DNA of 64,000 nucleotides from a bacterium A37T11 (GTDB lineage Bacteria; Bacteroidota; Bacteroidia; Sphingobacteriales; Sphingobacteriaceae), in NCBI GenBank assembly GCA_900109895.1, contig FOBR01000002.1, positions 62,001 to 126,000 of the forward strand. Reading direction: 5' to 3'. The notes under the pieces are model-generated. The model saw nothing but the letters and a program-made list of their open reading frames with translations. It did not search any database and was not told the DNA's origin. Made by a program: the position numbers and the translations under genes. Shown piece after piece: positions 1 to 64,000 of the stretch (the stretch's first letter is position 1; the number at the start of each line of letters is the position of its first letter).

Positions 1-746
<746 letters not shown>

Positions 747-780
747 GATTGATCTTTTAAAGATCCATTATTAACGTAAA

Positions 781-812
781 AAATAGGTAGTGCTAAAACT
801 CACTACCTATTT
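781..812. terminator. Bidirectional terminator between gap and cutC
   Basis: A perfect 12-bp inverted repeat, 781-792 pairing with 801-812, closes an 8-base loop between two convergent genes. T-rich sequence follows on the plus strand and an A run precedes it, giving a U tract in either direction. The stem ends on the first base of the cutC stop codon (812-814). Confidence 0.8.
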
Positions 813-1546
813 TAATTTTTTATTTTTTTTATCCTTTCCATTACGGCCCTGATTTGGCCCACTAGGCTTTCCTGTACGGCCCCCATATTTTTGAGGTCGG
901 GGTTTTGATAGGTCATATGACTGGGCACTGCACCCTTGGCAGAGGTATGAAATTCGCTAGCACCTGTGTAAGCGGCCAGCGTAGCGATGTTATCCGCATT
1001 AACGCCTGATCCCACCATAATCCGGATCCGGCCGGCCGATTTTTCTACCAATTGCTTTATTAATTTCTTTCCCTCTTCAGCTGTATTTTTCTGCCCACTA
1101 GTCAAAATCCGCTCACAACCACAGGTGATAATATCTTCCAATGCCTCAAGCGGATCGCGGGTAGTATCAAAAGCCCGGTGAAAAGTGACCTTCATCGGCT
1201 CAGCCAACTCTACCAATTCCCGTGTCCGTGGCAAATCAACCCGTCCGTTGGGAAGTAATAAGCCGATCACCACCCCGTCACATGCCAAGTCTCTGCACAA
1301 CAGAATGTCTTCTTTCATGATCTCAAATTCATCTGTTGAATAACAGAAATCACCAGCACGTGGACGGATTAATACATAAACCGCAATATTGGGTAGCTCA
1401 ACGGTCTTAGCAATTTGTCCATAGGAAGGAGTAGTACCCCCTTCTTGTAGGTTGGTACACAGTTCTACCCGATTCGCTCCGGCCAGCTGTGCCGCTTTAG
1501 CCGAGACATAGCTGGCAGCACATATTTCTAAAAACTTCTCAGGCAT
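812..1546 (-). CDS. cutC: CutC family protein
   Basis: This is a 244-residue TIM-barrel protein of the CutC family, named for copper homeostasis in E. coli although the biochemical role is unsettled. Family motifs seen are EICAASYVSA near the N-terminus, GANRVELC, VLIRPR.GDF, TFHRAFD and RILTSGQ. An upstream in-frame GTG at 1564 would add six residues, but the ATG at 1546 starts at the position usual for the family. The gene lies 24 bases after the glycosylasparaginase stop on the same strand, so the two are probably cotranscribed. The family call is firm; a role in copper is only inherited from the name. Confidence 0.93.
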   Translation of the reverse strand: MPEKFLEICAASYVSAKAAQLAGANRVELCTNLQEGGTTPSYGQIAKTVELPNIAVYVLIRPRAGDFCYSTDEFEIMKEDILLCRDLACDGVVIGLLLPNGRVDLPRTRELVELAEPMKVTFHRAFDTTRDPLEALEDIITCGCERILTSGQKNTAEEGKKLIKQLVEKSAGRIRIMVGSGVNADNIATLAAYTGASEFHTSAKGAVPSHMTYQNPDLKNMGAVQESLVGQIRAVMERIKKIKN

Positions 1547-1570
1547 TGTCTTTAAATCTACCACTGTTTC

Positions 1571-2593
1571 TCAGTAAACGCATTTTCCATTAATCAGTAG
1601 GTCTTGTTTTTCAGTGTTGCATACGGCATAAGAGAACCCCTTTTGCAATGCATAAGCCCCGTATTCTCCTTTTTTGTTCAAAGCCAGGAAGCCTACTTGG
1701 ATATCTTTAGCCGTTTCCGGTTTCTTATGGATAATGCGTTCTACCGCTTCCCGGCAGGCCTCTTCCGGGCTGCGGCCCTGCCGCATGAGCTCCACCACCA
1801 GAAAGCTGCCCACATTGCGTATAACTTCTTCACCTACGCCGGTAGCTGTAGCCCCCCCCACTTCATTATCTATATACAGACCGGCGCCTATGATGGGGCT
1901 ATCACCCACACGACCGCGCATTTTAAAGGCCATGCCGCTTGTAGTACACGCCCCCCCCAGGTTGCCATGGGCATCCAATGCCAGCATGCCAATGGTATCG
2001 TGGTTATACTGGTTGCCGGGCAACCGCTCCGCCGCAAATGTTTTGTTCTCGATGTTGATAATGGGTTTATATTTCTTTTCCTTTAGCCATTCTTTCCAGG
2101 CCTTCTCACTTTCAGGGGTAAGAAGATTTTCTAACTCAAAGCCATTCTCCCGTGCAAACTGCTGCGCACCTTCGCCTACCAGCATTACGTGCGGCGTTTT
2201 ATCCATGACCATTCGAGCCACAGAGATGGCGTGGGTAATACCCTCCAGCGCAGCCACAGATCCGCAGTTTCCCAGGTGATCCATGATGCATGCATCCAGG
2301 GATACATGCCCGTCACGGTCAGGAAAGCCTCCTTTGCCGATAGTTTGGATCCGGATGTCGGCCTCAGGTGTACGTACACCTTTTTCTACTGCGTCAATTG
2401 CCAGGCCTCCGTGGCTTAGAACCTGCCAGGCATCTTTGTTAGCCGCTATACCAAAATCCCAGGTGGATATCACGATTGGATGGACATTAAAGACATCCCT
2501 GATCGGTAAAGTTTTCCGCAATTCATATATTTCGCCTGCACTTATCGCAGGGACCAGCAAAGCGCTGTTTTTTAAAAACTTTCTCCTGTCCAT
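1571..2593 (-). CDS. N4-(beta-N-acetylglucosaminyl)-L-asparaginase (glycosylasparaginase)
   Basis: This Ntn hydrolase cleaves the GlcNAc-asparagine bond of N-linked glycopeptides. The start chosen, at 2593, gives 340 residues opening with MDRRKFLKNSALLVPA, a Tat-like export signal common in this family; a start at 2635 would place extra residues in front of that signal. The autoprocessing site is the Thr of HDTIGMLALD, near residue 200, where the precursor would split into alpha and beta chains. GG.TATG.GE is the conserved substrate-side loop. Two runs of eight G on the coding strand (1852-1859 and 1951-1958) encode Gly-Gly pairs. It sits upstream of cutC in an apparent two-gene operon. The protein is probably periplasmic and acts in glycoprotein scavenging. 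Confidence 0.93.
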   Translation of the reverse strand: MDRRKFLKNSALLVPAISAGEIYELRKTLPIRDVFNVHPIVISTWDFGIAANKDAWQVLSHGGLAIDAVEKGVRTPEADIRIQTIGKGGFPDRDGHVSLDACIMDHLGNCGSVAALEGITHAISVARMVMDKTPHVMLVGEGAQQFARENGFELENLLTPESEKAWKEWLKEKKYKPIINIENKTFAAERLPGNQYNHDTIGMLALDAHGNLGGACTTSGMAFKMRGRVGDSPIIGAGLYIDNEVGGATATGVGEEVIRNVGSFLVVELMRQGRSPEEACREAVERIIHKKPETAKDIQVGFLALNKKGEYGAYALQKGFSYAVCNTEKQDLLINGKCVY

Positions 2594-2660
2594 ATTAATT
2601 ACAGATTTTGAAACTCGATGTAGGTTTCCCGGCAACGTTAAGCATATACATTCAATAAAT

Positions 2661-2668
2661 CAAATATA
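2661..2668 (-). promoter_or_regulatory. Candidate -7 box for the glycosylasparaginase-cutC operon
   Basis: The minus strand reads TATATTTG here, matching the Bacteroidota -7 consensus TAnnTTTG. Transcription would begin near 2654, about 60 bases before the start codon. I see no good TTTG at the -33 distance, so support is moderate. Confidence 0.4.
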
Positions 2669-2762
2669 TTTAGCGTCTTTAAAAGTTTCTGTTCAACAGA
2701 GTAAATAAACTACGCCCGTAAATAAATATTCGCCGGATGAATGTTCATTAATAGAATAAAAT

Positions 2763-3089
2763 TTACAGGTATTTCAGGAAAGCCCAAAAAGGTCGGTGGT
2801 GCAAATAATCTGATTGTATTTCCTGCTTGTAAGCTTCCCGTTCAAAAGAGATATTCAAATACGCTTGCTGTTTATTCCGATAGCGTATATATCGTAAATA
2901 ATATTCTGTTATATACCAAATATAAAAAGGTATTATAAGCATCTCCAACTGCTGTTTGTGATGGATACGCTCATGTTGGATAAGGTGATCAGGAAGCGCT
3001 TTATTTTTGTAGCGCCGATTGATCAGAATGAATGGCCAAAGGGCCATACCGTTAATTTGGCTACCTGAACGGATAAGATAAAGCTTCAC
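2763..3089 (-). CDS. Small membrane-associated protein with an HExxH motif
   Basis: This is a 108-residue protein starting at GTG; an internal ATG at 3047 would leave too little before the first conserved-looking block. HERIH at residues 39-43 fits the zinc-protease pattern HExxH, and a later FEREAYKQE segment could supply a third Glu ligand. A hydrophobic stretch around residues 50-66 looks like one membrane segment. Similar short proteins of unknown function are common in Bacteroidota. It begins 19 bases after the purH stop on the same strand, so it is likely read with purN-purH. Whether it is a protease cannot be told from the sequence. Confidence 0.7.
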   Translation of the reverse strand: MKLYLIRSGSQINGMALWPFILINRRYKNKALPDHLIQHERIHHKQQLEMLIIPFYIWYITEYYLRYIRYRNKQQAYLNISFEREAYKQEIQSDYLHHRPFWAFLKYL

Positions 3090-3108
3090 GCGTGGTTTAG
3101 AAAATTAA

Positions 3109-4635
3109 TCAATGCTTAAAGTGCCGTACGCCACTGATAAGCATAGAAATGCCTTTATCATTGGCTGTCTCTATGGATAATTTATCATTAATGGAACCTC
3201 CGGGTTGAAGAATGGCAACTATGCCGGCCTTGGCGCCAATCTCCACGCAATCGGGAAAAGGGAAAAATGCATCGGAAGCCATGACAGCACCATGTAGGTC
3301 AAAGCCAAAACTGCCTGCTTTTTCGATCGCCTGTTTAAGAGCGTCCACACGGGAGGTTTGACCTACACCGCTTGCTAAAAGCTGCCCGCCTTTAGCAAGG
3401 ACAATAGTATTTGATTTGGTGTGTTTCACAATCTTATTCGCAAACGCCAAGTCTTTGAGCTCTTCAGCTTTTGGTTGGCGTTCCGTAACAAGTTTCATTT
3501 TTTCTTCTGATTCAATTGCAAGATCTTTATCCTGTTCAATCACCCCATTTAACAGCGTTTTAAACTGTTTGCTGGGCAGAGTAATTGGTTTATGCTTTAA
3601 TAAAATGCGATTTTTTTTACTTTTCAATATTTGAAGTGCGCGTTCATCAAAAGAAGGTGCGATCAGAACTTCAAAGAAAAGTTTGTTGATTTCTGAGGCA
3701 GTAGCCTCATCAATTTCTCTGTTGCAAATTAATACTCCACCAAAGGCTGAAACGGGATCGCAGGCCAAGGCATCCTTCCAAGCACTCAGCAGGTCTTTTC
3801 TGCTGGCTACTCCGCAAGCATTTGTATGCTTTAATATAACAAAGGTAGGCTCATTAAACTCATCTATGAGCGCTACAGCCGCATCAATGTCTACAAGGTT
3901 ATTATAGGAAAGTTCTTTGCCATTCAGTTTTTCAAAAATCTCTTCAAGGTCACCATAAAAAACCCCTTTTTGATGTGGATTTTCGCCATAGCGGAGCACT
4001 TTAAAACGTTGTTCACTATATTTGAGCACATTTAAAGGTTCCTCTTGGTTAAAATATTGGAAGATGGCGGTATCATAGTGTGAAGAGATATTGAAGGCTT
4101 TTTTGGCAAATATTTTGCGTTGTGCCAAGGTAGTATACCCTTCATTTTCTATTAACATATTTTCAAGTGTGACATAGTCGGATTTGCTGGACAGGATGAC
4201 CACATCGTTGTAATTTTTGGCAGCCGCACGTATGAGGGAGATGCCTCCAATATCTATTTTTTCAATGATCTCTTCTTCAGATGCCCCTGAGGCTACAGTT
4301 TCTTCAAATGGATAAAGGTCTACAATAACCAAATCAATTTCTGGTATTTCGTACCTATCTAATTGTTCCTTGTCTGACTGGAGGGGCCTGCGGGAAAGGA
4401 TCCCTCCAAATACTTTTGGATGCAATGTTTTTACACGTCCGCCTAAAATTGACGGATATCCCGTCAGATCTTCAACGGCAATAACAGGTATACCCAGATC
4501 ATTTATAAATTTCTCCGTTCCACCGGTAGAATAAATAGTCACACCTCCCTGATTCAGAAGATGGACCAGAGATGCCAAATTATCTTTAGAATAAACGGAA
4601 ATTAATGCGGTTTTAATTTTTACCGGCCTGCTCAT
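3109..4635 (-). CDS. purH: Bifunctional AICAR formyltransferase / IMP cyclohydrolase
   Basis: This enzyme carries out the last two steps of de novo IMP synthesis: formylation of AICAR with 10-formyl-tetrahydrofolate, then ring closure. The N-terminal MGS-like cyclohydrolase domain covers roughly residues 1-190 and includes GGTEKFI and GGRVKTLHPK. The formyltransferase domain follows, with the active-site motif KHTNACG and near the C-terminus DAFFPFPD. The start at 4635 (MSRPVKIK) gives 508 residues, the normal family length; the in-frame ATG at 4659 only adds a poor leader. It lies 54 bases after purN on the same strand, forming a purine operon. Confidence 0.97.
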   Translation of the reverse strand: MSRPVKIKTALISVYSKDNLASLVHLLNQGGVTIYSTGGTEKFINDLGIPVIAVEDLTGYPSILGGRVKTLHPKVFGGILSRRPLQSDKEQLDRYEIPEIDLVIVDLYPFEETVASGASEEEIIEKIDIGGISLIRAAAKNYNDVVILSSKSDYVTLENMLIENEGYTTLAQRKIFAKKAFNISSHYDTAIFQYFNQEEPLNVLKYSEQRFKVLRYGENPHQKGVFYGDLEEIFEKLNGKELSYNNLVDIDAAVALIDEFNEPTFVILKHTNACGVASRKDLLSAWKDALACDPVSAFGGVLICNREIDEATASEINKLFFEVLIAPSFDERALQILKSKKNRILLKHKPITLPSKQFKTLLNGVIEQDKDLAIESEEKMKLVTERQPKAEELKDLAFANKIVKHTKSNTIVLAKGGQLLASGVGQTSRVDALKQAIEKAGSFGFDLHGAVMASDAFFPFPDCVEIGAKAGIVAILQPGGSINDKLSIETANDKGISMLISGVRHFKH

Positions 4636-4689
4636 TGCTGCATTTTTAAGAAAGCGCAAAAGTAATGATTTAATTTGAAGATGGGAAGA

Positions 4690-5271
4690 TCATTCTTCTG
4701 GTAATTTTCTGACAATGGCTTCTACAATCCGAGGATAATGTTGGTGCTCGAGATGCTGACCTTTAAAACGTACGGTTTCAATGTCGTCGCCAGGTTCAAT
4801 TTTAAAACGTGCCTGATAAATGATTTCCCCTTCATCGAAATGCTCATTTACAAAGTGAATAGTAATTCCTGATTCGGATTCACCAGCAGCAATAACTGCA
4901 CGATGAACTTTATCACCATACATGCCCTTGCCTCCATATGCAGGCAATAAAGAAGGATGTATATTTATGATCCGGTTAGGAAAAGCTTTTAAAAGATTTT
5001 GTGGTATCAGCCATAAGAAACCGGCAAGAATTATCAGATCGATATTTGCCCGACGAAGCAACTCAACTATTTCATCGCTTTCATATAAATCCCGTTTGTC
5101 AAATACTTGAGACGGAATCTCAAAATTGTCCGCTCGCTGCAGCACAAAAGCCTCAGGGTTATTAGAAAGGATGAGAACAACTTCAGCATCTGCATGCCTT
5201 TTGAAATGTTCCATGATCTTTTGGGCATTTGAACCCGAACCTGAGGCAAAGATAGCGATCCGTTTTTTCAA
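4690..5271 (-). CDS. purN: Phosphoribosylglycinamide formyltransferase
   Basis: This enzyme formylates GAR with 10-formyl-tetrahydrofolate, the third step of purine synthesis. Active-site residues are visible as the Asn and His of INIHPSLLPAYGG and the Asp of the later VNEHFDEGE motif. No ATG is available near the N-terminus. The TTG at 5271 starts the protein at LKKRIAIFASGSGSN, directly on the first beta strand, and gives 193 residues, a normal length. A second TTG at 5304 lies inside a consensus -7 promoter box, so it would not be transcribed as a start. It is the first gene of the purN-purH group. Confidence 0.94.
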   Translation of the reverse strand: MKKRIAIFASGSGSNAQKIMEHFKRHADAEVVLILSNNPEAFVLQRADNFEIPSQVFDKRDLYESDEIVELLRRANIDLIILAGFLWLIPQNLLKAFPNRIINIHPSLLPAYGGKGMYGDKVHRAVIAAGESESGITIHFVNEHFDEGEIIYQARFKIEPGDDIETVRFKGQHLEHQHYPRIVEAIVRKLPEE

Positions 5272-5301
5272 TATTATATTCTTACTGTGTTGACGAAGTA
5301 C

Positions 5302-5309
5302 CAAAGATA
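5302..5309 (-). promoter_or_regulatory. -7 promoter box of purN
   Basis: The minus strand reads TATCTTTG, an exact match to the Bacteroidota TAnnTTTG box. Transcription would start near 5295, leaving a leader of about 24 bases before the TTG at 5271. The box overlaps the upstream TTG at 5304 and thereby argues against that start. The -33 element is weak. Confidence 0.55.
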
Positions 5310-5333
5310 TAAATTTTGCTCGATAATTACAGG

Positions 5334-6077
5334 TTAAATCCCCAATACTTCTTTTAATTTAACATAACCTGTTTTACTGACTGGTACTTTATCTCCATTA
5401 TTTAGGATCACAATATGGCTGTCCTTCTCCAAGGGCTCCAATTTAACAATGGCGTCAATGGTTACAATAAATGAGCGATGGATCCTTATAAAAATGGCTG
5501 GATCCAGTTCCTGTTCAAAATATGCCATTGTTTTGTTTTTAAGAAACCGGCCTTCATTGGTGTGGATCTGAACATAATCATCGTCTGCAGATAAGTAAAT
5601 AATATTGTATACCGGAATAATTTTAATCTTGCTCCCAGTTTTCACAACTACGCGCTCTAGTCTGTTTTGCGGACTATGCAGGTTATTAAGTAATTTTTGC
5701 GTATTTTCTTTTTCGGTTTGTATTTGTTGCTGATCTAAGAATTTGGATATAGCCTTATTAAAGCGCACTTTTGTAATGGGTTTGAGTAAATAATCTACCG
5801 CGTGTTGTTCAAAGGCGCGGATGGCAAATTCATCAAAAGCTGTAGTAAAAATAACCGCTGGGGGTTTATCAAAAAGCTCCAGCATTTCGAAGCCATTAAT
5901 CTTGGGCATTTGTACATCTAGAAAAATAAGGTCAGGATCGTGTTGTAGGATAGCCTTAGCGCCTTCAAAACCATCGTTACATTCTTCTGCAATAACTATT
6001 GAAGGATAGCTTTCCAAATATTCTGCGAGAATACTTCGTGCCAACGGCTCATCGTCAATGAGTAAAATATTGATCAT
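5334..6077 (-). CDS. LytTR family response regulator
   Basis: This is a DNA-binding response regulator of 247 residues. The receiver domain (about 1-120) has the acidic pair IDDE, the phosphorylation site Asp54 in FLDVQMPKINGFE, Thr in FTTAFDE and Lys in YLLKPI. The C-terminal LytTR domain (about 140-245) includes FIRIHRSFIVTIDAI and the usual DGYV-like DDYVQIHT segment. Its start overlaps the stop of the kinase gene by four bases (ATGA), the hallmark of a translationally coupled pair. It probably acts on its own operon and possibly on the neighbouring secreted glycosidase through sites in 8105-8152. Confidence 0.96.
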   Translation of the reverse strand: MINILLIDDEPLARSILAEYLESYPSIVIAEECNDGFEGAKAILQHDPDLIFLDVQMPKINGFEMLELFDKPPAVIFTTAFDEFAIRAFEQHAVDYLLKPITKVRFNKAISKFLDQQQIQTEKENTQKLLNNLHSPQNRLERVVVKTGSKIKIIPVYNIIYLSADDDYVQIHTNEGRFLKNKTMAYFEQELDPAIFIRIHRSFIVTIDAIVKLEPLEKDSHIVILNNGDKVPVSKTGYVKLKEVLGI

Positions 6078-7126
6078 GATTGTGGGATTTTTAGTATACT
6101 GGTAAAGACATTATCGGTAATTCGAGTTTGTAAAAGATCTGTTCGGCCAAATAATAAGTATAAACGGCGGTTTACACCACGCAAACCAAAACCGGTTCCT
6201 TTGCGAGGGGCGTTTTTTGTTGAATCAAATGGGTTCGTCACAGAAATCTCAAGCTGATAACCCTTATAACTAGCTTCGATACATACGGTCACTTTTCCAA
6301 TAGTGTCATATAATCCAAATTTAATGGCATTTTCTACTAAAGGTTGCAAAATCATGGCGGGTAACAACAGCTGCTGGCAGCTTTTATCATATTGAACGTA
6401 GGTATCAAGTCGATGACCAAAACGTACTTTTTCAATTTCCAGATATAGCTGGAGGTGATCTAACTCATCTTTTAGAGGGATAAGCTGCTGGTCATCTTTA
6501 CGAAGTGTACCCCTTAAAAAATCAGAAAGTTGAAAGGTCATATTTCTGGCTTCCTCCGGTTGGCGGCCTATGAGAGCAATAATGGAATTTAAACTGTTAA
6601 ATAAAAAATGTGGTTGCAACTGCTGTCGCAAATTGTAAAGTTCAGCTTCGCGAGCTAAGCGCTCAGCATCGGCTTTTCGCTGTTCATTCTCTTTTTGGTT
6701 TTGTTGTAAATTCCAAAGAATATGAATCGTGGCAATCCAGGCGATAATAATAGCAATTAAGCAAAAACGAATAGGCAACGTATGATCAAATGCGGTTAGA
6801 TAGTCGCCTCCGACTATAAAATACGCGATCGTATATCTTGTGGCAAGCAATGCCAATATCGTTAAACATAATCCCCAGATGGAAATATAGATATATCGAT
6901 CTTTTTTTGGAAGGTAATATATAAGACCATTAGCCATTATATAGCATGCCACACCCACATAAGTGCCACTGATGATGCTATCTTGAAATGAATTACTATT
7001 TGAGGTGCCGAACCACCAAAGCAGTGCACTTTGTATAATTATCCATCCAATCCATATTACCAAGCAGGTAAAAGGTATAAGTCTTAATTTGGAATGGGTA
7101 TTTTGGAAAGGTGACACGTCCTGCAA
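6074..7126 (-). CDS. LytS-type sensor histidine kinase
   Basis: This is a membrane histidine kinase of the His_kinase (PF06580) type. Four hydrophobic segments occupy about residues 17-140, followed by a short coiled coil (about 142-165). The dimerisation/phosphoacceptor block has His173 in QLQPHFLFNSLNSI, and the ATPase domain has LVENAIKFG and a terminal GFGLRGVNRRL. It has no extracellular sensor domain of any size, so sensing is likely through the membrane segments or the LiaF-like partner. No ATG lies at the N-terminus: the start is TTG at 7126 or GTG at 7117. It begins 22 bases after the LiaF-like gene and overlaps the regulator gene by four bases. Confidence 0.94.
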   Translation of the reverse strand: MQDVSPFQNTHSKLRLIPFTCLVIWIGWIIIQSALLWWFGTSNSNSFQDSIISGTYVGVACYIMANGLIYYLPKKDRYIYISIWGLCLTILALLATRYTIAYFIVGGDYLTAFDHTLPIRFCLIAIIIAWIATIHILWNLQQNQKENEQRKADAERLAREAELYNLRQQLQPHFLFNSLNSIIALIGRQPEEARNMTFQLSDFLRGTLRKDDQQLIPLKDELDHLQLYLEIEKVRFGHRLDTYVQYDKSCQQLLLPAMILQPLVENAIKFGLYDTIGKVTVCIEASYKGYQLEISVTNPFDSTKNAPRKGTGFGLRGVNRRLYLLFGRTDLLQTRITDNVFTSILKIPQS

Positions 7127-7148
7127 ATAAAGTTATATGCCGATATAA

Positions 7149-8012
7149 TTACACACTTTTAATCGTTATGCCTCCGAAAATAGAGGTGCCTTTAATATAA
7201 AGGATTCGAGTGTCATCGGGAATGACATTAAAAGTGAAACGCTGATCTTCTACTCCTCCAAAGACCGCAGCCATTTCAGGATGTACGTTCCAATGGGCTG
7301 GAATAATTATTTTAGTACCTCCAAATATTTGAACCACTTCCAATACAACCGGTCCTTGGATATCCGCGTGCATTAGATTAATTTCGGCTCCGCCCATAAT
7401 ATTGACAATTTCTCCGCCTTTAAAATTATTGGATATGACATTTTTTTTGACATTTCCAAAAATGGAAACTGAATCAATATATTCAGCAGTATTTATAGGC
7501 TGATTTATGTCCGGGTTTTCTTCACCGGGCACTGAATGTTTTTTACCATCTCTTGGCTCCCCGATGGGGCGATCGTTGTCGGCAGTATTTATATTTACAC
7601 GTTTATCCCAGTCATATTTTTTTGAATAAAAATTTTTTGTACTGCCATCTCCACCAGAATTAGGTAAGTTTCGATGATGGGATCTGCCAAATATTAACCA
7701 GGATCCCATTACAATAATTAAAATAGGCCAAAAAAGCCGACCGATACTAAAATTAGTATAATTGCTAAGCAGACAAAAAATGCCTATTCCCAGTAATATG
7801 AAAGAGGCAGGTTTTTTGAAATTGGTTCTACCTCCGATAATCAGTCCAATGATGATCATAAAAATAGGCCAGCTAAAAATCCATTCTGGAAAATAAATAA
7901 AAATATTTAGTTGTTTAACCAAAATTAAAGCACCAATAAAGATAATAAAGATGCCAGTCCAAACTCTGCTTGAATTTGATTTATATGATAATCTATTTTT
8001 ATCTGATTCCAT
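7149..8012 (-). CDS. LiaF-like membrane protein
   Basis: A protein of 287 residues. Four hydrophobic segments lie in about residues 18-110 (the DUF5668/LiaF membrane domain). After a polar linker, the C-terminal half contains five spaced repeats of a hydrophobic-G-G pattern (SIFGNV, NIMGGA, QIFGGT, AVFGGV, SIFGGI), the beta-helix fold seen in the LiaF C-terminal domain. In Firmicutes LiaF restrains the LiaS kinase during cell-envelope stress. Here it is the first gene of an operon with a LytS-type kinase and LytTR regulator, which suggests a similar sensing role. The start at 8012 (MESDKNRL) is chosen because the 8054 alternative lies at the expected transcription start. Confidence 0.85.
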   Translation of the reverse strand: MESDKNRLSYKSNSSRVWTGIFIIFIGALILVKQLNIFIYFPEWIFSWPIFMIIIGLIIGGRTNFKKPASFILLGIGIFCLLSNYTNFSIGRLFWPILIIVMGSWLIFGRSHHRNLPNSGGDGSTKNFYSKKYDWDKRVNINTADNDRPIGEPRDGKKHSVPGEENPDINQPINTAEYIDSVSIFGNVKKNVISNNFKGGEIVNIMGGAEINLMHADIQGPVVLEVVQIFGGTKIIIPAHWNVHPEMAAVFGGVEDQRFTFNVIPDDTRILYIKGTSIFGGITIKSV

Positions 8013-8065
8013 TTTTTTATTAATTAAAGTTGCCAACAGTTTACCTAAAACCAACCATTAATAAT

Positions 8066-8095
8066 CAAAGATACCTACTAATTTACTTTTCACAA
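8066..8095 (-). promoter_or_regulatory. Promoter of the LiaF-like/LytS/LytTR operon
   Basis: The minus strand has TATCTTTG at 8073-8066 and TTG at 8095-8093, separated by 19 bases, which matches the Bacteroidota promoter. Transcription should start near 8059, giving a leader of about 47 bases. Confidence 0.6.
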
Positions 8096-8124
8096 CAACA
8101 TACGGGTTACCGTTGTAAAAAAAT

Positions 8125-8152
8125 CGGTAAATAACAATTATTTACCGGTAAA
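8125..8152. promoter_or_regulatory. Candidate operator with CGGTAAA repeats
   Basis: CGGTAAA occurs at 8125-8131 and 8146-8152, exactly 21 bases apart, and inverted at 8141-8147. Together these form a 10-bp inverted repeat (8125-8134 with 8138-8147) and a 12-bp perfect palindrome (8141-8152). Relative to the operon promoter the repeats lie near -66 and -87. LytTR regulators bind direct repeats spaced about two helical turns apart, so this is a plausible site for the regulator at 5334, shared with the divergent gene at 8220. Confidence 0.4.
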
Positions 8153-8219
8153 ACAGTTTCTCAGAAGCAGGATGGTGGCCTGGTTTTTGATTAATTATTC
8201 AATATGAATTGTTTAAGAT

Positions 8220-10523
8220 ATGGGGCTTAAAGTTACGTTAATATTAATCTTCTATTTTTTTGTTGGATTTTTCCAATTGAAAGCTGATACCTATCCAGGA
8301 GTGTTGTTTGAAAACAGTATTTTACCTGGGAATTATTCCGAAAGTAATGCCAGTTTTGAAGGAAATAGTTGGATTCGTCACGCGGCTGGACAAATTCCGG
8401 TAACCGATTCCATTTTCTTTACTCCTGGTAATGCCTTATTGCTAAATTATGTTTCTGCCTCAGGAGGCTTTTGGCATGCCGCCATCAAGTTTGGTCAGGG
8501 CAGGGCCTATTCAACTAACAAATCAGAAAAGTTATCCTTTAAATTATTTGTTCAGGGTAATACCTTGGTATCAGAATTGCCTATGCTGCGCATTATACGT
8601 GACAGTAGCTTATCGAAACCCCTATTCTTGGCTAAGTACATAGATAGTTATCAGCAAAACATGTGGTTCTCCGTTGATATTCCCGTAAATGAACTACAGG
8701 ATTCTTTAGGAGAGGAACCGATAACAGCAGTAGTTTTCTCGCAGGGTAGTACAGATGGGAAAGAACACGCTATATTTATAGATCAGATTGAATTTGTCAC
8801 ATCGACTCCCCCCGAAAGCGCTTTGACCGGACAGGCGGTACTGTCATCTGTTAATGCGTTTGAACGGCACGTTGATTTAAGCTGGCAGCTGCCGCTGACA
8901 CCCAGTATACGGTATATTAAAATCTACCGTTCTGAGGATCAGAAAAATTTCCAGCCTGTGGCTGTCCGGCCTATTTATTACCGAAAGTATACAGATATCG
9001 TACCCATAACTGGCAAATCATATTATTATAAGATTGCCTGGGTTGATTTTCAATACAGGGAGTCCCCCTTTTCGGAGGTAAAAAAGGCAGAAACCAAAGT
9101 TATAACAGACGAAGAACTGCTGGACGCCATCGAGAAAGCACATATCAACTATTTTGTAGAACGAGTGGAGATCAACAGTGCGATGCAAAGGACCAGTAAT
9201 TCTCAAAAAAATGCCACTGTATCAGTTAAAAATACTGGAGCTGGTATTTTAGCACTTATTGCAGGAGCTGAAAGAAACAGCATTTCACGTGAAGCTTTGC
9301 TGATGAGACTGAATAAGATGACGGATTTTTTATCTAAGGCTGACAGATTTAATGGTGCTTGGCCTAAATATATCAATGGACGAACGGGCAAAATAGTGCC
9401 TGATACTAGTGGTAGGATTGAAGGGGATCTAGAATCAACAGCATTTTTAATGCAAGGCCTTTTATGTGCCAGGCAATATTTTAATAAGGATGATAGGGCA
9501 GAAGCTGATCTCAGAGAACACATAACTTTATTATGGGAATCTGTTAATTGGTCAGACTTTACGGTTACAACCAATGGTCTCTATTTATATAATACTTGGT
9601 CGCCCGCCAGCGAGTGGGCGTTTAGCCATCCTATGGGGGGGTATAATACCAGTTTCATCAGTTATTTTTTAGCCATTGCTTCTCCAAAACATGCCATTTC
9701 ACCCATTTCCTATGCACAGGCTTATGCACGTCCCTTAATTCCATTGGATACCGTTTGGAACTCATTTACCTTAAAAGAAATTGCAGAAAAAAACAACCAA
9801 AAATTGCCATTTACAACCAAGGAGAAGCAACTGTTAAAAGAAAATCAATCGATTAGCGAAGAAGAAAAAATGTGGTTAACGACCAAATTATTAAAACAAC
9901 AAAGTCTTTTAAAAAAAGACAGCCTACTGTACGATACGGTGATATTTGACTCCATTTCCGGAAAGAGCAAAAACTTTTTAAGGAAGCAGTATGTTAATGA
10001 TTCTGTATATTTTGGTGTAAAACTTAAAGTAGGTTCGGTGTTACAACCGCTCACCGAAGCAATGAGTCTTTATATGGCTTTTGATCCAAGAAAAAAGCAA
10101 GACGCGTTTTGTAACTATTTTCTTAATATGACTAATCTAACGAAAATACACTATCGGAAGGATGTGAGTTCGGTTTTTTTACCAGTACAGGTATCTCAGG
10201 ATATTTGGGGATATGCCGATGACATTGCAGCCAAAGGAGTCATCCATCCCGCTGCTGCCGTTGCCGCTTATCCTTATTTACCTACAGCAGCCCTAAAAGT
10301 GATGGGTAAATATTACAGGCAATTCGGATATTTTCTTTTTGCTGAGTATGGATTTCGGCGAGCCTTCAATTTAAATAAGAACTGGGTAGAGGATGATTAT
10401 GATGGTTTGGATCAGGCGCTGGTGGCAGTCAATATCGAAAATGCCCGCACCGGGCTCATTTGGAAATTATTTATGCAAGATCCGGATATTAGCAAAGCTT
10501 CTGAAAAGTTATTTGCTGAATAA
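8220..10523 (+). CDS. Secreted glycoamylase-like protein (GH144-related)
   Basis: A 767-residue protein with a hydrophobic signal peptide (residues 1-22). The N-terminal part looks like a carbohydrate-binding beta domain (about 25-195), then a fibronectin type III-like domain (about 205-290). The rest resembles the glycoamylase-like family PF10091, which includes GH144 beta-1,2-glucanases: IEGDLESTAFLMQGLL, YNTWSPASEWAFSHPMGGYN and SYFLAIASPKHAISP fit its conserved blocks. An unusual lysine- and serine-rich insertion (about 515-590) interrupts the alpha/alpha barrel. The C-terminal block YGFRRAFNLNKNWVEDDYDGLDQ is typical. The substrate is unknown. It is divergent from the LiaF/Lyt operon and shares its regulatory region. 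Confidence 0.78.
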   Translation: MGLKVTLILIFYFFVGFFQLKADTYPGVLFENSILPGNYSESNASFEGNSWIRHAAGQIPVTDSIFFTPGNALLLNYVSASGGFWHAAIKFGQGRAYSTNKSEKLSFKLFVQGNTLVSELPMLRIIRDSSLSKPLFLAKYIDSYQQNMWFSVDIPVNELQDSLGEEPITAVVFSQGSTDGKEHAIFIDQIEFVTSTPPESALTGQAVLSSVNAFERHVDLSWQLPLTPSIRYIKIYRSEDQKNFQPVAVRPIYYRKYTDIVPITGKSYYYKIAWVDFQYRESPFSEVKKAETKVITDEELLDAIEKAHINYFVERVEINSAMQRTSNSQKNATVSVKNTGAGILALIAGAERNSISREALLMRLNKMTDFLSKADRFNGAWPKYINGRTGKIVPDTSGRIEGDLESTAFLMQGLLCARQYFNKDDRAEADLREHITLLWESVNWSDFTVTTNGLYLYNTWSPASEWAFSHPMGGYNTSFISYFLAIASPKHAISPISYAQAYARPLIPLDTVWNSFTLKEIAEKNNQKLPFTTKEKQLLKENQSISEEEKMWLTTKLLKQQSLLKKDSLLYDTVIFDSISGKSKNFLRKQYVNDSVYFGVKLKVGSVLQPLTEAMSLYMAFDPRKKQDAFCNYFLNMTNLTKIHYRKDVSSVFLPVQVSQDIWGYADDIAAKGVIHPAAAVAAYPYLPTAALKVMGKYYRQFGYFLFAEYGFRRAFNLNKNWVEDDYDGLDQALVAVNIENARTGLIWKLFMQDPDISKASEKLFAE

Positions 10524-10786
10524 CTCAAAATTCAGCCGATATTTATTTTATGTTTATATTTATAATATAAAATTGGAAAAATAGTTATAATCTTACAAAA
10601 CCTAAACCAATACAAAAAGGAGGAATGAATTTTTTAATGTACTACGGTTTGGTTTATTCATATTTCCATATTACTATTGTAAATAAATAACAAACATACA
10701 CCGGATTTCTTATAAGTTAAATTGGCTAAAAAATTACTTAATTATAAAATAAGTTGAAAAACTGAAGCTAATGTCAACAGCAAGGG

Positions 10787-11629
10787 ATGAAAGGGCTTAA
10801 ACTACTAATATTAGGTGATAAGCCAGAAAATATTACTAGTATGGAAAGGCTTTTGGATGACATCGAAGGTCTGGATGTATTAAGTGCCACGACAGAGGAA
10901 GAGGCGGTAAAGATCTGCCTATATTATGATGTATCTATTATTTTAATGGATAAGCATGGATCTGGTGTATACAGACAGGGTTATGCTGGTTTTTTGTCAA
11001 AAATACCTAACCAACATGAACCAACCATCCTGGCTGTGACAGACCATGGACTTAGAAACAGCATTGGTCGTTCATCCAATAGTGTTATTGAATATTTGTA
11101 TCGCCCCATTGATGATAGCAGAATAAAAACTAAAGTTAAGTTATTAGTACAATTACTTCAGGCTCGCAGATTGCTTCATTCTGATGAAGATCGTTATGAA
11201 TCAGATAAGGATGGAGGGCAATCTTTTAACACCTCCCTGCAGCTTGATGACGGGCTTGTTGGAAAACGGGCTTTACTTGCAGAGGATAACGAATTAAATA
11301 GTTTTATGGTGGTCCATATGCTAAATAGCTGGGGTATGGAAGCAGACGTGGTAAGTAATGGAAAAGATGCGCTTGAACAATTAATGAACGTGCGATATGA
11401 TATAATTTTGATGGATACTCATATGCCAGTAATGGGTGGTTATGACACCATGAATTTTATTAGGAACAGCTTCTCAGACCCTTTAAATAAAATTCCAATT
11501 ATTTCCTTATCAGCTTCGGTCATGGAAGAGGAACAGGAAGCCGCTAAAAAATTTGGTGCCAACGACGTTGTTGGTAAGCCATTCCACCCAGACATGCTCC
11601 ATGAAAAAATTCTTAGTTTACTCGGTTAG
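10787..11629 (+). CDS. Tandem receiver-domain protein
   Basis: A 280-residue protein made of two CheY-like receiver domains and no output domain. The first (about 1-130) is degenerate: it keeps a possible acceptor in IILMDKHG, but the conserved Lys is replaced by Arg in YLYRPI and the N-terminal acidic pair is incomplete. The second (about 160-280) is complete, with AEDNE, acceptor Asp in IILMDTHMPVMGGYD, Ser in ISLSASV and Lys in VGKPFHP. Such proteins usually relay phosphate inside hybrid phosphorelays or control a partner by binding. No kinase is adjacent, so its partner lies elsewhere. Confidence 0.88.
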   Translation: MKGLKLLILGDKPENITSMERLLDDIEGLDVLSATTEEEAVKICLYYDVSIILMDKHGSGVYRQGYAGFLSKIPNQHEPTILAVTDHGLRNSIGRSSNSVIEYLYRPIDDSRIKTKVKLLVQLLQARRLLHSDEDRYESDKDGGQSFNTSLQLDDGLVGKRALLAEDNELNSFMVVHMLNSWGMEADVVSNGKDALEQLMNVRYDIILMDTHMPVMGGYDTMNFIRNSFSDPLNKIPIISLSASVMEEEQEAAKKFGANDVVGKPFHPDMLHEKILSLLG

Positions 11630-11675
11630 GCTCAATTACTATATGATTAAAAATAATAATTTTTGAGAAAGCATC

Positions 11676-11706
11676 TTTGAAATCTGACTTATTAATATTA
11701 CTTTTG
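11676..11706 (+). promoter_or_regulatory. Promoter of tRNA-Leu
   Basis: TTTG at 11676-11679 and TACTTTTG at 11699-11706, separated by 19 bases, match the Bacteroidota promoter. Transcription would start near 11713, about 13 bases before the mature tRNA. Confidence 0.75.
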
Positions 11707-11725
11707 CATTCTTTAAAATCCTAAC

Positions 11726-11807
11726 GCGGAAGTGGCGTAATTGGTAGCCGCACCAGACTTAGGATCTGGCGCCGCGAGGCGTGGGGGTTCGAGTCCCTTC
11801 TTCCGCA
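11726..11807 (+). tRNA. tRNA-Leu (anticodon UAG)
   Basis: The 7-bp acceptor stem pairs 11726-11732 with 11800-11806, followed by discriminator A at 11807. The anticodon arm is CCAGA, loop CTTAGGA, TCTGG, giving anticodon TAG for leucine CUN codons. A variable arm (GCCGCGAGGC region) and the T-loop GGTTCGAGTCC are present. CCA is not encoded. A consensus promoter precedes it and a strong terminator follows. Confidence 0.97.
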
Positions 11808-11814
11808 CTTGATT

Positions 11815-11846
11815 CCTCCCGACAATTTATCGGGAGGTTTTTTTTT
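11815..11846 (+). terminator. Rho-independent terminator after tRNA-Leu
   Basis: An 8-bp GC-rich stem (11815-11822 with 11830-11837) closes a 7-base loop and is followed by nine T (11838-11846). It isolates the tRNA from tig. Confidence 0.92.
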
Positions 11847-11893
11847 AAAAAATAAATGAGTAAATAGCACGATAAACGAAACGCTAACATAAT

Positions 11894-13237
11894 ATGAACA
11901 TATCACAGGAAAATGTTGACGCGCTAAATGCAGTCATTAACATTGGCATTGCGCCTTCTGATTACTCAGAAACAGTAGAAAAGGCCATTAAAGAACAGGC
12001 AAAAAAAGCAAAATTGCCTGGCTTCAGGCCTGGTATGGTGCCCGTATCCCATATCAAAAAGACTCATGGCCGTGCTATTCTATTTGAAGAGATCAATAAA
12101 TTGGTGAATGAGGGCATCACGAATTATATTAAGGAACAAAACCTGGAAATAATCGGACAGCCGATCCCAAAGTCAGACAATGGGCTTTCAGTCAATTGGG
12201 ATTTTGACGAAGAGTTTAATTTTCAGTTTGAAATTGGTCTTGCACCCCAATTTAATATTCCCTTTACTGCAGAAACTACCTTTACAGAATATGAAATCAC
12301 CGCAGATGAGGAAACTTTAGCATCCCGTATCAAGAACTTACGCCGCAGTTATGGTAAAATGTCTAATCCGGAATTATCTGAAGATGGTGATATTCTATAC
12401 GCAGAACTGAACCAATTGGCAGAAGACGGCAGTGTACAGGAAGGTGGAATTAAGGGCACAGGTTCTGTGCGCACTGACTTGGTTGAAGATAAAAAAATAA
12501 AAAAATCATTGTTGGGGCTGAAAAAAGATGAAGTAGTAACTATTAATCTGAAGAAGGCTTTTACTGATGAAATTATTGCACGAATATTAAATATCAGCGA
12601 TGAGCTAGCTGCAGACCTGGGATCTCCAAATTTTCAACTAAAAGTTTTGAATGTTAACAGGCTGGATGAAGCAGAGTTTAATCAGGAGTTTTTTGATAAG
12701 ATCTATCCTGAGGGAGAGGTAACTACCGAAGAACAATTTAGGGAGAGGGTCAAGAATGAAGTTGAAGGAATGATTGCTCAAAATGCCCAGCAAAAGCTGC
12801 AAAATGATTTATTTACATTTGGTATGGAAAATTTGAAGGTTGAATTTCCGGATGATTTTCTAAAAAAGTGGCTGAAGGCAACCAATGAAAAGTTGACGGA
12901 TGAAGAACTGGAACAAGGTTATGATGATTTTGTGAAGCAATTGAAATGGACCTTGCTCGAGAATAAGGTGATTTCGCAAAATAATCTCGAGGTAAGATAT
13001 GAGGATGTTTTTTCTTTAGCAAAAGATCGGCTTGCCGCACAAATAAAGCTATACAGCCCCCAGCCGTTCACTGAGCAGCAATTAGATAACTACACCGCGC
13101 AGTTCCTGCAAGATCGTGAGCAGGCAAACCGCATCGTGGACGAGGTTAAAGCATTCAAAGTATTTGATTTTTTAAAGGGTGTGGTTAAGATTGAAAAAAC
13201 CTCGATCCCATATAACCAGTTCTTAGAGTTAAAATAA
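11894..13237 (+). CDS. tig: Trigger factor
   Basis: This is the ribosome-bound peptidyl-prolyl isomerase and chaperone that meets nascent chains at the exit tunnel. The ribosome-binding N-domain carries the signature LPGFRPGMVPVS around residues 40-51, close to the GFRxGxxP loop. The isomerase domain is poorly conserved, as is usual in Bacteroidota. A long helical C-terminal domain follows (about 250-447). It heads tig-clpP-clpX, an order also found in proteobacteria. Confidence 0.95.
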   Translation: MNISQENVDALNAVINIGIAPSDYSETVEKAIKEQAKKAKLPGFRPGMVPVSHIKKTHGRAILFEEINKLVNEGITNYIKEQNLEIIGQPIPKSDNGLSVNWDFDEEFNFQFEIGLAPQFNIPFTAETTFTEYEITADEETLASRIKNLRRSYGKMSNPELSEDGDILYAELNQLAEDGSVQEGGIKGTGSVRTDLVEDKKIKKSLLGLKKDEVVTINLKKAFTDEIIARILNISDELAADLGSPNFQLKVLNVNRLDEAEFNQEFFDKIYPEGEVTTEEQFRERVKNEVEGMIAQNAQQKLQNDLFTFGMENLKVEFPDDFLKKWLKATNEKLTDEELEQGYDDFVKQLKWTLLENKVISQNNLEVRYEDVFSLAKDRLAAQIKLYSPQPFTEQQLDNYTAQFLQDREQANRIVDEVKAFKVFDFLKGVVKIEKTSIPYNQFLELK

Positions 13238-13328
13238 TCTTTCATCACTGGTTTTTCATAAATTTCGGCAAGGGTTTTAATTGTTTATTTTTTTGTTACC
13301 TTAGCGAAACTTTATACCCAAACTTATC

Positions 13329-14024
13329 ATGAACATAGATAAAAATGAATTCAGGAAATACGCAGTGAAGCATCATCGTATTGGAAGCCAACATGTGGAT
13401 AGTTTTATAGCACGTGTAGGGCAGAAAATGCCAATGTCCCTTACCCCTTATATCATTGAAGAACGCCAGCTGAATGTTGCACAGATGGACGTTTTTTCAC
13501 GCTTGATGATGGACCGCATCATTTTCTTGGGCGATGCTGTTAGTGATCAGGTGGCCAATATCATTCAGGCGCAATTGCTGTTTTTGCAATCGGCAGATGC
13601 AAAACGCGACATCCAGATTTATATTAACTCTCCGGGCGGCAGTGTGTATGCTGGATTGGGTATTTACGATACAATGCAATATATCGCACCGGATGTAGCT
13701 ACTATCTGTACAGGTATTGCCGCGTCTATGGCCGCGGTTTTACTAGTAGCAGGAGCAAAGGGTAAGCGTGCAGCATTAACGCACTCCCGTGTAATGATTC
13801 ATCAGCCATCAGGCGGTGCGCAAGGTGTTGCTTCAGATATGGAAATTAATTTACGGGAAATGTTAAAATTGAAAAAAGAATTGTATGACATCATTGCATT
13901 GCATTCCGGTAAATCGTATGAATGGGTAGAAAAATCATCCGATCGTGATTATTGGATGACTTCACCAGAAGCGAAGGAACACGGCATGATCGATGAAGTG
14001 CTTAGCAGTTCACAACAGAAATAA
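13329..14024 (+). CDS. clpP: ATP-dependent Clp protease proteolytic subunit
   Basis: This is the serine peptidase that forms the tetradecameric barrel fed by ClpX or ClpA. The catalytic triad is visible: Ser133 in TGIAASMAA, His158 in VMIHQPSGG and Asp207 in SSDRDYWM, with the spacing of E. coli ClpP. The oxyanion segment [11 protein letters not shown] is intact. At 231 residues it has the usual N-terminal extension. A near-consensus TACCTTAG at 13297-13304 may be its own promoter, 91 bases after tig. ClpX follows after a single base. Confidence 0.97.
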
Positions 14025-14025
14025 C

Positions 14026-15273
14026 ATGGCAAAAATGACAAAAGAAGCCACTTGCTCTTTTTGTGGTTTACGTAAATCAGAAACGCTAATGTTGATTGCC
14101 GGTAACGGTGCATATATATGTGATCGCTGTGTTACTCAGGCTAACGAGATCCTTGCAGAAGAAATGAATCTTCGCAAAAATAAGAGCGTGCAAACCGCAC
14201 TGAAATTGCTTCGTCCAGCAGAAATTAAGGAGCATTTGGATCAATATGTTATTGGACAAGATGATGCCAAGAAGGTAATGGCGGTAGCAGTGTATAATCA
14301 CTATAAACGGTTAAATCAGAAGGTTGAAAAGGATGAAATAGAAATTGAAAAATCGAATATCATCATGGTAGGTGAGACGGGAACAGGGAAAACATTACTA
14401 GCAAAAACGATTGCGAAAGTATTAAATGTGCCTTTTTGCATTTGTGATGCAACCGTTCTTACCGAAGCCGGATATGTAGGAGAAGATGTCGAAAGTATTT
14501 TAACCCGATTGTTGCAGGCAGCCGATTATGACGTAGCAGCTGCTGAACGTGGCATAGTTTATATTGATGAAGTCGATAAAATAGCTCGTAAGAGTGACAA
14601 TCCATCAATAACCCGCGATGTTTCAGGTGAAGGGGTACAGCAAGCCTTACTCAAAATTTTGGAAGGAACATTGGTCAATGTCCCCCCACAAGGAGGCCGA
14701 AAGCACCCTGATCAAAAGATGATCGCGGTGAATACTTCTAATATCCTGTTTATTTGCGGTGGTGCTTTCGATGGCATCCAAAAAAAGATAGCTGGACGCC
14801 TACGAACGCAGACGGTAGGGTATAAGGTGAAAAAAGACGAGGTAGAAATTGATTTGGACAATCTTTATAGATACATCACACCTCAGGATTTGAAGGCTTT
14901 TGGATTAATTCCTGAGTTGATAGGTCGTTTGCCGGTAATCACGTATTTAAATCCGCTTGATCGCGAGGCGTTACTTAACATTTTGACAGAACCCCGAAAT
15001 GCCCTTATCAAGCAGTACAAGAAGTTGTTTGATTATGAGCACGTGGACCTTCATTTTGATGAGGAGGTGTATGCGTTTATCGTAGATAAAGCAAATGAAT
15101 TTAAGCTAGGTGCACGTGGCCTGCGGGCTATTTGCGAAGCAATCATGCTGGATGCGATGTTTGAGTTACCTTCTGAAAATAATATGCGGGACCGCAAAGA
15201 ATTCTATATCACACTGGAATATGCGCAGCAAAAGTTTGAAAAATCAGATTTAAAAAAATTGAAAGCTGCTTAA
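14026..15273 (+). CDS. clpX: ATP-dependent Clp protease ATP-binding subunit ClpX
   Basis: This is the AAA+ unfoldase that recognises substrates and threads them into ClpP. The N-terminal zinc finger has CSFC and CDRC. Walker A is GETGTGKT and Walker B is YIDEVDK; the pore region GYVGEDV and the ClpP-contacting IGF-like loop region are in the expected order. The start at 14026, giving 415 residues, is one base after the clpP stop; an in-frame ATG at 13993 lies inside clpP and would add residues that do not resemble the family. Confidence 0.97.
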
Positions 15274-15756
15274 AACATACTCAGCTAGTAAGAACATATC
15301 TAAAGCCCCATCGATCGAAAAAACCGTTGGGGCTTTTTATTTATCCCTTTAAATTTTCGTAGTTTCATTTAACCTTCTATAACAGAAGTTATTGGTGAAG
15401 AAATTTTGATATCTTGGACTTTGGCCTGATTGGCCTATTAATTTCAAAATCTTGGAGAGGATTATGATAGCCCCTTTGCCCTTTGCCAACTATATACAAA
15501 GATTGACTATATCTTCATTACTTATAAATAATAAAAATAGTGCGGTATTGTTGAAAGGTATTTACGGAAAAACAGCCATTATAACCCAATATAATATTAT
15601 CCTGCCTATTTTCAGCGATCCTAACTTTTAGTTAATATAATATACCATATTTAAATATTTTAAACAATATTGACATCTGATATTATATGGTTGTTAGGTA
15701 GCTGTTTAGTTTGTTCATTTTTAGTATTTATCTAAAAACCATCATAACTTAGGCAC
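15274..15756. other. Intergenic region after clpX
   Basis: This stretch has no credible gene. It holds the clpX terminator at its left end, then about 400 bases of AT-rich sequence. A weak possible stem pairs 15644-15650 with 15685-15691, flanked by CTAAC (15621-15625) and GTTAG (15693-15697). I see no clear promoter for the gene at 15757. Confidence 0.6.
15302..15338 (+). terminator. Rho-independent terminator after clpX
   Basis: A 9-bp stem (15302-15310 with 15328-15336) is followed by a T run to 15338. It ends the tig-clpP-clpX group. Confidence 0.88.
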
Positions 15757-16557
15757 ATGATATTACGTTGTGCTTTGTTCTGCTGTTTTCAATTTACAAT
15801 GGTTTATGCGCAGCAAAATCCAGCTGCAGGGTTTGCGGCTATAGGAAATACGGGTACTGCACTTAAAGGTATCAATAGTTTAAGCAGTAATCAATCAGGT
15901 ATTGCCTCCTTGCGCAGTGCAGCCATAGCCATCACCTATGAACAAATGTATTTAAACACAGATATTCGTTATCAATCGGCATTTGCTGCCATTCCTGGTC
16001 AATTTGGTATAATAGGCTTATTGGTGTGCAGCTACGGAATACGGAATGCTTATACTGACCTGAAAGCAGGATTAACGTATGCCAAAAATTTTGGGCCCAT
16101 GTTGCGGATGTCCCTGACCGGCAATTTTCATCAACTAAACATTGTTAATTATGGCTCAAGCAAAGCTTTCTCAGCTGATTTCGGAATCCAGTATCAACTC
16201 ACAGATAATTGGAATGCGGGATTTCATGCCGCTAACATTGGCGAATTAAGTTATCAGGAAAATGTATATGGCATAATTCCGTCTCATTACCGTTTTGGAA
16301 CCAGCTACATAATGAGCCAGCAGGTTACAGTAAGTGCCGATGTGAAATGGCAAAAATTAGCGGGTGTGGATATGCTTGGCGGATTAGAATATCGTCCAAT
16401 ACGCTGGCTAAACTTTAGAGGTGGGCTATCTGCGCATACCTTTAAAGAGTATGTTGGTTTTGGTATTAACTTTCAGCAATTCACGATGGATTATGCCGCG
16501 GCCGTTCATAGCAGATTAGGTTTGTCGTCACAGATGGAATTAGCGTATGGATTTTAA
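15757..16557 (+). CDS. PorV/PorQ-like outer membrane protein
   Basis: A 266-residue protein with a signal peptide ending near VYAQQ (about residue 19). It opens with AAGFAAIGNTGTA and continues in alternating short beta strands (GIRNAYTDLKAGLTYAKNFG, GNIGELSYQE-like segments) that resemble the PorV/PorQ branch of FadL-like barrels. Members of this group carry cargo proteins in type IX secretion, but many paralogues have unknown roles. It overlaps the next gene by 11 bases, so the two are translationally linked. The fold is likely; the function is inferred only from the class and the neighbour. Confidence 0.72.
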   Translation: MILRCALFCCFQFTMVYAQQNPAAGFAAIGNTGTALKGINSLSSNQSGIASLRSAAIAITYEQMYLNTDIRYQSAFAAIPGQFGIIGLLVCSYGIRNAYTDLKAGLTYAKNFGPMLRMSLTGNFHQLNIVNYGSSKAFSADFGIQYQLTDNWNAGFHAANIGELSYQENVYGIIPSHYRFGTSYIMSQQVTVSADVKWQKLAGVDMLGGLEYRPIRWLNFRGGLSAHTFKEYVGFGINFQQFTMDYAAAVHSRLGLSSQMELAYGF

Positions 16558-18601
16558 AATCTGTTTCTTAATTTTTGGGATCTTTTTTGGTAACGTTACG
16601 GTTGTTTTGGCCCAAGAAGAAAATGAAGAACTAATCGAACAATTGATGGATCAGATGGCGGCCGATTTGGGTGAGGATTTTGATTATTCAGAGTTGGCAG
16701 AAAAGTTATCGTACTTTCGTAAGCACCCCATCGATATCAATCTGACTAATGGCGATGACCTTGCAGAACTTCGGTTTATATCACCTATGCTTATAACTAA
16801 TTTGCTGTTATATCGGGAAGAAAGCGGACCATTTAAATCGCTCTATGAACTCCAGGCCATTGATGGTTTCGAAGAATCGACAATTAAATACCTGATGCCC
16901 TTTATAAAATTATCTAGTCTAAATGGTATAACTGAATTAGGAGATGCCGGGCAGACCATTCCTATACGACACGATCTCATAATTAGGTATGGGCGAAACA
17001 TACAGCCTCAGTTAGGTTATATTATACCAGACACGGTTAACCGTTCACGTTACCTCGGATCGCCTGACCGGATGTTTTTACGCTATCGATATCAGCAAAA
17101 CAATCATTTGCAGGTCTCTTTAAATATGAAAAAAGATCCGGGAGAACAGTTTTTTACCGGGTCCCAGAAAAGAGGATTTGATTTTTACTCAGCAAGTATT
17201 TCTGTCAAAGACATTGGCGCCTTAAAACAAGTAGTTTTGGGTGATTATTCCCTTCAATTTGGGCAAGGGCTCGCGTTATGGACGGGGCTCAGTTTTGGCA
17301 AAGGAGCCATGTTATCAGGACTGGCCCGGCAAGGTCAAGGACTAAAGCCCTATACATCGGCAAATGAAACGCTGTTTTTACGAGGCGCAGCTACGACTGT
17401 GGGCTTTCATCATTGGTCAATTACCCCCTTTGTTTCCTTGAAAAAAGTAGACGCACATGTGGAGTTAGGCCCCGACAGTACGGCTCAGGTAAGCACATTA
17501 TCTACGTCCGGATATCACCGCACACCCACCGAGATAGCTAACCGGGAATCGCTCAACCAATACCTGTACGGCCTCAATGTACAGTACAAGAATAGGAACT
17601 TAACAATTGGATCCACCTTATTTCAAACACATTTTGATCACATCTTTGCCCCTCATGAAGAATTATATCGGAAATATGCCTTTACCGGCGATCAATTAAA
17701 CAATGCAAATATTTATTTTCAATATGGCATTCGTAATGTATATATCTTTGGAGAAGGCGCGCGTAGTTTTAATGGCGGATTAGCCGTTGTAGGCGGTAGC
17801 ATGATTACTTTAACACACCATTTGTCCTTAGCACTACTATACAGGGATTACGGCAAAAACTATCAGGCTTTTTATAATCAGGCTATAGCTGAAGGTTCTG
17901 AAGCGGCTAATGAGAAAGGATTTTATTCCGGGCTTACTTTTCAGCCAAGCCGCCGGTTAGAATGGACCTTTTATACCGATGTGTTTAAATTTCCATGGTT
18001 GCGTTACCGGGTTGAAGCTCCGTCTCAGGGATATGAAGCTTTTTCACAGGCTACCTATGCGCCCAATAAACGTACAAAGATAATTTTAAGATGGCGTTAT
18101 CGCCATAAGGAGGAAAATTCCTCAGAGGACCTGACAGAAAAGATGCTGGCAAACGTTATCTATACACAGTACCGTGCTGAAGGGCAATATGAAGTGAACC
18201 AAGTATTTACAATCAGAACCCGAACAGAGCTAATTCATTATTCCAAAGAAAAAGAAGAGCCGGAAATCGGTTATATGATGTATCAGGATATATTGGTCAA
18301 GCCACCTCGACTGCCATTATCCGGCAATATTAGGTTGGCCTATTTTAATACCGATGGCTACAATTCACGGATCTATGCCTTCGAGAATGATGTATTATAT
18401 GGCTATTCTTTTCCACTTTACCAAAATCAGGGTCTCCGTTACTACGCTAATCTCCGTTATCGAATGGGACGGAAAATGGATGTATGGCTGCGCTATGCCT
18501 GTTATAAGTATTTTGAGCAGCAGGAAATCGGCAGTGGTCTCGACCTAATTGAAGGTTCCATCAAATCGGATTTCAAAGTACAGTGGAGATATCAATTTTA
18601 G
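16547..18601 (+). CDS. Outer membrane protein with ComEA-like helix-hairpin-helix domain
   Basis: A 684-residue protein with a signal peptide (cleavage near VLA-Q, residue 22) and an acidic helix. A paired helix-hairpin-helix domain follows at about residues 62-121, with IDINLTNGDDLAELRFIS and SLYELQAIDGFEEST. That is the layout of the DNA-binding domain of ComEA. The remaining 550 residues are rich in aromatic alternating strands and end in a terminal Phe (KVQWRYQF), typical of an outer membrane beta barrel. It overlaps the PorV/Q-like gene and lies 23 bases before comEC. A role in DNA passage across the outer membrane is inferred from this context. Confidence 0.8.
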   Translation: MDFKICFLIFGIFFGNVTVVLAQEENEELIEQLMDQMAADLGEDFDYSELAEKLSYFRKHPIDINLTNGDDLAELRFISPMLITNLLLYREESGPFKSLYELQAIDGFEESTIKYLMPFIKLSSLNGITELGDAGQTIPIRHDLIIRYGRNIQPQLGYIIPDTVNRSRYLGSPDRMFLRYRYQQNNHLQVSLNMKKDPGEQFFTGSQKRGFDFYSASISVKDIGALKQVVLGDYSLQFGQGLALWTGLSFGKGAMLSGLARQGQGLKPYTSANETLFLRGAATTVGFHHWSITPFVSLKKVDAHVELGPDSTAQVSTLSTSGYHRTPTEIANRESLNQYLYGLNVQYKNRNLTIGSTLFQTHFDHIFAPHEELYRKYAFTGDQLNNANIYFQYGIRNVYIFGEGARSFNGGLAVVGGSMITLTHHLSLALLYRDYGKNYQAFYNQAIAEGSEAANEKGFYSGLTFQPSRRLEWTFYTDVFKFPWLRYRVEAPSQGYEAFSQATYAPNKRTKIILRWRYRHKEENSSEDLTEKMLANVIYTQYRAEGQYEVNQVFTIRTRTELIHYSKEKEEPEIGYMMYQDILVKPPRLPLSGNIRLAYFNTDGYNSRIYAFENDVLYGYSFPLYQNQGLRYYANLRYRMGRKMDVWLRYACYKYFEQQEIGSGLDLIEGSIKSDFKVQWRYQF

Positions 18602-18624
18602 GTTAACCATACAAACTTTATCGC

Positions 18625-20721
18625 ATGCAACTATTTTACAAAGGCCATTATCCATTTCTCCGCATTCTGGTGGCCTTTTTAATAGGAATATTCCTGGCAA
18701 ATAATTTTTCCATTTCAGAGAAAACATACGATGGCCTGTGTACCTGTTGTATAGCCAGCGCTGGGCTGTTTTTCCTGTTTTGTTTAGTCCTTGGATGGAG
18801 CCGGCGAAACCTATATTCCATATACGGCCTGCTGTTCTTGACCTCGCTGTTATTGGCCGGATGGATAAAGTATGTAGATGATGATCCGCAGATCAATGCT
18901 GAACATTTTTCACGAATTAAATCCAGTGCGCTTATAGGCTATGTGGCTGAAGATCCCATTCGCACAGGCAACCAGCTGCGATTCCCTATGCAAATAAGCA
19001 AGCGATTTAGCAATAAAGAATTTATCAAAACCAACGGGAAACTTTGGGTCATTTTGCAGGTAGGAAATGTCCAACACCGTCCTCAAATAAGTTATGGAGA
19101 CGAATTCATCTTTCCTGCCCTCTATAAAGAAGTACCTCCATCTTATAATCCAGGAGAAATGGATTATAAAACCTTTCTTCGGCATCAGCATATCTGGCAT
19201 CAGTCATATTTTAAGGAAAACCAGGTTCAAAAAACCGGGCGTAAACAAGGAAGTTGGTTAACTAGCACGGCCATTCATTACCGGGAAACCCTGGTTGAAA
19301 AACTGAACGCCGCAATAAAACGTCCAGATGCACAATCCATAACAGCAGCCCTGTTATTGGGATACCGCAGCCAGATGGAACGCGACCTGCAAAATGCATA
19401 TGCCGTTACCGGCACCATTCATATACTCTCCGTATCCGGAATGCACGTTGCAGTCATTTTCTGGTTACTTACAAAATTGATGAATTGGATGGGACCCCGT
19501 TTAAAATGGTTGCGATATGGATTGCTTATAGCCTCCATATGGAGTTTTACCCTTCTTACCGGCTTGGCTCCATCTGCTATTCGCGCCGCCATCATGTTGT
19601 CATTTGTCATCACTGCCATCGCCTTTAATAAGCAAGTACAAATTTACAACAGCATCGCTGCTTCAGCCTTCATCCTGTTGTGGCTAAACCCGTGCTATGC
19701 CTTTGATATTGGCTTCCAACTTTCCTATTTAGCCATCTGGGGAATTATTTTTTTTTACCCGAAGATCAAAAAAATGTGGCAGCCAACCTGGCGTGGCTGG
19801 ATTTGGTTATGGGATTATACGGCCGTATCGGTGGCGGCCCAGTTGGGCGCATTCCCGCTGGCCATGTATTATTTTCATCAATTTCCATTATATTTCCTTC
19901 CAGCAAATCTACTCGTAGCACTGCCTGTTACAGCTATTATGTGGCTGGGCATCGTATTGTTGGTAAATCCCTTTATTTGGCTAAACCACTTGGCAGGTTG
20001 GTTATTAGAAAAGATCATTGAATTCACAAACCGTAGCATTTATGGCATACAGGCGCTGCCCAATGCATCTTTAGAAGGTATTTGGTTAGATACCTGGCAG
20101 TATGTTTCCATCTATACATTATTGCTTTCGTTATTTTTAGGAATTCATTATAAATACCGTAAGGGTTATCTGTTATCCATGAGTTTATTGTGTCTATTAA
20201 GTGCAACAGGAGCCTTGCGTAACCTAACAAATTATAATTTGCGCGAGGTTTGTATATACAATATGCGTAGCAATTTAGCCATCGGCCTATATAGCAGTCA
20301 ACAATCATTAATATATACCGATATACCATCATTGAACGATCGGCATATCCATTATAGCGTATGGCCAGAATCCAGTCGCCACGGCCGTTTTCAGAAAATA
20401 ATCCATTTATCTGAAAACGCATCCTGGCAAAATCAAGATCTAATTATCCGTAGAGGGCTCATTCAGTTCGGCCATAAGCGACTGATGGTTTATGACGGCA
20501 AGCACAAATTCAGGCAGCCTCTTAAAATAGACATCCTATTACTGAGAAAAAACCCACCAAGGTCCCTGGAGGATATTCTGAAAGAAATTCCCTGCCATCA
20601 CCTTTTGGTAGATGCCTCCAATAGTCCACACACCATCAAACGCCTGCACCAACAGGCAGAAAATCTACATATATCATTTTATCTGCTAAAAAATAATTTT
20701 GCTTATGTTTACAAGTTCTGA
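18625..20721 (+). CDS. comEC: ComEC/Rec2 family DNA internalisation protein
   Basis: This is an integral membrane protein of 698 residues, related to the channel that carries single-stranded DNA across the inner membrane during transformation. An N-terminal membrane pair is followed by an OB-like DUF4131 domain (about 80-190), and then the Competence domain with the signature HILSVSGMHVAV and about eight further membrane segments (about 230-510). The C-terminal 160 residues occupy the place of the metallo-beta-lactamase-like domain but lack its HxHxDH zinc motif. Bacteroidota versions often look like this. It follows the helix-hairpin-helix barrel gene and precedes recQ on the same strand. 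Confidence 0.92.
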   Translation: MQLFYKGHYPFLRILVAFLIGIFLANNFSISEKTYDGLCTCCIASAGLFFLFCLVLGWSRRNLYSIYGLLFLTSLLLAGWIKYVDDDPQINAEHFSRIKSSALIGYVAEDPIRTGNQLRFPMQISKRFSNKEFIKTNGKLWVILQVGNVQHRPQISYGDEFIFPALYKEVPPSYNPGEMDYKTFLRHQHIWHQSYFKENQVQKTGRKQGSWLTSTAIHYRETLVEKLNAAIKRPDAQSITAALLLGYRSQMERDLQNAYAVTGTIHILSVSGMHVAVIFWLLTKLMNWMGPRLKWLRYGLLIASIWSFTLLTGLAPSAIRAAIMLSFVITAIAFNKQVQIYNSIAASAFILLWLNPCYAFDIGFQLSYLAIWGIIFFYPKIKKMWQPTWRGWIWLWDYTAVSVAAQLGAFPLAMYYFHQFPLYFLPANLLVALPVTAIMWLGIVLLVNPFIWLNHLAGWLLEKIIEFTNRSIYGIQALPNASLEGIWLDTWQYVSIYTLLLSLFLGIHYKYRKGYLLSMSLLCLLSATGALRNLTNYNLREVCIYNMRSNLAIGLYSSQQSLIYTDIPSLNDRHIHYSVWPESSRHGRFQKIIHLSENASWQNQDLIIRRGLIQFGHKRLMVYDGKHKFRQPLKIDILLLRKNPPRSLEDILKEIPCHHLLVDASNSPHTIKRLHQQAENLHISFYLLKNNFAYVYKF

Positions 20722-20745
20722 GTAATCAGAAAAACAGCAGTCCAT

Positions 20746-22647
20746 ATGTCTATTGCGGAAATATTACAAAAATATTGGAAACACAGTGTCTTCAGGCCCT
20801 TGCAAGAAGAGATTATCCAGTCTGTACTAGAAGGAAATGACACACTGGCACTCATGCCAACAGGTGGAGGTAAATCCATTTGTTTTCAGGTGCCGGCGAT
20901 GTCAAGGGAAGGAATTTGCCTGGTAATCACTCCGCTGATCGCCCTAATGAAAGATCAGGTAGAAAATCTAAAAAGCCGGGGTATAGAAGCCATCGCTATC
21001 TTTTCTGGTATGGGCAAGCGGGAAGTGGATATTTTGTTAGACAATTGTATTTACGGAAAAGTTAAGTTTTTGTACCTGTCACCAGAACGGGTGATGAATG
21101 AATTAGTTCGTGAACGTATCCGGCATATGAAAATTAATTTGCTTGCGGTGGATGAAGCCCATTGTATTTCTCAATGGGGATATGACTTCAGGCCACCTTA
21201 CCTACAATTAGCGGCATTGCGTGAACTTCACCCAAATGTCCCCGTGCTGGCATTGACTGCCACGGCAACAGCCAGGGTAGTAAATGACATACAAGATAAA
21301 TTAAACTTCAGGAACCCAGGGCCAGGTAGGGTGTTTCGTAAAAGCTTTTACCGGGAAAATCTGCATTATTTAGTAGCTGAAGAAGAAGACAAAATGGGAA
21401 GAATGCTGCGCTTAGCGCAGCAGGTAAAGGGCAGTGGCATTATTTACGTGCGCAACCGAAGGGAAACTCAGGAAGTAGCCCGCTACCTGATACAACAAGG
21501 TATTCCTGCCGATTTTTACCATGCTGGGCTGGAAAATTCACTGAGGGCAGTCAAACAGGATGCCTGGAAAACCAACCGATGCCGGGTAATGGTAGCCACC
21601 AATGCCTTTGGGATGGGGATTGACAAGCCCGATGTACGATTCGTTTTACATTTAGATCTTCCCGAATCCTTAGAAGCCTACTATCAGGAGGCAGGGCGTG
21701 CCGGACGCGACGGTAAGCCATCCTATGCGGTACTTTTTTATCAACAAGCAGACATACTCCGGCTAAAAAAAAATTTTGAACAAAGTTTTCCCACCCTTAA
21801 AGAGATCAAACAGATCTACTTTTTTCTGGGGAATTATTTTCAACTGGCATACGGGGCAGGGCAGGATTTAACATTCGACTTCGATGTGGCCGATTTTTGT
21901 AAACGATATAAACTGGAACCGATAAAGACCTTAAGTGCCTTTAAGTTTTTAGAAAGGGATGGATGGATATACCTCAGCGAAAGCGTATATCTGCCTTCGC
22001 GCATCAAGTTTGACGTAGGTGAGCCAGACCTATACCGCTTTCAGGTGGCCAATGCAGCCTACGACTCCTTTATAAAGACGATTTTACGTGCTTCCGGTGG
22101 TGCTTTTGATCATTTTATCCCTATACGAGAACCTGAATTAGCGCGCCGAGCCGGAAAAAGTTTTCCAGACGCAGTCGCAATGTTGGAACAGCTTCAAAAA
22201 TGGGGAGTGCTTAGTTATTTGAAAAAAACAGATAAACCACAACTACAGTTTTTGTTACCCAGAAGCGATACCGATCATCTTCATATCGACCGGCAATATA
22301 TAGAGGAGCGTAAGCAGATAAAAGCAAACCAGCTAAAAGCTGTATTGGAATATTTACCAGCAGATAAATGTCGCAGCAGAAAGCTTCTTGGTTATTTTGA
22401 TGAACACAGCACGACCGACTGCGGAACCTGTGATGTGTGTTTGGCCAATAAAAAAAAGCAGAAGAAAATAGACCTACGCCCATTAATGCAAGGAGAATTA
22501 ACAACAATTTTAACCAAAGGACCTGAAAAATTAGATAAGCTGGTACATCGAATGACTCATGGGGGCGAAGGAGACCGGATAAATTTAATCCGGGAACTAT
22601 TAGACAGCGGTCAACTAAAATTGAATGATGGCTATTACTATCTATAG
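20746..22647 (+). CDS. recQ: ATP-dependent DNA helicase RecQ
   Basis: This is a 3'-5' superfamily 2 helicase acting in recombination and repair. Walker A is PTGGGKS at residues 38-44, the DEAH box is at 136-139, and the aromatic-rich loop follows as CISQWGYDFRP. Helicase motif VI appears as YYQEAGRAGRDG. The RecQ zinc cluster near residue 550 has four Cys (KCRSRKLL, DCGTCDVC). With 633 residues it appears to lack a typical HRDC domain. It begins 24 bases after comEC, so it may be cotranscribed and could process incoming DNA. Confidence 0.95.
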   Translation: MSIAEILQKYWKHSVFRPLQEEIIQSVLEGNDTLALMPTGGGKSICFQVPAMSREGICLVITPLIALMKDQVENLKSRGIEAIAIFSGMGKREVDILLDNCIYGKVKFLYLSPERVMNELVRERIRHMKINLLAVDEAHCISQWGYDFRPPYLQLAALRELHPNVPVLALTATATARVVNDIQDKLNFRNPGPGRVFRKSFYRENLHYLVAEEEDKMGRMLRLAQQVKGSGIIYVRNRRETQEVARYLIQQGIPADFYHAGLENSLRAVKQDAWKTNRCRVMVATNAFGMGIDKPDVRFVLHLDLPESLEAYYQEAGRAGRDGKPSYAVLFYQQADILRLKKNFEQSFPTLKEIKQIYFFLGNYFQLAYGAGQDLTFDFDVADFCKRYKLEPIKTLSAFKFLERDGWIYLSESVYLPSRIKFDVGEPDLYRFQVANAAYDSFIKTILRASGGAFDHFIPIREPELARRAGKSFPDAVAMLEQLQKWGVLSYLKKTDKPQLQFLLPRSDTDHLHIDRQYIEERKQIKANQLKAVLEYLPADKCRSRKLLGYFDEHSTTDCGTCDVCLANKKKQKKIDLRPLMQGELTTILTKGPEKLDKLVHRMTHGGEGDRINLIRELLDSGQLKLNDGYYYL

Positions 22648-22696
22648 CAGAATCAAAGGATTGTTTATATTCGCTTCCTGAAAACAGCAATGCTTA

Positions 22697-24022
22697 ATGG
22701 ACAATGCTACAGTTAAAAATGATAAACGCGTCATAAGTGCCTGGGCCATGTTTGACTGGGCAAATTCTGCTTACAACCTGGTTATTACGACGACAGTTTT
22801 TCCTGTTTATTATACAGCGATAACCCAAACTACCGCACATGGTGATCAAGTGCAGTTTTTTGGCAGAATGTTTATTAATACCGCGCTGGCCAATTACTCC
22901 TTATCATTTGCTTACTTACTGATGGTATTAATTTTACCAATACTATCTGCCCTGGCAGACAATCGCGGCAACCAAAAGACCTTCATGAAAGCGTTTACCT
23001 ACTTGGGAGGATTGTCGTGTATGTGCCTGTTTTTTTTTCAACCCGATAATATTGAACTGGGGATCATCTGTTCAGCACTCGCAGCCATGGGTTATATTGG
23101 CGGGGTGTTATTAAATAATTCATTTCTGCCCCAAATTGCCTCAACAGATCAACAGGACAAAGTCAGTGCACAAGGTTTTGCCTATGGATATATCGGCAGC
23201 GTATTGCTGCAATTAATCTGTTTTTTGTTTATCCTGAAGCCTCAATGGTTTGGCATTAGCGACGCAACGCTGCCCCCGCGTATATCCTTTTTACTGGTGG
23301 GAATTTGGTGGATCGGCTTTTCGCAAATTCCGTTCGGCAGGCTTCCTGAAAAAGAGAAAAGAGCCGGGCATGTTGCTGGGCATGCGCTAAAAGATGGTTT
23401 TCGTGAATTGGCAATGGTGTGGAAGCATATACAGGGTATTCCCACCCTGAAACGGTTTTTGCTCGCCTTTTTTTTCTATGCCATGGGTGTACAGACTGTG
23501 ATGCTGGTCGCAGCCGGATTTGGAGAGAAAATACTGAAACTAGGGCAGGCAAAATTGATCGCAACGATCCTTGTTATCCAATTAGTAGCTACCCTGGGTG
23601 CGTTGCTAATGTCCCGGCTCGTGCGCGTATTCGGTAACATCCGTGTCATTATACTCATGGTTCTTCTGTGGATCGTCGTTTGCGTTTCAGCCTATTCAAT
23701 CCAGACAGAAGCCCAGTTTTTCGGATTAGCTGCACTGGTGGGATTAGTAATGGGAGGTATACAATCGATCTCCAGGTCAACCTATTCCAAGCTATTGCCT
23801 GCTAACCTCGAGGATACTGCTTCGTTCTTTAGCTTTTATGACGTGACGGAAAAGATGGCAATTGTCTTGGGATTGTTTTCATTTGCATTTATAGAAGAAC
23901 TCACACACAATATGCGTTATTCGGCATTATGGTTAACCACCTATTTTGTCGTTGGGCTTGTTTTTTTAGTCATTATTCAGGCAGGAAACAGCCGGCGTAA
24001 GAAAATGGAGAAGCGCGCATAA
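22697..24022 (+). CDS. UMF1-type MFS transporter
   Basis: A 441-residue major facilitator protein with about twelve hydrophobic segments. The N-terminal signature SAWAMFDWANSAYN and the long loop with PEKEKR place it in the UMF1/Atg22-like group. The solute is unknown; members have been proposed to move amino acids or small metabolites. It sits 49 bases after recQ and 32 bases before the LutA-like gene. Confidence 0.88.
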   Translation: MDNATVKNDKRVISAWAMFDWANSAYNLVITTTVFPVYYTAITQTTAHGDQVQFFGRMFINTALANYSLSFAYLLMVLILPILSALADNRGNQKTFMKAFTYLGGLSCMCLFFFQPDNIELGIICSALAAMGYIGGVLLNNSFLPQIASTDQQDKVSAQGFAYGYIGSVLLQLICFLFILKPQWFGISDATLPPRISFLLVGIWWIGFSQIPFGRLPEKEKRAGHVAGHALKDGFRELAMVWKHIQGIPTLKRFLLAFFFYAMGVQTVMLVAAGFGEKILKLGQAKLIATILVIQLVATLGALLMSRLVRVFGNIRVIILMVLLWIVVCVSAYSIQTEAQFFGLAALVGLVMGGIQSISRSTYSKLLPANLEDTASFFSFYDVTEKMAIVLGLFSFAFIEELTHNMRYSALWLTTYFVVGLVFLVIIQAGNSRRKKMEKRA

Positions 24023-24044
24023 GCATGGTTTGATATTTGTATAA

Positions 24045-24053
24045 CCCCCCCCC
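24045..24053 (+). repeat. C9 homopolymer before the LutA-like start
   Basis: Nine consecutive C end two bases before the ATG at 24055, in an otherwise AT-rich genome. Slippage here would change the spacing of the 5' untranslated region but not the reading frame. Confidence 0.9.
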
Positions 24054-24054
24054 G

Positions 24055-24783
24055 ATGACCGCAGAATTATTTATACCTTGTTTTATGGATCAAATGTATC
24101 CTGAAACAGCCTTTAACACCATCCGCATTTTGGAGAAAGCAGGATGTAACGTGCTATACAATGAGGCGCAGACCTGTTGTGGGCAACCTCCCTACAATGC
24201 CGGTTTTTGGGATGAGGCAAAAGCAATTGGCAGTAAATTTCTCGCGGATTTCTCGGAAGAACATTACATTGTTTCCCCATCAGCAGCTTGTACCGGTATG
24301 GTCAAATATTCCTACAGTAATTTATTTACAAATACAGCAGTTCACAACCGTTGCCGCAATATTCAGTCACATATATTTGAATTATCCGACTTTTTGGTAA
24401 ATATCCTTAAAAAGGACTATTTTGGAGCTGAATTAGAAGGACGGGCAGTTTATCACGATTCTTGTTCAGCGTTGAGAGAATGCCACATACACAACGAGCC
24501 AAGGCAACTATTAGCGAATGTAGAAGGTCTTGATCTGGTAGAAATGCCTGATAGCGATGTATGTTGCGGCTTTGGAGGAAATCTTTCCGTTAAGTTTTCA
24601 GCCATATCCAGCGCCATGGCAGAACAAAAGATACAGAACGCCATGGATGTCGACGCGGAATACCTAATATCTGCCGATGCGTCTTGTTTATTCCATTTGC
24701 AAGCTTATATCGAAAAGCACAAATTGCCCCTGAAAACAATGCACCTGGCAGATGTTTTAGCCCACGGTTGGGCAAATATTTAA
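24055..24783 (+). CDS. LutA/YkgE-like iron-sulfur (CCG domain) protein
   Basis: A 242-residue protein with two cysteine-rich CCG motifs, TCCGQPPYNAG near residue 43 and VCCGFGGN near residue 175. These motifs bind an unusual [4Fe-4S] cluster in heterodisulfide reductase B-like proteins. In LutABC the family serves lactate oxidation, but no lutB or lutC is next to it, so its electron partner lies elsewhere. The start is ATG 24055; an upstream in-frame TTG would read through the C9 tract and give an unlikely proline-rich leader. The stop is 27 bases from the convergent phosphodiesterase gene. Confidence 0.9.
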   Translation: MTAELFIPCFMDQMYPETAFNTIRILEKAGCNVLYNEAQTCCGQPPYNAGFWDEAKAIGSKFLADFSEEHYIVSPSAACTGMVKYSYSNLFTNTAVHNRCRNIQSHIFELSDFLVNILKKDYFGAELEGRAVYHDSCSALRECHIHNEPRQLLANVEGLDLVEMPDSDVCCGFGGNLSVKFSAISSAMAEQKIQNAMDVDAEYLISADASCLFHLQAYIEKHKLPLKTMHLADVLAHGWANI

Positions 24784-24809
24784 TAGCAATAGCTGATATT
24801 AAATAATCA

Positions 24810-25589
24810 TTACTTCTTACCTCTTAAAAGGTCGAAGAGCAACTCAGGTTCATTGGTTGTGATGTAATTTACCTGTTGCTTGATAAACCGCTTCATGTCG
24901 TCCGGACTGTTCACCGTCCAAACATTTACACTCAGGCCAAGTTTTTTGGCTTCCGGTATCCATTCCGGATGCTTATCGTACACGCTTATATGATAGTCTA
25001 TGCCTTTATAACCATCCTCTTTTAATTCTGCCGGCGATTTATCGCCATTCAGATAGGCCACGCTGGCCGCCGTGTCGAGCAGGTGGACAAGCTTGCCCAC
25101 CTCGTAATCGAAACAGATATATTCCGTCAGCTTCTGTGCATTCAGGCTTTTTACCGTATCAACGATCATTCTGGTGCTTTCCAGTGTTCTTTCCTCCCCG
25201 AGATTTGAGGTCTTAATTTCCAGGATCAATTTTGTTTTCTTCTGTTTCAAACCTTCCCTGAGGTAGGCCCCCAAAGTTGGTATTCTTTCACCATTCGGGT
25301 GTTTCTTGCCCAGCAGCCCTTGATAGGTGGCGGTAGCGATGTCAACACCGTAAAAATCATTATTATGGTTTACTACCAATATACCATCCTTCGTGAGGTG
25401 CACATCAAATTCAGACCCATAAAGCTTTTGTCCCATCGCTTTGTCAAGGGAGGCAATAGAGTTCTCGGGTAAGCCTGCCGTTTTCCAGGCACCACGGTGA
25501 GCAATGATCATGTGTTTATAATAATTGGTCTTGCAGGAGCTGATTCCCATCATAGCTACAAGTAAAAGCAGATTAACATTAATTTTCAT
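24810..25589 (-). CDS. Glycerophosphodiester phosphodiesterase lipoprotein
   Basis: This enzyme hydrolyses glycerophosphodiesters, the deacylated lipid head groups, to sn-glycerol 3-phosphate and an alcohol. A lipoprotein signal ends in GISSCK (Cys19), so it is anchored in the periplasm or at the cell surface. The catalytic His and Glu lie in IAHRGAW and LPENS, and the metal site in SEFDVHLTKDG, as in GlpQ/UgpQ. At 259 residues it is a complete single domain. It is the last gene of a long minus-strand series with the SusCD genes and glpFKD, which gives its product an obvious use. A strong hairpin separates it from the DUF5689 gene. Confidence 0.94.
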   Translation of the reverse strand: MKINVNLLLLVAMMGISSCKTNYYKHMIIAHRGAWKTAGLPENSIASLDKAMGQKLYGSEFDVHLTKDGILVVNHNNDFYGVDIATATYQGLLGKKHPNGERIPTLGAYLREGLKQKKTKLILEIKTSNLGEERTLESTRMIVDTVKSLNAQKLTEYICFDYEVGKLVHLLDTAASVAYLNGDKSPAELKEDGYKGIDYHISVYDKHPEWIPEAKKLGLSVNVWTVNSPDDMKRFIKQQVNYITTNEPELLFDLLRGKK

Positions 25590-25661
25590 CTTTCGTTTTT
25601 TAAAGGTATAAAAATTTACACGGGGTCCACTATAATTTTTAATTTGAGATACTTTTTACAG

Positions 25662-25706
25662 TTGAGAACTATCCATTCAAACGGTGAATGGATAGCTATA
25701 GCTCAA
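25662..25706 (-). other. Strong hairpin between DUF5689 and phosphodiesterase genes
   Basis: A perfect 10-bp stem (25669-25678 with 25686-25695) with a 7-base loop is extended by an outer 5-bp stem (25662-25666 with 25702-25706). No U tract follows on the minus strand, so it does not look like a full terminator. It may set mRNA stability or partial attenuation between susD-like genes and the phosphodiesterase. Confidence 0.6.
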
Positions 25707-25717
25707 TATAATTATAA

Positions 25718-27265
25718 TTATTCGATTAACTGCAATTGATCTGATTCGATATCAGTAAGCGTTGACGTGGACGTCATCAGGTAAAATTCATATCCCCTTG
25801 GGGTTAACCAAGACCTGTCTGCACTATTAAATACTCCGCCCAGCTTAACAAATATTCCCTGGTCTGCCGGGTTTTGATGCGGAATAACATACATGTTCGT
25901 GCCTTGATAAAAGAAAGGCTGCCCATTCCCGGTGTCAGAATCCACCGGGCCGTAATGGTCACTTTCCGGAATGCGATAGCCGCGGCCATTCGCTTCATCC
26001 ACCATTGTTGTTTTACCTGTACCTCCAAAGAAAACCACGTCAACCGGTACTGAACTTTCGGTAATATTGGTGCCTGTGAAAATGGCAATGCCGCCTGCAT
26101 TCCCGCTGTTGGGAAGCAATCCTGCACTGGCATCACCTATGCCGTCGCCGGCAGTCGTGGTATAGGTAATTGTTCTTATCCACTTACCATTGGCTATATT
26201 CGTTGAATTAGGGCCATTTATTCGTTTATTATTGCCACCTACATAGAAGAATTCACCTTTACTGACGATGCCGGTGTTTAAATTAAATTTGTAAGTACGT
26301 CCTCCGCCAGTGGCCCAACCCGCGCCCGGAGCGGCCCCGGCATTGGGCGCAGCGGTACCGGCATTGGTACACGTAATCACTGAAAAAGGCGTTTCTTCAA
26401 AATTGATATCCGTAGTGGCCATAAATTGAAAATATTCATAATTGCCATCAGCACCCTTGGCATCATTGACAAAGCCCGTAATTATCACAGGGGTCTTGCC
26501 AAGATTAGAAGGATCAGAAGGGTCGCTGGTATCGACAAGGTCTTCAAAACGGCGGGGCCAGATGTGAATCACGGTATCTGAGCTAGCCGAATAGCCAACC
26601 CGCACAATACCTGTCACCGTCAAATTGGCCGGAAGCTTTTCAGTTGCATAAGTAGCCGCTTGTTCTGTATGCACGATTACGCTGTCGGCGCCGCTTATCA
26701 ATATTTTCTCACCGGCATAAACCTCGTCAGCTTCGGGTGTCGGCCTTATCGTTCCGCCGGTTAAGGTTACCAGTGTGCTCTCATATTGATCAGCCAACGT
26801 ATTAAGCGTATACGCGGTAACCGTTTGGATATGGATATTATTGCCGGCAGACAATTTTTGCACCGATCCATCAGTCAGTCCATTTACGGTCAGCACGCCA
26901 TTTTCCTTAGTTAATATGCTGCCTTCCAGATTTATTAATAAAGAGTCTCCCGGGGCAAATGTGCCTGCCACATCTCCGAGATTGCAGGAAATACCTCTTA
27001 GTCGCTGGCGTTTATATTGCTGTAAAATTACGGTTCCTGCCGGGGCGTTGCCGTTTAAATGATCGGAGATGACAATACCCGTGATCTGATAGGCACCCAT
27101 CAAATGATCAGATGTCAGGGGCAGCTCCGATCCTTTATATAAGGCGCGTAGGTTTTCAATACTTATCGTCGGGCTAAGTGTCCCTTCCGCAAAATCATGC
27201 TCTTTGCATGCAGACCAAAGAGCCAATTGTGTAAGCGCTGCTAAATATAAAAATATCTTATTCAT
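25718..27265 (-). CDS. DUF5689 surface lipoprotein
   Basis: A 515-residue lipoprotein with signal ending ALWSACKEH (Cys20). Residues about 30-250 resemble DUF5689, an OB-like domain seen in lipoproteins beside SusCD pairs (YQITGIVISDHLNG, GDSLLINLEGS). The C-terminal half is rich in beta strands and Gly/Asn and reads like a lamin-tail or carbohydrate-binding-like fold. Its place after susD suggests a surface accessory that binds the substrate of the SusCD complex. It starts 27 bases after the susD stop. Function is inferred from position only. Confidence 0.8.
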   Translation of the reverse strand: MNKIFLYLAALTQLALWSACKEHDFAEGTLSPTISIENLRALYKGSELPLTSDHLMGAYQITGIVISDHLNGNAPAGTVILQQYKRQRLRGISCNLGDVAGTFAPGDSLLINLEGSILTKENGVLTVNGLTDGSVQKLSAGNNIHIQTVTAYTLNTLADQYESTLVTLTGGTIRPTPEADEVYAGEKILISGADSVIVHTEQAATYATEKLPANLTVTGIVRVGYSASSDTVIHIWPRRFEDLVDTSDPSDPSNLGKTPVIITGFVNDAKGADGNYEYFQFMATTDINFEETPFSVITCTNAGTAAPNAGAAPGAGWATGGGRTYKFNLNTGIVSKGEFFYVGGNNKRINGPNSTNIANGKWIRTITYTTTAGDGIGDASAGLLPNSGNAGGIAIFTGTNITESSVPVDVVFFGGTGKTTMVDEANGRGYRIPESDHYGPVDSDTGNGQPFFYQGTNMYVIPHQNPADQGIFVKLGGVFNSADRSWLTPRGYEFYLMTSTSTLTDIESDQLQLIE

Positions 27266-27292
27266 TGTCGTATATGCTTAGCATTATTTAAT

Positions 27293-28738
27293 TTAAGGTT
27301 TTTGCCACCAAACCTGTGTGCTAATGTTATCCGGACCCTGGCGTTCAACAGCAGCCTCATAGTTTGCACCGTTAGATGACTGAAGATACACCGGATAGTT
27401 CAACCTCGCCGGCATGATGCCAGCATTTTCCAGCCCACCACCTTTTGGCAAAACTGGGTGTCCTGTGCGTCGGTATTCAAACCAGCTTTCCAAATCGGTA
27501 AAAAATAGAGAATAATACTTTTGCAAGTAAATTTTTTCCATTTTGTTTTCCAAATCTGCGTCATCATCCCACTTAACAAGATCGTTATTCAGGTAATTGT
27601 CTGGCACCAGAAAACCCCACTGTGTGATAGCATTCGTAGTTCCGGTTTCATAATATTCCTGTGCTGTTTTATTGGAGATCCATCCTTTAATGGCCGCTTC
27701 GGCGAGAACAAACTGTAATTCTGAATAATTCATGATATTGCCGAGCAATGGTTCAGTCATTAAGGCCGTAGGGAACGCTGATTTTGCATCAGGCGCTTGC
27801 CCTACCGGATAGCCGCTGGGAACCCCCGCATATTCTCCATCAACAAGTGTAGCCCATTTTGCCACTCGTGGATCACTCCATTCGTTCAAATGATCCACAA
27901 AAAAGTTGACCAACTTTGGTGTGTACCAATCGGCATCACGCCACGTAGCAAAAGGAGACACATAGGGCGAAACGCCCGTCCACCTTAAAATGGCCGAATC
28001 ATCATTTCCTGTCATTATGGGATAATTTGCGGTTCCCATTTCTACTATTTCCTTGATTTTATCCGGTGCTTTCATTTCCGGCTTAGCAGAAACACGGAGC
28101 AATAACCGTAAATACAGAGAATTACCAAATTTGCGCCATTTTGTAGCTGAACCATTAAAAAGCGGATCACTCGAACCTTGTATATTTACTCCTGATTTAA
28201 GTAGTTCATTGGCCTGGTCCAATTTAGCAAAGAGGTCAGTATAGATATCCTTTTGCAAATCAAAATTTGGCTGTAGGACGTACTCTTTAGCCTTTAATGC
28301 ATTGAAATAAGGAATGTCGCCATAGGTGTCTGTGAGCATTGAAAATACCCATGCCTGGCAAATTAACGAAACGGCCATATACGAATTGTTATTTAATTCT
28401 TCCGCACTTGTGTAAATATCTTTGAAATTTGCCAATTGAACATACCAATTATTCCACAGATAGTCCGCTTCAGCAGCCCGAATTTCATAACGGAAAATTT
28501 TCCCATCACCATCTCCCATATTCACTGTAGTCTGCATTAATTCATTCGTAATCCGTTGGCTGCGGCTCATATTATATCCAACAGTCTGGGTAAGGGCAGG
28601 TGCCAGTAAGGCCTGGGGCAAAACTTTTGAAGTGGTGTTTGGATTGGTATTGATTTCTTTGAAATCTTTGGTACATGATATCATTGCTAAATGTGTACCT
28701 ATAATCGCGGCATATTTTATAATGGATCTTGATTTCAT
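27293..28738 (-). CDS. SusD/RagB family outer membrane lipoprotein
   Basis: This is the surface lid and substrate-binding partner of the TonB-dependent transporter encoded just upstream. The lipoprotein signal ends in MISCTKDF (Cys22). The fold-typical tetratricopeptide-like helices follow, with blocks such as INTNPNTTSKV, GDIPYFNALK and PNFDLQKDIY of the SusD-like group 2. It is 481 residues, a full-length member. It starts 10 bases after susC, so both are made from one message. Confidence 0.95.
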   Translation of the reverse strand: MKSRSIIKYAAIIGTHLAMISCTKDFKEINTNPNTTSKVLPQALLAPALTQTVGYNMSRSQRITNELMQTTVNMGDGDGKIFRYEIRAAEADYLWNNWYVQLANFKDIYTSAEELNNNSYMAVSLICQAWVFSMLTDTYGDIPYFNALKAKEYVLQPNFDLQKDIYTDLFAKLDQANELLKSGVNIQGSSDPLFNGSATKWRKFGNSLYLRLLLRVSAKPEMKAPDKIKEIVEMGTANYPIMTGNDDSAILRWTGVSPYVSPFATWRDADWYTPKLVNFFVDHLNEWSDPRVAKWATLVDGEYAGVPSGYPVGQAPDAKSAFPTALMTEPLLGNIMNYSELQFVLAEAAIKGWISNKTAQEYYETGTTNAITQWGFLVPDNYLNNDLVKWDDDADLENKMEKIYLQKYYSLFFTDLESWFEYRRTGHPVLPKGGGLENAGIMPARLNYPVYLQSSNGANYEAAVERQGPDNISTQVWWQKP

Positions 28739-28748
28739 AACTAACTAA

Positions 28749-31700
28749 TTAAAAGCCTACAATTAAGTTTATGCCCACAGTCCTTGTCGAAGGAAACTGA
28801 CCCAGCTCAAACCCCTTATTAATATCCCCGTCACCTAATGTGCCAAATTCCGGATCAAACACGGGCCATTTTGTCCAGATAAACAGATCGCGTCCATATA
28901 TTCCAATAGTAGCCATCTGCAAACCTAATCTGTTGACTAGTGTTTTGCTTAATGTATAATCCAATCGTGCCTCGCGCAATTTTAAGAAATCAGTGGAATA
29001 GGTAGATCCCTCTACATTGTCCTTTCCGTAATGTAATGTATAATACGTCCATGGATCCTCGGCTATTACTGTATTTGGAACATATGAACCATCGGCGTGT
29101 TTCATTACCCCGTTTCCTATAATGCCGTTATATCTTCCTGGAAGGGTATTTTTGGTTTTTCCTTGTTCGGCCAAATTGGCTGCTGTTAACGAATATGCTA
29201 CAGCGCCATATTGAGCATCTACCATAAAGCTACAAGTCCATTGTTTATATCTAAATTCATTCCTAAGGCTGCCCTTCCATTTGGGATTGGTATTTCCTAT
29301 ATATTTCATATCTTCGGATATAACGGGGTAACCATTTTCATACACAATTTCCCCGTCAGGGGAGCGCTGATATCCTCTGCCATATAGATCTCCCATACTT
29401 CCACCAATATAGGCTATGATGGAGCCCCGACTGCCCGGGCCTAGTTGCAGGGTCATATCTTTCAGGGTATCGGTTAATTCCAAAACTTCATTTTTATTGG
29501 CCGTAAACGTAGCGTCTATAGTCCAGCTGAAACCCTGCCCCTTTTTTATTGGAGATGCGTTGGCTTCGATTTCTATTCCACGGTTTCTTACTAAACCAGC
29601 ATTAACTATAGCCTGGTTGACTCCGGAGGAGCGGTCTGTCACAGCTCGCAATATTTGATCCTTCGTGTTACTTGTATAAAGTGTTAAATTGAATCCTAAT
29701 CTTTCTTTAAGGAATTTGAGATCTGAGCCTATTTCATAACTGGTTGTAAAAAGTGGTTTTAAATTTGGATTTGCTAGTACGGTGGGATTAGACTGCCCAC
29801 CTGGAAAAGTGGGTTCTTTATTGTAGGTATATGAGGTTGCATAGGCATTTGATTGGCCACTGCCTACGCCCGATATTGACCCGCGGAGCTTAGCATACGA
29901 TATGAAAGATGGCAAAATGAAGATATCAGAAATAATGGCACTGGCATTCACAGAAGGATAGAAAAATGAAACATTACTAGTTGAAGTTGGGGTAGCCAAT
30001 ACGCTGTTCCAATCATTTCGAGCTGAAAAGTCTATAAAATACTTATCCTGATAACTTGCAGTAATCAGGCCGTAAAAACTATTTATTACATAGGTACTTT
30101 TGTAAGGTTCTGAAATGACAATTCCTGCCGCATTTGCCATTTTATAAAGTCCTGGATATAACAGGGAATCGGCACTGTTTGACTCACGGTTATAAGAGTT
30201 GCTTAGGTGGCTTCCCCCTACAGATACTGATATTTTAATCTCTTGATTTAAATCTTTATTATACCGCAGTAAGAAATCGCTATTAATTTCCTGTGAAAAG
30301 ATACTTTGTTCTCGATACATACCTTTATTATACTTTTCTGTGTCAAAAGGCCTCTGCTGCGATCGTCTCTCATAGCTAAAATCCATTGATGTCCGGACCA
30401 TCAAGCTAAATTCCTTATTGAAATCGTATGTCGCCTGAATGTTGCCGGTCAATCCGTTTCTATTCTGTTTGTTCAGCATTTCATAGGCAATGAGATAAGG
30501 ATTGTCCGGATAACTGCTAAATGGATAGCTTTGTTTCAGATTTTCCTGCCCAGGCAACCAATATTCATCCAGCCAATGGAGGTCGCCATTTGGCACCCAA
30601 AAAATATTCCAATACATAAATGATTGGTTATTATAGCCTGAGTTTGGTAAATTATCACTGCTTCTGTTGTTATAATTTACTTTCGTACTAATGGTTAATT
30701 TATCAGTCGCTTTTTGACTTGCAGATAAAGCCACGTTTGTTCTTTCATATCCCGTGTTTGGTACTATCCAGCTATTTTGCACATTGGTGGCTGAAAAGCG
30801 AATAGATGTTTTATCAGATCCACCATCCAGAGTCACACTGTTGGTAAATGTTTTACCGGGATCGAAAAAATCTTTTCGTGCATCCGGATATGCAACCCAT
30901 GGTGTTCTGCTAGTACCGCCGGTATGGGTAATTGGATCATATTGATAGAAAGATTGTCCATCAAATTTTGGTCCCCAGGCAGAACTGGTACTCCGTGTAC
31001 TTGTTCCATCGGCGGTGGCACCAAAGGAATAATATGTTTCGCCTTCGGAGCCTTGTCCATATTCGTATTGATAATCTGGCCAACGGGAGATGCTTTCATA
31101 CGCAGTATTAGAATTGACGGTTATACCAATTCCTTTTTTTATACTTCCTGATTTTGTGGTGATAATAATTGCCCCGTTTGCACCTCGCTGCCCGTATAAG
31201 GCAGCTGCTCCAGGACCTTTCAATACGGAGACACTGGCAATATCTTCTGGATTTATATCGTTAAGTCCAGTGCCGAAATCCACAGGAGAGTCCTCAGAAA
31301 GATAAGCTCCACTACCGTTTCCGGTAGTTCTACCACTCCCATGGTTGATCACCACCCCGTCTACCACAATTAACGCATCATTTTCGCCGGTAAGATTATT
31401 CTCACCACGCAAAATGATTTTATTGGAACCCGATGGTCCGCCATTTGAACGTACCACATTTAATCCGGCTACTTTTCCAGACAAAGCATCGGTCCAATTA
31501 TTGGACAATGCCTCTGTCAATTGTTCGCCCTTTATTTGCGTTGAAGAATAGCCAAGCCCTTTCTCTTCGCGTTTAATACCCAATGCTGTTACCACCACTT
31601 CGTCCAGGTCAGTACTCTCATTTTGCAGCACGACCTGCAGGTTGGTTTCTGCCTTTTCAACACGCATGGAGTAAGTCTTAAATCCAAGCAAGGAAAAGCG

Positions 31701-31979
31701 TATATTAACACCTATCGGGGCTGTTAATGAAAATCTGCCTTCGCGGTCAGAACTCCCGGCGGATTTGTCGTTTAAAAACACTGTAACTGCCGGCAGTGGG
31801 CTTTTATCATCAGCGGACGTAACAATTCCTTTAATCGTAACATTTTGTTGGGAGCTGCTCGTTTCTTGCGAATAGGCCAACCCTATGCCCAAGCAGGAAA
31901 TAAGCAAGTGGCATAAGAACGTGAATGCCATCAGGCGCACGAAGTTTCCTGATATTTTTGTTTGGATAGTTGCTTTCAT
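28749..31979 (-). CDS. SusC/RagA family TonB-dependent outer membrane transporter
   Basis: This is a large outer membrane importer driven by TonB. From the start at 31979 it has 1076 residues: a signal peptide (about 1-37), a carboxypeptidase-regulatory-like domain (about 45-120), the SusC linker motif DLDEVVVTALGIKREEK, a plug domain (about 135-250, with GPGAAALYGQRGANGAI) and a beta barrel ending in Phe. An earlier ATG at 32006 would put nine extra residues before the signal and is unlikely. There is no promoter box in the 63 bases after glpF, so it is probably transcribed with the glp genes. The substrate is predicted to be a glycerol-containing compound rather than a polysaccharide. Confidence 0.95.
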   Translation of the reverse strand: MKATIQTKISGNFVRLMAFTFLCHLLISCLGIGLAYSQETSSSQQNVTIKGIVTSADDKSPLPAVTVFLNDKSAGSSDREGRFSLTAPIGVNIRFSLLGFKTYSMRVEKAETNLQVVLQNESTDLDEVVVTALGIKREEKGLGYSSTQIKGEQLTEALSNNWTDALSGKVAGLNVVRSNGGPSGSNKIILRGENNLTGENDALIVVDGVVINHGSGRTTGNGSGAYLSEDSPVDFGTGLNDINPEDIASVSVLKGPGAAALYGQRGANGAIIITTKSGSIKKGIGITVNSNTAYESISRWPDYQYEYGQGSEGETYYSFGATADGTSTRSTSSAWGPKFDGQSFYQYDPITHTGGTSRTPWVAYPDARKDFFDPGKTFTNSVTLDGGSDKTSIRFSATNVQNSWIVPNTGYERTNVALSASQKATDKLTISTKVNYNNRSSDNLPNSGYNNQSFMYWNIFWVPNGDLHWLDEYWLPGQENLKQSYPFSSYPDNPYLIAYEMLNKQNRNGLTGNIQATYDFNKEFSLMVRTSMDFSYERRSQQRPFDTEKYNKGMYREQSIFSQEINSDFLLRYNKDLNQEIKISVSVGGSHLSNSYNRESNSADSLLYPGLYKMANAAGIVISEPYKSTYVINSFYGLITASYQDKYFIDFSARNDWNSVLATPTSTSNVSFFYPSVNASAIISDIFILPSFISYAKLRGSISGVGSGQSNAYATSYTYNKEPTFPGGQSNPTVLANPNLKPLFTTSYEIGSDLKFLKERLGFNLTLYTSNTKDQILRAVTDRSSGVNQAIVNAGLVRNRGIEIEANASPIKKGQGFSWTIDATFTANKNEVLELTDTLKDMTLQLGPGSRGSIIAYIGGSMGDLYGRGYQRSPDGEIVYENGYPVISEDMKYIGNTNPKWKGSLRNEFRYKQWTCSFMVDAQYGAVAYSLTAANLAEQGKTKNTLPGRYNGIIGNGVMKHADGSYVPNTVIAEDPWTYYTLHYGKDNVEGSTYSTDFLKLREARLDYTLSKTLVNRLGLQMATIGIYGRDLFIWTKWPVFDPEFGTLGDGDINKGFELGQFPSTRTVGINLIVGF

Positions 31980-32042
31980 GCTGTTCAAATTGGATTTATA
32001 ATGCATTTAATTGAATAATAAATGTGCTTCCTAAGTTTTTTG

Positions 32043-32771
32043 TTAACTTAACCACACATGTAACATACAAGCCAGTGCTGCCCCCACTAATGGGCCAACT
32101 ACCGGTACCCAGGCGTACGAGCCGTTAAATCCGGCCTTATTCTTTATCGGTAATAGCGCATGTACGATGCGCGGACCCAAGTCGCGGGCCGGATTAATGG
32201 CATATCCGGTTGTACCACCTAATGAAAGGCCTATCACCCATACAACAAGTGCTACCGGCAAGGCGCCAACCGAGCCCAGACCAACCGGGGTTTTAGTGCC
32301 CGAAATCTCCGCATCTTTAAAATGGAACACCGCAAAAATCAGCACAAATGTTCCGATGATCTCACTGATTAGGTTGACCGGTAAATTCCGGATAGCGGGA
32401 GAGGTGCAAAACACGGCTTGTTTAGTGCCAGCATCTTCTGTTTGCCTGAAATGATCCTGATACATGACCCATACCAGGAAAGCCCCGAGCATGGCACCAA
32501 TAAACTGGCCCAATATATACATTGCAGCTGCTTGCCAAGCGAGTGCTCCGGTTATGGCCATGGCCAGCGTGACCGCGGGATTAAGGTGTGCACCGCTATA
32601 AGGACCGGCAATCACCACCGCCGTGAAGACAGCCAAGGCCCAACCTGTCGTGATCACGATCCAGCCACTATTGTGGCCAATGGTGTTTTTTAAGATCACA
32701 TTGGCAACGACGCCGCCACCTAATAGGATAAGGATCAAGGTACCGATAATTTCTGCTACAAAAGGTGTCAT
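32043..32771 (-). CDS. glpF: Glycerol facilitator (aquaglyceroporin)
   Basis: This is an inner membrane channel for passive glycerol entry. Both pore motifs are present: AHLNPAVTLAM and YAINPARDLGPR. The Asp after the second NPA box is the mark of glycerol-conducting members. About six hydrophobic segments and 242 residues fit the MIP family. It lies 40 bases after glpK in the same direction. Confidence 0.95.
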   Translation of the reverse strand: MTPFVAEIIGTLILILLGGGVVANVILKNTIGHNSGWIVITTGWALAVFTAVVIAGPYSGAHLNPAVTLAMAITGALAWQAAAMYILGQFIGAMLGAFLVWVMYQDHFRQTEDAGTKQAVFCTSPAIRNLPVNLISEIIGTFVLIFAVFHFKDAEISGTKTPVGLGSVGALPVALVVWVIGLSLGGTTGYAINPARDLGPRIVHALLPIKNKAGFNGSYAWVPVVGPLVGAALACMLHVWLS

Positions 32772-32811
32772 AAACTAAGTTGTTATCTTTGGTTATATTT
32801 GTTATATTTCT

Positions 32812-34335
32812 CTAACCTTCATCTGTTTCCTGTTCTTGAAGAGTCGCCCAGGCTTTTGCTGTTTTTACTGCCCGATGCCATTGGTTTAGTTGTTTGGAAA
32901 CTTCCGCTTCTTTGTCAGGGCCAAATGTCCTATTCACGGACCACTGCTGACTGATCTCATTCACATCTGACCAAAATCCTATAGCCAGTCCGGCCAGGTA
33001 AGCAGCCCCGATGGCAGTAGTTTCTGTAATTTCCGGGCGTACTACCTCCGCCTGCAGCATATCGGCCTGAAATTGCATCAGCAGATCGTTTGCTGTGGCA
33101 CCTCCATCAACCCGTAGCTGCCTGATCGGCGTGCCGGCATCCGCTTCCATCGCCTTCAGAATATCGACGGTCTGAAAAGCGATACTTTCTAATGCGGCGC
33201 GGGCAATATGCGCTGCCGAGCTGCCCCTGGTTAAACCGACAATGGTACCTCTGGCATATGAGTTCCAATGGGGCGCACCCAAACCCGCAAAAGCCGGAAC
33301 CAGGTATACCCCCGCACTGTCTTGCACCTTCGCCGCTAGCGTTTCTACTTCAGCAGATGTCCGGATAATACCCAATTCATCACGGAGCCATTGTACAACG
33401 GCTCCGGCAATAAAAATACTTCCTTCCAATGCATAATGAACCTGATCCTTAATTTTCCAGGCAACGGTGGTAACCAGGTTATTTTTGGAAAGAATGGGTT
33501 TCTCTCCTATATTCATCAACATAAAACATCCGGTTCCGTACGTGTTCTTGACCATGCCCGGACTGGTGCATAATTGTCCAAAAAGTGCCGCGTGCTGGTC
33601 GCCGGCAATTCCGGTTATCGGAATACGTGCCGCAAGGATATTTCCAGCAGTTACCGCATACTCCTCGCTGCACGACTTTACCTCCGGCAGCATAGAAACA
33701 GGGATGTGAAATAAATCCAGCAGTTCCTTATCCCATACCAAATCGTATATATTAAACAACAACGTACGCGATGCATTCGTTACGTCTGTTACATGGGTTT
33801 GTCCGTTTGTTAAATTCCAAATCAGCCAACTGTCAACAGTTCCGAAGGCAAGTTCACCCCGTTCGGCCTGCATCCTTGCGCCTTCCACATGATCCAGTAT
33901 CCAACTAATTTTCGTTGCTGAAAAATAAGAATCGATGGGTAACCCGGTTTTTCCGCGTATCATCTCCTCATATCCGTCATGTTTCAACTGATTACAGAAA
34001 TCAGCTGTTCGTCTGTCTTGCCATACGATTGCCGCATGAATGGGCAACCCCGTCTTACGATCCCAAACCACTGTAGTTTCCCGTTGATTCGTAATGCCAA
34101 TCGCAGCGATATCTGAAGACCTCAGACCCGCTTTGGCTACGACCTCCGTTGCCACCGCTAGTTGCGTAGACCATATTTCCTTGGCATCATGTTCTACCCA
34201 TCCAAGTTTTGGATAATATTGTGTAAATTCTTTTTGGGCAATGGCCACCATCTGCCCGGCCTTGTTAAAGATGATAGCCCTGGAACTGGTAGTCCCCTGA
34301 TCAAGAGCCAAAATATAGGTTGTAGTCGTCATCAT
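32812..34335 (-). CDS. glpK: Glycerol kinase
   Basis: This enzyme phosphorylates glycerol to sn-glycerol 3-phosphate in the cytoplasm. The FGGY signatures are visible: [15 protein letters not shown] at the N-terminus, [26 protein letters not shown] in the middle and [19 protein letters not shown] towards the end. It has 507 residues, the family length. It starts 40 bases after the glpD stop and is followed 40 bases later by glpF. Confidence 0.97.
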
Positions 34336-34375
34336 ATGATTGGTTTATATATTCCGGTTAAAAAAAGCAGCGGCA

Positions 34376-35968
34376 CTACACGCTGTTTGGTGTTAAATGA
34401 GCTAAATAGCCCTCCGCCTGCGTCATAAAGTCGCCAACTTGTTGCTGTATCCATACTTCATCCTTATGCATGCAGCCGGCCATTACCTTAGCCACGGGCA
34501 ATGCCATCTCCATGGCCTTTTGCGCGTCAAGGAACAATACGCGGATGCGACGGGCCAATACATCCTCCACCGTCCTGGCCATTTCTTTTTGAACTGCCCA
34601 AACTACTTCTGCGCCAATATAGTCCAATGCCGGGTGCAATTTCTGTTGCCATTCAGGATGCTCGGCTGCCAGTGCCTGTATAGCCGTAGCGTCACTGCCG
34701 TAAAAGGCCCAATGCCCAGGCTGCTTATCAAGGCTATATCCATGTATATGCAGCTGCTGGGAATAGCAATCGGCTGGGGGGATCAACCCAAGACTGATCG
34801 CTTTGTCAACTGTCTCCTCAGCCATCTTGCGGTAGGTGGTCCATTTTCCGCCCGTAATAGTGATTAGCGATGACGCACTGACAATCAATTTATGGTCGCG
34901 GGATATCTCTTTGGTGTTGGAAGGGTTTTTGTCAGGCGCAGCTAATGGTCTTAGCCCGGAAAAAATGCTCAGTATATCTGCCCTGGTTGGTTTCTTCTTT
35001 AAATAATTGCCAGCCGTGCTTAGAATGAAATCAATCTCACTTTGCAGCGCACGGGGCTCCAGGCTATGTTCTTCCAGTGGCGTGTCAGTAGTTCCAAGCA
35101 CGAGGTAGTCATGCCAGGGAACGCCGAACAGTACACGTCCATCGCTGGTCTTTGGGATCATCAGGGCCGTGGAATCTCCGAGGAAGGAACGCTTGATTAC
35201 AATATGCGTACCCTGGCTGGGCCGTACCAAAGGTCGGCGGCCTGGAGTGTCCATTTGGAGGATCTCATCCACAAAAACACCCGTCGCGTTGATAATGGTT
35301 TTTGCTTGCACTCGAATAGTTTCGCCACTTTCCATATCGTTAAACGTCACGCTATCCAGTTTGCCTGATGAATTTTTAGACAAAGCGGTTGCTTTACAAT
35401 AATTAAGTAGAACGGCCCCTTTTCCAGCGGCTGTTTGAGCCAAATTAATGGCAAGGCGGGCGTCATCAAACTGACCGTCAAAATATTCTACACCTCCTCT
35501 TAGCCCAGCAGTTTTTACACCCGGCATGAGCCTGGCCACTTCTTCTTTCCTGACAAAACGTGATTTGCCAATACGATATTTGCCCGCCAGCCAATCATAG
35601 ATCTTAAGGCCGATTAGGTATTTCAGTTTATCGAATAAGTTAAAGCAGGGAATAATAAACGATTGGGCATGCGCTAAGTGCGGCGCATTGCGAAAAATGA
35701 TGCCCCGTTCATGCAGGGCACTATATACCAATTTAATGTCACCTTGGGCAAGATAGCGCACACCACCATGTACCAATTTAGTACTTCTACTGGAGGTTCC
35801 TTTCGCAAAATCGGCCTGTTCAAGCAACAAGGTACGGTAGCCGCGGGCTGAAGCATCAACCGCAATACCCAAACCAGTCGCACCACCGCCGATAATCACG
35901 ACGTCCCATTCAATACTCATTTTTGCAAACTGCAGATTTGCTTCGCGATCTAACGAGGAAGAGCCCAT
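34376..35968 (-). CDS. glpD: Aerobic glycerol-3-phosphate dehydrogenase
   Basis: This FAD enzyme oxidises sn-glycerol 3-phosphate to dihydroxyacetone phosphate at the inner membrane and passes electrons to quinone. The dinucleotide fold VVIIGGGATGLGIAVDASARG is near the N-terminus, followed by TSSRSTKLVHGGVRYL and the C-terminal GGKWTTYRKMAEETVD. The start at 35968 gives 530 residues; ATG 36031 lies at the transcription start and cannot be used, and ATG 35920 would be a shorter alternative. It is the first gene of the glp-susCD series and has its own consensus promoter with repeats that probably bind the divergent GlpR. Confidence 0.96.
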   Translation of the reverse strand: MGSSSLDREANLQFAKMSIEWDVVIIGGGATGLGIAVDASARGYRTLLLEQADFAKGTSSRSTKLVHGGVRYLAQGDIKLVYSALHERGIIFRNAPHLAHAQSFIIPCFNLFDKLKYLIGLKIYDWLAGKYRIGKSRFVRKEEVARLMPGVKTAGLRGGVEYFDGQFDDARLAINLAQTAAGKGAVLLNYCKATALSKNSSGKLDSVTFNDMESGETIRVQAKTIINATGVFVDEILQMDTPGRRPLVRPSQGTHIVIKRSFLGDSTALMIPKTSDGRVLFGVPWHDYLVLGTTDTPLEEHSLEPRALQSEIDFILSTAGNYLKKKPTRADILSIFSGLRPLAAPDKNPSNTKEISRDHKLIVSASSLITITGGKWTTYRKMAEETVDKAISLGLIPPADCYSQQLHIHGYSLDKQPGHWAFYGSDATAIQALAAEHPEWQQKLHPALDYIGAEVVWAVQKEMARTVEDVLARRIRVLFLDAQKAMEMALPVAKVMAGCMHKDEVWIQQQVGDFMTQAEGYLAHLTPNSV

Positions 35969-35986
35969 AGTAGTCTTACATAAATT

Positions 35987-36076
35987 AAGTTTCAAATGAA
36001 ACTTATATTTTATTAAAAAATTAAAAAACAAAGGTAAACGAAATATAAATAATAAGCAAATGAAATTTAACGAAAC
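35987..36076. promoter_or_regulatory. Candidate GlpR operator repeats
   Basis: Four copies of WAAYGAAAY occur at 35994-36002, 36036-36044, 36058-36066 and 36068-36076. Their starts are 42, 22 and 10 bases apart, close to whole helical turns. The first forms half of a palindrome (35987-35994 with 35997-36004). They cover the glpD promoter: one overlaps -33, one sits beside -7 and one lies in the leader. E. coli GlpR half sites also contain AACGAAC-like sequence. Confidence 0.5.
36029..36060 (-). promoter_or_regulatory. glpD promoter
   Basis: The minus strand has TTTG (36060-36057), 20 bases, then TACCTTTG (36036-36029), a full match to the Bacteroidota promoter. Transcription should start near 36022, about 54 bases before the glpD start codon. 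Confidence 0.75.
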
Positions 36077-36109
36077 AAATCATTCAATTTAAAATTTAAA
36101 ATAAATGAG

Positions 36110-36139
36110 TTGGATTCTGTTAAAATGTATTTATCTTAG
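36110..36139 (+). promoter_or_regulatory. Candidate glpR promoter
   Basis: TTG at 36110-36112, 19 bases, then TATCTTAG at 36132-36139, which differs from the consensus at one position. Transcription would start near 36146, shortly before the regulator start at 36170. Confidence 0.45.
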
Positions 36140-36169
36140 TGCCATTAATCCTAAATTCAAAAATGGTCA

Positions 36170-36931
36170 ATGAATATCACCGAACGTCACCAATATATTT
36201 TACAACAACTTCAGAAAAAGAGTTCAGTTTCGGTTATTGATTTATGTAAGGAGTTGGATGTTTCATCCGTAACTATCCGTAAGGATCTAAAACTGTTAGA
36301 AGACAGGCAAACATTATTTCGGACGCATGGGGGAGCTACTTTGAATAATCCATATACCACCGACAGGTCGGTCTATGAAAAGGAAAGCCTTCAGTCTTTC
36401 GAAAAAGTAGCCATCGCCAAAGAAGCTGCAACCATGGTTTCGCCTCATGACTCAATTATTATCGCATCAGGTACTACAGTGCTAGCTATGGCTAGGCAGC
36501 TACAGCCTACTGGGAGTCTCACGGTAGTCACTGCCGCATTAAATGTAGCTATCGAACTTAGCAAACATTCCCAAGTTGAAATATTACAGTTAGGGGGCAC
36601 CTTGCGGAAAAGCTCGACATCCGTAGCCGGACCTTACGCCGAACACATTCTGAACGATTTTTTTTGCAGTAAGCTATTTTTAGGAGTAGACGGCATAGAT
36701 CTGGAATTTGGATTGACCACTACAAACGTGCAGGAAGCCCATTTGAACCGTAAAATGATGCAGGTCGCCCAGAAAACGATTGTCCTGGCCGATTCAACAA
36801 AATTTGGAAAGCGTGGCTTTGGACGTATTTGCGGGTTGGAAGAAATAGACCGCATCATTACTGATAAAAACATAGCTTCCCATATTTTAGAAGCCTTAGA
36901 AGGAATGGGTATAAAGGTGACCATTGTATAA
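36170..36931 (+). CDS. glpR: DeoR/GlpR family transcriptional repressor
   Basis: A 253-residue repressor with the N-terminal DeoR winged helix (SVIDLCKELDVSSVTIRKDL, about residues 19-40) and LFRTHGGATL that follows it. The C-terminal sugar-phosphate sensor domain has IASGTTVLAMARQL, LFLGVDGID and IVLADSTKFGKRGF. GlpR of other bacteria is released by glycerol 3-phosphate. It is divergent from glpD and faces the repeated elements in between, so it most likely controls the glp-susCD series. The gene symbol rests on this context. Confidence 0.88.
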   Translation: MNITERHQYILQQLQKKSSVSVIDLCKELDVSSVTIRKDLKLLEDRQTLFRTHGGATLNNPYTTDRSVYEKESLQSFEKVAIAKEAATMVSPHDSIIIASGTTVLAMARQLQPTGSLTVVTAALNVAIELSKHSQVEILQLGGTLRKSSTSVAGPYAEHILNDFFCSKLFLGVDGIDLEFGLTTTNVQEAHLNRKMMQVAQKTIVLADSTKFGKRGFGRICGLEEIDRIITDKNIASHILEALEGMGIKVTIV

Positions 36932-36941
36932 TGGTCAAAGG

Positions 36942-38213
36942 CTACAAATTTTTGTCAACTTTGGCAATCTGTTCATTAAAAAATTCCTCAAAAAACATCC
37001 GGGCGATGCCCATAGTTCCTGCATCGGCACCCAGCTGCGATAACTCAACCGCCACCCGCTCCCTGATTTCAGTCATAGAATAGGTATTAATGGCCTGTTG
37101 AATGGGTATGGTAATATACTGCTTTGCTTCTGCAATTTTCCCGCTCAGGATAATAAGTTCAGGGTTGAATAACTGAAGAAGGATAGCGATCCCTTTGCCA
37201 AGTTTCTCACCGATATATGAAAGGATACTGATGGCATATTGGTCACCCAAATTGGCCGCATCAATAACAAGCTGGGGCTCTATTTTATCAATTTCCTGGT
37301 CAGAGAGTTTATTTAGCAATGAATCCTGACCTGATTGAATGCCCTCTTTTGCCATCCTGGCTAACGCAATACCCGAAGCAACCGTTTCCAAACAACCTTT
37401 TTTCCCGCAATAGCAAAGCGCCCCGTCATCCACAAAGGGCATATGCCCCATTTCTCCGGAAAATCCTGAAAAGCCATTACGTAATTTTCCGTCCATAATA
37501 ATGCCCAATCCAATACCCCAGTCCATTAAAATAACCAACACATCTTTTTTATCCTTTGCCAGTCCAAACTTTAACTCAGCTATGGCTGAACTTTTAACAT
37601 CATTCACAATAAAAACCGGTTTGTTAAAATGTTCAGATAACTGGTCGCGCAAAGAAACGTTTCTTCTGTCACCAACCATATAAGTAAAGTTTTTCCCTTC
37701 CCGATAATCTATTAAACCAGGCATTTGAATACCAATACCAATTATCCGATGAGGATTAAGCCCAGACTGTTCAATATACCCAGAAATAAGTTCCTCCAAT
37801 TGGTTTACCGAGGCTTGGTTTTTAGATAGGCTAAAAGAAAAGGACGCTGTATCGGTCGCCTTATTATTATTGTTGTCAAGAATGCTTATTTTAAGTTTAA
37901 ATCGTTCAATTTCTGCGCAGACAATGTATAAGGTATGATCCTTTAGCTTATTCAATACGGGTTTACGTCCCCCAATGGAATTGGCTTTTTCGTTTTGTTC
38001 AAGTATTCCCTGTTCAATCAGTCCATTAATTAAATTAAGTGATTTAGGAGCACTTATCATTAATTCATTACAAACAGCAGCATTAGTCATGCCGTTATTC
38101 TCAATGATAGCTTTTACTAATTTTAACCTTAGTGCATAATTCTTTCTCTCAATTTTTGTGAGATCGTTCAAAAATTGATCAGTCAAAAAAATGGATGGGA
38201 TCGTACTTTTCAT
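36942..38213 (-). CDS. ROK family transcriptional repressor
   Basis: A 423-residue regulator with an N-terminal winged helix (about 15-85, NGMTNAAVCNELMIS) and a ROK sugar-binding domain. The ROK zinc motif is intact as CYCGKKGCLET, and the phosphate-type loops MDWGIGLGIIMDG and GEMGHMPF are present. Such proteins repress sugar genes until their sugar binds. It is divergent from the oxidoreductase-DUF1080 pair, the likely target, and convergent with glpR. A -7 box at 38228-38221 would start the message at about the initiation codon, so it may be leaderless. Confidence 0.9.
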   Translation of the reverse strand: MKSTIPSIFLTDQFLNDLTKIERKNYALRLKLVKAIIENNGMTNAAVCNELMISAPKSLNLINGLIEQGILEQNEKANSIGGRKPVLNKLKDHTLYIVCAEIERFKLKISILDNNNNKATDTASFSFSLSKNQASVNQLEELISGYIEQSGLNPHRIIGIGIQMPGLIDYREGKNFTYMVGDRRNVSLRDQLSEHFNKPVFIVNDVKSSAIAELKFGLAKDKKDVLVILMDWGIGLGIIMDGKLRNGFSGFSGEMGHMPFVDDGALCYCGKKGCLETVASGIALARMAKEGIQSGQDSLLNKLSDQEIDKIEPQLVIDAANLGDQYAISILSYIGEKLGKGIAILLQLFNPELIILSGKIAEAKQYITIPIQQAINTYSMTEIRERVAVELSQLGADAGTMGIARMFFEEFFNEQIAKVDKNL

Positions 38214-38220
38214 ATAAAAA

Positions 38221-38228
38221 CAAAAGTA
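38221..38228 (-). promoter_or_regulatory. Candidate -7 box of the ROK gene
   Basis: The minus strand reads TACTTTTG, an exact TAnnTTTG match. Transcription would start at about 38214, directly at the start codon (38213), suggesting a leaderless message. No clear -33 element is seen. Confidence 0.4.
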
Positions 38229-38269
38229 GTGTTTTTAATGAAAAGTATTATTTTTAATTTATCTATAAT

Positions 38270-38296
38270 AACTTTTAAAAAAAAATAATAAAAGTT
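38270..38296. promoter_or_regulatory. Candidate ROK operator
   Basis: The inverted repeat AACTTTTA (38270-38277) and TAAAAGTT (38289-38296) has 8-bp perfect arms and an 11-base A-rich spacer. It touches the -33 element of the oxidoreductase promoter, a good place for a repressor. Confidence 0.35.
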
Positions 38297-38327
38297 TTGC
38301 TATTTATACTATTAAATAATATTTTTG
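38296..38327 (+). promoter_or_regulatory. Promoter of the oxidoreductase-DUF1080 operon
   Basis: TTTG (38296-38299), 20 bases, then TATTTTTG (38320-38327), a full match to the Bacteroidota promoter. Transcription would start near 38334, with a leader of about 70 bases. Confidence 0.65.
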
Positions 38328-38403
38328 AAGCAATAAATGCATCAATTAATTCTTATCGCTTATAAACAGATACTATTTTTACTTTTATTCGTAACAAGTT
38401 AAA

Positions 38404-39669
38404 ATGAAAAAAAACAACACTTCCAGAAGAGATTTTATTAAAAAGACCGTAATAGGTGCTGCTGCTTTTAGTATAGTCCCTCGATTTGTCTTAGGAAAGG
38501 GGTATTTGGCACCGAGTGATCATTTAACCAAGGGGGTTATAGGTGTCGGAGGAATGGGACGGGGCCATTTTAGTTATGCAGGCACCCGAACAGTGGCAAT
38601 CTGTGATGTGGATAAAAGGCATTTGGCATTAGCAATGGGAATGCTGGATAGTGGTGTTAAGCAGTATGCTGACTACCGTGACCTAATTCAGTTGCCAGAG
38701 GTAGACATTGTGCACATTGCTACCCCACCACATTGGCACGGCATCATCGCTGCAGAAGCAGCCAGAATGGGAAAAGATATTTGGTGTGAAAAACCCATGA
38801 CCTATTCCATTGGAGAAGGGAAGCGGGTAATGGAGGCTGTACAGCAAAATGGCCGCATATTCCGGTTAAATACATGGTTCCGGTTTAAAGATAACTTTTA
38901 TGGAATGGATGTGCCGGTTAAAAAAATCAAAAAATTAGTCGATTCAGGGCTGTTAGGCTGGCCGCTGAAAGTGACCATCAGCAGGCACACTGGTTTTGAC
39001 TGGAAATTTTATTGGGTCGGAAAAGAGGTGCTTCCGCCAGAACCCATTCCGGCCGAATTGGACTACGACCGTTGGTTAGGGCCGGCACCTTATAAACCAT
39101 ATAACGCCCATCGTACCCATACCACCTTTAGGGGCTACTGGGATTATGATGGTGGAGGCCTGGGCGATATGGGGCAGCATTACATTGACCCGGTCCAGTA
39201 TTTTCTTGGTAAAGATGACACCAACCCTATAGCTGTTGAAGTGGATGCGCCACAACAGCATCCCGATGCAGTCGGTACCTGGCGCACCATTACCTTTACT
39301 TATGACGATGGTTGTCAAATTATTTTGGACGGTGCTGGCACAGCCGTAGATGCCGCATATATAGAAGGACCAAAAGGCAAGCTATATAAAGGTTTCCATT
39401 CGGATATTCCTGATCTCGAACATAAACTCGCTGCATTTCCTGAACCGCCCGAACAAGTGACCGATTTTGTGGATGCGGTAAAAAAGCGTGAGAAATTTGC
39501 GCTCAATGAATCAAATGGCTTTCGGTCATGTACCATTGTCAATATGGGAAAGGTGGCACTACGTCTTAACAGGACATTGAAATTTGATCCGGTGAAACTG
39601 GAATTTATCGGAGATGAGGCAGCTAACCGGTTGGTGAACCCACCAATGCGCGGATCGTGGACAATATAA
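38404..39669 (+). CDS. Secreted Gfo/Idh/MocA family oxidoreductase
   Basis: A 421-residue NAD(P)-type sugar oxidoreductase. A Tat signal opens it (TSRRDFIKKTVIGAAAF), so it is exported with its cofactor bound. The dinucleotide site is GVIGVGGMGRGHF and the family motif CEKPMTYSIGEG contains the catalytic Lys. HWHGI and GDMGQHYIDP mark the C-terminal domain. Family members oxidise sugars, often at C3, or use the cofactor in a cyclic way. The DUF1080 protein 44 bases downstream belongs to the 3-keto-glycoside lyase/hydrolase class, so the pair probably attacks a glycoside by 3-oxidation in the periplasm. Confidence 0.9.
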   Translation: MKKNNTSRRDFIKKTVIGAAAFSIVPRFVLGKGYLAPSDHLTKGVIGVGGMGRGHFSYAGTRTVAICDVDKRHLALAMGMLDSGVKQYADYRDLIQLPEVDIVHIATPPHWHGIIAAEAARMGKDIWCEKPMTYSIGEGKRVMEAVQQNGRIFRLNTWFRFKDNFYGMDVPVKKIKKLVDSGLLGWPLKVTISRHTGFDWKFYWVGKEVLPPEPIPAELDYDRWLGPAPYKPYNAHRTHTTFRGYWDYDGGGLGDMGQHYIDPVQYFLGKDDTNPIAVEVDAPQQHPDAVGTWRTITFTYDDGCQIILDGAGTAVDAAYIEGPKGKLYKGFHSDIPDLEHKLAAFPEPPEQVTDFVDAVKKREKFALNESNGFRSCTIVNMGKVALRLNRTLKFDPVKLEFIGDEAANRLVNPPMRGSWTI

Positions 39670-39713
39670 TAAACGCAAATAGCTAACCCATAACAAAGGA
39701 AAAGATTACAACA

Positions 39714-42700
39714 ATGAAGAAAATATGGTATACAGCGTGTGCGTTCCTGCTCCTTTGCGGTCAGCACGTCATGCTCTTGGCTCAAACCGACGCAAATCGT
39801 ACCGAAAGTACAAAAATAGCCGATTTACTGGCACTACAGCCTTCGGTCACCATCCAAAAACAGGATGACGCCATGAAACAGTTGGATGGATTTACAGCAA
39901 ACAACATTGCAGGCCTGCTAGCCGGGCTGGTTCCTCCAGGCGGAGATAACTCCAAGATAGAATATGCTGCAAACAGCTATAGCTACTATGTGCTTAAGGC
40001 CGGTAATGAAGCACAACGGACCAAATTTGTCCAAGGGTGCATACAGGCAGTTGGCCGCATAACAGACAAAGACGAAAAAGCCTTCGTCATTTCATTGCTC
40101 CAGAACGCCGGTAAGGATGATGCCGTACCAGCCTTGGCAACATTGCTCACTGATTCGTACCTCGGCGAAAAGGCCGCAAGCGCATTAGCCGCGATACAGA
40201 CCCCTGTTGCCGCCGCTGCATTATTAAAGGCATTACCTGGCTTACAAGGAAAAAGCCAATTGGCGGCAGTGCAGCAGCTTGGGTACCTCGCATACAAAGA
40301 TGCAGAACCTGAATTACTCAACTTAATTAATGGCGCTGCACCTAAACTTAAAGAAACGCTTCAATTTGCCCTGGCAAATATAGCAGGGCCAAAAGCAGGG
40401 CCGGTACTTGGCAAGGCAGCCAGTGATGCAGGCTTTGTATATGACACCAGCAATGCAACGGCTACTTACCTGCGATACATCGCCAATCTTCAGTCGCAGG
40501 GCCAAAAGGACCTTGCGCTTCCCTTGGCGCAGCAACTTTTTGATGATACACCTCAGGTACCGCAGTTGCATACCCACATCGCGGCACTGCAATTATTAAC
40601 GCAAATCAAAGGACTCGAAGAAAGCCAGGAACTGATCAAAGCTGCACTGAGCGAAAACCGGATCTACAGCAACGCCGCTCTCGGATTTCTCAAACCATAT
40701 CTGAATACAGAAATAGCAGCTCAACTTCAAAAAGGCTGGAAAAAGGGAAATGAAGACACCCAGGTGGACTTGCTGCGTTTCTTTACAGAAACCAAGACCG
40801 TGACAGCAATACCTGTAGCAGAAAAGGCTCTTCAAAGTAAGTCGGATACGGTTCGTGTGGCAGGGGTAAAGGCTTATGCGATATTGGCGGAGCAGCAATC
40901 CATACCAACTTTGTTAAAAGTGCTTTCAAAAGGAGATAGTGCCCTTTCTCAAAGCATCAAAGACCAATTTTACAGAATGAAGGGAAACCAGTTAGTTCCT
41001 CAATTGATTGCGGCTCTTCCCAAAGCACGTGCTGAAGAACAGGTTATACTTATTGAAATACTGTCTGCAAGGGGTGCTTCTGAAAGTTTTCCGGCCATCG
41101 TTGATCAGCTCAAAAATACAGATCCAACCGTTCGGTCTGCTGCCTATGAAGCACTTCAGCCTACAACGGGTTCTTCCAACCTATCCCAATTGCTGCAATT
41201 GCTTGCTGATTCAGGGCCATATACCACACAGGTGCAAAATGCGATTGTGTCATCAGCTCTACTTTCAAATAAAGACGAGGCAGTGCAGCAGATAACTGCT
41301 CAACTTGAAAAATCGGATGATCGATCAAAGGCCGTCTATTTTGATGTGCTCGCTGGAATAGGGGGGGAGGCAGCGTTAGCTGCGCTTAGCCCTTATCTGG
41401 TCAACGGTCCACTGCAGGGGGCGGCCATAAAGGCCTTGTCCAAATGGAGTGATCCATCGGCCTTGCCCCGACTAGCTCAACTGAGCCACCAGACGACCGA
41501 CCCTTCGCTGGTAAACGATCTGATCTACGGTATCATACGATTAAATAACCTGACTGATAGTCCAGCAGAACAAAAAGTGTTGACGCTTAGGGATGCCTTT
41601 TCGGTGGCAACGACTGCCGACGAGAAAAAAGCGCTATTGGCTAGCTTGGAAGGGTGTAAAACTTATAACGCGTTGATCTTTGCCGGTCAGTTTTTAGACG
41701 ATGAAGAACTCAAAGCAACTGCTGCCAATACCACCATGAACATTGCACTTGCCGATAAGCGTTTGTACGGTGATACCGTTGTCCGTTTACTAACCAAAGT
41801 TATGGGCATCCTGAGTGGCAGCGAAAGCGGGTATTTAAGAGAAGCCATTCGCAAGCATATATCAGAGCTACCAAAAGGACCTGGTTTTGTATCGTTATTT
41901 AATGGAAAGGATCTGACAGGATGGAAGGGGTTGGTGGAAGATCCCATTAAGCGAAGTAAAATGGACGCCAAAGCTCTTGAGGCAGCCCAGGAAAAGGCCG
42001 ATATTGAAATGAGGCAAGGCTGGCAGGTGAAAAATGGTGAGCTGGTATTTACGGGCCATGGCAATAATCTGGCGACAGTGAAACAATACGGTGATTTTGA
42101 AATGCTGGTAGATTGGAAATTAAAACGCGACGGAAAAGATGGGGATGCGGGTATTTACCTCAGGGGCACTCCGCAAGTGCAGATTTGGGATACTTCCCGC
42201 GTCAATGTTGGAGCACAGGTGGGTTCAGGTGGTCTGTACAACAACCAAACACACCAAAGCAAGCCACTGAAGGTTGCTGATAATCCCTTGGGTGATTGGA
42301 ACACGTTTAAAATACGAATGATCGGAGACCGGGTAACAGTATACCTGAATGGTGTGTTGGTGACCGATAGTGTGGTGTTAGAAAATTATTGGGATCGGAG
42401 CTTGCCCATATTTGCCAAGGAGCAGATAGAATTGCAGGCGCACGGTACTGAGGTCTACTATCGGGATATTTACATTCGGGAGATTCCCCGAAAAGAAGTC
42501 TTTAGGTTAAGCCCGGAGGAAATCAAAGAGGGATATAGTGTATTATTTGACGGAACCAACTTGGACCAGTGGACGGGCAATAAAGCTTCTTATAAAATCA
42601 ATGAGGAAGGCGCACTGACGTGTTACCCAATAGAAGGTTCTGGCGGCAACCTCTATTCAAAAGCTGAATTTTCGGATTTCGTGTACCGTTTTGATTTTCG

Positions 42701-43106
42701 GCTAACTCCAGGGGCAAATAATGGCATTGGCATCCGCGCACCTTTGGAGGGTGATGCTGCCTATGTGGGAATGGAGATACAGGTACTCGATAACGGTGCG
42801 GATGTTTATAAAGACATTAAGCCTTACCAGCATCATGGTTCTGTTTACGGCGTAATACCCGCCAAGGGGAATTTCCTGAAGCCTGTAGGCGAATGGAATC
42901 AGGAAGAGATCTATGTAAAGGGTAATAAAATACGTGTTACGCTAAACGGCACTATTATCGTCGATGGCGATATCGCTGCCGCCTCAAAAAATGGGACGGT
43001 GGATCATCGTGAACATCCGGGCTTGAAACGCACGAGTGGACACTTGGGTTTCCTTGGCCATGGGTCTGAGGTATACTTCAAAAACCTTCGAATAAAAAAA
43101 CTTTAA
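39714..43106 (+). CDS. HEAT-repeat protein with two DUF1080 (3-keto-disaccharide hydrolase) domains
   Basis: A 1130-residue secreted protein with signal peptide ending near LLAQT (about residue 24). Residues about 60-700 are helical repeats of the HEAT type (for example AVQQLGYLAYKDAEPELL and VAGVKAYAILAEQQSIPTLL). Two DUF1080 domains follow: the first from about 724 (FVSLFNGKDLTGW) and the second from about 938 (YSVLFDGTNLDQW). Each continues with jelly-roll blocks such as DAGIYLRG and NGIGIRAP. DUF1080 proteins include enzymes that cleave 3-keto-glycosides. The two domains differ clearly, so they may have separate roles. It is in one operon with the oxidoreductase. Confidence 0.88.
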   Translation: MKKIWYTACAFLLLCGQHVMLLAQTDANRTESTKIADLLALQPSVTIQKQDDAMKQLDGFTANNIAGLLAGLVPPGGDNSKIEYAANSYSYYVLKAGNEAQRTKFVQGCIQAVGRITDKDEKAFVISLLQNAGKDDAVPALATLLTDSYLGEKAASALAAIQTPVAAAALLKALPGLQGKSQLAAVQQLGYLAYKDAEPELLNLINGAAPKLKETLQFALANIAGPKAGPVLGKAASDAGFVYDTSNATATYLRYIANLQSQGQKDLALPLAQQLFDDTPQVPQLHTHIAALQLLTQIKGLEESQELIKAALSENRIYSNAALGFLKPYLNTEIAAQLQKGWKKGNEDTQVDLLRFFTETKTVTAIPVAEKALQSKSDTVRVAGVKAYAILAEQQSIPTLLKVLSKGDSALSQSIKDQFYRMKGNQLVPQLIAALPKARAEEQVILIEILSARGASESFPAIVDQLKNTDPTVRSAAYEALQPTTGSSNLSQLLQLLADSGPYTTQVQNAIVSSALLSNKDEAVQQITAQLEKSDDRSKAVYFDVLAGIGGEAALAALSPYLVNGPLQGAAIKALSKWSDPSALPRLAQLSHQTTDPSLVNDLIYGIIRLNNLTDSPAEQKVLTLRDAFSVATTADEKKALLASLEGCKTYNALIFAGQFLDDEELKATAANTTMNIALADKRLYGDTVVRLLTKVMGILSGSESGYLREAIRKHISELPKGPGFVSLFNGKDLTGWKGLVEDPIKRSKMDAKALEAAQEKADIEMRQGWQVKNGELVFTGHGNNLATVKQYGDFEMLVDWKLKRDGKDGDAGIYLRGTPQVQIWDTSRVNVGAQVGSGGLYNNQTHQSKPLKVADNPLGDWNTFKIRMIGDRVTVYLNGVLVTDSVVLENYWDRSLPIFAKEQIELQAHGTEVYYRDIYIREIPRKEVFRLSPEEIKEGYSVLFDGTNLDQWTGNKASYKINEEGALTCYPIEGSGGNLYSKAEFSDFVYRFDFRLTPGANNGIGIRAPLEGDAAYVGMEIQVLDNGADVYKDIKPYQHHGSVYGVIPAKGNFLKPVGEWNQEEIYVKGNKIRVTLNGTIIVDGDIAAASKNGTVDHREHPGLKRTSGHLGFLGHGSEVYFKNLRIKKL

Positions 43107-43131
43107 CGGTATCAATCAGGACAATTTTATC

Positions 43132-43164
43132 AAGGATGTTTCTCAAAAGGAAGCATCCTTTTTT
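43132..43164 (+). terminator. Rho-independent terminator before thrS
   Basis: An 11-bp stem with one G-U pair (43132-43142 with 43150-43160) closes a 7-base loop, and the T run continues to 43164. It ends the oxidoreductase-DUF1080 operon and isolates the thrS promoter. Confidence 0.88.
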
Positions 43165-43178
43165 CAAAAACAATTTCT

Positions 43179-43186
43179 TACCTTTG
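43179..43186 (+). promoter_or_regulatory. -7 promoter box of thrS-infC-rpmI-rplT
   Basis: TACCTTTG is a perfect TAnnTTTG box. Transcription would start near 43192, so both leader hairpins lie at the very start of the message. The -33 element overlaps the terminator and is poor. Confidence 0.6.
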
Positions 43187-43196
43187 CAACAAATAC

Positions 43197-43217
43197 AGAT
43201 CACTTTGTAGGTGATCT
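43197..43217 (+). promoter_or_regulatory. thrS leader hairpin 1, tRNA-Thr anticodon-arm mimic
   Basis: AGATCAC pairs perfectly with GTGATCT across a 7-base loop, UUUGUAG in RNA. Numbered like a tRNA anticodon loop, it has U33, anticodon UGU at 34-36 (threonine) and A37. Position 38 is G, which is unusual for a tRNA. In E. coli, threonyl-tRNA synthetase represses its own mRNA by binding leader hairpins of this sort. Confidence 0.65.
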
Positions 43218-43243
43218 TTGCTATTCATTATTTTATAAACAAT

Positions 43244-43264
43244 AGATCATAGTTGTAGATGATT
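43244..43264 (+). promoter_or_regulatory. thrS leader hairpin 2, contains the start codon
   Basis: An imperfect second copy of hairpin 1, about 47 bases downstream. GATCAT (43245-43250) pairs with ATGATT (43259-43264) including one G-U pair, and the 8-base loop AGUUGUAG again shows U-UGU-A. The thrS start codon, 43259-43261, forms the loop-proximal end of the 3' arm, so the folded state would hide it. Confidence 0.6.
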
Positions 43265-45184
43265 CACATTACACTTCCCGATGGGTCCCGCCGCGAATAC
43301 GAGCAGGGCGTCACTTCCGCGCAGATCGCGCAGTCTATTTCCGAAGGTTTAGCCCGTAATGTACTGGCTGCAGAGGTAAACGGTCAAATATGGGATGCTT
43401 CCCGGCCGATTGAAACCGACGCCAGTGTCAACCTTCTTACATGGAATGATACGGGCGGAAAGTCCACTTTTTGGCACTCTTCGGCCCACTTACTGGCAGA
43501 AGCCCTTGAAGCACTTTATCCAGGAACCAAGTTTGGTATTGGCCCTGCCATTGAGACCGGCTTTTACTACGATGTTGATTTTGGTGACCGTGAATTTTCT
43601 TCGGATGATTTTAAGCAAATCGAAGATAAAATGCTTGAATTGGCACGCCAAAAGTCAGCGTATATCAGGAAGCCCGTAAGTAAGGCAGAGGCCGAGGCTT
43701 ATTTCACCCAAAAGGGGGATGAATATAAACTTGACCTCATCAAAGATTTGCCGGATGGAGCTATTACCTTTTATACACAAGGAAATTTTACAGATCTATG
43801 CCGAGGGCCGCATATTCCAAACACAGGCTTTATCAAAGCGGTAAAGCTAACCAATGTGGCCGGAGCTTACTGGCGGGGTGATGAAAGTCGTAAACAACTT
43901 ACCCGCATATACGGAGTAACCTTTCCCAAAGCCAGCGAACTTACAGACTACCTAACACTGATCGAAGAGGCAAAAAAGCGGGATCACAGAAAGCTGGGTA
44001 AAGAACTGGAGCTTTTCACGTTTTCAGAGAAAGTAGGGATGGGTTTGCCCATGTGGCTCCCCAAAGGGGCCAGGCTCCGCCAAAAACTTATCGACTTTTT
44101 ACAACGGGCACAACTAAAGGCCGGGTATGAACCGGTGGTGACACCACACATCGGCCATAAAAACCTATACGTTACTTCGGGCCATTATGAGAAGTACGGG
44201 GCTGACTCGTTCCAGCCGATCAAAACGCCGCAAGAAGGGGAGGAGTTCTTCCTGAAACCCATGAACTGCCCACATCACTGCGAGCTTTATAAATTCAAAC
44301 CACGTTCTTACAAAGATCTGCCAGTGCGCTTTGCAGAATTTGGTACAGTATACCGGTATGAGCAAAGTGGTGAGTTGCATGGGCTGACCCGGGTACGCGG
44401 GTTTACGCAAGACGACGCCCATTTATTCTGCCGTCCTGATCAGGTAAAAGACGAGTTTAAAAAAGTAATAGACTTGGTACTATATGTTTTTGGTGCATTG
44501 GGATTTCAGGATTACACGGCACAGATATCCTTGAGAGACCCGGCTAACAAAACAAAATACATTGGTTCTGATGAAAACTGGCTGATGGCAGAGGCAGCCA
44601 TTGTTGAAGCGGCGGAGGAAAAAGGACTCAAAACGGTGGTCGAGCTAGGGGAGGCTGCTTTTTATGGCCCGAAACTAGACTTCATGGTGAAGGATGCATT
44701 AGGCCGTAAATGGCAGTTAGGCACTATTCAAGTGGATTATAATCTGCCGGAAAGGTTTGAATTGGAATATACCGGCAGTGATAATGCCAAACATCGTCCA
44801 GTGATGATACACCGGGCACCATTTGGTTCGCTGGAACGTTTTGTCGCAGTATTGATTGAACACTGCGCCGGGCAATTCCCTCTTTGGCTGGCACCCGAAC
44901 ATTTCGTAGTTTTGCCAGTGTCAGAAAAATACGAAGAATATGCGAAAAAACTTTTGGAATCACTTAATAATAACGATATTCGCGGATTAATTGATTTGCG
45001 TGACGAAAAGGTGGGCCGGAAGATCAGGGATGCAGAGGTAAAAAAACTACCCTATATGCTCGTTGTTGGTGAAAAAGAGGTGGAAAATGGCACAGTTTCT
45101 GTGCGCAAACACGGCCAGGGTGATTTGGGTAGTATGAGTGCCCAGGCATTTAGCGAACTTTTAATGAAAGAAATAACCGTTTAA
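43259..45184 (+). CDS. thrS: Threonyl-tRNA synthetase
   Basis: This class II synthetase charges tRNA-Thr. It has 641 residues, the full bacterial length: TGS domain (about 1-60), editing domain with [11 protein letters not shown] and the later DLCRGPHIP zinc-type block, and the catalytic core with [16 protein letters not shown] carrying the zinc Cys and first His. Motif 2 is [20 protein letters not shown] in two parts, and motif 3 includes [13 protein letters not shown]. The C-terminal anticodon-binding domain ends the protein. It leads the conserved thrS-infC-rpmI-rplT operon, and its leader has two hairpins that resemble the tRNA-Thr anticodon arm. Confidence 0.98.
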
Positions 45185-45195
45185 TAACAAAAAAT

Positions 45196-45765
45196 TTGGC
45201 ATTAGGAAGACCAGGATTCAGAGGGCCGCGCCCTCCATTTAAGAAAAAGGAACCGGATCATAGAATTAATCAATTAATAAAATCACCCGAAGTGCGTTTG
45301 GTGGGTGATAATATTGAACAGGGCATATATCCTATTCGTCAGGCATTAACGATGGCAGATGAATTGGAGTTGGATTTGGTGGAAATCTCCCCCAATGCCG
45401 ATCCGCCGGTTTGCAGGATCATAGACTATAGCAAATTTGTTTATGAACAAAAGAAAAAGCTAAAGGAGATCAAATCAAACGCACGGCAAACGGTCATTAA
45501 GGAAATCCGTTTTGGGCCTAATACCAGTGACCATGATTTTCAGTTTAAATTGAAACATGCGATCAGTTTTTTGGAGAGCGGAGAAAAAGTGCGTGCTTAT
45601 GTACATTTTAAAGGACGGGCTATCGTATACAAAGAGCAGGGCGAAATCCTGCTATTAAAATTTGCTCAGGCGCTTGAAGAATTTGGCAAAGTAGAACTTT
45701 TACCAAAGCTGGAAGGTAAACGTATGTTCCTGACCGTAGCGCCCAAAGCCACTGCTAAGAAATAG
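45196..45765 (+). CDS. infC: Translation initiation factor IF-3, TTG start
   Basis: IF-3 binds the 30S subunit, checks the start codon and prevents early subunit joining. The protein has 189 residues, with the N-domain [19 protein letters not shown] and C-domain [19 protein letters not shown], the family signatures. The only in-frame start that keeps the whole N-domain is TTG at 45196; there is no ATG until well inside the protein. Non-ATG starts of infC allow self-control, since IF-3 rejects poor start codons. It begins 11 bases after the thrS stop. Confidence 0.96.
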
Positions 45766-45824
45766 CGTTTGGAAACTTACAGCTAAATAAAAAGAACAGT
45801 TTAGATTAAATAGAATATAGAGTT

Positions 45825-46025
45825 ATGCCAAAAGTAAAAACCAATTCCAGCGCTAAAAAGCGTTTTAGCATCACTGGAACCGGTAAAATTACCCGTAAGA
45901 ATGCCTTTAAGAGCCACATTCTGACTAAGAAAAGTACTAAGCGGAAGCGTAATTTGACGCAGACCAGCTTGGTTTCTGATGCAGATACCGGCAATGTAAA
46001 ACGCATGCTGGGTTTAGGAAAGTAA
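45825..46025 (+). CDS. rpmI: Large ribosomal subunit protein bL35
   Basis: A basic 66-residue protein, [20 protein letters not shown] at its start, with KSTKRKRNL further on, both typical of L35. It lies between infC and rplT in the usual operon order, 59 bases after infC. Confidence 0.97.
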
Positions 46026-46104
46026 TTATTCATCATTTTTTTAACCAGGCGTCGGGTTTTGAAGACTGCATACAGCAGCACCTGATACCAAAAATCAAAT
46101 AGAT

Positions 46105-46449
46105 ATGCCACGTTCGGTTAACGCAGTCGCGTCAAGAAGAAGACGCAAAAAGATCCTTAATTTAGCCAAAGGCTATTATGGATCAAGAAGTAAGGTTTAT
46201 ACCGTAGCCAAAAATACGGTTGAAAAAGGGTTACAGTATGCATACCGTGACCGTAAAACCAAAAAAAGGTCTTTCCGCGCATTATGGATCCAACGGATCA
46301 ACGCCGGAGCCCGTCAATACGGTATCTCATATTCACAATTAATCGGTAAATTAAATGCAAAGCAAGTAGGCTTGAATCGTAAAGTTCTTGCTGACCTGGC
46401 GCTCAATAATCCAGAGGCATTTAAAGCCGTCATTGATGCGATAAAATAA
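46105..46449 (+). CDS. rplT: Large ribosomal subunit protein bL20
   Basis: A 114-residue basic protein with [19 protein letters not shown] and the L20 signature [13 protein letters not shown], followed by [21 protein letters not shown]20 is needed for 50S assembly and in other bacteria represses this operon. The 79 bases before it could hold an L20 site, but I see no fold I can name. A strong terminator follows. Confidence 0.97.
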
Positions 46450-46476
46450 TTTTTTAATATCGAAACTGTTAAAATT

Positions 46477-46510
46477 GGAGTCCAAGCCATCAGCTTGGAT
46501 TCCTTTTTTT
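46477..46510 (+). terminator. Rho-independent terminator after rplT
   Basis: An 11-bp stem with one G-U pair (46477-46487 with 46493-46503) closes a 5-base loop and is followed by seven T. It ends the thrS operon just before the convergent HMG-CoA lyase gene. Confidence 0.92.
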
Positions 46511-46516
46511 TATAAA

Positions 46517-47380
46517 TTAACCTTTTACAACTTCATGAAACAGGTAGTGACAAAAATCCCGGGCTTCCTTCCAGGCCTCCAAATTCATGGGCGGCAACAA
46601 ATCTTTTGCCCGCAGGAGGGATACCAACGTTTCTGTAGCCACATTACCGGTTAATTTATTTTGTGCCATCGGGCACCCTCCATAGCCCCCCAACGCCGTA
46701 TCAAATTTCACACAGCCTGATGACAATGCTGTTTCTAAAAGGTCTTTTTCAAACTTAGGGAAGCTGTGTAAATGCAATCCCCAATTAGCCGTCGGAAAGG
46801 CTTGAGATAACAAAGGATATAAATACCTGATTTTATCACTATCCGAACTTCCGGTTGTATCGGCTAAAACCAGATCTTTAATCCCAAGCGATAAAAGCTT
46901 TTCAGCATATTTCATAACGATGTCAGCGTTCCATTCATCCCCATATGGATTTCCAAAAGCCATGGATAAATATACCAGCGGCAAGCGGTTTGCCTTCAAA
47001 CAAAGGTCTGCCATGGATGCAACCGTACTCAATGACTGGGCTATCGTTGTATTGGTATTTCGAATTTGAAATGTTTCAGAAACGGAAAAAGGGAATCCGA
47101 TAATGCCAATTTCATCATGGCTTAAAGCCTCTTCAACCCCACGTAAATTAGCAACGATCGCCAAGAGTGTGGTATTAGTTTGGGTTAAATCAAGCTTTTC
47201 CAACACCTTAGCGGTATCGCTTAATTGCGGAATGGCCCTTGGCGAAACAAAGCTACCGAAATCCAGCCTGTCAAAACCTATCTTCAGCAAAAGGTTTAAG
47301 TATTTTACTTTTACTTCCGTCGGTATAAAAGGGACAATTCCCTGCATCGCATCCCTAGGGCATTCCGTTATCCGGATCAT
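46517..47380 (-). CDS. Hydroxymethylglutaryl-CoA lyase
   Basis: This enzyme splits HMG-CoA into acetoacetate and acetyl-CoA in leucine degradation. Features are ITECPRDAMQG with the catalytic Arg-Asp, the metal site GLHLHSF, and the signature GGYGGCPMAQNKLTGN with the active Cys. It is 287 residues, slightly short but complete. Its start overlaps the stop of the NDH-2 gene by four bases, so it is translationally coupled. Other leucine-pathway genes are not in the window. Confidence 0.9.
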   Translation of the reverse strand: MIRITECPRDAMQGIVPFIPTEVKVKYLNLLLKIGFDRLDFGSFVSPRAIPQLSDTAKVLEKLDLTQTNTTLLAIVANLRGVEEALSHDEIGIIGFPFSVSETFQIRNTNTTIAQSLSTVASMADLCLKANRLPLVYLSMAFGNPYGDEWNADIVMKYAEKLLSLGIKDLVLADTTGSSDSDKIRYLYPLLSQAFPTANWGLHLHSFPKFEKDLLETALSSGCVKFDTALGGYGGCPMAQNKLTGNVATETLVSLLRAKDLLPPMNLEAWKEARDFCHYLFHEVVKG

Positions 47381-48669
47381 TTGGTTTGATCTGTTTCATC
47401 AAGAGGAGTCCTTTGGTAAGGCCGGATAATCAGGCGAATACCCCCATTAAAAGTTACGTAACTCAATAACCAATTAATAAAGGTTACCAGACGGTTCCTA
47501 AAGCCTATTAGTGACATCAAGTGCACAAACATCCATACCCACCAAGCAAAGAAACCCTGAAAACGGATCTTTCCTATATCAACCACCGCCTTATTACGGC
47601 CTATGGTGGCCATAGACCCTTTGTCAAAATATTTAAAAGGTTCTGGAGCCTCGCCGTTCATAAACCTTAACAAATTGGCAGCCAAGGCACGTCCTTGCTG
47701 CTGGGCAACAGGAGCAACACCCGGGTGCCCACGCGGCGTATCATCAGTAATCACAGCAGCCACATCGCCAATCGCAAAAACAGCATCCAATCCTTTAACC
47801 CTGTTAAATTCATCCGTCTGGATGCGGTTGCCTTTCACAATAACCGTTGGATCTATTCCTTCCGGAAACTGGCCTTTTACGCCCGCAGACCATATGACCG
47901 TTTTGCTGGCAATGCTGCTGCCATCCGCAAACGTAATCACATTTCCATCATAACCCGTCACTTGCGTTTTTAGACGAATCTGTACTTTCAATTCTTCCAG
48001 GTAAAGAGCCGCTTTTTCGGAAGCCTTAGGCGACAAATTAGCCAATACCTTATCCAAGCCTTCTACCAGATATACATTCATTTCGCGGGTATCGAGCTCC
48101 GGATAGTCTTTTCCCAAAATATGATTTCGAAGTTCAGCAATTGCACCTGAAAGTTCCACGCCCGTAGGGCCGGCACCCACTACCACAAAATTTAGATGGG
48201 CAAGCCGCTCTTCCTTTGTCTTTGCCAGCAAAGCCTGTTCAATGTTTTGAAGACAATAACTTCGGATATTCAAAGCTTCGCGTACATTTTTCATACCCAT
48301 TGCAAAATGTTCTGTTTGTTTATTGCCAAAAAAGTTGGTCGTCGCACCCGTAGCTAAAACCAGGTAATCATAACTTATATCGCCAATATTGGTGCTCAAT
48401 GTTTTATTTTCCGGGTGTATGGCCGTCACATCGGCAATACGAAATTTAAAATTCTTCTGACCCTTAAACATTTTACGCAGTGGGAATGCAATAGAATCCG
48501 CTTCAAGCGTACCTGTAGCAACTTGATAAAGCAACGGTTGAAAAGTGTGGTAATTATTACGATCTAACAGCAATACATCTACCTCTTTGTCTTTCAATTT
48601 TTTTGCAACCTCAATACCACCAAAGCCCCCACCAATGATGACCACCTTCGGGAATTTTTTGTTATCCAT
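47377..48669 (-). CDS. ndh: Type II NADH dehydrogenase
   Basis: A non-proton-pumping NADH:quinone oxidoreductase of 430 residues. The FAD fold begins KVVIIGGGFGGIEVAKKL and the NADH fold is VVVGAGPTGVELSGAIAE. FAIGDVAA is the second FAD-contacting block. A hydrophobic, amphipathic tail (about 365-410, FFAWWVWMFVHLMSLIGF) anchors the enzyme to the inner membrane. It lies between the ferredoxin gene and HMG-CoA lyase in a minus-strand redox group. Confidence 0.95.
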   Translation of the reverse strand: MDNKKFPKVVIIGGGFGGIEVAKKLKDKEVDVLLLDRNNYHTFQPLLYQVATGTLEADSIAFPLRKMFKGQKNFKFRIADVTAIHPENKTLSTNIGDISYDYLVLATGATTNFFGNKQTEHFAMGMKNVREALNIRSYCLQNIEQALLAKTKEERLAHLNFVVVGAGPTGVELSGAIAELRNHILGKDYPELDTREMNVYLVEGLDKVLANLSPKASEKAALYLEELKVQIRLKTQVTGYDGNVITFADGSSIASKTVIWSAGVKGQFPEGIDPTVIVKGNRIQTDEFNRVKGLDAVFAIGDVAAVITDDTPRGHPGVAPVAQQQGRALAANLLRFMNGEAPEPFKYFDKGSMATIGRNKAVVDIGKIRFQGFFAWWVWMFVHLMSLIGFRNRLVTFINWLLSYVTFNGGIRLIIRPYQRTPLDETDQTK

Positions 48670-48704
48670 ATCTATTCGTCCTTTTTGATCTCTTTTAATA
48701 ACTG

Positions 48705-49022
48705 CTAATTTACACCTAATATCCGTATTTTTAATCCATCCAATGAATTGTTAACCCTAATCTGGCAGGCAAGCCTGCTATCCGGGCCAGCATCCGGCAG
48801 CGTATCCAGCATATCCATTTCCATGTCAGAAGCTTCCTCCAACTGGTTCAGGCCTTCATTCACCTGAACATGGCAGGTAGCGCATAGTGCCATACCTCCA
48901 CAAGTAGCCAATATATCGTATTCTGCCGCCTTTAAAAGTTCCATCAGGCTTAGGTTAATATCTTCAGGTACTTCTAAGTCCTGCCTAGAACCATCCCGGT
49001 CTTCAATAGTTATCGTAATCAT
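48705..49022 (-). CDS. Adrenodoxin-type [2Fe-2S] ferredoxin
   Basis: A 105-residue electron carrier. The cluster ligands are CGGMALCATC (C-x5-C-x2-C) and a fourth Cys in RLACQI, the adrenodoxin/ISC ferredoxin pattern. It follows the ferredoxin reductase by a single base, so the two are produced together and very likely work as a pair. The electron acceptor is not evident from the neighbours. Confidence 0.93.
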   Translation of the reverse strand: MITITIEDRDGSRQDLEVPEDINLSLMELLKAAEYDILATCGGMALCATCHVQVNEGLNQLEEASDMEMDMLDTLPDAGPDSRLACQIRVNNSLDGLKIRILGVN

Positions 49023-49023
49023 C

Positions 49024-50037
49024 TTAAAATGCGTTCACACCATTAACAGTCGTGTATTTAAAACTTAGTTTCTGATCCGGATACACATACTTAAAAGCAC
49101 TCTGAACCATCAGGGCCGCTTCATGAAAACCACAAAGTATGAGTTTTAGTTTTCCAGGATACGAATTAATGTCGCCCACAGCATAAATCCGTTCAACATT
49201 GGTGGAATAATCAACGGTATTCACCACTACGGCCGACTTTTCAATAGCAAGGCCCCAGTCAGCAATAGGCCCCAATTTAGGGCTTAATCCAAATAACGGA
49301 ATCAGGTAATCGGCCTCTAACTTAATTAAAGATTGATCACTGCCCTGCACATTAACATACTGTAAATGATCATTACCTTCAATACTAAGCAAATTGCTTT
49401 TTAACAATAAGTCGATCTTACCGCTGGATGCCAATTCAAAAACTTTTTCGGCCGAATCCGGAGCCCCCCGAAAGCTATCGCTTCGGTGTATTAACGTAAC
49501 TTTGGAAGCCACTTCACTCAAAAATACCGTCCAATCTAAGGCCGAATCACCACCACCTGCCAAAACAATTCGTTTGCCTCTAAACAATTCAGGATCTTTG
49601 ACCATATAGTTCACCCCTTTTCCTTCAAATAACTCTAAATTTTTCACCTCGGGCTTTCTGGGTTCAAATGAGCCGAGCCCACCGGCAATGGCAACAACCG
49701 CCGCGTGAATTACAGTACCATCGTGTCCACTGACCAGATAAGAACCATCCGTCTGTTTTTCCAAACCTTCCACACGCTCGCCCAAAGTAAAGCCGGGTTT
49801 GAATGGAGCTATCTGCTCCAATAAGTTTTCTACCAATTCCTGCGCATTGATGGCAGGATACCCTGGGATATCATAAATAGGTTTATGCGGATAAATTTCC
49901 GAAAGCTGGCCGCCAACCTGCGGCAATGCATCAATTAAATGGCAACGCAACTTTAACAAACCAGCCTCGAAAACAGTAAATAGTCCCACCGGACCAGCTC
50001 CAATAATACAAATATCTGTTTTAATTTGTTCCGTCAT
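49024..50037 (-). CDS. Ferredoxin--NADP(+) reductase, thioredoxin-reductase type
   Basis: A 337-residue flavoprotein with FAD motif CIIGAGPVGLFTVFEAG and NADPH motif IVLAGGGDSALDW. YAVGDINSYPGKLKLILCGF is the FAD-closing block. The thioredoxin reductase CxxC is missing between the folds, which distinguishes the FNR type found in Bacteroidota and Firmicutes. It reduces or oxidises the ferredoxin encoded one base downstream. It is 98 bases after the MarR gene. Confidence 0.93.
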   Translation of the reverse strand: MTEQIKTDICIIGAGPVGLFTVFEAGLLKLRCHLIDALPQVGGQLSEIYPHKPIYDIPGYPAINAQELVENLLEQIAPFKPGFTLGERVEGLEKQTDGSYLVSGHDGTVIHAAVVAIAGGLGSFEPRKPEVKNLELFEGKGVNYMVKDPELFRGKRIVLAGGGDSALDWTVFLSEVASKVTLIHRSDSFRGAPDSAEKVFELASSGKIDLLLKSNLLSIEGNDHLQYVNVQGSDQSLIKLEADYLIPLFGLSPKLGPIADWGLAIEKSAVVVNTVDYSTNVERIYAVGDINSYPGKLKLILCGFHEAALMVQSAFKYVYPDQKLSFKYTTVNGVNAF

Positions 50038-50135
50038 TATTTTTATGTGTTGTTAACTTGTTAGTTTTAGTTAAAGGGAAAAAAATGGACAGGATTTGGC
50101 AAAAATGAAAGAATGGTTATCAAAAAGAATGGTCA

Positions 50136-50570
50136 TCAAATAGTAAGGTTGTCATAAATGGTGTCCAATATTCTTTTTAAGTGCTCAAAGTCTGATTCAT
50201 TTAAGTTATCCCAGGCCTTGACCCTTATTTTAGCCACAGGTTCGGCAAGTTCCGTTATCTTTTGTTCGCCTTTTTCAGTCAGGTGTACCACAAAGCTACG
50301 GCGATCAGCTGGATGTACTCTGCGCGCAACCAACCCCTTTTTCTCCAGAAGGTCTACGATACGCGTAAGCGTAGGCTGATCCTTGCCACAGCATTCAGCT
50401 AACTCGCGTTGTGCCATATCTGCATACATCTTCAGGTTCTTTAAAACGGTCCATTGGTCCACCGTAATATCAAACCGAAGTGCATTAAACTGGATCTGCG
50501 AAAATTGCTTCACTCTTTTGGCCGTTCGGTCAAGTAAAAAGAAATAGGTACTAAAGGGATCATTTTGCAT
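50136..50570 (-). CDS. MarR family transcriptional regulator
   Basis: A 144-residue winged-helix regulator. The DNA-binding region is about 50-100 with AQRELAECCGKDQPTLTRIVDLLEKKG split by the turn, followed by the wing RRVHPADRRSFVVHLTEKG. The CC pair in AECCGK could sense oxidants, although this is only a possibility. It heads a minus-strand group with ferredoxin reductase, ferredoxin and NDH-2. An inverted repeat over its own promoter suggests self-repression. Confidence 0.9.
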   Translation of the reverse strand: MQNDPFSTYFFLLDRTAKRVKQFSQIQFNALRFDITVDQWTVLKNLKMYADMAQRELAECCGKDQPTLTRIVDLLEKKGLVARRVHPADRRSFVVHLTEKGEQKITELAEPVAKIRVKAWDNLNESDFEHLKRILDTIYDNLTI

Positions 50571-50574
50571 AACA

Positions 50575-50619
50575 ATAATTGCTATGACAAATATACGGGC
50601 AAATTTTATCAGTCACAAA
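50575..50619 (-). promoter_or_regulatory. marR promoter with overlapping inverted repeat
   Basis: The minus strand has TTTG (50619-50616), 20 bases, then TATATTTG (50595-50588), a full promoter match with transcription starting near 50581. ATAATTG (50575-50581) and CAAATAT (50588-50594) form an inverted repeat with one mismatch and a 6-base spacer that covers the -7 box and start site, a typical MarR self-operator position. Confidence 0.6.
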
Positions 50620-50655
50620 TTATAGATACCTTCCTGTGTTCAGAAAAACAAAAAA

Positions 50656-50682
50656 AAGCCCCTGAAATAAATCCAGGGGCTT
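50656..50682 (-). terminator. Terminator of secDF
   Basis: A perfect 9-bp GC-rich stem (50656-50664 with 50674-50682) with a 9-base loop. The A run just to its left gives a U tract on the minus strand, so it ends secDF transcription. Confidence 0.88.
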
Positions 50683-50708
50683 AAAGCATATTATATACAA
50701 TAAATATA

Positions 50709-53700
50709 TTAAACCTTAGCGGTCTTTAATGACTGTTCAGAAACTTTAGCAGTGTCGGCAGGTTCATCTTTTTTCTGAAAATCGGCTACCAAAGTAGCGG
50801 CCAGGAAGATTGAGGAATACGTTCCCAGAATAATTCCCACGAGTATAGCAAACGAGAATCCTCTAATCACCTCCCCGCCGAAAACAAACAATACCGTGAT
50901 TACAAATATTACAGTAAGCGAAGTAATGATGGTACGGCTCAAAGTTTTGTTGATGGCATGGTTGATCACTTCTCCAATAGGTTCCTTTTTTCCTTGGTTA
51001 TTATTCAAATATTCCCTTAACCGGTCAAATACCACCACCGTATCGTTAATAGAATAAGCCAACACGGTTAATAACGCCGCAATAAAATGCTGGTCTATAT
51101 CCAGTGAAAAAGGCAACACCCCATCAAAAATGGAGAAAATCGCCAGAATAATAATTGCATCATGCACAATAGAAATGGCAGCAGCCAAGCTATATTGCCA
51201 TTTGCGGAAACGCACTAAAATATAAAGCGCTATAACAATAATAGAGAAGATGACCGAATAAATAGCTGATGCTTTAATATCATTTGCAATGGTTGGGCCT
51301 ACTTTTTGCGAACTAACAATCTCATGTTTATTACCTGATATTTTATTCAGCCCATCATTCAATTTAGCCAATACCTCTTTATCCGCATCATCATCCGTAC
51401 GGTCAATCTGGAAAGAAGTCGTTACCCGCACCTGGTCAGGGCCACCAAAGGTTTTTACTTCAGTTGTTGATTGGAAAATATTATCCAGATCAGTTCTTAC
51501 CTGTTCCAAGTCAACAGGCTTTTCAAATTTCACGGTATAGGTACGTCCGCCTTTAAAATCGACACCTAAGCTAAACCCTTTTGTAAAGATGAAGGCCAGC
51601 CCTACCACCATGACTAACAGAGAACCCATGTAAAACTTTTTACGGTTCTTAACAAAACCAAAGTTTGCATTTTTCAAGGTATTGGCGCTCCAACCATGTG
51701 AAACTGTAATCTTCCAGTCTTTAGCAATCATCCACTCAAAAATAATACGGGTGATAAAAATCGCAGTAAACAAGGATGTAATAATACCGATCATCAAGGT
51801 CGTTGCAAAACCCAAAATAGGGCCGCTACCAAATGCATATAATATAACACCTACTAAAAATGTCGTGATCTGTGAGTCAAGGATGGATGGCATCGCATGC
51901 TTATAACCATCGGCAATCGCCTGTTTAACCCCTTTACCTAACGAAAGCTCCTCCCTGATGCGTTCATAAATAAGCACATTTGCATCAACCGCCGTACCCA
52001 TTGTCAGTACGATACCGGCAATACCAGGCAAGGTTAGCACAGCACCCAGCGAAGCCAGGATACCCATAATAAAAAACACGTTAAACAACACCGCTACATT
52101 GGCCACCCAGCCAGCACGGTTGTAGTATAAAATCATAAAGATCAATACCACGACTAAACCAATCACGGATGAATTGATGCCGGCATCAATAGCCGCCTGA
52201 CCCAATGTTGGGCCAACAATAGCTTCTTCCACAATTTTTGCAGGAGCTGGAAGCCGGCCTGCCTTTAATACATTGGCCAAATCCTGCGTATCGTCAACCT
52301 GAAAATTACCAGTAATGGACGATACCCCGTTAGGAATTTCATTTTGGATCGTCGGTGCCGAATACACCGAATTATCCATAATAATGGCAATAGCCTGTTT
52401 AGGATTGGTGGCAGAAGCAGCAGCCGAAATGCGGCGCCATTCACGTGCCCCCTCGCTATTCATCGTCATCTGCACAGCCGGATTACCATGATCATCAAAA
52501 TCGGCTTTTGCATCCGTAATTACGTTGCCACTAAGAACAGGCTCCCCTTCAAGCCCGGTAGGCTTAATTGCATACAATTCAAGTTGGTCAGGCCGTCTGC
52601 TATCCGGTTTAACGGCCCACATCAATTTAATATTGCTGGGCAATATTTGCTTTACCACCGGATTATTAAGGTATACATTTACTTTAGCCGTATCCCTTAA
52701 AAGGGCCGTGCCTACCATCGGGCCCGGAGCAAGCATCGGTTGATTTTTATCATCCGGATAGGTAGAAGGCCTCAGCACCGCAAACAGTGGATTTTGTTTG
52801 CCCATGTTTTCCTGAGCCAGCAGGCTGCTGTCTTTTTTTGTAGAATCAGGTTGTTTTGCGCCCAATGCAGCCAGTTTACCACCTTCAGCCGTTTTGTTAC
52901 TATCCTGAACAGCGGTCTTTACATCAGCCTTAGCCGAGGTATCTTTCAAAGCCACTGCAAGCGCATCATTTATATTTTTAAGAATGGGAAAAACCTCAGT
53001 ATTATCATACGTTTCCCAAAACTCCAATTGAGCAGTCCCCTGCAATAACTTACGTACCCTTTGCTGGTCACTGACACCCGGAAGCTCAATCAGGATGCGG
53101 TTGGTGCCCTGCTGGCGCTGAATGTTGGGGGAAGAAACCCCAAACTTATCAATACGCGTGCGAAGTACGTTAAAAGAGCGGTCAATTGCGCTGCCGGCCT
53201 CCTTTTCTAAATAAGCCAATACCTGTGCATCACTGGAGTTGGCATTTAAAGCGGCAACATTATCTTTTGTGGCAAAAAACGAGGCCAATTTGGTGCCTGG
53301 AAAAGTCTTGGTAAACTCTTCCCCAAAAAGACTCACGAAATCCTTTTGGCTGGTCTTCAAACGGGTTTCCGTATTTTTCAGAACCTCTGCAAATTTAGGA
53401 TCCTTCGGGTTCCCGGCCAGATTGCTGATTAAATCCTGCAACGAAATCTCCATCGTTACGTTCATGCCTCCCTTAAGGTCAAGCCCTAAGGCAATTTCCC
53501 GTTGTTTACAATCCCGGTAGGAATATTTGGCAAAGCCTAAATTATAAACTTCCTCACCGGCTATTGAATCCAGATAGGCTCTTTCCTTCGCCAAATTTCC
53601 TTTCGCGTATTCAGCAGCTTTACGCTCCACATTATGAGTTACAAATGTGAATGAAAGTGAATACAGGCACGCTAGCGTTACCAGAATCACAATAAAATTA

Positions 53701-53720
53701 ATCAGCCCTTTACCTTGCAT
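50709..53720 (-). CDS. secDF: SecDF fusion, protein translocase subunit
   Basis: A 1003-residue fusion of SecD and SecF, as is usual in Bacteroidota. It uses the proton gradient to pull proteins out of the Sec channel. The N-terminal SecD half has ALGLDLKGGMNVTMEI, a large periplasmic domain with a Lys/Asp/Ser/Thr-rich insertion (about 270-320), and LTMGTAVDANVLIYERIREE. The SecF half begins near 680 with FSLGVDFKGGRTYTVKFE and has AYSINDTVVVFDRLRE. About twelve membrane segments are present. The message probably starts near 53811 from the box at 53818-53825. Confidence 0.97.
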   Translation of the reverse strand: MQGKGLINFIVILVTLACLYSLSFTFVTHNVERKAAEYAKGNLAKERAYLDSIAGEEVYNLGFAKYSYRDCKQREIALGLDLKGGMNVTMEISLQDLISNLAGNPKDPKFAEVLKNTETRLKTSQKDFVSLFGEEFTKTFPGTKLASFFATKDNVAALNANSSDAQVLAYLEKEAGSAIDRSFNVLRTRIDKFGVSSPNIQRQQGTNRILIELPGVSDQQRVRKLLQGTAQLEFWETYDNTEVFPILKNINDALAVALKDTSAKADVKTAVQDSNKTAEGGKLAALGAKQPDSTKKDSSLLAQENMGKQNPLFAVLRPSTYPDDKNQPMLAPGPMVGTALLRDTAKVNVYLNNPVVKQILPSNIKLMWAVKPDSRRPDQLELYAIKPTGLEGEPVLSGNVITDAKADFDDHGNPAVQMTMNSEGAREWRRISAAASATNPKQAIAIIMDNSVYSAPTIQNEIPNGVSSITGNFQVDDTQDLANVLKAGRLPAPAKIVEEAIVGPTLGQAAIDAGINSSVIGLVVVLIFMILYYNRAGWVANVAVLFNVFFIMGILASLGAVLTLPGIAGIVLTMGTAVDANVLIYERIREELSLGKGVKQAIADGYKHAMPSILDSQITTFLVGVILYAFGSGPILGFATTLMIGIITSLFTAIFITRIIFEWMIAKDWKITVSHGWSANTLKNANFGFVKNRKKFYMGSLLVMVVGLAFIFTKGFSLGVDFKGGRTYTVKFEKPVDLEQVRTDLDNIFQSTTEVKTFGGPDQVRVTTSFQIDRTDDDADKEVLAKLNDGLNKISGNKHEIVSSQKVGPTIANDIKASAIYSVIFSIIVIALYILVRFRKWQYSLAAAISIVHDAIIILAIFSIFDGVLPFSLDIDQHFIAALLTVLAYSINDTVVVFDRLREYLNNNQGKKEPIGEVINHAINKTLSRTIITSLTVIFVITVLFVFGGEVIRGFSFAILVGIILGTYSSIFLAATLVADFQKKDEPADTAKVSEQSLKTAKV

Positions 53721-53817
53721 TGTCCTTTACAGTTGTAACGTATATCGTATTTACAGCGTTAAAATATTAAAATTACAGTATTTATACTTAATATATATAC
53801 TTTTTTCTTAAGAACGG

Positions 53818-53845
53818 CAAATGTATGAAAATTTTTCGTCTCCAA
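53818..53845 (-). promoter_or_regulatory. Candidate secDF promoter
   Basis: The minus strand has TTG (53845-53843), 17 bases, then TACATTTG (53825-53818). Transcription would start near 53811, leaving an AT-rich leader of about 90 bases before the secDF ATG. Confidence 0.5.
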
Positions 53846-53902
53846 TTCAGGAAATCCATATTAAAATAAAATATGTTTATGAAAGGTTCCTAAGGACGCA
53901 GA

Positions 53903-54394
53903 TTACTTTCGCAAGTAGGTCAAAAATGAAAAAGCATAGCAATGCCTTTCATCGGCCGGATGGATAATTTCATCCGTTAACCGCCATTCGTTTAAATCAA
54001 TTTGCGGAAAATAAGTATCCCCATCAAATGAGGCATGTACCCTGGTTATATAAAGCTTGTCCATCAAAGGCAAAGCTTCCCGGTAAATCTCAGCTCCGCC
54101 AACAACAAAAACTTCTTTATCATCATCCTTGCAAAGATCTAACGCCTGGTTTAATGAATTAACTACCTCCGTATCGCTTGCCCTAAAATCAGGCTGGCGG
54201 GTAATAATTATGTTGCGTCTATTGGGAAGCGGTAACCCAACCGATTCAAACGTTTTCCGACCCATAATCACCGTATGGCCGGTGGTCATCCGCTTAAAGA
54301 ATTTAAGGTCATCCGGAAGCTTCCATAACAGTTCATTATTTTTCCCGATGGCGTTATTTTCAGCCGCAGCCACAATGATCGCAAGTTTACTCAT
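53903..54394 (-). CDS. folA: Dihydrofolate reductase
   Basis: This enzyme reduces dihydrofolate with NADPH, restoring the tetrahydrofolate used up by thymidylate synthase. The 163 residues contain [20 protein letters not shown] with the catalytic acidic residue, [10 protein letters not shown] for NADPH, and FVVGGAEIY. Its start overlaps the thyA stop by four bases, so the two enzymes of the thymidylate cycle are translationally coupled. Confidence 0.97.
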
Positions 54395-55212
54395 ACAGCT
54401 ACCGGGGCTTTAATACGCGGATAAGGATCATAATTTACCAATTCAAAATCGTCAAAACTAAAATCAAAGATATTTTTGATGGCCGGGTTAATCCGCATGG
54501 TAGGCAGCGTTTTGGGTTCCCGGCTCAGCTGCAGTTCTGCCTGTTCAAAATGATTGCTGTAAAGGTGGGCATCCCCAAAAGTATGTATAAAATCGCCCGC
54601 CTCCATATCACACACCTGGGCCACCATCATGGTTAGCAAGGCATATGACGCAATATTAAAAGGTACCCCTAAAAAAATATCCGCACTACGCTGATAAAGC
54701 TGGCAAGACAAACGCGGTTTAGCACCCAAAACCATTGGATCAGGTGGGCTCACGTAAAACTGAAAGAACGCATGGCAGGGCGGGAGTGCCATATCAGCAA
54801 TTTCAGCCACATTCCAGGCAGAAACAATGATACGCCGCGAGTCAGGATTCGTTTTAAGCTGCCTAATTACCTCACTGATCTGATCAATGTGCCGGCCATC
54901 CGCAGTAGGCCATGAACGCCATTGCGAACCATAAACCGGGCCCAAATTACCAGCCTCATCTGCCCACTCATCCCAAATACTCACCCCGTTTTCCTTCAGA
55001 TAGGCAATGTTTGTTTCCCCTTTCAGAAACCAGATCAACTCATGAATTATGGAGCGCAAATGAATCTTTTTGGTCGTAACCAGCGGAAAACCCTCCTGCA
55101 GGTCAAACCGCATTTGGTAACCAAAAATACTCCTCGTACCCGTACCGGTGCGATCCTGTTTATCCATACCATGTTCATATACATGGCGCATTAGCTCAAG
55201 GTACTGCCGCAT
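54391..55212 (-). CDS. thyA: Thymidylate synthase
   Basis: This enzyme methylates dUMP to dTMP using methylene-tetrahydrofolate. The catalytic Cys is in [12 protein letters not shown], and [11 protein letters not shown] and [17 protein letters not shown] are the usual phosphate- and substrate-binding blocks. At 273 residues it is slightly longer than the E. coli enzyme because of a short insertion after the Cys segment ([11 protein letters not shown]). It is first in a thyA-folA pair. Confidence 0.97.
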
Positions 55213-55262
55213 ATCCCTTAAAAATTATCCCATTTTTGACCTGTAAAGATACGGGATTTTTT

Positions 55263-56678
55263 TTAAAAGCGGGCCGTATTTTCCACTAATGATGTTGCCT
55301 TGCCCTGCATGTCAAACAGTGGCAGCGAAATGTAAAAAACAGTACCGTAACCAGGTGTGCTTTCCAACCAAATCTTACCGTGCTGAGCCAATATAAATTC
55401 CTTACATAGAAATAAACCCAAACCAATCCCTTTTTCGTTATCTGTGCCATAGGTTGATGAAATATTGGCATTAAACAATTGATGAATGTATTCATCGCCC
55501 ATACCAATACCGTTATCACTGATAGAAATGATGCCATTTTTCCTGCCTTCATCCAAATCAACCCGAATATGAATTTCGCCCTCCACGGTTGTAAACTTCA
55601 GTGCGTTGTTCACCAAATTCCGCAGCACCAGTTCCAGCATATCAAAATCAGCAAATATTTCCACCTGTGGATCAATATCCGTACAAATCCTTATTTTTTT
55701 CTTAGCCGCCAGCAATGCTTGAATATTCAGCACCTGGGAAATTACCTCTATCGGGCTAACCATTACCAGCGTAGGCTGAATGCCCTTAATCTGCCTGGAA
55801 GTCCATGACAGCAGGTTACTCAGCATATCCGAAGTATTTTTTGAAAGATACAACAATTCAGATTTGAGGCGTTTACGCTTCTCATCCGTAATAGCATCTT
55901 TCGTTAAAATTTCAAGAACCCCCGTAATCGCATTCAGCGGGTTGCGCAGGTCATGTGCCAGGATAGATATCAGTTTAATATGTTCACTATTCAGTCGTTT
56001 AAGTTCATTATTTTGCAACTGTATACGGCTGTTCTGACCAGATATTTGTTCCGCATGGTGTTCAGCGAGGCTTTTCTCCTGTTCATAAATATTTCGCAGA
56101 TATGAAGTTACTGTATAGATACAAATAATGATGATCACAAAACAAGTGGTGAGATCAATAAACCGGTAGGAGGCCAAGTCATACGATTTTATGGGTATGG
56201 CCAGGGGAAAATAGTGCTCAAGTGAGAGCAGTATGGAAGAAACAGCAATATGAAGCACCGTCCAAAGCCAGTGATAACGCTGATGTGTAAAAGCAATCAG
56301 CAACAAATAGGTCAGGAAAAACAAATAGATTGTTGGGCCGTCACTGCCTGCATTATAAACAAAATTAATCGTGAGGATCACATAACTCATCCCGGCATAT
56401 AAACCCATGCTTTTTTTATACCGTTGTTTAAATCTGGATAAGTAGTAGAAATATATCTGCAACATCGCTGCCAGCAATAGCATTAATGCCACCACGCGCA
56501 GGCCGAAATAAATATTGATAGGCAAAAGCACCAACAACAATGCAATAGTAAATACACTGATAGTATTAAAAGCCACATTCTCCCGTGTAATGGCATCAGG
56601 CTTCCCAATCAACCAATTCCAAAATTCTAAAGCCTTGATTAGCAACTTTCCGGAGTCATATTTATTATGGTGGTTCAT
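55263..56678 (-). CDS. Membrane sensor histidine kinase
   Basis: A 471-residue orthodox kinase. Six or seven hydrophobic segments fill about residues 36-195, followed by a coiled coil (about 198-232). The phosphoacceptor is His242 in SILAHDLRNPLNAITG, and the ATPase domain has LRNLVNNALKF, ISDNGIGMGDEY and GIGLGLFLCKEF. No response regulator is next to it, so its target is elsewhere in the genome. The signal is unknown; the membrane block has no recognised sensor domain. Confidence 0.93.
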   Translation of the reverse strand: MNHHNKYDSGKLLIKALEFWNWLIGKPDAITRENVAFNTISVFTIALLLVLLPINIYFGLRVVALMLLLAAMLQIYFYYLSRFKQRYKKSMGLYAGMSYVILTINFVYNAGSDGPTIYLFFLTYLLLIAFTHQRYHWLWTVLHIAVSSILLSLEHYFPLAIPIKSYDLASYRFIDLTTCFVIIIICIYTVTSYLRNIYEQEKSLAEHHAEQISGQNSRIQLQNNELKRLNSEHIKLISILAHDLRNPLNAITGVLEILTKDAITDEKRKRLKSELLYLSKNTSDMLSNLLSWTSRQIKGIQPTLVMVSPIEVISQVLNIQALLAAKKKIRICTDIDPQVEIFADFDMLELVLRNLVNNALKFTTVEGEIHIRVDLDEGRKNGIISISDNGIGMGDEYIHQLFNANISSTYGTDNEKGIGLGLFLCKEFILAQHGKIWLESTPGYGTVFYISLPLFDMQGKATSLVENTARF

Positions 56679-56997
56679 TTTGACATTTTCAATGTAAAGT
56701 TAGTGAATTTATTAAATTTATATTAAATCAATTTAGGAATTATTTTTTTTGTTACAAATCAGTTAAAATGTGTTAAATTATCTAATTTTTAAAGAATATT
56801 TTATAATAATTCGTGAGAATTAATTTTATATGTATATATTGGCAATGTCCTAAAGGAAAAATAACAGATCTTTTTTTTTAAGGACGATTTTTTTAACAAA
56901 ATATTTAAAAATATTGAATGGAAAACACCCAAAAGTTGCAGAGACTGATTTTTAATGTATTTAATATTGTGAAATAACGATTATAAACTTACGGTAT
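56679..56997. other. AT-rich intergenic region between divergent genes
   Basis: This 319-base stretch lies between the kinase gene (minus) and the ATP-grasp gene (plus) and must hold both promoters. It is very AT rich with no credible gene. A near-match -7 box TAATATTG is at 56962-56969. GTCCT near 56847 and AGGAC near 56880 could pair around an A/T-rich loop. I see no strong operator. Confidence 0.6.
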
Positions 56998-58482
56998 ATG
57001 GCTCTTGATAAATTTTTAAAAGACTACGCTTGCAAAGATAACATTTGGGACGAAATGTGCGACGCTAACCGCATCAGAAAACAATATGAAGGCGTGTTCT
57101 CTACCTTAAGTGGTCTTGATAATGAAATATTAATTCAAAAACACAAGTTTGCCGGTGAATTATTCATGAATCAGGGCATCACCTTTACCGTGTATAATGA
57201 CAATGAAGGCATTGAGCGCATCTTTCCGTTTGATATTATTCCGCGCATCATCACGGGCAAAGAATGGGATGAAATTGAACGGGGCATAGCCCAGCGGCTC
57301 ACGGCCCTTAACCGTTTTTTGAAAGATATCTACAATGAGCAGCAAATATTAAAAGACGGCATTATTCCGCCTGAACTTATTGCCTCCTGCCCGCATTACA
57401 CCCGCGAAGTTTTTGGCATCAAAGTGCCATATGACATCTATGTCCATATCTCCGGCATAGACCTTATCAGGGGCAGTGACGGCAAATTTTATGTATTAGA
57501 AGATAATATGCGTACCCCTTCAGGCGTCAGTTACATGCTGGAGAACCGGGAAGTCACCAAACGCATCTTTCCGGATATGCTCATGTCAAATAATGTCAGG
57601 CGGGTCAGTAACTATCCCGTTTTACTGCATGAGATCCTGCTGGAACTAGCCAATACCCAAGTATCCAACCCCCGGGTAGTGCTACTAACCCCCGGTATTT
57701 ATAATTCAGCCTACTATGAGCACACCTTTTTGGCCCGGCAAATGGGTATTGACCTGGCAGAAGGCCGCGACCTTTTGGTTGACAACCATAAAGTATACAT
57801 GAAAACCACCCAAGGGTTGGAACAAGTACACGTTATTTACCGGCGCATTGATGACGAATATTTAGACCCGCTCGTCTTCAAAAACAGCAGCGTACTTGGC
57901 GTACCCGGCCTCATCAATGCCTACCGCAAAGGTAATGTTGCCATAGTCAATGCCATTGGCAATGGCGTAGCCGATGACAAGGCCGTTTATGCCTACGTAC
58001 CAGATATGATTAAATACTACCTCAATGAAGAGCCCATACTGCAGAACGTACCCACCTACCAGCTAAGCGACCCGGATGCCATGGCCTACGTATTTGAAAA
58101 TATAGATCATATGGTCGTCAAAAGCACCAATCAATCGGGAGGATACGGCATGGTGATGGGCAATAAAGTATCCGAAACAGAGTGGGAGCGAGCTAAGGCC
58201 GATATCATTCACAACCCACGTAATTACATCGCCCAGCCCATTATCCAATTATCCACCGTACCTTGTTTTATCAATGGCAAAATACAGCCCCGCCATGTGG
58301 ACCTCAGGCCTTATGCTTTGTGCGGGCCACAAGGTGTTAAACTTGTTCCCGGAGGTCTAACCCGGGTAGCCCTTACCGAAGGATCGCTGGTTGTGAACTC
58401 CTCGCAGGGAGGAGGGAGTAAAGACACCTGGATCGTTGATGAAACCGTTACCGAACAAACCATAGACCCAACCAACACATAA
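56998..58482 (+). CDS. Circularly permuted ATP-grasp protein
   Basis: A 494-residue protein of the circularly permuted type 2 ATP-grasp family. Seen blocks are NQGITFTVYNDNEG, FPFDIIPRIITGKEWD, YVLEDNMRTPSGVSYMLENR and MVVKSTNQSGGYGMVMG, with a C-terminal RHVDLRPYALCG. ATP-grasp enzymes join a carboxylate to an amine or thiol, so a peptide or amide ligase is likely. The substrate is unknown. It forms an operon with an alpha-E protein and a transglutaminase-like protein (gaps 9 and 18 bases), a grouping conserved in many bacteria and proposed to make and process a small peptide. Confidence 0.93.
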   Translation: MALDKFLKDYACKDNIWDEMCDANRIRKQYEGVFSTLSGLDNEILIQKHKFAGELFMNQGITFTVYNDNEGIERIFPFDIIPRIITGKEWDEIERGIAQRLTALNRFLKDIYNEQQILKDGIIPPELIASCPHYTREVFGIKVPYDIYVHISGIDLIRGSDGKFYVLEDNMRTPSGVSYMLENREVTKRIFPDMLMSNNVRRVSNYPVLLHEILLELANTQVSNPRVVLLTPGIYNSAYYEHTFLARQMGIDLAEGRDLLVDNHKVYMKTTQGLEQVHVIYRRIDDEYLDPLVFKNSSVLGVPGLINAYRKGNVAIVNAIGNGVADDKAVYAYVPDMIKYYLNEEPILQNVPTYQLSDPDAMAYVFENIDHMVVKSTNQSGGYGMVMGNKVSETEWERAKADIIHNPRNYIAQPIIQLSTVPCFINGKIQPRHVDLRPYALCGPQGVKLVPGGLTRVALTEGSLVVNSSQGGGSKDTWIVDETVTEQTIDPTNT

Positions 58483-58491
58483 AATAAACAT

Positions 58492-59430
58492 ATGTTAAGC
58501 AGAATAGCAGACTCACTCTTTTGGCTCAACCGGTATATGGAGCGGTCAAGAGGCATCCTGAGAGTCACCCGCACACATTACAATGTGTCCCTTGATAAAG
58601 ACATTAATGGCGGCCTCACCTGGAAACCCATCCTGGAGATCTTTGCCCAATTGCCCAAGGATGAAATATTGACCATAGAACAACATACCGGCAAAGTATT
58701 GCAAAAACTACTCACCGATGCCAGCAACGTTAACTCCATAAAATCCATCGTAAACCGCGCCCGTGAAAATGCACGCGGCGTACAAGACCATATCAGCAAA
58801 GAACTTTGGGAAGAGGTCAATTCCATGTACCACCTCACCAACCAAACGCACCTCACCCAGCGGCTTTCGGGGCCTGACGCCATGGACGTGGTCGATCTAT
58901 TCACCCGGCACAGCGTGTTGTATGCCGGGGTAGCCGATATCACCATGCAACGCGGTCCGGGTTGGGACTTTATGAAACTGGGTAAATATTTGGAGCGAAG
59001 CCTGGAGGCCATAGTCATTACTGAAAAGCAATGCCAGTTATTTGACTACAACCTTGAAGAAGAAAGAGACATAACCCAATGGCGTTTTTTGCTCATGTCC
59101 TTTGCAGGCTATGAAGTGTATTTAAAAACATACCGGACATTTAAACACAACAGCAACGTGATGCATCAAATGTTGCTCAATGAAGATTTTCCGCATTCCG
59201 TCATCTATTCCTTCACCCGGCTCAACCGGGCACTCATAGAAGTCACCAAGGGAAATGATAACCCCGCCAAGGCATCCTTGCTGCGTAGTTTTGGAAGGCT
59301 TTACAGTAAAATCAAATACATGGATGCCGATTCCCTTAAAACCATAAATTTGCAGGAATTTTTTAGCGAATTACGAAATGACCTGTTACGGTTTAACAAT
59401 CAATTAGGGCAAGTTTTCTTTTCCTACTAA
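58492..59430 (+). CDS. Alpha-E domain protein
   Basis: A 312-residue all-helical protein of the alpha-E (DUF403) family, opening with MLSRIADSLFWLNRYMERS, the family hallmark. Other conserved blocks are RGPGWDFMKLGKYLERS and SVIYSFTRLNRAL. Its biochemical role is not known; it always travels with circularly permuted ATP-grasp proteins and is presumed to assist the ligase. It begins nine bases after the ATP-grasp stop. Confidence 0.92.
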   Translation: MLSRIADSLFWLNRYMERSRGILRVTRTHYNVSLDKDINGGLTWKPILEIFAQLPKDEILTIEQHTGKVLQKLLTDASNVNSIKSIVNRARENARGVQDHISKELWEEVNSMYHLTNQTHLTQRLSGPDAMDVVDLFTRHSVLYAGVADITMQRGPGWDFMKLGKYLERSLEAIVITEKQCQLFDYNLEEERDITQWRFLLMSFAGYEVYLKTYRTFKHNSNVMHQMLLNEDFPHSVIYSFTRLNRALIEVTKGNDNPAKASLLRSFGRLYSKIKYMDADSLKTINLQEFFSELRNDLLRFNNQLGQVFFSY

Positions 59431-59448
59431 TTTTACGACGTTCAGCAA

Positions 59449-60393
59449 ATGGCCATATTTAAAATACATCATATAACCAAATACCAGTACGAAAAGCCGG
59501 TTACCGAAAGCGTAAACGAAATCCGTATATTTCCCTACAGTTGTCCCGAGCAGGAAAGGTTGCAACATGAGCTCAACATCAGCTACCAGCCAGACCTGAA
59601 CTATTTCACCGACTACTGGAATAACCAGGCCGCCGTATTTTCAGTCATAGCGCCCCATACCGAGCTAGTCATTGAAAGTAAGCTCACCTTACGAACCACC
59701 GCCACCAACCAATTGCACATTGACTTTCACAGTAGTTTTGAGCAAATGGCCGAAGACAAAAAAGGCAATTTACGACTCATAGACCTGGCCAAGCCTGACT
59801 TTATCGGCAAACAAATGCGTATTGATAAAATCGTAAGCACGCTGATGGAAGACGCCCGGAGTGTCGCTGCGGTGGTAGAACGGTGCAGTGAATACATCTA
59901 CAAACATTTTAAATACGTCAAGGGCATCACCAATATCGAAACCACCGTTGATGAAATTCTGGAACACCAGGTTGGCGTGTGCCAGGACTTTGCCCATCTC
60001 ATGCTGCAAATATTACGAACGATAGGAATTCCCAGCCGCTATGTAAGCGGCTATATCTGTCCCAATAAAAACGGCATGCGCGGCGAAGGGGCTACCCACG
60101 CCTGGGTAGAAGCCTATATCCCCGGTTACAGCTGGGCAGGCATTGACCCTACCAATAATGTGTGGGTCACCAATACACACATTAAGCTAGCCATAGGCCG
60201 TAATTTTAATGATTGCAGCCCGGTTAAAGGAACTTTTAGGGGCAACACCCGGCAACATCTTAGCGTGTACGTATCCATCGGGTATGAAGATGGGAACGTC
60301 TTTGAAGAGTTAAATAACGTAAAGTTAAATCCCGAGGCCGAACAAGCCGTGTTACCAGAAGTCACTGAACACATCAGTAGTCAGCAACAATAG
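59449..60393 (+). CDS. Transglutaminase-like cysteine protein
   Basis: A 314-residue protein with an N-terminal beta domain of the kind fused to bacterial transglutaminases (about 1-100) and the papain-like core. The triad is Cys178 in GVCQDFAHL, His217 in THAWVEAY and Asp233 in GIDPTN. It could be a peptidase, amidase or cross-linking enzyme. There is no signal peptide, so it acts in the cytoplasm with its two upstream partners, 18 bases away. Trimming or transferring the peptide made by the ATP-grasp partner is the favoured idea. Confidence 0.92.
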   Translation: MAIFKIHHITKYQYEKPVTESVNEIRIFPYSCPEQERLQHELNISYQPDLNYFTDYWNNQAAVFSVIAPHTELVIESKLTLRTTATNQLHIDFHSSFEQMAEDKKGNLRLIDLAKPDFIGKQMRIDKIVSTLMEDARSVAAVVERCSEYIYKHFKYVKGITNIETTVDEILEHQVGVCQDFAHLMLQILRTIGIPSRYVSGYICPNKNGMRGEGATHAWVEAYIPGYSWAGIDPTNNVWVTNTHIKLAIGRNFNDCSPVKGTFRGNTRQHLSVYVSIGYEDGNVFEELNNVKLNPEAEQAVLPEVTEHISSQQQ

Positions 60394-60435
60394 CCAACCC
60401 TGCAAACACAAGGGCCACTTTCTTGTTCTGTTAGT

Positions 60436-61527
60436 ATGGAAGCAAATAAAATAAAAAAGATCCACGATTTTGGACAAAGTATATGGCTGGATTTTATTGA
60501 TCGGCATATATTGCAGACCGGGCAGTTGCAAAAACTAATTACAGATGATGGAATAAGAGGGTTGACCTCCAATCCCGCTATATTTGAAAAAGCCATTAGC
60601 GGTAGTGATGACTATAACGATGACATTGCAGCCCTTTCAAAAGAAGGTTATACCGACGAAGACTTGTTCTTTGAACTGGCCATTAAAGACATCCGTGCGG
60701 CAGCCGATTTGCTGTACCCTATTTATAATGATGAGGAAATCAAAGGTGCTGATGGGTATGTAAGCCTGGAAGTCTCCCCATTCCTGGCGTTGGATACAGC
60801 AGGAACCATTGCGCAGGCCAAGCATTTATGGGAAAAAGTAGAACGGGATAACGTCATGATCAAAATTCCGGGCACCCAACCCGGATTATCAGCCATTAAG
60901 CAAGCCATAGCCGCAGGTATCAATATTAATGTTACGTTGCTGTTTGGCCTCAACCGCTACCGGGAAGTCGTGAATGTGTACCTGGAAGGATTAGAAGAAC
61001 GCTTGGCCAAGGGTGAACCCATTGAAGGCATTGCCTCAGTAGCCAGTTTTTTCCTGAGCAGGATCGATGTTTTGATTGACCCGTTACTAGAGGAAAAAGG
61101 ACTTCCCGATTTAAAAGGAAAGGTAGCCATTGCATCAGCCAAAAAGGCTTACGAAATATACAAAGAACTATTTAGCGGGCCACGTTGGGATAAACTGGCC
61201 GCCGCAGGTGCCCATCCCCAACGCTTACTTTGGGCCAGTACCAGCAGCAAAAACCCGGACTACCCAGACACCAAATATGTCGATGCGCTGATCGGGCCTA
61301 ATACCGTCGATACCGTTCCCATGGAAACATTGGATGCCTACAGAGACCATGGCGACCCAGCTGACAGACTGGAAAGCAATACCGAAGAGGCAACCGAAGT
61401 GTTAGACCAATTGGAAGGTGCACGCATTTCGCTGGATGCACTCACGCAGCAGCTGGAAGATGAAGGCATCAAAAAGTTTAATGAACCCTTTCATAAACTG
61501 CTAGCTTCCATTGCTGCGCACAGGTAA
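60436..61527 (+). CDS. tal: Transaldolase
   Basis: This enzyme transfers dihydroxyacetone units between sugar phosphates in the non-oxidative pentose phosphate pathway. The Schiff-base Lys is K143 in NVMIKIPGTQPG, and LTSNPAIFEKAI and INVTLLFGLNRY are family blocks. At 363 residues it belongs to the longer transaldolase type found alone or fused to glucose-6-phosphate isomerase. It lies 42 bases after the transglutaminase-like gene, and a Nudix-type regulator follows. Confidence 0.95.
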   Translation: MEANKIKKIHDFGQSIWLDFIDRHILQTGQLQKLITDDGIRGLTSNPAIFEKAISGSDDYNDDIAALSKEGYTDEDLFFELAIKDIRAAADLLYPIYNDEEIKGADGYVSLEVSPFLALDTAGTIAQAKHLWEKVERDNVMIKIPGTQPGLSAIKQAIAAGININVTLLFGLNRYREVVNVYLEGLEERLAKGEPIEGIASVASFFLSRIDVLIDPLLEEKGLPDLKGKVAIASAKKAYEIYKELFSGPRWDKLAAAGAHPQRLLWASTSSKNPDYPDTKYVDALIGPNTVDTVPMETLDAYRDHGDPADRLESNTEEATEVLDQLEGARISLDALTQQLEDEGIKKFNEPFHKLLASIAAHR

Positions 61528-61569
61528 CTAAAACCCACGTTAATTAACTCAAAAAAAAAGATATTAAAT

Positions 61570-61600
61570 TTTGTTCTTATTCCTGAAGTCGTTATTATTG
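61570..61600 (+). promoter_or_regulatory. Candidate promoter of the Nudix-like regulator
   Basis: TTTG (61570-61573), 19 bases, then TATTATTG (61593-61600), one mismatch from the consensus. Transcription would start close to the ATG at 61608, suggesting a nearly leaderless message. Confidence 0.35.
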
Positions 61601-61607
61601 CATACAT

Positions 61608-62312
61608 ATGAAAAAGTATGCCAAACAATCACGCCTACTGGTCGCGGTAGACTGTATAATCTTTGGTTTTGATGGGTTTAAACTCAAGGTTTTGCTGGTG
61701 AAACGAAGTTTTGAACCTGAAAAAGATAAATGGAGCCTTATGGGTGGTTTCGTGGGCCCGCAAGAAAGTCCAGAAAATGCTGCATCCAGGGTACTGACAC
61801 AATTAACCGGGTTAAAAGATGTCTATATGGAACAAATGCGGGTGTTTGGCAATCCGGACCGGGATCCCATAGAACGTACCATCAGCATCACCTATTTTGC
61901 ATTGATTGATATCCATAAGTATGAAAAGCAAATCGATGAGCAGCAATACCATGCAGAATGGTTTTCCTTAAAAGAAATTCCATCGCTTATTTTTGACCAT
62001 AAACAGATGATTGAACATGGTAAGCTAAACCTACGATATAAAGCATCCCTGCACCCCATCCTTTTTGAGCTTTTGCCCGATAAATTTACGCTTACGCAAG
62101 TAATAGATTTGTTTGAGCAGGTATTTGATGTTTTGCTGGATAAGCGCAATTTTAACCGCAAGCTAAGTTCCACCAAACTGCTGGTAAAGCAGAAAGATAA
62201 AGATAAAATGCATTCCAAAAAAGGAGCGTATTACTACAAGCTGAACAAAAAAATCTATAAAGATAAATTCGGAGCCTTCCTCAACTTTATATCCAATCCA
62301 AAGATCGGCTAG
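61608..62312 (+). CDS. Nudix-like transcriptional regulator (NrtR/AraR type)
   Basis: A 234-residue protein with an N-terminal Nudix-fold domain (about 8-140) and a C-terminal winged helix (about 150-230, FTLTQVIDLFEQVFD, NFNRKLSSTKLL). The Nudix box region is GFVGPQESPENAASRVLTQL; the Glu residues needed for catalysis are replaced by V, Q and L. That marks a ligand sensor rather than a hydrolase, as in NrtR and in the Bacteroides arabinose regulator AraR. The transaldolase gene next door points to a pentose-related signal, but this is inference. Confidence 0.85.
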   Translation: MKKYAKQSRLLVAVDCIIFGFDGFKLKVLLVKRSFEPEKDKWSLMGGFVGPQESPENAASRVLTQLTGLKDVYMEQMRVFGNPDRDPIERTISITYFALIDIHKYEKQIDEQQYHAEWFSLKEIPSLIFDHKQMIEHGKLNLRYKASLHPILFELLPDKFTLTQVIDLFEQVFDVLLDKRNFNRKLSSTKLLVKQKDKDKMHSKKGAYYYKLNKKIYKDKFGAFLNFISNPKIG

Positions 62313-62378
62313 CGAAGTATACTATCAGCTCAAACAATTTTATCATAGTCCTGTTAATGGGGTATTATCATAAAAATA

Positions 62379-64000
62379 ATGCTTTCAAAAAATAGGATAG
62401 CTATCATAGGGGGCGGGCCCAGTGGTTTGTTTATGTACAAAAGGCTGATCGAAAGTGGCCATAATCATTTGGAGATCGCTATCTTCGAGGCCAGCAACCA
62501 ACTAGGGGCCGGTATGCCCTATAGTTATGCAGGAGCCAATGCTGAGCACATCACCAACGTATCAGACATCGAATTACCCGAATTAGTCACTTCCATTAAA
62601 CAATGGGTACAAACGGTCTCCAAAGAAACCCTCCATACCTTTAGCATTGATCCCGGACATTTTAATGAATACAAAGTATTGCCCAGGCTCCTTTTTGGAA
62701 AGTACCTTACCGCACAATTTGAATTATTAAAGCAAAAAGCAGATAAGCTGGGCTTTGTTACCACGGTACACCTATGCAGCCAGGTCTCCGATATTATTGA
62801 CCATCCTGAAACAAAAGAAGTGGTGGTTGAGGTTGGAGGCAATGAAACCTATTTCTTTGATAAAGTTGTTGTTTGTACCGGCCATAAATGGACTATGAAG
62901 CACGAAGGAAATATCTCCGGCTATTTTGATTCGCCCTATCCGCCGGCCAAACTGGCCCTAAAACTCAATCATCCCGTAGCTATCAGAGGGTCATCGCTCA
63001 CAGCAATTGATGCCATCCGCACCATCGCGCGGCACAATGGTGCGTTTGTCAAAGGAGGTGATGGCAAACTTACCTTTCAGCCAGATGCAGAAAGCCCCGA
63101 TTTTAAGGTGGTCATGCATTCCAGAAGCGGGTTGCTACCTGCCATCCGGTTTCACCAGGAAGACCCTTTCCTGGCCAATGAGCTGCTGCTAAGCAAAGAG
63201 GAATTAGAAGCCAACCGGGTGGCGAATGACGGGTTCCTCTCGCTTGATTACCTGTTTGAAAAAAACTTTAAACAGCAATTCATCCACCGGGACCCCGCAT
63301 TTTATGAGCTGGTTAAAGAGCTCAGTATTGAAGATTTTGTGGAGGCAGTCATGAATATGCGGGAGGAGCGAGACCCTTTTGAGCTCTTCCAGGCAGAATA
63401 TTTTCAGGCAGAGCGATCTATAAAACGAAGGGAATCCGTTTATTGGAAAGAAACCCTTTCAGCCCTAAGCTTTTCTTTAAATTATCCCGCCAAATATCTA
63501 TCTGCAGAGGATATGCTTCGTTTGCAGAAAGTTTTGATGCCACTCATATCCATTGTCATTGCCTTTGTGCCCCAAAGTTCCTGCGAAGAATTGCTGGCCC
63601 TGCATGCGGCAGGCAAACTGAACATCGTAGCCGTCGGCTCAGACAGCGTTGTAGAACCACAAAACCTCGGCGGCGTTACCTATCAGTATACCGATGAAAA
63701 AAATCATCCCTGCACCGTTTACTATAAAACTTTCATAGACTGTATTGGGCAACCGCATTTGCCCTATGAAGCATTTCCATTTAAAAGCCTGCTGCAACAA
63801 GGGCTCATCTGTCCGGCCCGCATTAGGTTTAGGTCGGCACAACAAGGTAAAGCAGCTTTAGAAGGCGGAAATAAGTTTGTAAATGTAGGGATTGACGGAA
63901 ACTATTACCTCAATGTACCCGGTATTACCATTAATGACTACTTCCAGGTGATCGATCTGCAGGGTAAACCAAACGAACGCATTTACATCATGGCCGTGCC
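62379..64000 (+). CDS. FAD/NAD(P)-binding protein, 3' end outside window
   Basis: An open frame of 540 codons from the ATG at 62379 runs off the right edge with no stop. It begins with a dinucleotide fold, RIAIIGGGPSGLFMYKRLIE, and continues with YAGANAEHITNVSDIE and a later VVVCTGHKW typical of the large FAD-dependent proteins with an N-terminal FAD/NAD(P) domain (PF13454 group). A second Rossmann-like block follows near residue 185 (VAIRGSSLTAIDAIRTIARH). The substrate is not known. It starts 66 bases after the Nudix-like regulator and may be under its control. Confidence 0.85.
   Translation, partial: MLSKNRIAIIGGGPSGLFMYKRLIESGHNHLEIAIFEASNQLGAGMPYSYAGANAEHITNVSDIELPELVTSIKQWVQTVSKETLHTFSIDPGHFNEYKVLPRLLFGKYLTAQFELLKQKADKLGFVTTVHLCSQVSDIIDHPETKEVVVEVGGNETYFFDKVVVCTGHKWTMKHEGNISGYFDSPYPPAKLALKLNHPVAIRGSSLTAIDAIRTIARHNGAFVKGGDGKLTFQPDAESPDFKVVMHSRSGLLPAIRFHQEDPFLANELLLSKEELEANRVANDGFLSLDYLFEKNFKQQFIHRDPAFYELVKELSIEDFVEAVMNMREERDPFELFQAEYFQAERSIKRRESVYWKETLSALSFSLNYPAKYLSAEDMLRLQKVLMPLISIVIAFVPQSSCEELLALHAAGKLNIVAVGSDSVVEPQNLGGVTYQYTDEKNHPCTVYYKTFIDCIGQPHLPYEAFPFKSLLQQGLICPARIRFRSAQQGKAALEGGNKFVNVGIDGNYYLNVPGITINDYFQVIDLQGKPNERIYIMAV

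Follow-up and report, generated by a model that had tools for sequence, protein, structure and literature searches.

The locus described here raises the question of what a LiaF-like membrane protein does in company with a LytS-type kinase and a LytTR response regulator, and whether the direct repeat upstream of the three genes is an operator through which they are controlled. The window, by which we mean the whole stretch of 64,000 nucleotides that was analysed, stems from the Sphingobacteriaceae bacterium A37T11. A sequence-only reading of it had proposed a LiaF-like protein wired to LytS/LytTR, a direct repeat with the geometry used by LytTR proteins, and a possible role in wall or glucan stress, with a link to a neighbouring secreted glycoamylase-like gene.

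The operon and its proteins

The liaF-like, kinase and regulator genes form a single minus-strand operon, and the proposed wiring of LiaF to LytS/LytTR is borne out both by the Pfam domains and by the operon layout. The first gene (7149..8012, minus strand) encodes 287 amino acids with a helical transmembrane region and a C-terminal beta domain, probably Toastrack-like. The protein carries a LiaF transmembrane domain (LiaF-TM, 66.5 bits against a Pfam cut-off of 27); LiaF-like_C scored 26.4 bits, under its cut-off of 29, and all 26 aligned homologues matched all three Pfam models, including LiaF-TM and LiaF-like_C, at E 0.001 or better. The AlphaFold model had a mean pLDDT of 71.3 and a pTM of 0.44, and its top Foldseek match was 4qrk (probability 1.00, but E 4.6e-3, TMt 0.39 and rmsd 5.5), a structure named as a Toastrack example in PMC11237479.

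The second gene (6074..7126, minus strand; start codon TTG at 7126 uncertain) encodes a LytS-type membrane histidine kinase (PF06580) of 350 amino acids with a His_kinase match of 93 bits, in which the PHFLFN box with H173, as well as N266 and G312, were at least 98% identical across 78 aligned orthologues. Its stop overlaps by 4 nt the start of the third gene (5334..6077, minus strand), which encodes a REC-LytTR response regulator of 247 amino acids (LytTR 86.9 bits, Response_reg 76.5 bits, both above the Pfam cut-off). The phospho-acceptor site is intact, with D8, D9, D54 and K99 each at 98% identity or more across the 76 orthologues aligned, and the best NCBIfam relative was BtsR at 191.6 bits, under the cut-off of 246. 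In a set of 81 liaF loci, made up of 80 relatives and the window, the kinase was found behind liaF in 78 and the regulator in 76; for each gene, three of the absences fall at contig ends, and two regulators (L042, L050) were missed by the motif used. By gene order, this comparison shows the liaF-lytS-lytTR operon to be conserved across the Sphingobacteriaceae and kin.

A putative operator phased to the promoter

CGGTAAA, the complement of T[TC]ACCG, occurs at 8125-8131 and 8146-8152, so that the pair reported at 8125 and 8146, two turns apart, is confirmed in position and in its spacing of 21 bp. Read on the minus strand, the copies correspond to a putative operator half-site 1, TTTACCGG (8145..8152), placed by the repeat and by the logo of the relatives' loci, and half-site 2, TTTACCGA (8124..8131), 21 bp from it. 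A degenerate half-site 3, TAACCCGTA (8101..8109, minus strand), overlooked by the sequence-only reading, lies 21 bp past half-site 2 and 14 bp before the -33 element. The predicted promoter is of the Bacteroidota type and directed at liaF, with the -33 element TTG (8093..8095, minus strand; of the 79 loci, 0.96 have T at logo position 56), a 19-nt spacer and the -7 element TATCTTTG (8066..8073, minus strand), 78 nt from half-site 1 in the window. From these elements we infer a transcription start near 8060, which would put the repeats at about -65 and -86; the sequence-only reading had given nearly the same values, -66 and -87. The LytTR geometry proposed there is also supported, amended in that the two copies belong to a putative operator of three half-sites.

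That proposal had been made to depend on conservation upstream of orthologous operons, and such conservation was found: a T[TC]ACCG half-site stood upstream of liaF in 80 of the 81 loci and at least two in 67, and in 65 cases the copies of a pair were spaced by exactly 21 bp. Shuffling (200 rounds) gave means of 10.1 loci with a half-site and 0.02 pairs at 20-22 bp. Conservation of the core positions in the 79-row logo follows from the pattern used to set its register, and L040, L042, L043 and L103 are one repeat out of register; positions outside that pattern are conserved too (A6 0.86, A27 0.97, the CC of half-site 3 and the -33 T). At half-site 3 (positions 42-50), C45 and C46 reached 0.86 and 0.91 in the 79 liaF loci, and at 67 other target sites, where this half-site lies outside the search pattern, C45 was 0.81, C46 0.96, T47 0.85 and A48 0.93. 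The box TAnnTTTG was matched 78, 79 and 80 nt from half-site 1 in 6, 54 and 6 cases, respectively, and was absent in 11 of the 79 loci. Taken across relatives, these alignments show T[TC]ACCGA repeats at 21-bp intervals, two of them strong and the third weak, at a near-fixed distance to a predicted -33/-7 promoter.

Among the 29 first-set liaF loci, no pair was found even with a loose pattern at L026, L027, L028 and L029 (genomes G023, G007, G031 and G022); a fifth locus without a pair, L005, has a mis-set start, and its genome G003 has a match of 8.7e-8 to the operator model R1 described below. In L027, a weak homologue inside the family, and in L031, outside it, one half-site is retained 58 nt ahead of the -7 element, as far from it as half-site 2 lies; this hints that the operator may have a deeper origin.

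The window pair by itself is suggestive only, since dinucleotide shuffling of the intergenic region produced some 7-mer direct repeat at 21 bp in 61 of 2000 trials. The repeat is judged real because conservation and phasing upstream of orthologues decide the matter, and the probability that it is a product of chance, for which the shuffles are the argument, is negligible. Within the same repeats lies a perfect inverted repeat of 10 bp with T7 after it (8125..8147, minus strand), a feature that escaped the sequence-only reading and scores as a minus-strand terminator. A terminator or attenuator with a 10-bp stem, bound by no regulator, is nevertheless highly improbable as an account of the window repeats: perfect arms of at least 7 were present in 2 of 79 operators, the window's among them, whereas the direct repeat is conserved, and the next gene upstream, the glycoamylase, lies on the opposite strand. 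The terminator reading was rejected for this want of conservation, and the inverted repeat with its T7 is probably a by-product of two half-sites.

The divergent neighbour (8220..10523, plus strand) encodes a glycoamylase-like protein (PF10091 by Pfam) whose membership in the system is not indicated. A gene of this kind stands beside liaF in 5 of the 80 relatives' loci (tblastn), no site is directed at it, and the operator and promoter face liaF. The glycoamylase was therefore rejected as an output, and the special link to it, as formerly proposed, is not upheld.

Occurrence of the operator in genomes

A model, R1, was built from 61 operators. In the genome of A37T11 it matched the liaF operon site at E 6.1e-6 and a site before a Lumazine_bd_2-type (NTF2-like) gene, which had not been used in building it, at E 6.8e-6; the next match was at 0.019. 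A genome-wide search for the bare CGGTAA pair at 21 bp, of the kind suggested by the sequence-only reading, gave 6 matches against 3 in the reversed control and is uninformative alone. TTYACCG pairs with at most one mismatch numbered 32 genome-wide against 27 in the control. Some of the TTYACCG/CGGTAA matches belong to 21-nt tandem repeats (C28), and others fall within open reading frames (L119, L122, L128).

R1 matched at E 0.01 or better in 29 of 36 family genomes and in none of 23 genomes of other families. Its E-values are understated, as 7 of the 23 matched at E 0.05 or better where about one was expected (best 0.0135), and therefore only stronger matches were used and a composite pattern with a reversed control was added. 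This 87-nt pattern was found in 74 of 121 family genomes, that of A37T11 included, and 0 times with the reversed control. It was absent from 47 of the 121, including all 12 of genus g19, despite which one g19 member (G018) has the liaF operon and an R1 match of 6.3e-7.

Predicted target genes

The sites recur before sets of other genes, many of them of the envelope, as the assignments below show for predicted targets. Of 40 first-round sites, the gene was Pfam-scanned for 37 (not L231, L233 and L240). The -7 element lay at 79 nt in 24 of the 40 and at 58 nt in 3 more, in which the anchor is one repeat off; its consensus was absent in 12, and 8 sites precede genes outside the recurrent sets.

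A census of genomes outside the first set, which leaves out strict matches in G000-G036, started from 109 strict matches in G060-G143 and comprised 107 sites after two at contig ends (G108:C37, G141:C93) were dropped. Forty lie before liaF operons and 67 elsewhere; the 40 are not independent of the model, because some census genomes are the same assemblies as model loci (G077:C22 and L076; G131:C72 and L054), and the 67 were previously unused. The latter precede genes for 21 NTF2-like proteins, 9 PspC, 9 other LiaF, 7 DUF4342, 5 outer-membrane barrels, 5 repeat proteins, 2 SDR and 1 DUF5916, with 8 bearing no family label. As target gene we took the longest frame with an ATG start no more than 150 nt from the -7 element or, failing that, the first one within 400 nt, so that the short distances (at most 100 nt in 99 of 102 sites) are partly by choice. 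Labels were given by BLAST to first-round proteins, by which only first-round families are recognisable, and LiaF and liaF-operon labels were separated by the best BLAST match alone; when ten labels were checked by Pfam, L359, L371 and L280 fell under the cut-off, L280 matching DUF4878 and not Lumazine_bd_2.

PspC-domain proteins came under a predicted operator in relatives only, at 1 of the 40 first-round and 9 of the 107 census sites (three of the nine Pfam-checked). No PspA was found among the 37 scanned first-round targets. It is mainly from relatives that the envelope regulon is deduced, since A37T11 has two strong sites, of which none stands before pspC or a further liaF gene; through this predicted regulon an envelope role gains support. 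The NTF2-like, repeat and outer-membrane targets have no stress specificity.

Discussion

We consider it likely that the locus encodes an autoregulated Lia/PSP-like envelope-stress system with a LytTR output, controlling its own operon and a predicted envelope regulon. LiaF would sense a disturbance of the membrane or wall and would restrain the LytS-type kinase, as LiaF restrains LiaS in Bacillus. On stress, the kinase would phosphorylate the regulator at D54, and the regulator would then bind head to tail, on one face of the DNA, to three sites 21 bp apart and contact RNA polymerase beside the -33 element. It may in this way activate its own operon, as positive feedback, together with protective envelope genes, in A37T11 that of a probably secreted NTF2-like protein, and in relatives also those of PspC, PspC-LiaF fusions, LiaF paralogues, DUF4342, Toastrack-type and outer-membrane proteins. 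Binding of the sites by the operon's own LytTR protein is inferred from linkage.

Like LiaFSR of Bacillus and VraTSR of Staphylococcus, the operon brings together a membrane kinase, a response regulator and a protein with LiaF-TM and a probably Toastrack-type domain, and the relatives' predicted targets include LiaI/LiaF/PspC-type proteins. The differences are a kinase of the PF06580 (LytS) type, the LytTR output, an operator of 21-bp direct repeats and a Bacteroidota -33/-7 promoter. The output domain of LiaR is a wHTH (PMC11237479); the one found here is LytTR, and for this reason the system may work like LiaFSR and yet is not filed as LiaFSR. The pairing of LiaF with LytTR is not wholly new, as a 2024 PSP survey places LytTR in Firmicutes operons with LiaI-LiaF-TM/Toastrack (PMC11237479). 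The same domains are paired there in one example neighbourhood, whereas here a Bacteroidota kinase-regulator operon comes with a predicted operator, promoter and regulon.

The BtsSR and YpdAB systems of E. coli share the kinase and regulator classes, and the repeats of their oligonucleotides are similarly spaced, ACC-/GCC-core copies lying at 9, 29 and 50 (20 and 21 bp apart) in that of yjiY (btsT) and copies at 27 and 48 (21 bp apart) in that of YpdB. Their signal is pyruvate and their targets differ from those found here. We know of no LiaF in these systems, and of no kinase in the LytTR Regulatory Systems (LRS) of Streptococcus. In the present operon a PF06580 kinase lies between the LiaF gene and that of the regulator, and the system is accordingly no LRS. 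Streptococcal LRS, in which the regulator is paired with an inhibitory membrane protein, and LRS-like Bacteroides operons are autoregulated through direct repeats some 10 bp ahead of the promoter (PMC6193735), as is predicted for the present operon. Such autoregulation through repeats just upstream of the -35 element has been shown in S. mutans, and the Bacteroides regulators carry transmembrane segments of their own, the accessible text describing neither LiaF nor a regulon for them (PMC6193735). LytTR sites are known to consist of 9-11-nt repeats separated by 11-13 nt (PMC4847170). PSP networks have been predicted for Bacteroidota, with PspC proposed to act in the stress response, in a paper whose main text has 0 occurrences of LytTR and, as far as accessible, notes no operator (PMC9239133). 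In the open-licence PMC literature, no Bacteroidota LiaF-LytTR operator or regulon was found.

The kinship with BtsSR bears on what the system responds to. Were the operator bound by the operon's LytTR protein on a nutrient or metabolite signal, as pyruvate in BtsSR, the envelope genes would be only part of the output; the regulator's nearness to BtsR, the resemblance of the btsT repeats to the operator and the many NTF2-like or barrel targets without a stress annotation would all fit. We regard this as unlikely, given that PspC, LiaF paralogues, DUF4342 and Toastrack domains recur among the targets and that LiaF is encoded with the kinase, although the loci were chosen by LiaF and its presence hence permits no count. 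Binding by another factor or another LytTR protein, with the operon merely one target, would agree with the 15 LytTR matches in the own genome and with three family genomes (G005, G010, G021) that have an R1 match without a strong liaF match. It is decidedly improbable all the same, the liaF operon being the commonest target (40 of 107 sites) and matches at E 0.01 being absent outside the family. The strict pattern is also missing from the 12 genomes of genera g6 and g11, of which four members tested had no strong liaF match, but this argument is weak because the pattern is equally absent from the 12 g19 genomes, one of them with the operon.

The envelope-stress reading may extend beyond A37T11. 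With somewhat guarded confidence, we propose that an envelope-stress response so far undescribed exists in the Sphingobacteriaceae, and perhaps in Bacteroidota at large, with a LiaF-type sensor acting via LytS/LytTR on an operator of three half-sites in rigid phase with the -33/-7 promoter. The genes under its control would form an analogue of PSP/Lia with new effectors, comprising PspC, PspC-LiaF fusions, LiaF paralogues, DUF4342, Toastrack, TM2, NTF2-like and repeat proteins and outer-membrane barrels. A LiaF sensor may in this way be coupled to a different class of kinase and DNA-binding protein. The operator code would make a probable envelope-stress regulon readable directly from sequence in Bacteroidota, with a testable prediction for each promoter, and it suggests a likely common control for uncharacterised membrane or probably secreted families, namely Lumazine_bd_2-type, DUF4342, TM2 and a repeat family without a clear Pfam match.

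Organization of the operon and its promoter

An earlier sequence-only reading had joined a LiaF-like protein to a kinase/LytTR pair, and Pfam bears this out. On the minus strand, the LiaF-like gene (7149–8012), a PF06580 kinase gene (6074–7126) and a REC-LytTR regulator gene (5334–6077) adjoin, with a four-base overlap between the kinase and regulator genes. The intergenic region at 8013–8219 is common to liaF and an oppositely oriented, divergent glycoamylase-like gene (PF10091 by Pfam, 8220–10523), which is itself adjoined at 10787–11629 by the gene for a protein that has two receiver-type stretches and for which Pfam reports no output domain. The transmembrane domain of the LiaF-like protein lies over the Pfam cut-off and its C-terminal domain under it, though 26 of 26 homologues match the C-terminal model with E-values of 0.001 or better. 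The predicted LiaF structure (pTM 0.44) has its best match in 4qrk (probability 1.00, E 4.6e-3, TMt 0.39), a Toastrack example in PMC11237479.

The CGGTAAA copies reported at 8125 and 8146 are exact and read TTTACCG on the minus strand; a third half-site is seen in the sequence at 8101–8109. The promoter proposed downstream of the repeats, toward liaF, is likewise present, with a minus-strand −7 box, TATCTTTG, at 8066–8073, starting at 78 in the operator numbering used below, and a minus-strand TTG 19 nt upstream of the box (8093–8095). The main sigma factor of B. fragilis uses a TAnnTTTG −7 element and a TTTG −33 element (PMC7366714). Judged by the window alone, the 21-bp repeat is not convincingly beyond chance; when the intergenic region was shuffled 2000 times, some 7-mer repeat at this distance arose in 61 cases. 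A perfect 10-bp inverted repeat with T7 scores as a minus-strand terminator, but is best read as a by-product because only one other of 79 operators has an inverted repeat with perfect arms of at least 7.

Conservation and anatomy of the operator

Of 60 genomes searched, 37 (A37T11 counted) have a LiaF homologue, and a scan of genomes of Olivibacter, Parapedobacter, Pedobacter, Mucilaginibacter, Daejeonella and kin supplied 80 loci, in which the best LiaF segments are 35–51% identical. With the window, this made a set of 81 loci. Conservation upstream of orthologous liaF operons had been named beforehand as a check, and the repeat is kept: T[TC]ACCG lies within 350 nt upstream at 80 of 81 loci, in at least two copies at 67, with 65 pairs at exactly 21 bp; 200 rounds of dinucleotide shuffling gave on average 10.1 loci carrying a site and 0.02 pairs spaced 20–22 bp. 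By strict (65) or loose (14) pattern a pair is found at 79 loci and at the other two none. Across relatives, the case for a direct repeat beyond chance is overwhelming. Five loci (L013, L021, L025, L027, L028) have a frame of about 110–126 aa between liaF and the kinase gene.

The logo of 79 loci, in which the initial T of T[TC]ACCG is position 0, has its core positions fixed by the register pattern, with four rows one repeat out. It displays TTYACCGA at 0 and at 21, a weaker third half-site in the stretch from 42 with CC at 45–46 (0.86, 0.91), and T at 56 in 0.96. TAnnTTTG starts at 78, 79 and 80 in 6, 54 and 6 matches, and 11 loci are without the box. Spaced at 21 bp, the three half-sites share a single face of the helix, and 14 bp separate the third from the −33 element.

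The predicted regulon

A sequence-only operator model, R1, was built from 61 operators. Its strong sites in A37T11 are two, the liaF operon (E 6.1e-6) and C20:8686–8738 (E 6.8e-6), the latter outside the model-building set; the next has E 0.019. The gene behind the C20 site encodes a 142-aa Lumazine_bd_2-type protein (PF12893 by Pfam), which we take to be NTF2-like and which, by the look of its N-terminus, is probably secreted. Among 59 relatives, R1 matches at E 0.01 or better occur in 29 of 36 family genomes versus 0 of 23 other-family genomes.

All 40 sites with E 0.0025 or better outside liaF operons, own C20 among them, were followed to their genes, and 37 proteins were scanned with Pfam. 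The genes behind them are Lumazine_bd_2-type (8, of which 6 over cut-off), repeat proteins without clear Pfam match (7), outer-membrane barrel type (6, one interrupted by a contig end), LiaF-family (4), DUF2807 (2), TM2 (2), PspC, DUF4342 and DUF4097 Toastrack (1 each), and others or none (8). In 24 of the 40 the −7 box, which is no part of R1, stands at 79 nt exactly; three more, whose anchor is one repeat off, show it at 58, in one it is elsewhere, and 12 lack it within 170 nt. Small, probably secreted proteins with repeats like APMxYGNPxExAPExL are encoded behind R1 sites at L216, L217, L225, L230, L234 and L241; this family, without clear Pfam match, recurs in the predicted regulon across several genera. 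A 21-nt-period array at G000:C28:139475–139821, perhaps a repeat protein gene, mimics the operator spacing.

The stricter composite pattern TYACCG-N15-TYACCGA-N51-TAnnTTTG was found in 74 of 121 family genomes, A37T11 included via its C20 site, and the reversed pattern in none. A census covered 107 of 109 composite sites, from genomes outside the first set. Counted by the first gene downstream, 40 sites precede the liaF operon, 21 a Lumazine_bd_2-type gene, 9 PspC, 9 another LiaF, 7 DUF4342, 5 an outer-membrane barrel, 5 a repeat protein, 2 SDR and 1 DUF5916; eight received no class, five of these lacking an ORF. Some census assemblies are also among the sources of the 80 liaF loci, so independent evidence comes from the 67 other sites and not from the 40 at the operon. 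In those 67, positions outside the pattern are also kept: C46 (0.96) and A48 (0.93) in the third half-site and T56 (0.93) at −33. In all three PspC targets checked, PspC is joined to a transmembrane region of the LiaI-LiaF type. At L371–L373 (G075:C11:267800–270990), three consecutive NTF2-like genes are each preceded by a full operator and promoter.

The candidate binding protein

Linkage points to the regulator of the liaF operon itself as the predicted binder, because this operon is the commonest target, because receiver and LytTR residues are conserved, and because none of the 12 genomes of genera g6 and g11 has the strict pattern, and their four tested members (G005, G010, G029, G032) are without a strong liaF match. 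That another factor or another LytTR protein binds the sites, the liaF operon being one target, seems unlikely given this linkage, and has several observations on its side: all 12 genomes of g19 likewise lack the strict pattern, though its member G018 carries both the operon and an R1 match; A37T11 has 15 LytTR matches; G005 and G010 have weak R1 matches; and among 29 liaF loci, four (L026, L027, L028, L029) have no pair. The operon's own regulator has BtsR as its nearest NCBIfam model, which fits with the repeats having ACC or GCC cores at positions 9, 29 and 50 of the E. coli btsT oligo.

Genome G021 has no liaF match; its regulator homologue contains stop codons (G021:C9:19482–20121), yet an operator still stands ahead of a short frame (L231), and the whole looks like a decaying system.

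Relation to known systems and proposed mechanism

Surveys of Lia/PSP systems (PMC11237479, PMC9239133) describe LytTR with LiaF-TM/Toastrack in Firmicutes and a proposed stress role for PspC of Bacteroidota, and direct repeats upstream of Bacteroides LRS-like LytTR operons are already published (PMC6193735); an operator or regulon of a Bacteroidota LiaF-LytTR system was not found in the literature searched. The window system would work similarly to LiaFSR, but its output domain differs and it is therefore not a LiaFSR; having a kinase, it is not an LRS either.

That the regulator binds these sites, that it activates instead of repressing, and what signal the system answers are all inferences. 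In Bacillus, LiaF is a negative regulator of LiaRS (PMC9239133); by analogy, LiaF may keep the kinase off until stress frees it. The phosphorylated regulator would then occupy all three sites and, once bound, may recruit polymerase at its own promoter and at other envelope promoters.
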